From: Spirochaetaceae bacterium
GTDB taxonomy: Bacteria; Spirochaetota; Spirochaetia; SZUA-6; Bin103
Length of the DNA stretch: 36,590 nt
Direction of reading: 5' to 3'
Assembly (NCBI GenBank): GCA_028821475.1
Contig: JAPPGB010000140.1
Location: 1 to 36,590 of the forward strand
Shown here: piece after piece, positions 1 to 36,590 of the stretch
Layout of the letters: each line of letters begins with the position of its first letter
Numbering within the stretch: position 1 is the stretch's first letter
The notes under the pieces: generated by a model
Databases searched by the model: none
What the model was told of the DNA's origin: nothing
What the model saw: only the letters and a program-made list of their open reading frames with translations
Translations under genes and position numbers: made by a program

Positions 1-24
1 AAATAGCCAGACCCCCCAGTCAGA

Positions 25-363
25 TCATGAGTCTTTCAGCGTGAGACGGCCCTGGCGCTTCAGCCCCTCGGCAACCGCGAATTCGGCGGCCACCTGCCCG
101 AACGTCCAACCGCCCGCCACCAGCAGGGCGCCCGGCTGCTCGCGCACCACCCGCGGCTGCGCATCCGGCACCAGCCAGCCGCGGCGGATGTCCTGCACGT
201 AGCCGGCCACCTGCCAGGCGCCGTGGGTGTCCACCCCGCACAGGTTGGCCCCGGCGACGTGGGCCGCGCACACGCGCGCGTTCGCCTCGCTCGCCCCGGC
301 CGCGACGAAAATCCGCGCGATGAAGTCGCGCAACTCGGCAAAGCTCACTACCCGGTCAGCCAT
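25..363 (-). pseudogene. Truncated malate/L-lactate dehydrogenase family (Ldh_2) N-terminal remnant
   Basis: The reading frame encodes about 112 residues from an ATG at 363. It matches the N-terminal domain of the Ldh_2 (malate/ureidoglycolate/L-lactate, NAD(P)-dependent) oxidoreductases: an opening helix VSFAELRDFIARIFVAAG, then GVDTHGAW, the usual substrate-site GxxSHG-like turn. Family members are about 330-360 residues, but here the frame stops at 25-27 just after AVAEGLKRQGR. The remaining bases up to the window edge do not continue the family in another frame that I can see. It therefore looks like a 5' fragment broken by a frameshift or deletion. It is divergent from the SDR at 505. 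The alternative is a sequencing or assembly indel near position 40. Family assignment is moderately certain; pseudogene status is inference. Confidence 0.6.
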
Positions 364-504
364 GGTGCCCCCCACGATCCCCGCGGGTGGCCACGTTCGT
401 CAACCACCGCGCCATCACCTCGGTCGACCGCGGCCCGCCGCGCTCGCGGACCGGCACTCGGGGTGCTTCTGTCGTTGCGGCGAAAGGTGATTCAATGCAG
501 AGCC

Positions 505-1281
505 ATGAAACTGCAGAACAGGGTTGCGCTGGTGACCGGCGCGGGACGCGGCATCGGACGCGCGATTGCGCTGGCGTTCGCCCGCGAGGGGGCCGACGTG
601 GCGGTGACGGCGCGTACCGCGGCCGAGATCGACAGGGTAGCGGCAGAAGTTACCGCCCTGGGCCGCTCCGCGGCGGCACTGGAGGTCGACCTGAGCGGAC
701 GCGCTGCGGCGATCGCTCTGCCGGAGCGGGTGGCAAACCACTTTCCGGCGGTCGACATCCTGGTGAACAACGCGGGCATCGGCAGCAACGCTTCCCCGCA
801 TCGCGTCGTCGACTACGACGACGCCTTTTGGGACCTGAGCCTGGCGGTCAACCTGACGGCACCCTACCTGCTCACCAAGGCGCTGGTGCCGGCGATGGTC
901 GAGCGCGGCTGGGGCCGGGTGATCAACATGGCCTCCGTTGCCGGCAAGCGCGGCCTGCTCGCCGCCGGTGCCTACACCGCCACCAAGCACGGCCTGATCG
1001 GGCTGACCCGCACCGCGGCCCTGGAGACGGCCGGCACCGGCGTTACGGTCAACGCCATCTGCCCCGGCGCCACCCGCACCGTCATGATGCTGCGGCGGCT
1101 CAAGGTGGACGCGGAGTTGCGCGGCGCGCCGGTCGGCGAGGTGGAGGCCAACATCAACCCGATGGGCCGGATGCTGGAGCCCGAGGAGATCGCCGAGCTG
1201 GCCGTCTATCTCGCCTCCGACGACGCGCGCGGCATGACCGGCCAGGCCCTCAACCTGTCCGGCGGCTCCACCATGCACTGA
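505..1281 (+). CDS. Short-chain dehydrogenase/reductase (classical SDR)
   Basis: A 258-residue classical SDR, of normal family length. It catalyses NAD(P)-dependent oxidation or reduction of a hydroxyl/keto group in the cytoplasm; the substrate cannot be read from sequence. Visible motifs are the cofactor loop TGAGRGIG at residues 11-18, the NNAG motif at 88-91, catalytic Ser144, and the YxxxK pair Tyr157/Lys161. The tail LNLSGGSTMH is typical of FabG-like enzymes. The ATG at 505 starts directly before the first beta strand. A purine-rich AAAGGTGA at 483-490 lies 14 nt upstream, which is rather far for a ribosome binding site. The gene is divergent from the Ldh_2 remnant; both could once have belonged to one sugar-acid or hydroxy-acid module, which is inference. 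Confidence 0.9.
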   Translation: MKLQNRVALVTGAGRGIGRAIALAFAREGADVAVTARTAAEIDRVAAEVTALGRSAAALEVDLSGRAAAIALPERVANHFPAVDILVNNAGIGSNASPHRVVDYDDAFWDLSLAVNLTAPYLLTKALVPAMVERGWGRVINMASVAGKRGLLAAGAYTATKHGLIGLTRTAALETAGTGVTVNAICPGATRTVMMLRRLKVDAELRGAPVGEVEANINPMGRMLEPEEIAELAVYLASDDARGMTGQALNLSGGSTMH

Positions 1282-1373
1282 CCCGAGGTTGCAGGGATGG
1301 AGACGGCAGGTAGTTGCTACACCGGCTGCGGAACGCCCGGACCCGATGGCTCGGACGAGAGGGGGGAGTCGTC

Positions 1374-3158
1374 ATGAAGCCGGACAAGCTGGCGGATTCG
1401 TCCGACGCCGGGAGTTTCACCCCGTTGCACAGAGCGGTGTTGGGCGGTCGCTTGCAGGAGGCGAAGAGGTTGCTGAACTGCGGCGCGGATGTCGACGAGA
1501 GGTTGGCAGGGCTCGGATGGACGCCGTTGTACATGGCCGCGGTACTGAGCGAATCCCCCAACCTGCTGGCGCTGCTGTTGGACCACGGCGCCGACGTGGA
1601 GGTGCGGGACTATCATGGCGCCACCGCGCTGCACGGTGCGGTGGAGTCGCGCAGGAGCCCGTGGGTGGTGGCATTGTTGCTCGACCACGGGGCCGACGTC
1701 GGCGCCAAGGACGAGGAGGGTCATACGCCGCTGCGGACGGCGGCGCGGTGGGCCACCGACCCCGAGGTGGTGGCGCTGCTGTTGGACCGCGGCGCGGACC
1801 TCACTGAGCGGGATTCGGAGGGCTTTACTCCGCTGCACGCGGCGGTGCGCCTCGGCCGGCAACCGCAGGTGGTGTCGTTGCTGCTGGATCGTGGTGCAGA
1901 CCTCCACGAGCGTTCCGAGACCGGCTCGACGACGTTGCAGATGGCGGCCTTCGTCGGCGCGGGACCAGCCGTGGTGAAGGTGTTGCTGGAACGGGGAGCG
2001 GACGTGAACGCATCGAGCAGACACGGCGAGACCGCGTTGCACGCGGTGGCGGGCGGGTGCCAGGATCCGGCGGTTGCGGCGTTGTTGCTGGACCACGGCG
2101 CCGACCTGGAAGCGCGCACTTCCGGCGGCGGGACGCCGCTGCACTTTGCGGTGCGAAAAGACGCGAAGACGGAACTACTACAGGTGCTGCTGGACCGCGG
2201 CGCGAATCCGAACGCACGCGGCAACGATGGCGGCACGCCGTTGCACGTGGCGGCGCAGGGAAGCGGGAATCCCGCCGTGGTGCCGCTGTTGCTGCGCCAC
2301 GGCGCTAGCGTCGATGTTCGAGCGCAGTTCGGCTGGACGCCGTTGCACGTGGCAGCCGCATGGAACCGGGACCCGGACGAGGTGGCGCGGCTGCTGGACC
2401 GCGGCGCGCTTCTCGAAGCTCGTACCGACGATGGACGGACACCGCTGCACGCGGCTGCGATCTGCGCCAATCAGCAGGCGATGGCGATATTGCTCAAGCA
2501 TGGAGCGGACATCCGCGCGCGGGCGTCAAACGGACGTGAACCGCTGCACGCCGCGGTAGAGAAGGAAGGTACCCCGGAGGGGGTGGCACTGCTGCTGGAC
2601 CACGGCGCGGACATCCGGGCACGCGACCATGATGACCGCACAGCGCTGCACATGGCAGCGCAGGCGAACTCGAACCCGCAGGTAACGGCGCTTCTGCTGG
2701 ACCGAGGCGCCGACATCACCGCGCGCGACGTTGTGGGCCAACAGCCGCTGCACGTGGCGGCCGGGACGAGCGGAAACCCGGAGGTGGTGGAGGTACTACT
2801 GAAGCGCGCTGCCGATCCCAACACTCGCGCCGTAGCCGGCTGGACGCCACTGCACGTGGCCGCCGGATGGACCAGCTTTCCGGAGGTGGTGCGACTGCTG
2901 CTGGAGCACGGCGCGGATCTGGAGGGGCAGACCGATGCCGGTCAGACTCCTCTGCACACGGCGGTCATGATCGGCCACCATCCGCAGGTGGTGGAGACAT
3001 TGCTCGACCGCGGCGCCGATCGTCGGATGCCGGACTACATCAGGTGGTCCCTCGCGGAATCGGTGCATCGGAACAAGAGCCTCCGCGACAGCGAGCTCGA
3101 CCGGCGCCTGCAGGACGATGAGTCGCACATCCGAGTCGAGCGGCCGGCCGGTCGATAG
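1374..3158 (+). CDS. Ankyrin-repeat protein, 16 repeats
   Basis: The 594-residue protein is almost entirely ankyrin repeats. I count 16 TPLH-type repeat starts (FTPLHRAV, WTPLYMAA, ATALHGAV and so on to QTPLHTAV). Most units are 34 residues rather than the usual 33, because of one extra residue in the loop before the second helix (for example GNPEVVEVLLKRAAD). A charged tail of about 45 residues closes the protein. There is no signal peptide or membrane segment, so a cytosolic or non-classically secreted protein-binding scaffold is likely. The ATG at 1374 is chosen because a strong GGGGGGAG ribosome binding site sits at 1361-1368; an upstream in-frame start at 1314 has none. The partner is unknown. 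Near-identical neighbouring repeats point to growth by internal duplication. Bacterial ankyrin proteins can target hosts, but nothing here shows that. Confidence 0.92.
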   Translation: MKPDKLADSSDAGSFTPLHRAVLGGRLQEAKRLLNCGADVDERLAGLGWTPLYMAAVLSESPNLLALLLDHGADVEVRDYHGATALHGAVESRRSPWVVALLLDHGADVGAKDEEGHTPLRTAARWATDPEVVALLLDRGADLTERDSEGFTPLHAAVRLGRQPQVVSLLLDRGADLHERSETGSTTLQMAAFVGAGPAVVKVLLERGADVNASSRHGETALHAVAGGCQDPAVAALLLDHGADLEARTSGGGTPLHFAVRKDAKTELLQVLLDRGANPNARGNDGGTPLHVAAQGSGNPAVVPLLLRHGASVDVRAQFGWTPLHVAAAWNRDPDEVARLLDRGALLEARTDDGRTPLHAAAICANQQAMAILLKHGADIRARASNGREPLHAAVEKEGTPEGVALLLDHGADIRARDHDDRTALHMAAQANSNPQVTALLLDRGADITARDVVGQQPLHVAAGTSGNPEVVEVLLKRAADPNTRAVAGWTPLHVAAGWTSFPEVVRLLLEHGADLEGQTDAGQTPLHTAVMIGHHPQVVETLLDRGADRRMPDYIRWSLAESVHRNKSLRDSELDRRLQDDESHIRVERPAGR

Positions 3159-3164
3159 CAGACG

Positions 3165-3431
3165 TCATCGTGCGGCGCACCCCGAGTGTTGGTAGTTTGC
3201 ACGGACCGACTCCCACACGCGGCGGTCCGGTCCACGTATTCGGCGGTGGTCCCGGGAGGCCACCTCGGTGTAGCGCACCGTTTGCTTGAGATCGACCAAC
3301 TGTGGCATCTGCGAGATGTGCCAGCACGGCTGGCCCCACCTGTGCACGGCGCCGCCGTCGACCGGCCAGCGCGGCACGGTGGGCGGCGCGTCGCTGCACC
3401 GCTTCACCGATAGCGGCACCTTGCTGATCAT
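3165..3431 (-). CDS. Hypothetical 88-residue protein downstream of uxuA-like gene
   Basis: I do not recognise the family. The ORF starts at ATG 3431, 25 nt after the stop of the uxuA-like gene on the same strand, so it may be its last operon member. Support is mainly compositional. By hand tally roughly four in five codon third positions are G or C, and the second positions are the least GC-rich, as expected for a real gene in this genome. The protein is rich in Trp, His and Arg (HRWGQPCWHISQMPQLVD in the middle, then a basic stretch around DHRRIRGPDRRVW). It has no signal peptide or membrane segment. No clear ribosome binding site precedes it. It could be a small intact gene or the tail of a decayed larger one. 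Confidence 0.4.
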   Translation of the reverse strand: MISKVPLSVKRCSDAPPTVPRWPVDGGAVHRWGQPCWHISQMPQLVDLKQTVRYTEVASRDHRRIRGPDRRVWESVRANYQHSGCAAR

Positions 3432-3456
3432 GGACTAGTGGCGACGGTTGGCGGCG

Positions 3457-4434
3457 CTACGCCGCGCGGCGGGCGACGTCGATCAGGGCGCGGATGTAGC
3501 CGATGGCGTAGGCGCGGCCGCGGTGGCCCCAGTCGGTGTCGTCCACCATGCGCGGCACGTGGTCGGTGATCAGGAAGCCGCCGAAGCCCACCTCGTGCAA
3601 CGCCTGCACCACGGCGAAGGTGTCGACGTTGCCCTCGTCGATGAAACACTCGTTGAAGCGGGGCACCTGGCCCTGCACGTCGCGAAAGTGCACGTACACG
3701 ATGCGCCCGCGGCCGCCGAAGTGGCGTACCGCGTCGAGCACGCCGTCCGGCCCCATCTCCGACCAGCAGCCCATGCAGAAGTCGAGCCCGTGGTACGGGC
3801 TGTCGAAGGTGTCGATGGCGCGCTTGAACCCGGCGAAGTTGCGGAAGATGCGCGCCACCCCGCCGAGCGACGGCACCGGCGGGTCGTCGGGATGCACCGC
3901 CAGCGTCACCCCCGCCTCCTTGGCTACCGGCAGCACCCGGCTCATGTAGTACTCGTAGTTGTCCCACATCTGTTGTTCGCTGAACTCGCGGACGTGCGTG
4001 AGCGGCGCGTCGGCGTGTTCGGCCAGGTCGAAACGGGTGCCGCCGGCACCGCCGCGCAACGGCGCCAGTCCGGGCGAGCGCCACACCTGGTTGGGCATCC
4101 AGTGGTAGCCGAGGATGGGGATGCCGGCGCGGCCCATGTTGCGGATGGTGGCCTGCATGTTGGCGATCTGCCGGTCGCGGCCCGGCAGGCCGAGCATGGC
4201 CCTGTCGTAGAAGCGCACCGGCACGTTCTCCAGGCACATCAGGCGCAGCTCGGCGGCATCGGCACGCGTGCGCAGCGCCAGCAGGTCGTCGTACTCCCAG
4301 CGCTGTTCGCCCGGCAGCCGGGGCGTGTTCATCAGAAAGTCGTCGGCGCCGAGCTGCTTGATGAATGCCAGCTTCTCGTCGGTGAGTTCGCTGAACTGGC
4401 CGAGCCCGATCCGCATCTCGTTTCGATCCCGCAT
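3457..4434 (-). CDS. uxuA: Mannonate dehydratase-like protein (UxuA family, TIM barrel)
   Basis: A 325-residue protein of the UxuA / xylose-isomerase-like TIM-barrel family. In characterised members it dehydrates D-mannonate to 2-keto-3-deoxygluconate in hexuronate breakdown, using a divalent metal. Conserved UxuA blocks are visible: LGYHWMPNQVWR, then AVHPDDPPVPS (metal and substrate side chains), GLDFCMGCWSEMG, YVHFRDVQG, and the end block FNECFIDEGNVDTF with ITDHVPRM. The length is shorter than the E. coli enzyme (394) but usual for the short subgroup. The ATG at 4434 is preceded by a perfect AGGAGG (complement at 4441-4446) with 6-nt spacing, so the upstream in-frame ATG at 4455 is not used. 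Only one uronate gene is seen here; neighbouring oxidoreductases may supply or remove sugar acids. It could also act on a related sugar acid. Confidence 0.82.
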   Translation of the reverse strand: MRDRNEMRIGLGQFSELTDEKLAFIKQLGADDFLMNTPRLPGEQRWEYDDLLALRTRADAAELRLMCLENVPVRFYDRAMLGLPGRDRQIANMQATIRNMGRAGIPILGYHWMPNQVWRSPGLAPLRGGAGGTRFDLAEHADAPLTHVREFSEQQMWDNYEYYMSRVLPVAKEAGVTLAVHPDDPPVPSLGGVARIFRNFAGFKRAIDTFDSPYHGLDFCMGCWSEMGPDGVLDAVRHFGGRGRIVYVHFRDVQGQVPRFNECFIDEGNVDTFAVVQALHEVGFGGFLITDHVPRMVDDTDWGHRGRAYAIGYIRALIDVARRAA

Positions 4435-4525
4435 GGGACACCTCCTTGTGGCCATACCGTACCAGAAAAAAAACCTGCGCGGACGCCTTGCATCGCATGA
4501 TCGGGTGCTGGTAGCATGACGGCAG

Positions 4526-4732
4526 TAGGGAGCTTCGCCGGACCTCTCTCCGATCGGAGAAGCTACCTTGCAGCACAGTACGTCACCTGAGGGGGAACTT
4601 GGGCCGATGGACAGTACGAGGGCCGCTCACTGAGGCGGCCACAGAAGTTCACACTGGGAACCACTGACTCGCCCTTCCCGAAGGCCGGGGAGAGCGGCGA
4701 GTTTGAGCTCTGTAGGTCCGGCGAGCTCCCTA
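4526..4732. mobile_element. Putative MITE-like element, 207 bp with 19/20-bp terminal inverted repeats and TA ends
   Basis: The left end TAGGGAGCTTCGCCGGACCT (4526-4545) and the right end AGGTCCGGCGAGCTCCCTA (4714-4732) are inverted copies that differ by a single extra T. The outermost bases on both sides are TA, which fits insertion at a TA dinucleotide as in the IS630/mariner superfamily. The interior has no ORF but several hairpins: a 14-bp perfect palindrome TCTCCGATCGGAGA (4547-4560), GGCCGC/GCGGCC (4621-4626/4635-4640), and ACTCGCC/GGCGAGT (4667-4673/4696-4702). The element fills the spacer between the Gfo/Idh gene and the uxuA-like gene, ending 15 nt from the former's stop codon. A structured RNA or a double terminator is the main alternative. 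Confidence 0.55.
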
Positions 4733-4747
4733 CCCCTTAGCCTCCGT

Positions 4748-5770
4748 TCAGTCCCACACTTTTTCCCAGCGTCCTGACGCCGCCGAGCGGTAGATCGCCA
4801 GCGCCGTGCGCAGTTCGCCGAGCGATGCCTCGGGCGGCGCCTCCGGCTCCTTGCCGTCCAGCACCGCGGCTTCGAAGTCCGCCAGCTCGGGGGCGAACGA
4901 CGCCGCGTAGCCGTGCTCGCCCGCAATCGGGCGGCCGCGCGGACGCTGCCGGTCGACCAGCGTCATGCCGCCGTCGAAACCGCCGTGAATCACGATTTCG
5001 CCCGCCGTACCGGTGAGCCGCCACCACGGCCCCGCCCATAGCGGCGCGTCGTGAGTAATCGCCTGGAAGCTCGCCACTACCCCGGACCGGAAGCGCAGCA
5101 GCGCGTGAGCGAGCGACTCGCCCTGCATCACCGGCACAACGCGGCCCGTGGTGGCAACCACCTCGTCCACTTCGCCGAGCCACATGCGCAGCGGGCGGAT
5201 CCAGTGCGCGCCGCCGTCCACCACCACGCCGCCGCCGGTGCGCGCCACCTCGTAGCGCCACGAGTCGCCGGGGTACCAGAACGGGTCGTGCAGCGCCTCG
5301 AACGAGGCGCGCGCGGTAACCGGCTCGCCGATCGCGCCCTCGGCCAGCAGGTCACGGGCGCGCACCACGTCGGGCCAGTACTGCGAATTCTCCGCCACCA
5401 TGAACACGGTGCCGGCGCGGCGGGCGGCCGCGCCGATGCGCTCGCATGCGTCCAGCGTCAGCGCCATCGGCTTCTCCAGCAGCACGTGCTTGCCGGCGGC
5501 GAATGCCTCGACCGCCAGCGCCTCGTGCAGGTCGTGCGGCACCATGATGTCCACCGCGTCGAAACCGCCGGCGGACAGCGCATGCTGCAACGAAACGAAC
5601 GTGCGCGCCCCGGTGCGCGCCGCGATCGCGGCGGCCGCGTCCGGGTCGGGGTCGATGGCCGCGGTGACGCGGGTGCGCGGCGCCGCGCGCTCGATGCCGT
5701 CGAGGTGGAAGCCGGCGATGCGCCCGCAGCCGACGAACGCGAGCCGCAGCAGGGCCGGGTCGGTGGTCAT
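4748..5770 (-). CDS. Gfo/Idh/MocA family oxidoreductase
   Basis: A 340-residue NAD(P)-dependent sugar or cyclitol dehydrogenase of the glucose-fructose oxidoreductase / inositol dehydrogenase family. The N-terminal Rossmann fold begins LRLAFVGCGRIAGFH with its GxGxxA-like nucleotide loop. VLLEKPMALT carries the family's EKP lysine. The C-terminal alpha/beta domain holds GGGVVVDGGAHWIRPLRMW, which contains the catalytic-region Asp and His. The substrate is unknown. The ATG at 5770 has no Shine-Dalgarno sequence, but a good promoter ends 8 nt before it, so the message may be leaderless. It is divergent from the aldo/keto reductase at 5881, and the shared 110-bp spacer suggests co-regulation. 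A 207-bp inverted-repeat element follows its stop codon. Confidence 0.9.
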   Translation of the reverse strand: MTTDPALLRLAFVGCGRIAGFHLDGIERAAPRTRVTAAIDPDPDAAAAIAARTGARTFVSLQHALSAGGFDAVDIMVPHDLHEALAVEAFAAGKHVLLEKPMALTLDACERIGAAARRAGTVFMVAENSQYWPDVVRARDLLAEGAIGEPVTARASFEALHDPFWYPGDSWRYEVARTGGGVVVDGGAHWIRPLRMWLGEVDEVVATTGRVVPVMQGESLAHALLRFRSGVVASFQAITHDAPLWAGPWWRLTGTAGEIVIHGGFDGGMTLVDRQRPRGRPIAGEHGYAASFAPELADFEAAVLDGKEPEAPPEASLGELRTALAIYRSAASGRWEKVWD

Positions 5771-5778
5771 GGAAAGCG

Positions 5779-5808
5779 ATTCTATGCGGCCACGACGGCC
5801 GCTGTCAG
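5779..5808 (-). promoter_or_regulatory. Promoter with palindromic operator in the spacer, for Gfo/Idh gene
   Basis: Read on the minus strand there is a -35 CTGACA (5808-5803), an 18-nt spacer and a -10 TAGAAT (5784-5779), followed after 8 nt by the ATG at 5770. The spacer is almost entirely a perfect inverted repeat, GCGGCC-GTCGT-GGCCGC (5802-5786), placed exactly where a repressor would block RNA polymerase. The predicted transcription start falls at or next to the start codon. Confidence 0.55.
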
Positions 5809-5880
5809 CCGGGCGGCACCGTACCCTTTGGGCTGTTGCCACCAGTCGGGTAAGGTGTAACGCCAACGGGAGGGAGAGCG

Positions 5881-6861
5881 ATGCGGTATCGGCAACTCGG
5901 GGCGAGCGGCGTGCGTGTTTCGGAGGTGGGGATCGGCGCGTTTCCGCTGTCCGGCTACTCCACCGACGACGAGGGCCGGCGCGTCGGCTGGAGCGGCGCG
6001 AGCGACGCGGAGGCGGTGGCCCTGATCCACCGCGCCGAGGAGCTGGGCATCAACCTCGTCGACAGCGCCGAGTCGTACGGCAACGGCCACAGCGAAGAGG
6101 TAGTGGGGAGCGCGCTGCGCGGGCGCCGCGACAAGTGGCTGATCGCCACCAAGGTCACCACCAACCTCGGCCTGGAGGCGGCGATGCCGAACCTGGCGGA
6201 GGCGGCGCGCCGGCGCATTCGCTCCGCCGCGGAGGGCAGCCTGCGGCGGCTGGCCTGCGACTGCATCGACCTCTACCAGCTCCACGCACTACCGCTGTCC
6301 GGCGCCCGGAGCGCGGTGATGGAAGAGCTCATGGCGCTGAAACAGCGCGGCCTGATCCGGCTGATCGGGGTGTCGAGCAACGAGGTGGCGGCGATTCGCC
6401 GGCTCGCGACGCTCGGCGACGTGGACATGCTGCAGGTGGGCTACAACCTGGTCGAACGGCGGGGGGCGGACACCCTGGACTACGCGCGCGGCGCGGGCAT
6501 GGGCACCCTAATCCGGGTGCCGCTGGCGAAGGGCATGCTCACCGGCAAGTACTTCACTGACTGGGAGCTGCCGGCCGACGACGTGCGCCACGAGCGGTTC
6601 TCGCGCGCGGACACCGCCGCCGCCTTCCGCCGGCTGCCGGAACTGGCATTCCTCGCCGAGCGGCGCACGATGCCGCAGGCCGCGCTACGCTTCACCCTCG
6701 ACCACCCGGGCACGAGTTGCGTGATCGCCGGCGCCAAGACGGTGGCACAGATCGAAGAGAACGCCGCCGCGGCGGACGTGCCCCCTCTCACCGCCGCCGA
6801 GTTGCGGCGCGCGCTGCCGCTGGTGGAGGGGTTGACCGTACCCAACTGGGCCGGGAACTGA
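5881..6861 (+). CDS. Aldo/keto reductase
   Basis: A 326-residue (alpha/beta)8 NADPH-dependent aldo/keto reductase of normal length. The full catalytic tetrad is visible: Asp61 and Tyr66 in LVDSAESYGNG, Lys91 in IATKV, and His135 in LYQLHAL. The C-terminal IAGAKTVAQIEENAAAADV is the typical cofactor-binding segment. It reduces an aldehyde or ketone, or oxidises a sugar alcohol; the substrate is not readable. The ATG at 5881 follows a purine-rich GGGAGGGAG ribosome binding site. The Nudix gene starts 4 nt after its stop, so the two are probably one transcript. It is divergent from the Gfo/Idh oxidoreductase, a pairing common in sugar-catabolic loci. Confidence 0.92.
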   Translation: MRYRQLGASGVRVSEVGIGAFPLSGYSTDDEGRRVGWSGASDAEAVALIHRAEELGINLVDSAESYGNGHSEEVVGSALRGRRDKWLIATKVTTNLGLEAAMPNLAEAARRRIRSAAEGSLRRLACDCIDLYQLHALPLSGARSAVMEELMALKQRGLIRLIGVSSNEVAAIRRLATLGDVDMLQVGYNLVERRGADTLDYARGAGMGTLIRVPLAKGMLTGKYFTDWELPADDVRHERFSRADTAAAFRRLPELAFLAERRTMPQAALRFTLDHPGTSCVIAGAKTVAQIEENAAAADVPPLTAAELRRALPLVEGLTVPNWAGN

Positions 6862-6865
6862 AGCG

Positions 6866-7327
6866 ATGGCACGCGCGACCGGCGCAGGCACGTTCGGCGT
6901 CGCCGTCAAGGCCGCGATCGTGCGTGGGCCGCGGCTGCTGGTGCTCTACAAGACGCCCGATGAGGCCCGCTCCGGTCCTGATCCCGATGTCAGGCTCGAT
7001 CTACCCGGCGGCCGGATCGAGTTCGGCGAGTCGCCGGCCGCGGCCCTGCGGCGCGAGGTCGCCGAGGAGACGTGGTTGCGGATCGAGCCGGTTGGCCCGC
7101 TCCACGTCTGGCACTACGTGAAGGAACGATTCCAGCTCGTGGGGATCGACTACCTGTGCGAGTACCGGTCCGGCGAGGTGATGTTGAGCGATGAGCACGT
7201 CGGATTCCGGTGGCTCACCGAGGAAGAACTCCGCCGACTCCACCCGGAGGAGCGACGGCAGTTCGCCGCAGCCTTCCGGTGCGGCCTCCGCCGGAATCTG
7301 TCTATTAATACATCTAATTTGATTTAG
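6866..7327 (+). CDS. Nudix hydrolase with variant Nudix box
   Basis: A 153-residue protein with one Nudix domain, which normally hydrolyses a nucleoside diphosphate linked to another group, using Mg2+ or Mn2+. The box starts at Gly49 (GRIEFGE) and continues REVAEETWL. All the Glu and Arg residues of the Gx5Ex7REUxEExGU pattern are present (Glu55, Arg63, Glu64, Glu67, Glu68), but the late Gly is Trp70. Metal ligands are kept, so activity is still expected. The ATG lies 4 nt after the aldo/keto reductase stop, implying coupling. The last codons (SINTSNLI) are markedly AT-rich compared with the rest, as if the 3' end were joined to the AT-rich spacer that follows. The substrate is unknown. Confidence 0.85.
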   Translation: MARATGAGTFGVAVKAAIVRGPRLLVLYKTPDEARSGPDPDVRLDLPGGRIEFGESPAAALRREVAEETWLRIEPVGPLHVWHYVKERFQLVGIDYLCEYRSGEVMLSDEHVGFRWLTEEELRRLHPEERRQFAAAFRCGLRRNLSINTSNLI

Positions 7328-7477
7328 AATGACTAATCCTCCTCAGAATACATCAATAAAGATTTCTAAATAAGCCACACCGGTTGACGTCCCCGTCTCC
7401 TTTGATCATCTTATAAGAAGAAATAGATGATTCCTTAAGGCCGATAATTGCCTGAAACGAATCGGAGTCTTTATGTT
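7328..7477. other. AT-rich intergenic stretch upstream of hipBA
   Basis: These 150 bp, and the last 30 bp or so of the Nudix gene, are strikingly AT-rich against the surrounding sequence. They hold two short perfect palindromes, CTTATAAG (7410-7417) and CCTTAAGG (7433-7440), and a -10-like GATAAT (7443-7448), with no convincing -35. No E. coli-type HipB operator (TATCC-N8-GGATA) is present. The composition suggests a junction of acquired DNA or an autoregulated toxin-antitoxin promoter. Confidence 0.5.
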
Positions 7478-7834
7478 ATGAGGATTTCCCCCCACACCAC
7501 CGACAGCGCGGCGATGCAGGAGTTGGGCACCCGAATTGCCCGCCATCGCCTGAACCGCAATCTCACCCAGGCAACGCTCGCCGCCGAGGCGGGGGTGTCG
7601 GTGCCCACCGTGCAGCGCCTGGAGCAGGGCAAGTCGTGTCAGGCCTCCAGCCTGATCCGGATCCTGCGCGCCCTCAAGTTCCTGGAACATCTCGACGGCC
7701 TCGTCCCCGAGCCACCGGCGAGCCCGATGCAGCAGCTCAGAATGAGCGGCAAGCTGCGCCGCCGAGCGTCCTCACCGGGCGCCACTCACATCCGTGAGCG
7801 CCTCGCGGCCTGGACCTGGGGCGATGAGCCATGA
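7478..7834 (+). CDS. hipB: HipB-like antitoxin, XRE-family HTH regulator
   Basis: A 118-residue protein with one XRE/Cro helix-turn-helix: LGTRIARHRLNRNLTQATLAAEAGVSVPTVQRLEQGK-type spacing lies in its N-terminal half (turn helix AGVSVPTVQRLEQG). It is expected to bind DNA, repress its own operon, and neutralise the HipA kinase next door. The ATG at 7478 is chosen over an alternative TTG at 7448; a GGAG at 7464-7467 lies about 10 nt upstream. The stop overlaps the hipA start in an ATGA (7831-7834), the usual antitoxin-first arrangement. The C-terminal basic stretch (GKLRRRASS) could contact DNA or HipA. An AT-rich leader precedes it. Confidence 0.85.
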   Translation: MRISPHTTDSAAMQELGTRIARHRLNRNLTQATLAAEAGVSVPTVQRLEQGKSCQASSLIRILRALKFLEHLDGLVPEPPASPMQQLRMSGKLRRRASSPGATHIRERLAAWTWGDEP

Positions 7835-9132
7835 CGGTGGCCGAAGCGCGAATGTGGGGTACCACGATCGGCGCCGTGACCTGGGATGACGAACGTGGTT
7901 GCGCCGCCTTCGAGTATGCGCCGGCCTTCCTGCCGAGTGGCCGGCAGGTTGCCCCGCTCACGATGCCGCTGGCCGCCGGCATCTACTCCTTCCCCGCACT
8001 GGCGCGGGAGACGTTCCACGGACTTCCTGGACTCCTTGCCGACTCGCTCCCCGATCGCTTCGGCAACGCACTCATCGACGCCTGGCTGACCGCACAGGGT
8101 CGTCGTCCGGGCGACTTCAGTCCGGTGGAACGGCTCTGTTACGTCGGCGAGCGCGGCATGGGCGCCCTGGAGTTCGTACCCGCCACCGGCCCCGACCATC
8201 GACAGTCCGCGGTGGAGGTGGCGGCACTCGTCGACCTGGCCGGTGAGATACTCACGAACCGGAGCAATCTCGCCGGCTCGTTCACCGCGCCCCGGCGGCA
8301 GCAGGCGCTGCAGAGCATCCTCCGGGTGGGCACTTCCGCCGGCGGCGCCCGCGCCAAGGCGGTCATCGCATGGAATCCCGCCACCGGCGAGGTGCGTTCC
8401 GGGCAGGTCTCCGCCGGCGACGGGTTTTCCTACTGGCTGCTGAAGTTCGACGGCGTAGCCGGGAACCGCGACCGCGAGCTCGAGGATCCGCGAGGCTACG
8501 GACTGATCGAATACGCCTACCACCTGATGGCTCGGGCCGCCGGCATCACCATGGCCGATTGCCGAATCCTGAGCGAAGGCGGGCGCAATCACTTCATGAC
8601 CAGGCGCTTCGACCGAACCGCGGCAGGCGACAAGATTCACCTGCTGTCGCTCGGCGCGATGGCGCACTACGACTTCAACCAGGCCGGCGCCCACTCCTAC
8701 GAGCAGGCGCTCCGCGTGATCGAACAACTGGAGATTGGCAAGGAGGCAGTGGAGGAGCAGTTCCGCCGCATGGCGTTCAACGTGGTCGCTCGCAACCAGG
8801 ACGACCACGTCAAGAACATCGCGTTCCTGATGGATCGGTCGGGGCGCTGGTCGCTCGCACCCGCATTCGACGTCACCTATAGCTACAACCCATCAGGACC
8901 CTGGACCGGCGTTCACCAGATGTCCCTGAACGGCAAACGCGACGGCTTCGCGGGAGACGACTTCGTCGCTTGCGCGCGCAACGCCGCCATGAAGCGTGGC
9001 CGAGCCTCCGACATTCTTGGCCAGGTCGGAGAGGCCGTGCGGCGCTGGCCGGAGTTCGCCGGGCAGGCAGGAGTGCCGGGTGCCGTGGCCGCAAACATCG
9101 CCGCGGTGCATCGTCTCGATGTCGTGGGATGA
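7831..9132 (+). CDS. hipA: HipA-like serine/threonine kinase toxin
   Basis: A 433-residue HipA-family kinase, full length for the family (about 440). The N-terminal HipA_N domain contains LPGLLADSLPDRFGNALI. The kinase-like core shows the mobile loop RVGTSAGGARAKA (region of the autophosphorylated Ser in E. coli HipA), the ATP-binding lysine in YWLLKFD, the catalytic loop FNVVARNQDDHVKN (Asp and Asn), and the metal-binding APAFDVTYSY. In E. coli the kinase phosphorylates glutamyl-tRNA synthetase and causes dormancy; targets of other HipA proteins vary. The ATG overlaps the hipB stop by 4 nt, so the two are translationally coupled. No truncation or lost catalytic residue is seen, so the module is probably functional. 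Confidence 0.93.
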   Translation: MTVAEARMWGTTIGAVTWDDERGCAAFEYAPAFLPSGRQVAPLTMPLAAGIYSFPALARETFHGLPGLLADSLPDRFGNALIDAWLTAQGRRPGDFSPVERLCYVGERGMGALEFVPATGPDHRQSAVEVAALVDLAGEILTNRSNLAGSFTAPRRQQALQSILRVGTSAGGARAKAVIAWNPATGEVRSGQVSAGDGFSYWLLKFDGVAGNRDRELEDPRGYGLIEYAYHLMARAAGITMADCRILSEGGRNHFMTRRFDRTAAGDKIHLLSLGAMAHYDFNQAGAHSYEQALRVIEQLEIGKEAVEEQFRRMAFNVVARNQDDHVKNIAFLMDRSGRWSLAPAFDVTYSYNPSGPWTGVHQMSLNGKRDGFAGDDFVACARNAAMKRGRASDILGQVGEAVRRWPEFAGQAGVPGAVAANIAAVHRLDVVG

Positions 9133-9179
9133 GGTGACGGCCACGGAACGAGAGGCTTCCGGGGTGTCCGGCTGGTAGT

Positions 9180-10241
9180 CTACGGTTCGTTGGCGGCGCT
9201 GATTTCCTGGCACATGCGGGCCAGCTCGGCCACCCGTTCGTCGGGCGTACCGGACTCGATGTCGGCGAATACCAGGTCGCAGGGGCCGTACTGGGCGGCG
9301 ATCAACTCCAGGTCGGCGCGCAACTGTTCGCTGCTCTTGTCGCGCACCTCCATCGGCGTGTACATCAGCGCGCGGCGGCCGGCGGGAAACAGGGCGCGCG
9401 CCTTGGGCAGGTCGGAGTCGAGCCCCATGTCGACGTAGGCCACGTCGGGCACGGAGGCGTAGTGGTCCAGGTAGGGGTTGGCGTTCCAGGCGCAGTTGTG
9501 GATGCCGATCAAGCCGAAGGTCTCGGCAATGCGGCGGTCGTGCGCCAGCAGGAACTCCTCGTAGTGCTTGGGTGACACCATGTTCACCAGGCAGTTGCTG
9601 ACCGTGAAGTGGCGGTTGTCGACGCCCGCCTCGCGCTGCCGGGCGTACAGCCGCTGCGCGCCCTCGATCATGGTGGCGGCAACGCACGACAACAGGTGGT
9701 GCACGCGGTCCGGCTCGCGCACCATCTCCAGGAACAGGTCCTCGCCGCGGATGCGGTAGGCGCTGTTCAGCACGCCCTGCCAGTTGAGGTAGCCGCGCAC
9801 GGTGCCGGTCTCGCGCTCGATCCAGTCCACCTGCTCCATCAGCTCCGCGAACGCTGCGCTGCGGTCCAGGTCGGGGGGCTGCAGCCGGTCTACCGCCTCG
9901 CCGTCGAGGTGCTCGCGCGCGCTCCACGGCCAGTTGTCCTCCTGGTACTCGATCGGGATGCCGTACAGCAGCGCCACGAACGACGCACCGTAGATGCCGG
10001 TCAACAGGTCGGTCGGCGCCGCCGGATCTTCCACCCCGCCGATCGGCAGCCCCGGGAAACGGCGCCGCACCTCGCGCGCCATCTGCACCAGCGCGGAGCG
10101 GCGGTACTCGGGGTCGGTGTGCCAGCGCTCGCCGAAGTCGATGCCCACGGCGTCGCGGTACCACTTGGGCGTGAAGCCGAACTCCGGGCGCAGAAACGGC
10201 TCCTCGCCGGTGCCGGGGCGCCGCGTCGCGGGGGCCGACAA
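9180..10241 (-). CDS. Uroporphyrinogen decarboxylase (URO-D) superfamily protein
   Basis: About 353 residues of the URO-D/CmuA/MtaA superfamily. Members with the zinc-type His-x-Cys motif are usually corrinoid methyltransferases rather than haem enzymes. Here GLIGIHNCAWN provides His248 and Cys250, and the end motif (MYTPMEVRDKSSEQL) gives the usual last barrel strand. The N terminus is uncertain. The frame opens at TTG 10241 with no ribosome binding site, but it is readable upstream (YDELVSYIAL resembles the family's first helix), so a non-ATG start near 10287 just after the preceding SDR stop is plausible. It probably forms an operon with that SDR. Such genes are frequent in sugar-degrading loci of high-GC environmental bacteria, with unknown substrate. 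Confidence 0.78.
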   Translation of the reverse strand: MSAPATRRPGTGEEPFLRPEFGFTPKWYRDAVGIDFGERWHTDPEYRRSALVQMAREVRRRFPGLPIGGVEDPAAPTDLLTGIYGASFVALLYGIPIEYQEDNWPWSAREHLDGEAVDRLQPPDLDRSAAFAELMEQVDWIERETGTVRGYLNWQGVLNSAYRIRGEDLFLEMVREPDRVHHLLSCVAATMIEGAQRLYARQREAGVDNRHFTVSNCLVNMVSPKHYEEFLLAHDRRIAETFGLIGIHNCAWNANPYLDHYASVPDVAYVDMGLDSDLPKARALFPAGRRALMYTPMEVRDKSSEQLRADLELIAAQYGPCDLVFADIESGTPDERVAELARMCQEISAANEP

Positions 10242-10301
10242 AGCGATATAGCTGACCAGCTCGTCATATGGGCGCGCGGTGTCCAGCGTATCGCTCCCGG
10301 C

Positions 10302-11078
10302 TCAGCCGCGGCCGATGTAGGGCATGGTGTTCGCCATGACGGTCAGGAACGGGACGTTGGTGTCGAGCGGCAGGTTGGCCATGTACAGCACCGCGTCGGC
10401 CACGTGCTGCACGTCCATGGTCGGCTCCACCATGGTGGTGCCATTCGGCTGCGCGACTCCCTCCGCCATGCGCGCGGTCATGGGCGTACCGGCGTTGCCG
10501 ATGTCGATCTGGCCGCAGGTAATGTCGAACGCCCGCCCGTCGAGCGACGTCGACTTGGTCAACCCGGTGATCGCGTGCTTGGTGGCGGTGTAGGGGGTCG
10601 AGTTGGGCCGCGGCACGTGTGCGGAAATGGAGCCGTTGTTGATGATGCGTCCGCCGCGCGGATCCTGCGCCTTCATGATCCGCACCGCCTCCTGAGTACA
10701 CAGGAACGAACCGGTGAGGTTGGTGTCCACCACGCGCTGCCACGCCTCCAGCTCAAGCTCTTCGAGCGGGACGCCCGGGGCGCCGATGCCGGCGTTGTTG
10801 AACAGCACGTCGACCCGCCCGTACGCATCTCTCGCCGCCATGAACAGCTCCACTACCGAGTCCTGCGAGGTCACGTCGGTGGGCACGGCCAGCGTTCCCG
10901 GCGCGTCGCCGGGCGGGCCGCTCCAGGCCGCGGCCATCTGCGCGACGGTGTCCTGCAGCGCCGCCTCACGGCGCCCGGCCACCACCATGGCGAAGCCGTT
11001 CCGGTACAGGGTGACCGCGGCCGCCTGCCCTACTCCGCTGCCGGCGCCGGTAACGACCGCAACCTTGAGTGGTTCCAT
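10302..11078 (-). CDS. Short-chain dehydrogenase/reductase (classical SDR)
   Basis: A 258-residue [11 protein letters not shown] (residues 10-17) binds the cofactor, NNAG (94-97) stabilises the fold, and Tyr163 with Lys167 (YTATK) form the active-site pair, preceded by the Ser150/Ser152 segment. The family oxidises or reduces alcohol/keto groups with NAD(P); the substrate is unknown. The ATG at 11078 is selected because [11 protein letters not shown] begins directly at the first beta strand and a GAGGA lies about 11 nt upstream. An earlier in-frame Met at 11126 would overlap the metalloregulator stop. The URO-D family gene follows on the same strand, so the two probably work on one small carbon compound. 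Confidence 0.9.
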
Positions 11079-11112
11079 GCCGCATCGTCCTCTATCATTT
11101 TGGTTCTGTCCT

Positions 11113-11799
11113 CTATTCCGGTTCATCGACGCGCACGAAGCGCGCGAGATCCTGCGAGATGGTCACCAACTCCGCGCCGGCGGGTATGCCGGAACGCTCC
11201 AGGACCAACTCCTCATCGGTTACCTGGGTCAGCTTGACGGAGGTGCCCGGCAGCAGCCGGTTGGTGTGCAGGAGCCGCATCAGGGCGGAGTTCTCCTCCG
11301 CCTCCTCGGTGATGCGCAGGATGGTGGTGACCGCGCCCTCCTCCACCTCCGACAGGCGGCGCGCATCGAGCAGCCGGCGCTCGTCGCGCGATCCGGGAAA
11401 CGGGTTGCCGTGCGGGCAGGTGGTAGGCCGCCCGAGACGTTCGAACAGGTGCGCCTCCAGGCGCGGCGACAACGAGTGCTCCAGCCGGTCCGCCTCCTCG
11501 TCCACGTCGACCCAATCGAATCCCAGTTCGTCGACCAGCAGGCGCTCCAACAGGTAGTGGCGGCGGATCGTGCGCTCCGCCTGGTCGCGCCCGCGCGGTG
11601 TCAGGCGCAGTCCGTCGTCGGGATCGAGCACGGCCAGTCCGTGCTGCGCAAGACGCCTCATGGCCTGCGTCACGGCGGGGGGAGAAACCCCCATACGCTC
11701 CGCTATGCGCGCGCCGATCACCGGCCGGCCCTCGCGGAGCAGCATGTAGAGCTGAATCAGGTACTCGTTTTCGGTAGATGATGAACTTGGGCGTGTCAC
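11113..11799 (-). CDS. DtxR/MntR-family metal-dependent transcriptional regulator
   Basis: A 228-residue regulator with the three-part DtxR layout: an N-terminal winged helix ([20 protein letters not shown]), a dimerisation and metal domain, and a C-terminal FeoA/SH3-like domain ([19 protein letters not shown]). His81/Glu85 and Glu107/His108 are recognisable metal ligands. Aligned by eye, the position of DtxR Met10 is Glu12 and that of DtxR Cys102 is Asp104. These are carboxylates, as in manganese-sensing MntR (Asp8/Glu99), so Mn2+ sensing is likelier than Fe2+; this is inference. The start is GTG at 11799 with no good ribosome binding site. It is divergent from the glycosyltransferase at 11981 across a 181-bp spacer and may regulate itself or that operon. 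Confidence 0.88.
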
Positions 11800-11919
11800 T
11801 AAGCAGTTCCGGCAGAGTCTGCAAGGTAGCCTCCGCCCGGCGAATCGTCAAGGAAGCGCCGGAACCGCCGGAACCGTTGCGCGGCGCGACGGCCGCTCGG
11901 CAGCGCCGTTGCTTCGGCG

Positions 11920-11970
11920 TTGCGGAGCCGGGAACGCGCGCCCTATACTGCCGGCGCTCGCGTTGCGAGC
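11920..11970 (+). promoter_or_regulatory. Candidate promoter and inverted repeat upstream of the glycosyltransferase
   Basis: A -35-like TTGCGG (11920-11925), an 18-nt spacer and a -10 TATACT (11944-11949) precede the ATG at 11981. Directly downstream is a perfect inverted repeat, GCTCGC-GTT-GCGAGC (11956-11970), over the predicted transcription start. It is a possible operator in the spacer shared with the divergent metalloregulator. Confidence 0.4.
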
Positions 11971-11980
11971 ACTTTGCTGC

Positions 11981-13264
11981 ATGCGCATCTGCGTCGTCGC
12001 TCTCGGCACCCACGGGGACGTTCGTCCGTTGCTCGCCCTCGCCGAGGGGCTGAGCCGCGCCGGTGAACAGGTTCTGTTCGCGACCCATCGCTATTTCGAG
12101 AAGATGGTAACCGACCGCGGGCTCGGCTTCCGCGCCGTCGAGGTCAATCCACGCGATATCATCGACAGCCGCCTCGGCCGCGGCTGGGTGCGCAGCGGCA
12201 CCAACCCGCTGTTGTTCATCCGCCACTTCCGGGAACTCGCGCTCTCCTTCGGCCGGGAATTGATGGACGACTGCTACCGCGCATGTCGCGACGCCGAGGC
12301 GATCGTGACCGGACTGCTCGGTTACTTCGCCGCCTGGAACCTTGCGGAGCGGCTCGAGGTACCGTTGGCCGCGGCGTTCCTGCAGCCGGCCACTCCGAGC
12401 AGGCACCTGCCGTCGGTTTTCTTCCAGGAATTGCCGGGACCGGCGCAGGTGCGCCGCACGTACAATTACGCCAGCCACCGGCTGGTCGAGTTTCTGCTCT
12501 GGAACGTGCTGCGTCCGCCCACCAACGCGGTACGAGCCGACATCCTGGACCTGCCCCCGGCGCCGCGGCGGCACACGTTCGCTGCCAACCTGCGCGGCAG
12601 TCTTCTGCTGTACGGGTTCAGCCCGGCGGTGCTGCCGCGCCCGTCGGACTGGGACGACCACGTCCAGGTGACCGGCTACTGGTTCCTGGATGAGGAAGGC
12701 GACGGCTGGCACCCGGACGCACAGTTGCAGCGCTTCCTCGCCGGCGGCGCGCCGCCGGTGTACGTCGGTTTCGGCAGCATGAGCAGCGACGGCGAAGAGG
12801 ACCTCACCGGCATCGTGTTCAGCGCGCTGCGCCGCTGCCGGCTGCGCGGCGTGCTGGCGACCGGCTGGGGCGGCCTTACCCCGGCGCAGCTTCCGCCCGA
12901 CATGCTGATGCTCGACTGGGTGCCGCACGACTGGCTGTTTCCCCGCACGGCCGCGGTAATCCATCACGGCGGCGCCGGCACCACCGCCACCGGCCTGCGC
13001 CACGGCGTGCCGCAGGTGGTGGTGCCGTTCTTCGGCGATCAACACTTCTGGGGCAGTCGGGTGCACGAACTGGCAGTGGGGCCGCCGCCGGTGCCGCGGC
13101 GGCGGCTCACCGCCGACCGGCTGGCGGACGCGCTGTGCAGCGCCGCCTCCGATCCGTCGGTGCGCGCCCGCGCCGCCGAGATAGGGGCCCGAATCAGGAC
13201 CGAGGATGGCGTGTCGACGGCGGTTTGCGCACTCCGGCGCCGCCTGCACGGGCGGTTGTCGTGA
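11981..13264 (+). CDS. UGT-like glycosyltransferase (GT1, sterol/macrolide glucosyltransferase type)
   Basis: A 427-residue GT-B glycosyltransferase of the UDP-glucuronosyl/glucosyltransferase (GT1/GT28-like) superfamily. The N-terminal acceptor domain starts MRICVVALGTHGDVRPLLAL, the signature of sterol- and macrolide-glucosyltransferase types. The C-terminal donor domain has VGFGSMSS and the sugar-nucleotide motif HHGGAGTTATGLRHGVPQVV, followed by FFGDQHFW. It is expected to transfer a hexose from UDP- or dTDP-sugar to a hydrophobic hydroxylated acceptor at the cytoplasmic face. The ATG at 11981 begins the first strand. Its stop overlaps the next gene's GTG start (GTGA, 13261-13264). With the lipid-type genes that follow, a glycolipid product is a reasonable hypothesis; the acceptor is not known. 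Confidence 0.88.
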   Translation: MRICVVALGTHGDVRPLLALAEGLSRAGEQVLFATHRYFEKMVTDRGLGFRAVEVNPRDIIDSRLGRGWVRSGTNPLLFIRHFRELALSFGRELMDDCYRACRDAEAIVTGLLGYFAAWNLAERLEVPLAAAFLQPATPSRHLPSVFFQELPGPAQVRRTYNYASHRLVEFLLWNVLRPPTNAVRADILDLPPAPRRHTFAANLRGSLLLYGFSPAVLPRPSDWDDHVQVTGYWFLDEEGDGWHPDAQLQRFLAGGAPPVYVGFGSMSSDGEEDLTGIVFSALRRCRLRGVLATGWGGLTPAQLPPDMLMLDWVPHDWLFPRTAAVIHHGGAGTTATGLRHGVPQVVVPFFGDQHFWGSRVHELAVGPPPVPRRRLTADRLADALCSAASDPSVRARAAEIGARIRTEDGVSTAVCALRRRLHGRLS

Positions 13265-14340
13265 CGGCAAGGCGGCGCAGCGAACCGGACCGTCCGTCGG
13301 CGCTGGTCACCGGCGCCTCCGGCATGATCGGCGGCGAAGTGGCCGCCCAACTCGCCGCCGCGGGCCATCGCGTGCGCTGCCTGCTGCGCCCGTCGAGCGG
13401 GCCGCCGGCCGTCCGCCACCCCAACATCGAGGTGCTGCGCGCCGACCTGTCCGACCACGTTGCCGTCGCCGCCGCCCTGCGCGGCGTGGTCCGGGTGTTC
13501 CACGTTGCCGGTTATCTGCACGCCGGCGCGCCGTTCAGCGCCGGCGAAGAGTATGCGCCCTATCGCGCCGCCAACGTGGATCTGACCGAACGCATGCTCG
13601 CCGCGAGCGCCGATGCCGGCGTGCGGCGGTTCGTGTTCGCCAGCACCACCGGCGTCTATCGCGCCGGCGCGGCGTCCCCGATCGGTGAGCACAGCCCGCT
13701 GGCGCCGCTGTCCGCCTACGGGCGCTCCAAGGTGGAAGCCGAAGGCGTGGTGCGCGAGTACGGCGGGCGCGGGCTGAGTTACACGATCGTGCGGCCAAGC
13801 GCCACCTACGGGCCGGGCGACCGCCACTTCCTGCCCGCCGCGCTGGCCATGGCGCGCATGCGGCGCGTTCCGCTGGTGGACGGCGGCCGCCACCTGGTGG
13901 ACTTCGGATACGTGAGCGATGTCGCGCGCCTGATGGTGCAGGCGGCGGGCGCTCCGGCGGCGGATGGCGCCACCTACAACGCCGCCACCGGCAATCCGCA
14001 GCCGCTGCGCGCCCTGTTCGACGTGCATGCGGAACTCACCGGACAGTCTTCCCCGGCCATCGTGCCGGTGCCGGCCGGCTTGTGCCGTCTGCTCGGGCCG
14101 CTGCTGCCGGCGGCGGTGCGGTTGCTCGCCCCCGGCATGAGCGCCATGGTGACGCGCGACGCGCTGGCCTACCTCTCACGCGACGTGTTCTACGACATGA
14201 GCCGCTCCTACCGCGACTTCGGGTTTCAACCGGAAATCGACTTCCGCGCCGGGCTGGCGCTGGTGCTGGCAGCCGGAGGCTTGAGCACAACCGGGATCCC
14301 GAGATCCGCGAACAGCAGATCCGCGGATCAGAATTCGTAG
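13261..14340 (+). CDS. NAD(P)-dependent epimerase/3-beta-HSD-type extended SDR
   Basis: A 359-residue extended SDR. The Rossmann loop is LVTGASGMIGGEVAA (near residues 15-29), and the active-site pair is Tyr153/Lys157 (YGRSK) with FASTTGVY supplying Ser/Thr. VRPSATYGPGDRHFLP and DFGYVSDVARLM are typical of 3-beta-hydroxysteroid dehydrogenase, dihydroflavonol reductase and OleD-type ketoacyl reductases. The GTG start at 13261 overlaps the glycosyltransferase stop, so translation is coupled. The end runs 13 bp into the convergent ketoacyl-synthase gene. The last 20 or so residues (PRSANSRSADQNS) are low in structure and lie over a short repeated GATCCGCG sequence. It likely reduces a beta-keto or keto lipid intermediate before glycosylation; the substrate is inferred from context only. 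Confidence 0.85.
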   Translation: MTARRRSEPDRPSALVTGASGMIGGEVAAQLAAAGHRVRCLLRPSSGPPAVRHPNIEVLRADLSDHVAVAAALRGVVRVFHVAGYLHAGAPFSAGEEYAPYRAANVDLTERMLAASADAGVRRFVFASTTGVYRAGAASPIGEHSPLAPLSAYGRSKVEAEGVVREYGGRGLSYTIVRPSATYGPGDRHFLPAALAMARMRRVPLVDGGRHLVDFGYVSDVARLMVQAAGAPAADGATYNAATGNPQPLRALFDVHAELTGQSSPAIVPVPAGLCRLLGPLLPAAVRLLAPGMSAMVTRDALAYLSRDVFYDMSRSYRDFGFQPEIDFRAGLALVLAAGGLSTTGIPRSANSRSADQNS

Positions 14341-16316
14341 GTGGCGCAGGCGACCTCGATGCCGGCGCCGGCGGCAAGAAACAGTCCCATGCTTCCCGGC
14401 GGAACCACGCGCTCGCCGGCCGCTTCCCAGCCCGCGGCCGGAGCGGCCGTAAACAGGTTGCCGCCGCCGCACGACACGAACCTGCTGGGCTCGACGCCGA
14501 GCACGTCCGCCAGCCGGTCCAGGAACTCCGGCCCGAGTTGCGGCGGAAAGATCACCGCAAAATCGTCCAGGGAAACACGCTCCCGGCGCAGCAACTCCGT
14601 CACGCTCTCCGCCACCGCCTCCGGCAGCCTCTCGGCGAGCCGGTGGTCGCATTCCACGCGCAGACGCGGCGGCCCCGAGTCGTCCGTATATGCGTATGCG
14701 TGGTACCAGTCCAGGTACTCGGCATGCGTTTCGACGAAAAAACTGCGGAAGCCGGTCCGTCCGGAACTGCGTTCCAGCACCAGGGCGGAGCCGGCACTGG
14801 CCAGTCCCAGCGGCGGCTGGCCGTCGACCGGGGTTTCGTTGAACTCCGAGGCGGCGACCACCGCCACGCAGTCGCGCGACAGCAGCATGCGGCCGGCCAC
14901 CTGGCACGCCATCAACACGCCGGGCGGTCCATTCATCAGGTCGAACGCCAGAAACGGCGGCGCGTCCTGGTCGACGCGCGACCCCTTGATGCCCAGCTCC
15001 TTGGCCACCATGGTGGCCAGCGCCGGTTCGGAGATGAACGCCTCGCGGTACACTCCCGAGTACACCAGCAGCCCCGGCTGGCCGGCCGGCGCGTTCGGGG
15101 CGTCCAGGGCACGCCGTACCGCACGCGCGGCGAGCGTGACGTTGCCGCGTTCGGCATCCGACTCCGGTGTAGACGTGGCCGCCGCCCTCACCCGCACGCG
15201 CTCGCCCGCGGGAACGGCGCGGTAGTAGCCGCGCGCGGCGTTGTCCGCCGCGGCTGCCGGTGGCGGCTCCGGCGCCGGCCGGCCGTTCGCCATGCGGGCG
15301 GCGAACTGCTCGACGCGATACTGAGCGAGGCCCACGGTAATCCCGGACGCAGTGATGCTGAACAACACGCGATCTCCCGGTTGCAACGCGGACCTTTCGA
15401 CCAGGTCCTTGACCGCTACCCAGTGCGAAGTGGTTGCCGTGTTGCCGCGGTGCCGCAGGTTATCCACCATGTTGTCCGAATGGCAGACGCGGCGTCCAAG
15501 ACGGCGATTGGTGGCGCGCGTGGCCTCCTTGATCGAGTTGGAGGAGGTCTGGTGCGGAATGAAGTAGCGCGGTTCGGTGGTTACCCTGCCCGACTCCGCG
15601 ACATTTTCGTACTGGGTGACAACCTCGGCTATGCCGGCGCGAGCGAGGCGGACCGAGTCGGTGAACATGATCGCCCCGTGCGACTCGGCAGAGTGGGCAA
15701 TGCACAACTCGGCGTGCTCCGGGACGGTGTAGATATCGATGTAGTCGAAGCCCGCGCCGTGCTCGAGCAGCAGGCACACGCCGGCATCCCCGAGCGTCAG
15801 GCACGCCAGCCGTTCGTCGTGCAGCCCGTGCAGTTCGCGCTGCGCGGTGGCGGTGAGGTGGGTGATGTACTCGCCGCTGACCACCAGCGCGCGGCGCACG
15901 TCACCGCGCCGAATCAGCTCGTCCACCGCCATGATCGCCGTGAAAACGCCGGCGCACGCGTTGCTGAGATCGAAGGCAAGGGCGCGGTGCAGGCCGAACC
16001 GGCGGCGCAGCACCGCGGCGGTGGTCGGCTCGACGTTGTAGACAAGCGGCGAATCCTGCTTGGAGATATTGGCCGCGACGATCAGGTCGATATCCGCCGC
16101 GCCATGACGCGACCCGGCGAGGCACCTCGCTACCGCGTTGTGGGCCAAGTGGACGGAAAACTCGGTCTCGCCGGCCATGCGCCGGCTGCGAATGCCGGTC
16201 AGGCGTTCCAGGGGAATCAACACGCGTCGCCGGCAGCCCTTTACCACTTCGGTGGTGGTCACTTCCCGTTCGGGAAGATAGACGCCGAGGCTCTCGACGC
16301 TGGTGTTCGCGGTCAC
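14328..16316 (-). CDS. Tandem ketoacyl synthase III (FabH/OleA-like) with degenerate second domain
   Basis: 662 residues, twice the length of a normal KAS III. The first half (about 1-340) has the complete Cys-His-Asn triad: Cys121 in DLSNACAGVF, His255 in FIPHQTSSNS, Asn292 in HRGNTATTS. After a Pro/Ala-rich linker (about 345-360) the second half repeats the thiolase fold. There the Cys position is Pro464 (DLMNGPPGVL) and the His position is Pro592 (IFPPQLGP); only Asn620 (GGGNLF) remains. The first domain should condense acyl-CoA/ACP units (Claisen condensation), and the second may be structural or partner-binding. The GTG start at 16316 is supported by GGAGG (complement 16323-16327), 6-nt spacing. 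It is divergent from the LuxE-like gene and convergent with the SDR. Confidence 0.85.
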   Translation of the reverse strand: MTANTSVESLGVYLPEREVTTTEVVKGCRRRVLIPLERLTGIRSRRMAGETEFSVHLAHNAVARCLAGSRHGAADIDLIVAANISKQDSPLVYNVEPTTAAVLRRRFGLHRALAFDLSNACAGVFTAIMAVDELIRRGDVRRALVVSGEYITHLTATAQRELHGLHDERLACLTLGDAGVCLLLEHGAGFDYIDIYTVPEHAELCIAHSAESHGAIMFTDSVRLARAGIAEVVTQYENVAESGRVTTEPRYFIPHQTSSNSIKEATRATNRRLGRRVCHSDNMVDNLRHRGNTATTSHWVAVKDLVERSALQPGDRVLFSITASGITVGLAQYRVEQFAARMANGRPAPEPPPAAAADNAARGYYRAVPAGERVRVRAAATSTPESDAERGNVTLAARAVRRALDAPNAPAGQPGLLVYSGVYREAFISEPALATMVAKELGIKGSRVDQDAPPFLAFDLMNGPPGVLMACQVAGRMLLSRDCVAVVAASEFNETPVDGQPPLGLASAGSALVLERSSGRTGFRSFFVETHAEYLDWYHAYAYTDDSGPPRLRVECDHRLAERLPEAVAESVTELLRRERVSLDDFAVIFPPQLGPEFLDRLADVLGVEPSRFVSCGGGNLFTAAPAAGWEAAGERVVPPGSMGLFLAAGAGIEVACATYEF

Positions 16317-16412
16317 GCTGCGCCTCCGGGTCGGCGCGTGGTCATGTTCAATAGCTACATCCTTAGCGGGCACACTGGCACGATCCGCCGCTGCGCCACT
16401 CCGAGCGGCCCG

Positions 16413-16442
16413 TTGACCGGGAAGGGCCAACCTGTGTAGTTT
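16413..16442 (+). promoter_or_regulatory. Candidate promoter of the LuxE-LuxC-like operon
   Basis: TTGACC (16413-16418), an 18-nt spacer and TAGTTT (16437-16442) stand 21 nt before the ATG at 16464. The spacer to the divergent ketoacyl-synthase gene is only 147 bp, so the two directions may be controlled together. No clear Shine-Dalgarno sequence precedes the ATG. Confidence 0.45.
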
Positions 16443-16463
16443 GGCGCGCCGGCATCGCGGCCC

Positions 16464-17876
16464 ATGTCTGACCACCACGCCGAAATACGCGCGCTCCACC
16501 TGCAACTCACGGCCCTCGCCATGCGCTGGGCGATGAGCGGTACGGTAGACGAGGATTATGCGCGTAAACTGCGCTTCGCGGCAATCCGCACCAATCATCG
16601 GCACTACTACGATCGTGTTCCGATCTATCGCCGGCTCGCCGACCAGGCAGAGGTGCCGCGCGACGCCGACACGGCGCAGATCGCCGCCGAAATGATGTCC
16701 ACCGACCACATCTTCAAGTCGTATCCCCAGGAATACATCGACAACAAGGACTACGGCGCCATGAATGGCTGGCTGCGGCAGGTGTTCGACCGTCCCGTGG
16801 AAGCGGACGTCGACGGCGTGATGTCGATCGACCAATGGCTCGCCCGCCTGGCGCAGAACGGCATCCATACCGTATTCAGTTCCGGCACCAGCGGGCACAT
16901 TTCGTTCGTCGCGCGGGATGCGTACACCTGGTCGCAGCTTACCGGGCTCGGCGTGTCCTACATTCCGCTGTTTCAGATGCGCCAGGGCGCCGCGCGGGCC
17001 TGGGAACGCACCGCCGCCCGCACCGCGGCGCGCATGCTCGGGCCGGACGGCTTTGGCGAGTTCTTCCGGCGCCGCGGCCTGCGCGGCTTCGACGGCGTAT
17101 TTCTGTCGTTCTCCGGCGGCACCCAGGGTACGCAGGTGGTGGGGCAGACCCTCGCCCGGATGGTCGGGCGCGCGACTTTCCTGTTCGACCTGGATCTGTC
17201 GGCGACGGTGGTGCGCGCGCTGGTGCGCGGTCCGGCCGACGAGCGCGAACGGCAGCTCTCCGATGCGTTCCTGGACGCCACCGTTCGGCGCCGGACCGAC
17301 AACTTCCGGCGCGTGCTGGCCGCGCTGCGCGACTCGACCGCCGCGCGCCGCCGAACACTGCTGTTCGGCGCCCCGTTCATGATCAAGGAGTTCTGCGAGT
17401 GGCTGGTGGCGGAGGGCGAGGAAGTGGTGCTGCGGGCGGGCAGCATGCTCTCTCACGGCGGCGGCTGGAAAAGCTTCGAAGGCGACCGGATCGACGAGCC
17501 GGCGTTCCTGGCGCTGATCGAGCAGAGCCTGGGCGTCCGCCCCGAGTGCGTCAACGAGGGTTACTCGATGACCGAGGCACAGGTCGTGTTCCCGCGCTGC
17601 CGCGAGGGCCGCTTCCACGTGCCGCCGATTACCGAGACCGTGATCTTCGACGAGGCCCTGGAGCCGGTGACCGGAGACGACGTCCATGGCGGCTTCGGGT
17701 TCCTCGATCCGTATGCCGCTTGCTATCCGGGATTCATCATCACCGGCGACAACGTGCGGCGCCGCGTCGGCGGTTGCCCGTGCGGGATGGACGGCGTGAC
17801 GATTTCGGATATCGGGCGCGCCACCGGACGGGAGGTAAAAGGCTGCGGCGGCATCATGGCCGCCATGCAGGGCTGA
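16464..17876 (+). CDS. LuxE/PaaK-family acyl-protein synthetase
   Basis: A 470-residue member of the ANL adenylate-forming superfamily, LuxE branch. LuxE activates a long-chain fatty acid with ATP and hands the acyl group to the LuxC reductase. The phosphate-binding motif SSGTSG lies at residues 139-144. Downstream are LFGAPFMIKEF, LSHGGGWKSFEG, and the adenylate region NEGYSMTEAQVVFPRC, followed by ITGDNVRRR. The length exceeds Vibrio LuxE (about 370-380), mainly through a longer N-terminal part. The ATG at 16464 is used and the LuxC-like gene begins 9 nt after the stop, so they form a tight pair. No luciferase genes are seen, so the role is fatty aldehyde formation for something other than light. 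A coenzyme-A ligase role is the alternative. Confidence 0.85.
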   Translation: MSDHHAEIRALHLQLTALAMRWAMSGTVDEDYARKLRFAAIRTNHRHYYDRVPIYRRLADQAEVPRDADTAQIAAEMMSTDHIFKSYPQEYIDNKDYGAMNGWLRQVFDRPVEADVDGVMSIDQWLARLAQNGIHTVFSSGTSGHISFVARDAYTWSQLTGLGVSYIPLFQMRQGAARAWERTAARTAARMLGPDGFGEFFRRRGLRGFDGVFLSFSGGTQGTQVVGQTLARMVGRATFLFDLDLSATVVRALVRGPADERERQLSDAFLDATVRRRTDNFRRVLAALRDSTAARRRTLLFGAPFMIKEFCEWLVAEGEEVVLRAGSMLSHGGGWKSFEGDRIDEPAFLALIEQSLGVRPECVNEGYSMTEAQVVFPRCREGRFHVPPITETVIFDEALEPVTGDDVHGGFGFLDPYAACYPGFIITGDNVRRRVGGCPCGMDGVTISDIGRATGREVKGCGGIMAAMQG

Positions 17877-17885
17877 CCGCGGCGC

Positions 17886-19493
17886 ATGGACGAGCCGACC
17901 ATCGCAGCCGATGACGACGGCGTAATCTCGGTACCGGCGCTGGTGCGCGGCACCCTGGTCGCGCCGCCGGCGATCGGCAAGCGGGAGATCGAGACCGCCT
18001 TCGCGGCGGAAGACCGGCAGCGCGCCGGCGGCGATCCGCCGACCCTGGTCCGACTGAACGGGGCGTGGGTGCTGCGTGAGCCGGTACTGGACCGCGGCTC
18101 GATGCGCGCCACCGGCGCCTGGCAGTACCAGGTGCTGCCGGCGGTGACGCCGCTCGACCTGGTGGAGGACGATCTCGACGCGCTCGCCGCCGGGCTGTAC
18201 GACCTCGAATTCGGCGACGTGCTGCGCTACGTGGACGGGCTGCAGCAGGCGTACGGCGCCGACGCGGAGTTGCTGCGGCAGGTAAAGGAGTGGGTGCGCG
18301 CGACGTCGGAGGCACCCGATCCCTACGTGGAAGCGGGTTTCGCGATGTTCCCGGTGATGCTTGCGGGCGCCGTTGCCGAGACCATGGTGGACACCGATCT
18401 GGCAACCTGGGAGATTCCCGGGCGCCGCTTCCTGGACGGCTGGGTGGAGGTGCCGGGCACCGTGTATCCCGCTCCCGTGCACCTGATCCACGCCCAGCAT
18501 CTGCCGCCGATCGCCGGTTACGACGCCGCAGCAGCGGTGCCGCGCCTGCGCGCCCTGCCCACGCGCCAGCTCCACATCACCGCCGGCAACTCGCCGCTGG
18601 TACCGTTGGCCTCGCTCCTGCGCGCCCTGTGGACCAAGTCGGCCGCGACCATCAAGCTGCCGTATGGCGCCACCCTGGCCGGCGCCTACCTGGCCCTGCT
18701 GGCCGCGCGCACGTTCCCCGATCATCCGCTTACGCGCCACCTGTCGGTGCTGTACTGGCCGGGCGGCGACGAGCAGTTCGAGACGCCGCTGTTCCTGCCG
18801 GGCCGCTACGACCGCATCGTGGTGTGGGGCGCCCCGGGCGCGGTGCTGTCGGTGCGCGAGCGCGCCGCCTTCACCAAGACCGTGACCTTCAACCCGCGCT
18901 ACGGCGTAAGCCTGATCGGACGCGAGGCGTTCGACGACCTGCCGCAGGTGGTGGGCCGCGCGGTGTGCGACACGCTGATCCAAAGCCAGAAGGCGTGCAT
19001 CGCCTCGCAGATCCACTACCTGGAGGCGGACCAGGCGGGCGCCGAGCGCTACGCCGCCGCGCTGCGCGACGAGCTCGGGCGCTGGGACCGCTTCGCGCCG
19101 GCCGCGCTGAGCCGGAGCCAGCAGGGGCAGATCCGGCGCATGAAGCGAGGCAGCTTCCTGGGCGCCACCTGGTTCGAGAACCGCGCCGACGGCGAGTTCC
19201 ACTCCGCGGTGGCGGTGATGCCGCAGGAGTTCAACATCACCGAGCACCCGCTGTGCCGGCTCATCGTGGTCCGCCCGGTGGCCAGCCTGGAGCGGGCGCT
19301 GCGCTTCCTGCATCCCGGCGTGGCTACCGCGGGGGTGTTTCCCGAGGCGCGCCGACGCGAGCTTGCGGTGCGGATCGCGGCGCGCGGCGTGAGCAACGTG
19401 CCGCCGCTCGGCCAGGCCGGCTACACCTACCCCGGCATGCCGCACGACGGCATGCTGGTGCTCAGCGAGCTGGTCGACTGGAAGACCGGCTAG
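17886..19493 (+). CDS. LuxC-like long-chain acyl-CoA/acyl-protein reductase
   Basis: A 535-residue LuxC-family reductase, which reduces an enzyme-bound acyl thioester to a fatty aldehyde with NADPH. The family fold of an aldehyde dehydrogenase is visible: LHITAGNSPLVPLASLLRA-type substrate region, IVVWGAPGA in the cofactor domain, and the candidate catalytic Cys371 in QSQKACIASQ. The tail NVPPLGQAGYTYPGMPHDGM matches the LuxC end region. It is about 55 residues longer than Vibrio LuxC, mainly N-terminal. The ATG at 17886 lies 9 nt after the LuxE-like stop, without a clear ribosome binding site, suggesting coupling. Its TAG stop and that of the convergent OleD-like gene share the tetranucleotide CTAG (19490-19493). 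Confidence 0.87.
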   Translation: MDEPTIAADDDGVISVPALVRGTLVAPPAIGKREIETAFAAEDRQRAGGDPPTLVRLNGAWVLREPVLDRGSMRATGAWQYQVLPAVTPLDLVEDDLDALAAGLYDLEFGDVLRYVDGLQQAYGADAELLRQVKEWVRATSEAPDPYVEAGFAMFPVMLAGAVAETMVDTDLATWEIPGRRFLDGWVEVPGTVYPAPVHLIHAQHLPPIAGYDAAAAVPRLRALPTRQLHITAGNSPLVPLASLLRALWTKSAATIKLPYGATLAGAYLALLAARTFPDHPLTRHLSVLYWPGGDEQFETPLFLPGRYDRIVVWGAPGAVLSVRERAAFTKTVTFNPRYGVSLIGREAFDDLPQVVGRAVCDTLIQSQKACIASQIHYLEADQAGAERYAAALRDELGRWDRFAPAALSRSQQGQIRRMKRGSFLGATWFENRADGEFHSAVAVMPQEFNITEHPLCRLIVVRPVASLERALRFLHPGVATAGVFPEARRRELAVRIAARGVSNVPPLGQAGYTYPGMPHDGMLVLSELVDWKTG

Positions 19494-20509
19494 CCGTGGT
19501 GACCGCCGACTGCTGCGCCGCCGGTCTGCCACCACCGCGCGAGCCGGACCAGGCCCTCGTCTATCGAAACCGGCGGCCGGTAGCCGAGGTCGCGGCGCGC
19601 GGCGCCTATGTCGAACCAGTGCGACGAAGAGATCTCGCGCACCAGGAAGCGGGTCAGCGGCGGCGCCGCCGTGCGCCCCGAGATCCGGTACGCGCCCTCC
19701 ACGGCGCCGGCCGCCGCCAGCGCCAGCCAGCGCGGTACCTGCCGGCGCACCTGCGCCACGCCGGCCATGTTGAGCAGGCGGCCGACGAACTGCCACAGGT
19801 CCACCGGCTCGCCCTGCGAAATGAAGTAGGCGCGGCCGGCCGCGGCTCCGCCGGGTGACAGGGCGTCGAGTGCCAGCAGGTGCGCCTCGGCGGCGCAGTC
19901 GATGTAGGTCACGTCGACGCGGAACGGGCCGCGCCCCACGCGCACCAGCCGGCCCGCGCGCGCACGGGCGATCAGCTCCGGCACCAAGTGCGCGTCGCCC
20001 GGCCCCCACACCAAGTGGGGCCGCAGCGCCGTGGTAGCCAGGGCGCCGCCGTTGGCGGCCAGAACCACGCGTTCGGCCTCGGCCTTGGTGCGCGCGTAGG
20101 GCGAGTCGTAGCGCCGCGGGTAGGGAACCGACTCGTCGACTCCGCACAGGTCATGGCCGCCGAACACCACGCTCGGCGAACTGGTGAACACCAGCCGCGG
20201 CACGCCATGGGCGCGGCAGCCGGCGACAATGGCCTCCGTGCCGCCCACGTTCACGGTGCGGTAGCGGTGTGCCGGCTCGGCGAGGCCGGGGATCAGCGCC
20301 GCCGCGTGCACCACCGCGTCGCAGCCGGCGCACGCGGAGGCGGCAGCGCGCGGGTCGGCCAGATCGCCACGCACCACTTCCACCCCGCGGGCCGCCAGTT
20401 CCGGGTAGGCCGACCGCGCAAAGCAGCGCACCAGGTAGCCGCGGGCAAGCAGCCGCTCGACGACGGCGCGGCCGACGAACCCGCCGCCGCCCGTTACCAG
20501 GACTCGCAT
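19490..20509 (-). CDS. OleD-like 2-alkyl-3-ketoacid reductase / 3-beta-HSD-family SDR
   Basis: A 339-residue extended SDR strikingly like OleD of the bacterial olefin pathway, which reduces the beta-keto acid made by OleA. Diagnostic strings as I recall them for OleD are all present: the start MRVLVTGGGGFVG, TSSPSVVFGG, DESVPYPRRYDSPYARTKAEAE-type segment with Tyr138/Lys142, ALRPHLVWGPGD, VDVTYIDCAAEAHL, and AYFISQGEPVDLW. The ATG at 20509 has a GGGGGT upstream. No OleB hydrolase or OleC ligase is seen in the window, so a complete olefin pathway is not shown. The membrane protein gene at 20597-21040 lies upstream on the same strand and may share its transcript. Other 3-beta-HSD-type substrates remain possible. 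Confidence 0.85.
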   Translation of the reverse strand: MRVLVTGGGGFVGRAVVERLLARGYLVRCFARSAYPELAARGVEVVRGDLADPRAAASACAGCDAVVHAAALIPGLAEPAHRYRTVNVGGTEAIVAGCRAHGVPRLVFTSSPSVVFGGHDLCGVDESVPYPRRYDSPYARTKAEAERVVLAANGGALATTALRPHLVWGPGDAHLVPELIARARAGRLVRVGRGPFRVDVTYIDCAAEAHLLALDALSPGGAAAGRAYFISQGEPVDLWQFVGRLLNMAGVAQVRRQVPRWLALAAAGAVEGAYRISGRTAAPPLTRFLVREISSSHWFDIGAARRDLGYRPPVSIDEGLVRLARWWQTGGAAVGGHHG

Positions 20510-20596
20510 CGCACCCCCGGGCGGCGACCGCCGCCGACTCGAGCGCCGCTCGCGGGCCGCGCCGGGCTCGTCGCGCAGGCGGAGCGCATCCCCCGG

Positions 20597-21040
20597 TTAC
20601 CCCGAGCGCTCCCGCACCGACTGCCGGTAAGTGGCGAACAGGAACCAGCAGATCAGCAGGTTGGCCGGCAGGGTGAACAGCAGCGCGGCGGTGCCGAACG
20701 GCGTCACCTGCTCCGCGAACGCCAGCCACGTCCAGTCGGCGAACAGCTCGCTGAGCCGGATGCCGCATACCAGTACCAGCCAGTGGGGAGTGGTGCGCCA
20801 GCGCGGCAGCGCCAGCACCTGCACGACCGTGAACGCCACCCAGATCGCTCCGGTGCGCCGCAGCAGACCGGCCGGATCCACGTGCTCGGCGTCGTGCAGC
20901 ACCCGGTACCAGAGCTGCGGAAACAGGAATGCGCCGACTGCCACGACGAGGTCGAACACGATCAGGGCGATCAGCACGGTGTCGACGAATCGGGCGCGGC
21001 GGCCGCTGACCGGCGTGCGCCCGGCCGGAGATGCGGTCAT
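20597..21040 (-). CDS. Small integral membrane protein, unknown function
   Basis: 147 residues with four predicted membrane segments, at about 21-41, 64-78, 86-100 and 115-136, and a short charged C-terminal tail. No family is recognised. The ATG at 21040 lies 10 nt downstream of a perfect -10-like TATACT (complement at 21051-21056), so the transcript may be leaderless; no Shine-Dalgarno sequence is visible. It is divergent from the IdnD-like gene and upstream of the OleD-like reductase (87-bp gap), so it may be part of the lipid locus. Tyr/Trp-rich loops between segments (LFPQLWYRVLHDAEH) resemble small DUF-type membrane proteins, but I cannot name one. Confidence 0.7.
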   Translation of the reverse strand: MTASPAGRTPVSGRRARFVDTVLIALIVFDLVVAVGAFLFPQLWYRVLHDAEHVDPAGLLRRTGAIWVAFTVVQVLALPRWRTTPHWLVLVCGIRLSELFADWTWLAFAEQVTPFGTAALLFTLPANLLICWFLFATYRQSVRERSG

Positions 21041-21050
21041 GACAGGCTGC

Positions 21051-21056
21051 AGTATA
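21051..21056 (-). promoter_or_regulatory. -10-like TATACT, 10 nt before the membrane-protein ATG
   Basis: Read on the minus strand, TATACT is followed by 10 nt and then the ATG at 21040. No good -35 is seen at 17 nt. The position fits a leaderless start. Confidence 0.4.
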
Positions 21057-21125
21057 CGCGCAAACGCGGCCACTTGCGGTCGCACGCCGGGCCGGTAGCA
21101 GCGGTCGCGTGGCGGGCGCGGCTGG

Positions 21126-21133
21126 TATAGAGT
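21126..21133 (+). promoter_or_regulatory. -10-like TATAGAGT, 8-10 nt before the IdnD-like ATG
   Basis: TATAGA (21126-21131) or the overlapping TAGAGT (21128-21133) lies 10 or 8 nt before the ATG at 21142. No strong -35 or Shine-Dalgarno sequence is seen, though GGGCGG is purine-rich. Confidence 0.35.
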
Positions 21134-21141
21134 GGGCGGCG

Positions 21142-22218
21142 ATGCACGCATGGGTATTGCACGGCACGCGCGATCTGCGCCGTGAACTGCGCCCCGACCC
21201 GCGGCCGGACGACCACGAGGTGCTGGTGCGCGTGGAGCGGGTGGGCATCTGCGGCAGCGACATTCACTACTATCGGCACGGGCGGGTCGGCGCGTTCGTG
21301 CCGTCCCGCCCGTTCATACTCGGCCACGAGTTCGCCGGCGAGGTGGTCGCGGTCGGGCGTGCGGCCGGCGGCATCGCGGTCGGCGACCGGGTGGCGGTGG
21401 ACCCGTCGCGGGCGTGCCTGCGCTGTCCGTGGTGCCGTCGCGGGCGCTCCAATCTGTGCCCGCAGATGCGCTACTTCGGCAGCGCCGCCACCGATCCGCC
21501 CACCGACGGTGTGCTGTGCGACCTGAAGGCTGTCCCGGCGGCCAACTGCTACCGGCTCGGTGACGACCTGAGCTACGCGGAGGGCGCGTTGCTGGAGCCG
21601 CTGGCGGTCGCCTGCCACGCCGTGCTGCGCGCGGACGGCGTCGCCGGCAAGGTGGTGGCGGTGAGCGGTGCCGGCACCATCGGCCTGCTGGTGGCCACGG
21701 TGGCGCGCGCGCTCGGCGCCGTCCGGGTGGTGGTGAGCGACCCGCGAGGTGCGGCGCGAGAGGCGGCCGCCGCCCGTGCCGACGCGGTGCTCGATCCCGG
21801 CGACGAACGGGCGTCCGCGATGGCGATGGCGAACGGCGGCGCCCCGGAGGTGACCTTCGAGGCCGCCGGCGCCGAGGCATCGTTCCGGTGGGCGCTGCAG
21901 CACACCGCCGCCGGCGGAACGGTGGTGCAGATCGGCACCCTGCAGCAACCGTTCGCGGCGTCGCTCAACACCATCATGACGCGCGAGCTGCGCGTGGTCG
22001 GATCGTTCCGCTTTGCCGGCGCCTTTCGGGTCGGCGCGGCGCTGCTCGCCGGGCGCCGCATCGAAGTCGAGTCGCTGATCACCGGCGTCATGCCGATGGC
22101 CGAAACGGCTGCCGCGGTGCAACGGGCGAGCAGCGATGCGGCAACGATCAAGCTGCACGTCAGCCGCGCCGGGCACGCGTCGAAACGTGTACAACCGGTA
22201 CCGATTTCGGCGCCGTGA
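21142..22218 (+). CDS. Zinc-dependent alcohol dehydrogenase, L-idonate 5-dehydrogenase-like
   Basis: A 358-residue medium-chain dehydrogenase. The catalytic zinc site is shown by GICGSDIHYYRHG and GHEFAGEVVAVG. The structural zinc site is the four-Cys cluster in SRACLRCPWCRRGRSNLC. The Rossmann loop is SGAGTIGLLVA. The local strings DPSRAC, MRYFGSAA and EPLAVACHAVLRA most resemble L-idonate 5-dehydrogenase (IdnD), which oxidises L-idonate to 5-keto-D-gluconate, but sorbitol or other polyols are possible. It is expected to be cytosolic. The ATG at 21142 is chosen at the first beta strand. With the mannonate-dehydratase-like enzyme it supports use of sugar acids. The last 20 residues (HASKRVQPVPISAP) look less conserved. 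Confidence 0.85.
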   Translation: MHAWVLHGTRDLRRELRPDPRPDDHEVLVRVERVGICGSDIHYYRHGRVGAFVPSRPFILGHEFAGEVVAVGRAAGGIAVGDRVAVDPSRACLRCPWCRRGRSNLCPQMRYFGSAATDPPTDGVLCDLKAVPAANCYRLGDDLSYAEGALLEPLAVACHAVLRADGVAGKVVAVSGAGTIGLLVATVARALGAVRVVVSDPRGAAREAAAARADAVLDPGDERASAMAMANGGAPEVTFEAAGAEASFRWALQHTAAGGTVVQIGTLQQPFAASLNTIMTRELRVVGSFRFAGAFRVGAALLAGRRIEVESLITGVMPMAETAAAVQRASSDAATIKLHVSRAGHASKRVQPVPISAP

Positions 22219-22244
22219 CCGCGCACTCCTCGATCGCCATTCGA

Positions 22245-22273
22245 TTGCCGTACATCCAAAATTCCTGTATTTT
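22245..22273 (+). promoter_or_regulatory. Candidate promoter of the first outer-membrane barrel gene
   Basis: TTGCCG (22245-22250), a 17-nt spacer and TATTTT (22268-22273) lie in a locally AT-richer stretch. A GTGAGG ribosome binding site (22293-22298) stands 9 nt before the ATG at 22308. Confidence 0.45.
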
Positions 22274-22307
22274 CCCGCTTATCCGACTCCAAGTGAGGCA
22301 CCAATAC

Positions 22308-22988
22308 ATGCGCATATTCGCTACCCTTCTGTCCGTCGCGCTACTGTCGATTCCGGGCGCGGGGCTGTTCGCCCAGGACATGATGATGGCCGGCACCGGC
22401 TTCTACGTCGCCGCCGGCGGCGGGGTCACGCTGATTACCGATATCTCCGAAGTGCCCGAGAAGGGAATCGCCGGCAACGAGGACAAGGCCGACTGGGACC
22501 TCGACTTCGGCTTCGGCGCCGGCGGATCCGCTGGCTACGACTTCGGCGACTTTCGCGCCGAGGCGGAGTTCTCCTTCCAGTCCGCGAATTTCCGGCACGG
22601 TGAGAAAATCGACAAAGACGCCGACCGCGAGGCCGACGACAATCTCACCGTGATGTCGATATTGGCCAACGGCTTCTTCGACCTGGACACCGGCACCCCG
22701 TTCGTGCCGTTCATCGGCATCGGCGCCGGCGCCGTCAACCTGGCGGTCAAGCTCGATGACGGGAACGACGACACCGATCCTCTCTTCGAGGGCAACGGTT
22801 GGGGCTTTGCCTACCAGGCCAACGTCGGCGTGGCCTACGAGATCATCGACGCGGTGGCGCTGACCCTCGGCTACAAGTTCTTCGGCACCCTGGAGACTCA
22901 GGTTCCCCACCCCGACGACGAGGAGAAGTACGTCAAGCCGACCCTGATGGCGCACCGCGCCGAACTCGGCGTGCGCTTCAGCTTCTAA
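22308..22988 (+). CDS. Outer-membrane beta-barrel protein with signal peptide
   Basis: 226 residues. A Sec signal peptide (MRIFATLLSVALLSIPGAG then LFAQ, cleavage expected after AQ near residue 23) is followed by alternating hydrophobic/polar strands rich in Gly and aromatic residues (GFYVAAGGGVTLITD, DFRAEAEFSFQSANF, VALTLGYKFFG) and acidic loops. The C terminus ELGVRFSF ends in Phe, the BAM-type targeting signal. An OmpA/OmpW-like 8-stranded barrel is likely. Acidic loops (DDGNDDTDP, HPDDEEKY) could bind cations. The ATG at 22308 has a GTGAGG site. It is a free-standing gene with its own promoter and a 13-bp-stem hairpin after it. The function is unknown; adhesion or pore roles are possible. 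Confidence 0.85.
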   Translation: MRIFATLLSVALLSIPGAGLFAQDMMMAGTGFYVAAGGGVTLITDISEVPEKGIAGNEDKADWDLDFGFGAGGSAGYDFGDFRAEAEFSFQSANFRHGEKIDKDADREADDNLTVMSILANGFFDLDTGTPFVPFIGIGAGAVNLAVKLDDGNDDTDPLFEGNGWGFAYQANVGVAYEIIDAVALTLGYKFFGTLETQVPHPDDEEKYVKPTLMAHRAELGVRFSF

Positions 22989-23015
22989 GTTCCCACCAAC
23001 AACGCAGTCCGCGAA

Positions 23016-23054
23016 CGACGGGCCGGCTTTCCCCTGCGGTGAGCCGGCCCGTCG
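23016..23054. terminator. Bidirectional hairpin terminator between convergent genes
   Basis: A perfect 13-bp stem: CGACGGGCCGGCT (23016-23028) pairs with AGCCGGCCCGTCG (23042-23054) around a 13-nt loop. It lies 28 nt after the barrel stop and 10 nt before the convergent gene's stop. The U-tract is weak on both strands, so termination strength is uncertain. Confidence 0.6.
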
Positions 23055-23063
23055 CATTGTGGG

Positions 23064-24065
23064 TCAGGCTGTGCAGCCCACCACGGGCATGTCTTTCATG
23101 CTGTACAGGCCGGGTGCGGCGGCGGCCACCACGGGCGCGCTGTTGACGACGATGGCGGCGGTGGCGGTGTCCCCCGGGGTGCCGCCCTCTATGGTCACTT
23201 CCAACGGCGGCGTACCGGTCAGCGACACGGTCTCGTAGGAGCGCGGCGCGCCGAGGTAGGCCTCGAACTCCAATTCCACCGCCGGCTCGCCGGCGCGTGT
23301 CCCGACCGCCGCCTGCTTCAGTCCGGCGACCGTGCCCGCCGGGACCGTGACGTGCGCGCTGCGCACCTCGCGGTCGAGCAATACCGGCTCGATCGACTCA
23401 CTGATCCGGTCCAAGCGCCAGCCCAGGCCGGCCGCCAGCATCGCGGCCGATTCCTGCAGCCCCACGTGCCCGAACGCGCCGCCGGCCACCGCGGACTCGA
23501 ATTCGGCCACCGACAGGCCGGCGCCGATCTTGCGCTGAAACGGAACCCGGCGCCCGGAGGCGTCCTGTACGCGCGCCACGCGCACCCGCCGCACGTCCGC
23601 ACACAGCGTCGACATGAACAGCGGCCATGCATCCATGAGGAAACCGGGATTGACCCCGGTGCCCAGGATCGCCACGCCGTGGCGCACCGCCAGCGCGTGC
23701 AGCCGATCGGCCAACGCGGGATCGCGGTACGCGGGAAACGCCAGCTCCTCGCAGGTGGAAACCACGTTGGCGCCGGCCGCCGCGATCAGGGCGAGCTGGT
23801 CGTACACCTCGGCCACCTTCGAGCCGGTGGTGTGGAACACCAGGTCGGGACGCAACTCGGCGAGCGCCGCCCGTGCGTCACCACGGACCAGCGCTCCCCG
23901 CGTGCCGCCCGCAGCCGCCACCTCTCCGAGGTCGCGCCCGGCCAGTGCCGGGTCGATGTCGACTGCCCCGCACACCGACAGCGACGCTCGCCGCGCGGCC
24001 AGCCGCACGATGCTGCACCCGATCGGGCCGCAGCCGAACTGCATTACGCTGATGGAGCCACTCAT
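23064..24065 (-). CDS. 2,4-diaminopentanoate dehydrogenase / dihydrodipicolinate-reductase-like protein
   Basis: 333 residues. The Rossmann start SISVMQFGCGPIGCSIVRLA and the DapB-like segments VDIDPALAGRDLGE, TCEELAFP and GTGVNPGFLMDAWP match the NAD(P)-dependent family that includes 2,4-diaminopentanoate dehydrogenase of ornithine fermentation. Many environmental members have unknown amine or acid substrates. The C-terminal half carries ALVINSAPVV-like IVVNSAPVVAAAAPGLYSMKDMP, the family end block. The ATG at 24065 is 9 nt downstream of TATGCT and lacks a Shine-Dalgarno sequence, so it may be leaderless. It is divergent from the second Gfo/Idh gene with a spacer carrying an 80-bp dispersed repeat. 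Family assignment is fairly sure; the substrate is not. Confidence 0.8.
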   Translation of the reverse strand: MSGSISVMQFGCGPIGCSIVRLAARRASLSVCGAVDIDPALAGRDLGEVAAAGGTRGALVRGDARAALAELRPDLVFHTTGSKVAEVYDQLALIAAAGANVVSTCEELAFPAYRDPALADRLHALAVRHGVAILGTGVNPGFLMDAWPLFMSTLCADVRRVRVARVQDASGRRVPFQRKIGAGLSVAEFESAVAGGAFGHVGLQESAAMLAAGLGWRLDRISESIEPVLLDREVRSAHVTVPAGTVAGLKQAAVGTRAGEPAVELEFEAYLGAPRSYETVSLTGTPPLEVTIEGGTPGDTATAAIVVNSAPVVAAAAPGLYSMKDMPVVGCTA

Positions 24066-24074
24066 TGCCGCCCG

Positions 24075-24080
24075 AGCATA
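24075..24080 (-). promoter_or_regulatory. -10-like TATGCT, 9 nt before ATG 24065
   Basis: On the minus strand TATGCT is followed by 9 nt and then the ATG at 24065. A poor -35 (TTCAAT) lies 17 nt upstream. It is consistent with leaderless transcription. Confidence 0.35.
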
Positions 24081-24179
24081 GCAGCCGCGGTCCGCGCATT
24101 GAACAGGCGGCGGCGCACGCCGTACCATGCGCGCCACCAACCGGGATTCCCCGGCAGGAGGAGACGAGCATTGGTAAGG

Positions 24180-24259
24180 CCGTACGGTCACTTCGCAACA
24201 TGGAAGGCGACGAACACCGAAGCCCAGGCATCGCCCGCCGGCCGGCTTGTTCGGGCCAG
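24180..24259 (+). repeat. Dispersed 80-bp repeat, copy A
   Basis: These 80 bp match the minus strand of 33085-33164 at about 80% identity by hand alignment, with one gap. Best blocks are ACGGTCACT, ACATGGAA, GAACACCGA, CGCCCGCCGGCCGGCT and GTTCGG. This copy lies 27 nt upstream of the Gfo/Idh GTG start and is in frame with it, so gene callers may add it to the protein as an N-terminal extension. Confidence 0.65.
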
Positions 24260-24286
24260 GCCGGCCGGCGTCGGGGCGGGCACGAC

Positions 24287-25345
24287 GTGAGCATCCGCTT
24301 CGGCGTGGTGGGCCTCGGGATGATCGCCGACTTTCACGCCCGCGCGCTGCACGCGGCCGGCGGCGCCGAACTGGTGGCGTGCGCCTCGCGCCGCGCCACG
24401 CGCGCCGCGCAATTCGGCGCCCGGCACGGGTGCGCGGCCTACGGTGACATGACGGAATTCCTGCGCCACCCCGGCCTGCAGGCGGTGTCGATCTGCTCCC
24501 CGTCGGGCGCCCACCTGGAGCCGGCCCTGGCGGCGATCGACGCCGGCAAGGACCTGATCGTCGAAAAGCCCCTGGAGGTGACGAGGGAGCGTTGCACGCG
24601 GCTCCTGGAGGCCGCCGACCGGCGCGGCGTCACGGTGGCCGGCATCTTCCCGTCGCGCTTCCTGCCGGTGTCGCGCCTCATCAAGGAGGCCGTCGACGCC
24701 GGGCGCCTCGCCCGCCTCGTGCTCGGCAACGCCTATGTCAAGTGGCATCGCACGCAGCAGTACTACGATGACGGCGGCTGGCACGGCACCCGGCGCCTGG
24801 ACGGCGGCGGCGCACTGATGAATCAGTCGATCCATGCCATTGACCTGCTGCAGTGGTTCATGGGACCGGCGGCGCGCGTGATCAGCGCGACGGCCACGCT
24901 CGGCCACCACGGCATCGAAGTGGAAGACACCGGCGCCGCGGTGGTGCAGTTCGCGGGCGGCGCCCTGGGCACCATCGAGGGTTGCACCGCCGCCTGGCCC
25001 GGATTCCCGCAGCGCGTCGAGATATACGGCACCGCCGGCAGCGTCGCATCGGTGCAGGATCGCCTGGAGCACTGGACGTTCGCCGACGAGCATCCGGGCG
25101 ACGCCGCCATTCGCGCCCGCCACGGCCAGGGCGAGGCCAACGCGGGCGGCGCCTCGAACCCGGCCGACATCGGCATCGAGGGTCACCAGGCCCAGTTCGA
25201 GGACTTCGCGCAGGCGCTGCAGCGGGGCCGCGCGCCGGCAGTGGACGGCGCCGAGGCGTGCAAGGCGGTCAATATCATTCTGGCCATCTACGAGAGCGCC
25301 CGCACCGGACAGCCGGTCGACCCGCGCACCGGCGCGGCCGCCTGA
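24287..25345 (+). CDS. Gfo/Idh/MocA family oxidoreductase (second copy)
   Basis: A 352-residue NAD(P)-dependent sugar/cyclitol dehydrogenase. The nucleotide fold is SIRFGVVGLGMIADFHARAL, with the EKP lysine in LIVEKPLEVT. The C-terminal domain has KWHRTQQYYDDGGWHGT, then GGGALMNQSIHAIDLLQWFMG, the usual catalytic Asp/His block. It is not a close copy of the protein at 4748-5770. The start is placed at GTG 24287, directly before the first strand. In-frame upstream codons, including an ATG at 24200, fall inside the dispersed repeat and encode an Arg/Gly-rich stretch unlike the family. A weak GGGGCGGG precedes the GTG. The dioxygenase-HEAT gene follows after a 120-bp spacer on the same strand. 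Confidence 0.88.
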   Translation: MSIRFGVVGLGMIADFHARALHAAGGAELVACASRRATRAAQFGARHGCAAYGDMTEFLRHPGLQAVSICSPSGAHLEPALAAIDAGKDLIVEKPLEVTRERCTRLLEAADRRGVTVAGIFPSRFLPVSRLIKEAVDAGRLARLVLGNAYVKWHRTQQYYDDGGWHGTRRLDGGGALMNQSIHAIDLLQWFMGPAARVISATATLGHHGIEVEDTGAAVVQFAGGALGTIEGCTAAWPGFPQRVEIYGTAGSVASVQDRLEHWTFADEHPGDAAIRARHGQGEANAGGASNPADIGIEGHQAQFEDFAQALQRGRAPAVDGAEACKAVNIILAIYESARTGQPVDPRTGAAA

Positions 25346-25465
25346 GGCGGACGCCGGCGGCACCTCGGGGGGGCGGCGGTCGGTGTGGTCCCCCGCGCAG
25401 CCTGGTGACCGCTGGTGACAGCCAGGGTATTGACCGATGGCGGCGGTCGGGGCAACGTGGACGGC

Positions 25466-27139
25466 ATGGCCGCCACGACAGGTACGAAGCCGATCCCGCT
25501 GACCGCCGAGCAGGTGCACCGGTTCATCGCCGACGGGTTCCTGGTGCTGAAACCGTCGGTGCCGGCAGAACTGCATCGGACCATCTACCGCAAGCTGGCC
25601 GAGGCGATTCCGGGCACCGACAACCCCGGCAACAACGTCCTGCCGCTGGTGCCGGAGATGCGTCACGTGCTGGAGTCGCCCGAGGTGTGCGGCGCCCTGC
25701 TCACCCTGCTCGGTCCCGGCTACCTGGAGCACCCGCACCGCTACTGCCACATCGAGGCGCTGCAGGATCTGGGCGGCATCGACCATGCGGCCAAGCTGGC
25801 CGCCAACAGCCACCAGGACTCCTACACGCCGCTGGGGCGTCCGAGGCATCACCACATCCGCTTCCTGCGCATCATGTACTACCCGCAGGACACGCCGCCC
25901 GAGCTGGGCCCGACGCACGTGATCCCCGGCACCCACCTGAACCGGGGTCTGTCGGACGCCGACAAGGCGCACCAGTTCCCGGTCAGCGGTCCGGCCGGTC
26001 TCGTGAGCCTGACCCACTTCGATGTCGGGCACGCCGCCGGCGTCAACGTGACCGCGCAGCGCCGCTTCATGGTGAAGTTCATTTACATGCGCTCGGCGGC
26101 CCCGATGGCAAACGGCTGGTCCGGTCCGGAGTGGGCCTGGCGCGGTCCGCGGGAGTTGTCCACGGATGACCGCCGGGACTTGGCCTGGTCCCACCTGTGG
26201 GACTGGCTGCGCGGCGCGCCGCACCGCTATGCCAGCTTTGCCGCGGGCGGCGCGGCACCGGCCAACGGCGCGCCACGCGCCGCCGGCTCGGCAGAGGACG
26301 GCCTGCAGCGGCGGCTGGCCGCCGGCCCGGCAGCGGACCGGGTGGCGGCAGCCGAAACGCTGGCGCACGGCGGCGCGGAGGCGGTGGCGGCGATTCCGGC
26401 GCTGATCGCCTGCCTCAACCGGGAGCCCGATTCGGTGCGCATCGCCGCCACCTATGCCCTCGGCGCCATCGGCGCGCCGGCCATACCCGCACTGACCGAT
26501 GCACTGCGCGGTTCCGGGGCCGCCCTTCCCCACCTGCTGCGCGGCGTCGGAGGCGGCAATCACGGCGGTACGTGGCGCGAGCAGGCGCTGGTGATGGACG
26601 ACGCCTCCCACGCGCTGGCAGCCATCGGTACCGACGCGATTCCGGCACTGATAGACCTGCTCGCGGCGCACGACGACGAGTGGTCGCGGGTAAACGCCGC
26701 CTTTGCGCTCGGCGAGATGGATCACGCGGCGGGCGGCGCCGTACCTGCCCTGACACGCGCGCTCGCGGACGATTCGCACTTCGTGGTGCGCACCGCGGCG
26801 GACTCCCTCGGCACCATCGCGGCTGCCGAGGCGGCCGGCCCGCTCGGCAGGTTGCTGCACCAGGAGCGGCCCGGTTGGGACACGCCGCTGGTGCGCGGCT
26901 GGAGCATCCGCGACCAGGTCCGCTTCAACGCCGCCACCTCGTTGGCGCGCCTCGGCAGCCGCGCGGCGGACGCGGAATCGGACCTGATCGCCGCCCTCGA
27001 CGATCCGTGTGGACAGGTGACCACGGTCGTGCTCGCCGCCCTGCGCCGCCTCGGCACGCCGTCCGCCCTCGATGCCGCCTTCAGCATGCTGACCGCCGAG
27101 CGTTGGGATCCGAGCCTGACCGGCACGCACCGCTTCTGA
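25466..27139 (+). CDS. Phytanoyl-CoA dioxygenase (PhyH)-like domain fused to HEAT repeats
   Basis: A 557-residue two-domain protein. Residues about 10-260 form a PhyH-type Fe(II)/2-oxoglutarate dioxygenase: the start LTAEQVHRFIADGFLVL, the metal pair His116-x-Asp118 (NSHQDSY), GPTHVIPGTHLNR, the probable distal His189 (FDVGHAAGVN) and Arg200 for 2-oxoglutarate. Residues about 275-550 are HEAT/PBS-lyase-like repeats (AIPALIACLNREPDSVRIAA, AIPALIDLLAAHDDEWSRVN and others), which normally bind proteins. It should hydroxylate an unknown substrate, perhaps presented by a partner held by the repeats. The ATG at 25466 is preferred over a GTG at 25415 because the family starts just after it; no strong ribosome binding site separates the choices. 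Confidence 0.85.
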   Translation: MAATTGTKPIPLTAEQVHRFIADGFLVLKPSVPAELHRTIYRKLAEAIPGTDNPGNNVLPLVPEMRHVLESPEVCGALLTLLGPGYLEHPHRYCHIEALQDLGGIDHAAKLAANSHQDSYTPLGRPRHHHIRFLRIMYYPQDTPPELGPTHVIPGTHLNRGLSDADKAHQFPVSGPAGLVSLTHFDVGHAAGVNVTAQRRFMVKFIYMRSAAPMANGWSGPEWAWRGPRELSTDDRRDLAWSHLWDWLRGAPHRYASFAAGGAAPANGAPRAAGSAEDGLQRRLAAGPAADRVAAAETLAHGGAEAVAAIPALIACLNREPDSVRIAATYALGAIGAPAIPALTDALRGSGAALPHLLRGVGGGNHGGTWREQALVMDDASHALAAIGTDAIPALIDLLAAHDDEWSRVNAAFALGEMDHAAGGAVPALTRALADDSHFVVRTAADSLGTIAAAEAAGPLGRLLHQERPGWDTPLVRGWSIRDQVRFNAATSLARLGSRAADAESDLIAALDDPCGQVTTVVLAALRRLGTPSALDAAFSMLTAERWDPSLTGTHRF

Positions 27140-27183
27140 CCCGGCATATTACGACCGCTCGGTACGCCTCGCCGTAATCCGTT

Positions 27184-27351
27184 CACATGTTATCCACATT
27201 CCGACCAAACGGTGTTTTTGACAGTCCGTCTTATTGCAGTCGTGTCGAACGCTGCTCGCGCGGCGCCCGACGACGAAAACTGCACGACCGGCCGTCGGCG
27301 GACGCGCCGTTGGCAGCCGACGTTTCCCGCTTCATCCACATGTTATCCACA
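27184..27351 (+). promoter_or_regulatory. DnaA-box-like cluster in a 320-bp intergenic region
   Basis: The consensus DnaA box TTATCCACA occurs twice on the plus strand, at 27190-27198 and 27343-27351. Each lies inside an identical 15-mer, CACATGTTATCCACA (27184-27198 and 27337-27351). A third, one-mismatch box TCATCCACA (27332-27340) stands 11 bp before the last. The gap from 27140 to 27459 holds no gene; between the boxes is an AT-richer patch (GTGTTTTTGACA at 27212-27223). It could be DnaA-controlled regulation, a DnaA titration site or, less likely, a replication origin. Confidence 0.6.
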
Positions 27352-27459
27352 AACGGCGAGCGGTTTCTTCCGAGTCGAACCATAAACTTCCGCCGGCCGG
27401 GTAGAAACAATGGCCCGCCGCCCAGTATGTTTCTCGTGTCCACTGGGAGGGGGACAGTC

Positions 27460-28119
27460 ATGCAGGAGACAAGGAGCACTCGCTCCCTCGTTTCCCGTCT
27501 TCTTGTCGCGGCGTGCATGCTCACGGTCGCGACGGCGGGATTGGCGCAAACCCAGGCCGTTGCGGCGGAAGGCCCGTCCGCAATCGGCGTCTTCGGGCTG
27601 AACCTGTTCGGACCGCTGGTTGGTATCTACAGCGGGTCGCTGGAAGTCGCGCTCGACGAGGACTGGAGCTTGTTCGTGGTGCCCACCTACTTCAATGCCA
27701 AGGGCAGTCTGCTTGGCGCATTGTTCGAAATCGCGGGTGTCGAGCCGGAGGATTACGAGCTTTGGTCCATTTCCGGCGCCCTGGGAGCGAACTACTTCCT
27801 GACCGACCGGGCGCCGGTCGGCCTGTTCGTCGGCGGATCGGTGGAGCCCGGCTACCTGTACGCGACCTTCAAGGACAGTGCGCTTGAAGACGAAGACGCG
27901 GAGAATCTGGAGGTGAACACCTTCAAGATCGGCGGCGGAGTGCACGTCGGCTACCGCGTGCTGCTGGGGCCGGTCGCGATCACCCCGCGCGCAGGCCTTG
28001 CCTATCACTACCTGAACACCGACGCCGACGGCATCTCCGGCGATCTCGAGCGAACCGCGAGCGCCGCCTTCTCCGGTTTCTCCTTCGGCTGGGGACTGGA
28101 CCTGGGCATCGCGTTCTAA
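27460..28119 (+). CDS. Outer-membrane beta-barrel protein with signal peptide (second)
   Basis: 219 residues. The signal peptide is long: a basic start MQETRSTRSLVSRLL, the hydrophobic run VAACMLTVATAGLA, and likely cleavage around AQTQAVAA (residues 30-36). Strands follow (NLFGPLVGIYSGSLEVAL, WSLFVVPTYF, GVHVGYRVLLGPVAITPRAGLAYHYL), and the protein ends LDLGIAF, a Phe-terminal barrel signal. An 8- to 10-stranded barrel is likely; the function is unknown. The ATG at 27460 has a very strong GGGAGGGGG ribosome binding site (27445-27453) 6 nt upstream, so earlier in-frame starts are rejected. The long leader contains the DnaA-box-like sites. It is not obviously related to the barrel at 22308. 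Confidence 0.85.
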   Translation: MQETRSTRSLVSRLLVAACMLTVATAGLAQTQAVAAEGPSAIGVFGLNLFGPLVGIYSGSLEVALDEDWSLFVVPTYFNAKGSLLGALFEIAGVEPEDYELWSISGALGANYFLTDRAPVGLFVGGSVEPGYLYATFKDSALEDEDAENLEVNTFKIGGGVHVGYRVLLGPVAITPRAGLAYHYLNTDADGISGDLERTASAAFSGFSFGWGLDLGIAF

Positions 28120-28187
28120 CAGCGCATGGCGCCGCGTAGCACGCGCGTCGCCGCGCTTGACGGCAGCGGCCGCGCGTTGCGGGGCGG

Positions 28188-28223
28188 TTGCGATGACCGG
28201 CGGCCGCGCCTACACTCGCGGCC
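28188..28223 (+). promoter_or_regulatory. Promoter with operator-like inverted repeat, upstream of the GH32-like gene
   Basis: TTGCGA (28188-28193), a 17-nt spacer and TACACT (28211-28216) precede the ATG at 28231 by 14 nt. A perfect 7-bp inverted repeat, GGCCGCG (28202-28208) and CGCGGCC (28217-28223), brackets the -10 box, as expected for a repressor site. Confidence 0.5.
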
Positions 28224-28230
28224 AATCGCT

Positions 28231-29712
28231 ATGACAACCAACAAGGGTTTCGACGACAGTACCGTGACCGACGAGCTGGCACTCAACTTCCACCTGATGC
28301 ACCCGGGCGAGGACAGCGCCCCGGGCGACCCCAACGTCGCCTATTGCCTGGACGGGGTCTATCACCTGCACTACATCCTGCGCCACCCCTGGAAGGGTGG
28401 CACGGCACGGCTGCGCGACGGCGACAGGTCATACAGTTTCATCCACGTGACCAGCCCGGACATGCTGCATTGGACCTGGCAAACCACCAAGCTGCAACCG
28501 AGCTTTGCCGGTCACGGCATCTTCAGCGGCACCGGTTTCATCACCAAGGAGGGCAAGCCGGCGGCGATCTACCCGGGGCTGTCCGATCCGGGCCGCAGCT
28601 ACGTCACGGTGGCGGACGATAACCAGCTCAGCGGCTGGAGCAAGCCCTACCCGGTGCTGCCCACCGGCGTGCCGGAGGGCAAACGGGTGGTCCTGGCCGG
28701 CGACCCCGACCTGTTCCAGGTCGGCGACACCTACTACGCGTACTCCGCCGGCGACAACCTGGAGCTGGTCAAGTCCACCGACCTGGTCAACTGGCGCTAC
28801 GTCGGACCGCTGCTGCAGCGCTACCCGCCCGACGTCGCCATCGGCGAGGACACCTCCTGCGCCAACCTGTTCCCGTTCGGCGACGGGTGGATGCTGCTGT
28901 GCATCAGCCACCAGATCGGCTGCCGCTACTACCTGGGCGACTGGGACGCCGCGGCGGAGCAATTCGTGCCGCGCGTACACGGGCGCATGAACTGGCGGCG
29001 CCCCGGCCAGTCGCTCACCGAACCGGTGTACCGCGACTTCTTCGCGCCCGAGAGCGTGCTTACCCCGGACGGGCGGCGCGTGATGTGGGCGTGGCTGTGC
29101 ACCGCCGACCCGACGATCGACCTGAAGACCGTGCAGTCGCTGCCGCGCGAACTGAGCCTGCATGACGACGGCACGCTGCGCATCGAACCTCTGCGCGAGT
29201 TGGAGTCGCTGCGTCACGACCCGGAGACACGGCGCGACATCGTGGTCGACGGCACCACCACCATCGCTTCGCTCGACGGCGACGCGTTCGAGGTGCGGGT
29301 CACGGTGGATCGGGCCGAGGCGGAGCGGCGCCGCTTCGGCGTGCTGCTGTTCGCCGACGACGACCACGAAGGGTTGCCGGTGCTCGTTCGGCCCGAGTCC
29401 GGCACCATCTGTGCCGGCGATACCGAGGCGCCGTTCGCCGTCGCCGACCTGCCGACGGGCGAACACCTGGAACTGCGCATCTTCGTCGACAAGTACCTGG
29501 TGGAAGTGTTCGTCAACGGCCGCCAGGCGTTGCTGACGGTATTCACGGCGTATCGCGACGGCGGCAGCGAGCTGCGCGGCTACCTGTTCGGACGCCGGCC
29601 GTTCACGCCGCCGCTGACGCTGCGCACGGTAGAGACCTGGAGGCTCAAAGCCACCAACCAGGGCTTCTTCGACGCGCGCGCGAGCCGCATTTGGGAGCCC
29701 GACACCGAGTAG
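28231..29712 (+). CDS. GH32-like glycosidase (fructan/sucrose hydrolase family) with altered acid motif
   Basis: 493 residues: a five-bladed GH32 propeller followed by a C-terminal beta-sandwich. The nucleophile region is PGDPNVAYCLDG, with Asp33 as the DPN aspartate, and LAGDPDLF (157-162) stands for the RDP motif with Gly instead of Arg. At the WECP position the sequence reads EDTSCANLFPF, with Ser209 at the expected acid/base Glu and Glu206-Asp207 three residues earlier. The sandwich ends with LRIFVDKYLVEVFVNGRQ, typical of the family. There is no signal peptide, so it is probably cytosolic. The ATG at 28231 lies 14 nt after a -10 TACACT with no Shine-Dalgarno sequence. Hydrolysis of fructosides is known for the family; the altered motifs make the substrate uncertain. 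Confidence 0.8.
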   Translation: MTTNKGFDDSTVTDELALNFHLMHPGEDSAPGDPNVAYCLDGVYHLHYILRHPWKGGTARLRDGDRSYSFIHVTSPDMLHWTWQTTKLQPSFAGHGIFSGTGFITKEGKPAAIYPGLSDPGRSYVTVADDNQLSGWSKPYPVLPTGVPEGKRVVLAGDPDLFQVGDTYYAYSAGDNLELVKSTDLVNWRYVGPLLQRYPPDVAIGEDTSCANLFPFGDGWMLLCISHQIGCRYYLGDWDAAAEQFVPRVHGRMNWRRPGQSLTEPVYRDFFAPESVLTPDGRRVMWAWLCTADPTIDLKTVQSLPRELSLHDDGTLRIEPLRELESLRHDPETRRDIVVDGTTTIASLDGDAFEVRVTVDRAEAERRRFGVLLFADDDHEGLPVLVRPESGTICAGDTEAPFAVADLPTGEHLELRIFVDKYLVEVFVNGRQALLTVFTAYRDGGSELRGYLFGRRPFTPPLTLRTVETWRLKATNQGFFDARASRIWEPDTE

Positions 29713-29736
29713 TCGGAGCCGGCCGGAACCACTCCG

Positions 29737-30435
29737 TCACACGCCCAGCCAGGCATGGGCTACGGCGGGGGTGGCGGCCAGTTCGTCCGCGGTGCCGTGC
29801 CAGCGGACGCGCCCCTTGCCGAGCACGTAGATCCGTTCAGCCAACGACAGGGCGAACCGGTAGTTCTGCTCGACCAGCAGCATGGTCATGCCGCCCTGCT
29901 TGAGCGTATGCAGCGCGGCCGCAATGCGCGCGACGATCACCGGTGCCAGGCCCTCGGTGGGTTCGTCGAGGATCAGCAGGCGCGGCTCCTGCCGCAACGC
30001 CCGCGCGATCGCCAGCATCTGCTGCTCGCCGCCGCTCAGCTCGTTGCCGCGGTGGCGGCGCCGTTCGGCGAGAGCGGGGAAGGTTGCGTACAGCTTCTCG
30101 GCCGGAAACCGACCTTCGCCGCCGCCGCGCGGGCGGCTCACGGCCAAGTGCTCGTCCACGGTCAGCGATGCGAAGATGCCGCGCTCTTCCGGCACGTAGG
30201 CGATGCCGCGGCGCGCGATCCGGTGCAGCGGCAGGCGGTGGATCGCCTCGCCGGCGAAGCGAATCGTACCACGCGCGACGGGCACCACGCCCATGATCGA
30301 CTTCAACGTGGTCGACTTGCCGGCGCCGTTGCGGCCGAGCAGCGCCACCACGCTGCCGCGCGGCACTTCGAGACTGACCCCTTGCAGGGTGTGGCTCGCA
30401 CCGTAGTAGGCGTCGATTTCCTCTACCCGGAGCAT
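29737..30435 (-). CDS. livF: Branched-chain amino acid-type ABC transporter ATPase LivF
   Basis: A 232-residue ABC ATPase, normal for LivF (about 235). Walker A is GRNGAGKST, the signature is LSGGEQQ, and Walker B is LLILDEPTEGL followed by the H-loop-like stretch with EQNYRFAL. GIAYVPEERGIFASLTVDEHL is characteristic of LivF. It powers import together with LivG through the LivH/LivM pore. It is the last gene of the minus-strand livKHMGF set, 7 nt after the LivG stop. The start is the ATG at 30435. The substrate may be branched-chain amino acids, amides or urea-like compounds; the family alone does not decide. Confidence 0.93.
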   Translation of the reverse strand: MLRVEEIDAYYGASHTLQGVSLEVPRGSVVALLGRNGAGKSTTLKSIMGVVPVARGTIRFAGEAIHRLPLHRIARRGIAYVPEERGIFASLTVDEHLAVSRPRGGGEGRFPAEKLYATFPALAERRRHRGNELSGGEQQMLAIARALRQEPRLLILDEPTEGLAPVIVARIAAALHTLKQGGMTMLLVEQNYRFALSLAERIYVLGKGRVRWHGTADELAATPAVAHAWLGV

Positions 30436-30442
30436 GGCGACC

Positions 30443-31195
30443 TCATGCGCCGGCGGCGCCGAGGTAGCGACGCCGCACCTCGGGGGAGCGGCGTACCTCC
30501 GCCGGCGTGCCTTCGATCAGTATGCGCCCGTAGTCGAGCACGGTGATGCGGTCGGCCAGACCGAACACCACGTCCATGTCGTGCTCTATCACCACCAGCG
30601 CCAACTCGGACGGCAGGCCGGCAAGCAGATCGACCATGGCGGCGGTCTCCCGCGGGCTCATGCCGGCGGTGGGTTCATCGAGCAGCAGAACCAGCGGCTC
30701 CTGCAACAGCGCCAGGCCGATTTCAAGCTGGCGCTGGGTGCCGTAGCCGAGAGAGCTCACCCGCTCGCCGAGGCGGTCCGCCAGGCCGAGCCGCGCGGCG
30801 TGCTCGCCGGCCTCCTCGCGCAGCGCCGGGTAGCCTGCCGCGCGGCGCCAGAATACGTGGCCGATGCGCCGCTTCAACGCGCACGCGAGCGCCAGGTTGT
30901 CTACCACGGCAAGGTCCGAGAACAGGTTGTTGCGCTGGAAGCTGCGCGCCAGCCCGGCGCGTGCCCGGCGGTCGGGCGGGGTGCCGCTCAGGTCGCGACC
31001 GCCCACGTACACGCGGCCCGCGTCGGCCTTCACGTCACCGGTGATCAGGTTGAACAGCGTCGTCTTGCCGGCACCGTTGGGTCCGATCAGGCCGTGGCGG
31101 CGGCCGGCGGGGAGATGCATCGACACGCCGTCGGTCACTCGCAGCGATCCGAACGACTTGTACAGACCCTCGGCCCGCAACACGTCCGCGCTCAT
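30443..31195 (-). CDS. livG: Branched-chain amino acid-type ABC transporter ATPase LivG
   Basis: A 250-residue ABC ATPase. Walker A is GPNGAGKTT, the Q-loop is FQRNN, the signature is the LivG-type SSLGYGTQRQLEIG, and Walker B is LVLLLDEPTAGMSP followed by IEHDMDVVF with the switch His. This length and the LivG-type long insert (SGTPPDRRARAGLARSFQ) distinguish it from LivF. The ATG at 31195 overlaps the LivM stop by 4 nt (31192-31195), so they are coupled. An apparent longer frame upstream is antisense noise in another gene's region. It acts as the second ATPase subunit under the membrane. Confidence 0.93.
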   Translation of the reverse strand: MSADVLRAEGLYKSFGSLRVTDGVSMHLPAGRRHGLIGPNGAGKTTLFNLITGDVKADAGRVYVGGRDLSGTPPDRRARAGLARSFQRNNLFSDLAVVDNLALACALKRRIGHVFWRRAAGYPALREEAGEHAARLGLADRLGERVSSLGYGTQRQLEIGLALLQEPLVLLLDEPTAGMSPRETAAMVDLLAGLPSELALVVIEHDMDVVFGLADRITVLDYGRILIEGTPAEVRRSPEVRRRYLGAAGA

Positions 31196-32193
31196 CGCGG
31201 CGTGCGCCGGCGCGCGCACAGCGCGTCGATCAGCCACACCAGCCGGCCGTACAGCCCGTCGCGGGCCGCGAGCACGACCGCGATGAACAACAGTCCCATG
31301 ACCAGTTGCCAGTGCGAGGCGAATTCCGGCGGCAGGGCCAGGCCGCTCCAGAACGAGCCCGTGCCGAACAGGTCGCGCAGCAGCACGAACAGCGCGGCGC
31401 CGGCGGCGGCGCCGGCCAGCGACCCGCTGCCGCCGAGAATGACAATGATCAGCGCCTCGCCTGAGAAGGTCCAGAACGCCAGGTCGGGCGAGATGAATCC
31501 GGTGTGCTGGGCGGTCAGCCCGCCCGCCACTCCCGCCACCGCGCCGGCCGCCGCGAACGCGGCCAGCTTGTAGCGCCGCACCGGGCAGCCGAGCGAGGCG
31601 AGCCGGCCTTCGTTCTGGTGGATTGCGGCGAGCATCATGCCGAACGGCGAGCGGGTGAGCCGCAGCAGGAGCAGGTAGACCAGCGCCGCGCACAGCAGCG
31701 CGAGTGCCGCGAAGGTGCCGGAATCTCCGGCGTCGAGACCCAACGGGGCCAGGTCGAACCGCGGCGTGCCGGCGAGCCCGTTGTCGCCGCCGAACAGTTT
31801 CGCGCGGAACAACAGGGCGTGGAACATCTGGCCGACGGCGAGCGTGATCATGATGAAGAACACGCCGGAAAGGCGGATCACGAATACGCCGACGGCAGCG
31901 GCCAGCAGCGCGGCAACCGCCATCGACAGCACCAGGGCGGCGGCCGGCGGCCAGCCCAGGAACAGCGTCGCGGCCGCGGTCGAATATGCCCCCACGGCGA
32001 GAAATCCCGCGTGACCGAGCGACACCATGCCGGTGGTGCCGACCAGGATCTGCAGGCTCATGGTGAAGATGGCCAGGATGGCGACCTCGGCCAGCAACTC
32101 CATGGTGAAGAAGTCGGCGCGCCACCACACCACGGCCGCGGCCGCGGCGAGCAGCGCGGCCGCGGGGAGCTGCAATCGATCGCGGCTCTGCAT
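31192..32193 (-). CDS. livM: Branched-chain amino acid-type ABC permease LivM
   Basis: A 333-residue integral membrane permease, the usual LivM length, with about 8-10 hydrophobic segments. The LivM signature is visible in ILVGTTGMVSLGHAGFLAVGAYS, and GEALIIVILGGSGSLAGAAAGAALF gives the cytoplasmic coupling-loop region. It forms the transport pore with LivH. The start is the ATG at 32193, 13 nt after the LivH stop; the end overlaps LivG. The N-terminal Ala-rich helix (LPAAALLAAAAAVVWW) is a membrane segment, not a cleaved signal. Confidence 0.92.
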   Translation of the reverse strand: MQSRDRLQLPAAALLAAAAAVVWWRADFFTMELLAEVAILAIFTMSLQILVGTTGMVSLGHAGFLAVGAYSTAAATLFLGWPPAAALVLSMAVAALLAAAVGVFVIRLSGVFFIMITLAVGQMFHALLFRAKLFGGDNGLAGTPRFDLAPLGLDAGDSGTFAALALLCAALVYLLLLRLTRSPFGMMLAAIHQNEGRLASLGCPVRRYKLAAFAAAGAVAGVAGGLTAQHTGFISPDLAFWTFSGEALIIVILGGSGSLAGAAAGAALFVLLRDLFGTGSFWSGLALPPEFASHWQLVMGLLFIAVVLAARDGLYGRLVWLIDALCARRRTPR

Positions 32194-32206
32194 GACCCCG
32201 CCGCCG

Positions 32207-33124
32207 TCAGCGTCCGCTTCGCACGGGAATGAGGCCGGCGGGCTTGTACAGCAGGATCGCGGCCATCAGGCCGTACACGGTCAAACGCGCCAGGCTCGGC
32301 ACCACCACCTGGCCATAGGTGTCGACGACACCGATGATCAGCGAACCGGCAGCCACGCCCTTCAGACTGCCCGGTCCGCCGAGCACCACCACGATCAGGG
32401 CCAGTATCAGCACCGACATGTCCATGCCGGGAAAGATCGAGAACACCGGCGCCGCCACCGCGCCCGCGAGTCCGGCAAGCAGGCAACCGAGGCAGAACAC
32501 CAGGAAGAACACCGAGCCGATGTTGATCCCGAGCGCCGCGACCATGGTCCGGTTGTCGACCCCGGCGCGCACCACCGCACCGAGGCGCGTGCGTTCCAGC
32601 GCGGCGTACAGCAGCCCGAACAGCACCACGCCGAGCGCGATGATGAACAGGCGGTAGGTCGGATACACCTGGCCGAGAATGGTGCTGCTGCCGGCGAGCA
32701 CCGGCGGTAGCGCGATGGTATGCGGAAGCGAGCCCCACACCAGGTCGACCAGCTCCACGCCGACGAAGATCAGGCCGAACGTAGCCAGCACCTGGCGCAT
32801 CGGGTCGGCGCGCTCCAGGTGGCGCAGCAGCACCAGGTAGAGCAGCGCGCCGAGGGCGGCCACGCCGAGCGGTGCCAGCAGCAGAGCGAGCCAGAACGAG
32901 TCGAACGCGCGCACCGCGCTCAGCGCCAGGTAAGCGCCGGCCATGAACAGCGTGCCATGCGCGAGGTTGATGAAGTTCATCAGCCCGAACACCACCGACA
33001 GACCGATCGACAGCAGGAACAGCAGCGCCGCGAGCTGCAGCCCGTTGAGGGTCTGGACGATCAGGAAACCGGGATCAAGCAACACTGGTCCGAACCAGCC
33101 GGCCGGCGGGCGCTGCGCGTACAT
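32207..33124 (-). CDS. livH: Branched-chain amino acid-type ABC permease LivH
   Basis: Up to 305 residues. LivH features are ALLFLLSIGLSVVFGLMNF, INLAHGTLFMAGAYLAL, and VVLGGPGSLKGVAAGSLIIG near the C terminus, with about 8 membrane segments. The start is uncertain. The ATG at 33124 and the next 13 codons lie inside the dispersed repeat, whereas a GTG at 33085 (reading VLLDPGFLIVQ) sits exactly at the repeat boundary and gives a typical 292-residue LivH. Neither has a clear ribosome binding site. It pairs with LivM as the permease. It lies 103 bp after the livK stop codon, the only large gap in the operon. Confidence 0.9.
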   Translation of the reverse strand: MYAQRPPAGWFGPVLLDPGFLIVQTLNGLQLAALLFLLSIGLSVVFGLMNFINLAHGTLFMAGAYLALSAVRAFDSFWLALLLAPLGVAALGALLYLVLLRHLERADPMRQVLATFGLIFVGVELVDLVWGSLPHTIALPPVLAGSSTILGQVYPTYRLFIIALGVVLFGLLYAALERTRLGAVVRAGVDNRTMVAALGINIGSVFFLVFCLGCLLAGLAGAVAAPVFSIFPGMDMSVLILALIVVVLGGPGSLKGVAAGSLIIGVVDTYGQVVVPSLARLTVYGLMAAILLYKPAGLIPVRSGR

Positions 33125-33164
33125 CGGTGTTCATCGTGTTCCATGTCACGGAGTGACCGTGCGG
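33085..33164 (-). repeat. Dispersed 80-bp repeat, copy B
   Basis: This is the inverted second copy of the repeat at 24180-24259, about 80% identical by hand alignment. It includes the small palindrome GTCAC-TCC-GTGAC near its outer end. It fills most of the livK-livH gap and supplies the first codons of livH if the ATG at 33124 is used. Confidence 0.65.
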
Positions 33165-33188
33165 ACTCAGCCTGCTCCCGCGCGCCGT

Positions 33189-33213
33189 GCCGCGCCGCCC
33201 CGGCCGGCGCGGC
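33189..33213 (-). terminator. GC hairpin after livK
   Basis: A perfect 9-bp stem GCCGCGCCG (33189-33197) / CGGCGCGGC (33205-33213) with a 7-nt loop starts 15 nt after the livK stop. There is no U-run, so it may slow RNA decay or attenuate rather than terminate. Such structures often raise expression of the binding protein relative to the permease genes. Confidence 0.4.
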
Positions 33214-33227
33214 GGCAACCGCCCGCC

Positions 33228-34406
33228 CTACAGCGAACAGCCGTTTGGGGCATCCTGGACGTGCGGAACCACCTCTCGCACCACGGCCGCGACACCGTCG
33301 CCCTGCTTCTGCACCTCGAATATGTACAGGTTCTGGATTACGTTGTTGGTGGCCGGGTCGATGCGGAACGGCCCGCGCGGCCCGTCGAACGTGGTCGCCC
33401 GCATGGCGGCCGCCAGCGCCGCCTTGTCGTCGGTGTTGCCGCCGGTCGCCTGCAGCGCTGCGACGATCAGCCGCGCCGTGTCGTAGGCCGCGACGCCGAA
33501 CTCCGATCCGGAACGGCCGTGCGCCGCCTGGAAGCGCTCCTGAAACACGTGGTTCTCCGCCGTGTCGATGGACGGCACGTAGTTGAGAATACCCAGCGTG
33601 CCTTCCGCGTCGGCACCCTGGGCGTCGATATACAGGGCCGAGTTGAGCCAGCCCGCGCCGGCCAGTTGCACCTCGCCATGCAGCCCGAACGCTGCCCACT
33701 CCTTGACGAACTTGATCGCCGGACCGCCGGCGAAGAACACGTAGGCGGCGTCCGGCCCGGCGGCCCTGATCTTGGCCAGGTAGGGCCCGAAGTCCTCGGT
33801 CTCGCCGAGCGGCGGGTATTCCTCGCCGGCGATGGTGCCGCCGGCGGCGACGAAGCCGCCCCGGAACGCTTCCATGGCCTGGTGTCCGGCGGCGTAGTCG
33901 AACGCCATCAGAAACACGTTCCGGTAGCCCTCGGCCGCCAACCACGGGCCCATCTCCCGGCTGATCTGTGCATTGGAGAACGAGCTGCGCATGATCCAGG
34001 GGCTGCACTGCTCGCCGGTCAAATGGTCGTTGCCGGCGTTGGTGATCACCAGCGGAACCTCCGCGTTGTGGATGAAGTCGCGTACCGCGCCGGCGACCGC
34101 CGATGAGATGATGCCTACCACCACGTCGACGCGGTCGCGCAGTACCAGCTTCTTGATCTGGGCGAGTCCGGTGCTCGGCTTCGCCTCACTGTCGGCGTAT
34201 ACCAGCTCGATCGCACGGCCGGCCACCTCGCGCCCGAACTCGTCGAAGCCCAGTTCCAGCGCCAGCGTCTGGTCGTTGCCCAGCCCGGCGTACACGCCCG
34301 AGGAGGGCAGCAGCACGCCCACCTTGATCGGCGTCGCAACGGCAAGCGCCGTGCAACAGGACAACGCCGCGCAGGCGATCCCGATCACCCGTGCAGTCTT
34401 GCTCAT
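33228..34406 (-). CDS. livK: ABC transporter periplasmic substrate-binding protein LivK-like
   Basis: A 392-residue periplasmic type I binding protein of the LivJ/K/AmiC family. The signal peptide MSKTARVIGIACAALSCCTA is followed by the mature start TPIKVGVLLPSSGVYAGLG. Conserved blocks are ELVYADSEAKPSTGLAQIKKL, VVVGIISSAVAGAV, FLMAFDYAAGHQAME and the end region GPFRIDPATNNVIQNLYIFEV. A Cys pair in the signal could be a lipoprotein site, but the lipobox is poor. The ATG at 34406 has GGAGG (complement at 34413-34417) with 6-nt spacing, better than TTG 34409. It supplies ligand to LivHMGF. The ligand type is not readable; aliphatic amides, urea and aromatic acids are also known for this family. 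Confidence 0.92.
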   Translation of the reverse strand: MSKTARVIGIACAALSCCTALAVATPIKVGVLLPSSGVYAGLGNDQTLALELGFDEFGREVAGRAIELVYADSEAKPSTGLAQIKKLVLRDRVDVVVGIISSAVAGAVRDFIHNAEVPLVITNAGNDHLTGEQCSPWIMRSSFSNAQISREMGPWLAAEGYRNVFLMAFDYAAGHQAMEAFRGGFVAAGGTIAGEEYPPLGETEDFGPYLAKIRAAGPDAAYVFFAGGPAIKFVKEWAAFGLHGEVQLAGAGWLNSALYIDAQGADAEGTLGILNYVPSIDTAENHVFQERFQAAHGRSGSEFGVAAYDTARLIVAALQATGGNTDDKAALAAAMRATTFDGPRGPFRIDPATNNVIQNLYIFEVQKQGDGVAAVVREVVPHVQDAPNGCSL

Positions 34407-34507
34407 CAACCACCTCCAGTAGTGGTGTAAGGATGGCGGGCATGGCGGCGCACTGGCAAGCCTGCGCGCGACATACGCGCCGGCGGCAGGCCACGGGCTT
34501 GCCGGGC

Positions 34508-35179
34508 TCAGCGGACGGCGGCGTACCCTACCGAGCGCTTGTCGCGCGCGACCACGGCGCGCAGCCAGGTGTACAGCAGCCGCAGGCTGCCCCAGCGCCG
34601 CAACCGGCGCGTGTCCGAGATTGCCGGCGGACGCGGGATGAACCGGTAGCGGGTGCCCGGCACCCGGCGCGCGCGGCGCATGAACAGGTTATCCTCGCCT
34701 ACCTGGATTCCCTCGGGGAACCCGCCGGCCGCCGTGAACAGCGGCGCCGAGCAGAAGATCAGCCCGTTGGAGGCGGCGCGCAACGAGCGGATCATCAACG
34801 CCGCCACCGCATAGTGCAATACGTAGCGCCGGCAGTCGGGCACCACGCGCACCGTGCCGACCGTGGCCCGGCGAGCGGACGCCGCGGCGCGGATGGCGCC
34901 GGTCAGCCCCGGCGCGAGGCGCACGTCCGCGTCCACGAACAGCAGCGTGTCGCCGGTGGCGTGCGCGGCGCCGAGGTTGCGCGCCAGGCTCACCCCGCGG
35001 TGCTCGGTCACCACCACGCGGGCGCCCCCGGCCCGCGCGCGCGCCGCGGTCGCGTCGCGGCAACCGTTGCACACCACGATCACTTCGTGCACCGGGGGGC
35101 ATTGCGTCCGGATTGCGCTCAGCGCGGCACCGATCACGCGCTCCTCGTTGTGCGCCGGAATCACGATGCTCAGCTTCAT
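34508..35179 (-). CDS. Family 2 glycosyltransferase
   Basis: A 223-residue GT-A glycosyltransferase, short for GT2, with no membrane segment. The start MKLSIVIPAHNEERVIGAAL is the donor-binding loop, and LLFVDADVRL carries the DxD-type metal site. GEDNLFMRRARR corresponds to the acceptor ED block. It probably adds a sugar to a lipid-linked or surface glycan from a nucleotide sugar in the cytoplasm. The start at ATG 35179 overlaps the RND exporter stop (35176) by 4 nt, so it is translated with it. The pairing suggests a sugar-lipid made and then exported; the product is unknown. There is no gene between it and livK, just 101 bp. Confidence 0.88.
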   Translation of the reverse strand: MKLSIVIPAHNEERVIGAALSAIRTQCPPVHEVIVVCNGCRDATAARARAGGARVVVTEHRGVSLARNLGAAHATGDTLLFVDADVRLAPGLTGAIRAAASARRATVGTVRVVPDCRRYVLHYAVAALMIRSLRAASNGLIFCSAPLFTAAGGFPEGIQVGEDNLFMRRARRVPGTRYRFIPRPPAISDTRRLRRWGSLRLLYTWLRAVVARDKRSVGYAAVR

Positions 35180-36588
35180 GAGCCCGCCGTTGCGCGCCGC
35201 GCGGCGCGGCTTGCCAGACGGCGGCGGCCGCGGCTGCCGAGCAGCGGCGGCACCAGGACCAGGGTGCCGAACGTGGCGGCGATCAGCGTAACGGAGATCA
35301 GCATGCCCAGGTAGACCACCGGCAGGAAGCGGGACACCGCGAGCGCCAGCAGGCCGGCCACGATTGCCGCCGTGGTGATCAGGATCGCTCGCCCGGCGTG
35401 TTGCATCGCTACCTCGACGGCGGTGTGCGGGTCGCGCCGCGCCGCCCGCCGGTAGTGCAACAGGAAGTGGATGGAGTCATCCACTCCTACCCCGATCGCC
35501 ACGCCCGCGAAACTGACGGTGAGTACGTCGAACGGTATCCCGGCAACCGCCATCACGACAAACGTAACCATGATCGCCGTGACCAGCGGAAGCAGCGTCA
35601 GCAACCCGAAGCGCAGCGAACGAAACGCCGCGGAGGTGATGAGCAGCACGAGCAGCGCGGACAACACCGTGGAGGTGAACTGCTCGCGAGTGAGCAACTC
35701 CGCCACCCGCAGGGTGACCATGCTCCAGCCCCACACCGCGGGCTCCGCTTCGGCGGCGAAGATGCGCCGGCCGGTGTCCTCCACGTAGGCGACCAGAGCG
35801 CTCAGCGCCGACTCCGACAGCAGCCACCCGGTGGCTCCGTCGCGCACCCAGATGCGCGTCGTCACGCGCCGGCGCTCCAGGTCGAGCAGGCCGCCGAGGT
35901 CTCCGCCATCCACGGCCGCGAGCGCCAGCAGCCGCTGAAAGAGCTGTTCGACCGCGCGGTTGTCCGGGTACTCCCGCGACCCGGTAAGAACCTGGTTCAG
36001 AGAGCGCGCGTAGGCGGTGATCGAAGTCACGTGGCTCACGTCGGGATGTTCGCTCATCACGCTCGCGAACCGGTCGAGCCGGCGCAGTATTTCCGCGTTC
36101 GGCACGCCCGACGATGCCGGCACGGAGACGGTCAGGTTGAGGTCGACATAGCTTCCGAAACGCCGCACCAGGAGGCGGTTGTCGTCCACCGCCGCCACCG
36201 ATCCGCGAAAGAAGCCGGCTACGTCGGTCTGATAGCTCAGATTGGCGGCGGACACGGCGAGCGCTCCCGCGAGCACAGCCAGGAACGCATACACCCATCG
36301 CGGCCGGCGCGGGACCAGGCGGCGCAGGCGCATCACCTGCGCCGCCAGCCAGCCACTCTCCAGCCGCTCCCGCTGGCGCGGCCGCGGCAGCGGCAGACGG
36401 GCCAGTACGGCCGGATAGACCAGCATCGTGACCAGTGCGCACATCACGATGCCGAGCGCCGCGAACAGCCCGAATTCGCGCACCCGCTGCATGCCGCTGA
36501 GCAGCAGGCTGGCGAAGCCGGCGGCAGTGGTGAGGGCGGCGAGCATGATGGTCTGGCTGACCCCGGCGGTGGCGCGCGCCACCTCCAC
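35176..36588 (-). CDS. RND/MMPL-family transporter, 5' end beyond the window
   Basis: Only the C-terminal 470 residues are inside the window; the frame stays open to the edge. This part holds the end of the first membrane block (LAALTTAAGFASLLLSGMQ), a periplasmic domain (about 115-290), and a second membrane block whose TM4-type core GVAIGVGVDDSIHFLLHY is the classic RND/MMPL proton-relay region. It resembles HpnN-like and MmpL-like lipid exporters, which move lipids across the inner membrane using the proton gradient. The stop overlaps the GT2 start by 4 nt. No truncation is visible in the part seen. The substrate is unknown; a glycolipid is a fair guess from the neighbour. Confidence 0.88.
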   Translation of the reverse strand: MEVARATAGVSQTIMLAALTTAAGFASLLLSGMQRVREFGLFAALGIVMCALVTMLVYPAVLARLPLPRPRQRERLESGWLAAQVMRLRRLVPRRPRWVYAFLAVLAGALAVSAANLSYQTDVAGFFRGSVAAVDDNRLLVRRFGSYVDLNLTVSVPASSGVPNAEILRRLDRFASVMSEHPDVSHVTSITAYARSLNQVLTGSREYPDNRAVEQLFQRLLALAAVDGGDLGGLLDLERRRVTTRIWVRDGATGWLLSESALSALVAYVEDTGRRIFAAEAEPAVWGWSMVTLRVAELLTREQFTSTVLSALLVLLITSAAFRSLRFGLLTLLPLVTAIMVTFVVMAVAGIPFDVLTVSFAGVAIGVGVDDSIHFLLHYRRAARRDPHTAVEVAMQHAGRAILITTAAIVAGLLALAVSRFLPVVYLGMLISVTLIAATFGTLVLVPPLLGSRGRRRLASRAARRATAGS

Positions 36589-36590
36589 GC

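Follow-up and report, generated by a model that had tools for sequence, protein, structure and literature searches.

The spirochaete locus described here carries the core of a fused variant of the Ole/Lst pathways without OleC. This core consists of an OleD-like reductase and a double KAS III protein (dKAS) which, judged by its sequence, is a natural fusion of the lipstatin-type subunits LstA and LstB of the OleA family. We give a probability of about 0.4 to the main reading of the locus, namely head-to-head condensation of the Ole/Lst type with an altered final activation step, in which a neighbouring LuxE-LuxC pair would act on the product of the first two enzymes.

The window, i.e. the whole stretch of 36,590 nucleotides that was analysed, is an entire contig of a 5.73-Mb assembly with a completeness of 95.7%. 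The host DNA has a GC content of 70%, and the organism is probably marine, judged by the records of related spirochaete metagenome assemblies. The genes of interest form at least four transcription units and no single operon: a GT1 glycosyltransferase with an extended SDR on the plus strand, dKAS on the minus strand, LuxE-LuxC on the plus strand, and a membrane protein with OleD on the minus strand. The coding regions of dKAS and OleD are approximately 3.2 kb apart. Two long open reading frames were discarded. A plus-strand frame at 14082-16439 matches no family and is a shadow of the minus-strand dKAS gene, and a minus-strand frame of 1939 amino acids at 14328-20147 is a read-through past the dKAS start. 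The dN/dS values against the sister genome G002, from the same genus, were 0.12 for LuxE and LuxC, 0.16 for OleD and 0.17 for dKAS and GT1, which indicates that these genes are under purifying selection.

The dKAS protein (14328..16316, minus strand, 662 amino acids) joins a KAS III-A and a KAS III-B domain of the LstA-LstB type. Domain 1 contains Cys121, His255 and Asn292 as well as the pair Glu96-Pro97. Domain 2 keeps a Glu430-Pro431 pair and carries proline at both the cysteine and the histidine column; with the catalytic cysteine missing, dKAS consists of one active and one degenerate domain. The two-domain KAS III proposed in the first-pass annotation is thus real, with the corrections that it lies on the minus strand and that its second domain lacks the cysteine. 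In our alignment, the Cys-His-Asn triad was present in all fused (26/26) and all split (64/64) A domains. A glutamate was found in each of 88 B domains, 26 fused and 62 split, none of which had cysteine at the catalytic column, while the same glutamate column was Phe or Leu in seven KAS III controls comprising FabH and other KAS III enzymes.

In OleA, Glu117, which is followed by proline, serves as a base contributed by the partner subunit and has been found essential by experiment (PMC7064751). LstA, with residues C128, H271 and N305, forms an obligate heterodimer with LstB, and E60 of LstB is likewise essential by experiment (PMC12141560). By analogy with OleA and LstB, Glu430 of domain 2 is a putative general base. 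The nearest relatives of dKAS in annotated plasmid records are adjacent gene pairs from Streptomyces and Rhodococcus, where an active KAS III comes first and a protein annotated as 'hypothetical' or KAS III-like comes second. In two of the three records inspected, the pair is followed by genes for fatty acid CoA ligase, epimerase/dehydratase, NRPS and formyltransferase, and this gene content matches the lipstatin operon type. The predicted structure of dKAS (mean pLDDT 83, pTM 0.90) contains two thiolase-type domains placed as one confident unit; FabH and OleA are among its best PDB matches, each covering one domain. From these residues and relatives we regard it as very probable that dKAS carries out an OleA/LstAB-type condensation of acyl chains. 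An apparent frameshift in the dKAS gene of G002 coincides with a duplicated stretch around G-runs and is probably an assembly artefact.

A scan of genome contigs gave full-length fused relatives with 35-41% identity in Ktedonobacteria, Planctomycetota, Lentisphaeria, Bacteroidota, Mycobacterium and Nocardia. In a tree of the concatenated A and B domains, all 26 fused sequences formed one clade with a support of 0.85, which rose to 1.0 when one split pair from Deltaproteobacteria was allowed to join; the tree thus indicates common ancestry with the split KASIII-A/B pairs. The di-domain is free-standing in the window's genus, in Lentisphaeria and in Bacteroidota. In the scanned proteins of Ktedonobacteria, Mycobacterium and Nocardia it makes up the C-terminal portion of a larger C-A-T NRPS, and in Planctomycetota it comes after FAAL-ACP or C-A-T. 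No description of C-A-T-KAS-KAS modules was found in the literature searched. The existence of this clade in six phyla, including that of the window, is independent of how the window is read, and the di-domain as the tail of an NRPS module points to a little-studied release or extension of an NRPS product.

The OleD-like protein (19490..20509, minus strand) is an SDR-type 2-alkyl-3-oxoalkanoate reductase with a YxxxK motif at Tyr138. It scored 376 bits against NF042422, which is under the equivalog cut-off of 580. In a tree it grouped at 0.93 with OleD proteins from KASIII-A/B-OleC-OleD clusters, the members coming from clusters of Bacteroidota and of another class of Spirochaetota. One further sequence in the group lies outside clusters of this kind. 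Upstream of it lies a membrane protein of 147 amino acids (20597..21040, minus strand) with 81% identity to its counterpart in the sister genome, and the pairing of these two genes stands as annotated before. The OleD grouping and the identity of dKAS together support the synthesis of a 2-alkyl-3-hydroxy acid. At the level of sequence comparison, condensation followed by ketoreduction to this acid is well supported, and dKAS probably acts together with OleD. The proximity of OleD and DAPDH in another genome (G025) was set aside as incidental, given the unrelated genes in between.

The LuxE-like acyl-protein synthetase (16464..17876, plus strand; PF04443, 73 bits) and the LuxC-like acyl reductase (17886..19493, plus strand; PF05893, 132 bits) are coupled, with luxC starting 9 bp after luxE. 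The only significant PDB relative of the former is LuxE (7xc6_E), with the motif SSGTSG at 139 and the acyl-acceptor Cys461 kept; the latter aligns to LuxC (7xc6_A) with its catalytic Cys371. The scores of the pair are far under the NCBIfam equivalog cut-offs, at 60 of 550 and 76 of 750 bits. LuxE family members are adenylating enzymes, and in lux systems LuxE passes the acyl group to LuxC. A cluster in which LuxE-LuxC serves O-antigen or flagellar glycans was considered and rejected, the supporting genes being absent from the window. Literature searches for LuxC or LuxE combined with OleA, OleD or KAS III gave no description of a cluster with this combination. A chromosomal LuxC pair of Mycobacterium was also found, in which the window LuxE itself aligns to the partner. 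In Kitasatospora GAS204B, a LuxE and a LuxC-containing protein come directly after an lst-like operon. The corresponding distances are approximately 28 kb from LstA for a LuxE-LuxC pair in Kitasatospora GP82 and approximately 240 kb for a LuxC match in S. flavotricini, so that the adjacency in GAS204B is probably loose.

The GT1 glycosyltransferase (11981..13264, plus strand; PF06722, 72 bits) and the extended SDR (13261..14340, plus strand; PF01370) overlap by GTGA, as had been annotated, and are possible members of the pathway. The closest solved relative of GT1 is yeast sterol 3-beta-glucosyltransferase (214 bits), which makes a hydrophobic acceptor plausible. Its relatives are widespread in the order, where they sit in different gene neighbourhoods, so pathway membership of GT1 is uncertain, and we consider its coupling to dKAS improbable. 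GT1-like genes adjoin KASIII-A/B in two Mycobacterium loci and in one other Spirochaetota locus.

The full gene set is a trait of two genomes of one genus. The first-pass annotation had named a lack of co-occurrence in related genomes as grounds for its refutation, and such a lack is what was observed outside the genus. LuxC, LuxE, dKAS and a close OleD occur together in the window genome and in G002, and in no other genome examined; synteny between these two reaches into unrelated flanking genes. In a third genome of the genus (G001; 81% complete, dKAS contig of 7.2 kb), dKAS is present but neither LuxC nor a close OleD was found. The close LuxC homologue was found only in G002 among the order genomes searched, and a sample of 295 further genomes of the phylum contained no LuxC. 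Together with the restriction of this dKAS family to the window's genus among the order relatives searched, this suggests more than a chance grouping. Among split loci, OleD was found in 33 of 65 and OleC in 22 of 65.

Several known systems resemble parts of the locus. With the beta-lactone type, i.e. lipstatin lstABCDEF of Streptomyces toxytricini and oleACD, it shares a Cys-His-Asn KAS III-A, a degenerate KAS III-B with the essential glutamate and a reductase of the OleD/LstD type. It differs in having A and B in one polypeptide and genes on both strands, and in lacking LstC/OleC, NRPS and formyltransferase, with LuxE-LuxC adjoining instead. The olefin pathway oleABCD of Xanthomonas and Micrococcus has the same Glu-Pro signature in OleA and the same OleD family, whereas OleA there is a homodimer of identical subunits and the window genome has no detected OleC. 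With the LuxC-LuxE reductase of luminous bacteria, which works with LuxD, the locus shares both families with their catalytic residues, 7xc6 being the only solved relative; in contrast to luxCDABE, no LuxA, LuxB or LuxD was identified in the window, and the scores are low as given above. No luciferase-family match was found among the window genes scanned, the lux-type genes there being LuxC- and LuxE-like only. The earlier statement that neither standard lux nor standard ole explains the locus was right. The C-A-T-KAS-KAS modules belong to the same fused clade, but there the di-domain ends a megasynthase, while in the window it is a separate protein encoded next to OleD and LuxE-LuxC.

In the main reading, an acyl group would be loaded on Cys121 of domain 1, and Glu430 of domain 2 would deprotonate a second acyl thioester, giving a 2-alkyl-3-oxo acid by a non-decarboxylative Claisen condensation; this mechanism is transferred from OleA and LstAB, with the signature residues checked in dKAS. 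OleD, whose family membership was tested, would then reduce the ketone to the 2-alkyl-3-hydroxy acid. In the third step, LuxE would adenylate the carboxylate and transfer the acyl group to its own Cys461 in place of beta-lactone closure by OleC, and LuxC would reduce it to a 2-alkyl-3-hydroxy aldehyde. We infer this step from adjacency, conserved residues and the missing OleC, and from the fact that either route has to activate the acid. LuxE-LuxC could reduce the acid to the aldehyde, and its coupling to dKAS is a tentative proposal with rather less than even odds. A fourth, speculative step could be a dehydrogenase forming a 2-alkyl-1,3-diol, which GT1 may glycosylate. A zinc-dependent alcohol dehydrogenase (21109..22218, plus strand; PF08240), which has an 83% identical counterpart in the same neighbourhood of the sister genome, is a candidate aldehyde reductase with a weak link to the pathway. 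The end product may be a so far undescribed branched fatty alcohol or glycolipid.

Taken in full, this would be an undescribed pathway in which a one-chain LstAB-type enzyme and OleD make a mycolate-like 2-alkyl-3-hydroxy acid, LuxE-LuxC replaces OleC to give the aldehyde and then the 2-alkyl-1,3-diol, and GT1 adds a sugar; the whole chain of steps is unlikely. The activation, reduction, condensation, ketoreduction and glycosylation proposed from the sequence at first hold up for condensation and ketoreduction, by way of the OleA/LstAB-type KAS III and the OleD grouping, whereas LuxE-LuxC and GT1 may or may not belong to the same pathway. The first-pass annotation had overlooked the kinship with LstA-LstB and the possibility that LuxE takes the place of OleC in activating the carboxylate. 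The ether-like lipid suggested as a product has no support; no ether-lipid gene was seen. The Ole/Lst route is known to end in olefins or beta-lactones, including lipstatin, the source of tetrahydrolipstatin. If true, a branch that leads from the common 2-alkyl-3-hydroxy acid towards an aldehyde or diol would give this route a third class of products, and engineering would gain a condensing enzyme fused into a single gene.

As a working hypothesis, the coupling of LuxE-LuxC, and further of GT1, is about as likely as separate units lying side by side. In the latter case, which may well hold, dKAS and OleD would make the 2-alkyl-3-hydroxy acid or its ketone, LuxE-LuxC would be a carboxylate-to-aldehyde module that was acquired separately and acts on some other acid, and GT1-SDR would form a further unit that glucosylates an alcohol resembling a sterol or hopanoid. 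The separate transcription units and the other settings of GT1 relatives agree with this. Furthermore, none of the 23 other fused dKAS loci had LuxE, LuxC or OleD within the flanks covered, and only 4 of 48 genomes with KASIII-A/B had LuxC. LuxC and its partners also occur in varied, unrelated contexts in Actinomycetota and Proteobacteria, where the partner lies upstream and is of similar size; plasmids of Pseudonocardia, Paraburkholderia, Sphingobium and M. avium, for example, carry LuxC with a neighbour of about 470 amino acids. These four neighbours gave no match in Pfam, so their LuxE-like label rests on position and size. Against mere neighbourhood, the dKAS family and the close LuxC are both rare, being confined to the window's genus among the order relatives searched, yet they lie approximately 150 bp apart and divergent in the window genome; nor is there an OleC to consume the OleD product.

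It is very unlikely that the locus belongs to an ordinary beta-lactone or olefin pathway with OleC (and OleB) in a region that the assembly did not capture. The pair dKAS-OleD does represent the usual first two steps, and complete KASIII-A/B-OleC-OleD clusters exist in relatives from another class of the same phylum. However, such homologous clusters keep OleC within a few kb of OleD, and OleC was found in no fused-dKAS locus at the threshold used. A protein search with a Streptomyces OleC/LstC homologue as query gave no ortholog, either in the window or elsewhere in the 95.7%-complete genome, confirming the absence reported for the window; the best match covered part of the protein with 27% identity, the level of a generic acyl-CoA ligase, and the candidates of the genome itself were dismissed as generic ligases. 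Just as improbable is a dKAS working without OleD, condensing a carrier- or enzyme-bound acyl group supplied by LuxE, with the OleD-like protein in other metabolism. The NRPS- and FAAL-linked di-domains fit this idea, as do a FAAL-type ligase gene divergent from dKAS at one Bacteroidota locus and the adenylating family of LuxE. The window dKAS, however, lacks a carrier domain, its neighbours include no identified ACP gene, LuxE would be expected to serve LuxC, whose gene follows directly, and OleD clusters with true Ole-type proteins.

The dKAS and luxE-luxC genes diverge from a region of 147 bp, which measures approximately 215 bp in G002. A palindrome in this region upstream of luxE, GTTGACC-n6-GGCCAAC (16412..16431), may be an operator. 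Elsewhere in the window it gave chance-level matches only. The palindrome has one mismatch in the window and is perfect in the sister genome.

The fused KAS III-A/KAS III-B protein dKAS (14328-16316, minus strand) is part of a minus-strand open frame of 1939 aa (14328-20147), which extends it far upstream, antisense to both LuxE and LuxC. In a frame of this kind, an automatic gene caller could assign the wrong start to dKAS. The copy in the sister genome, from the same genus, is interrupted at positions 4100-4300 of its locus L018 by a duplicated stretch and G-run junk, and this break is probably an assembly error.

In Ktedonobacteria, Mycobacterium, Nocardia and Planctomycetota, a fused KAS III-A/B di-domain also makes up the C-terminal end of NRPS modules, arranged as C-A-T-KAS-KAS, or that of FAAL-ACP proteins (locus-local coordinates L063:6503-12016, L061:6434-11995, L066:6680-11989, L059:6563-12043, L070:4421-12016 and L071:6950-12013). 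This may be an unusual mode of assembly-line termination.

Complete clusters of the split KASIII-A/B genes with OleC and OleD are present in another Spirochaetota class (loci L034, L035 and L037), which suggests olefin or beta-lactone lipids there; a GT1 gene is located just upstream of the L034 cluster. In Kitasatospora sp. GAS204B (loci L084:9989-21900 and L146), LuxE and an open frame of 863 aa matching LuxC come immediately after a lipstatin (lst)-like operon. The distance from LstA to LuxC is about 28 kb and about 240 kb in two other strains.

Elsewhere in the window, NUDIX and HipA-like genes (6866-9132) are missing from the equivalent position in the sister genome (locus L017). AKR and UROD lie side by side there, and the segment is a possible insertion. 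A 614-aa ankyrin-repeat protein is encoded at 1314-3158; such repeats are frequent in host-associated bacteria.
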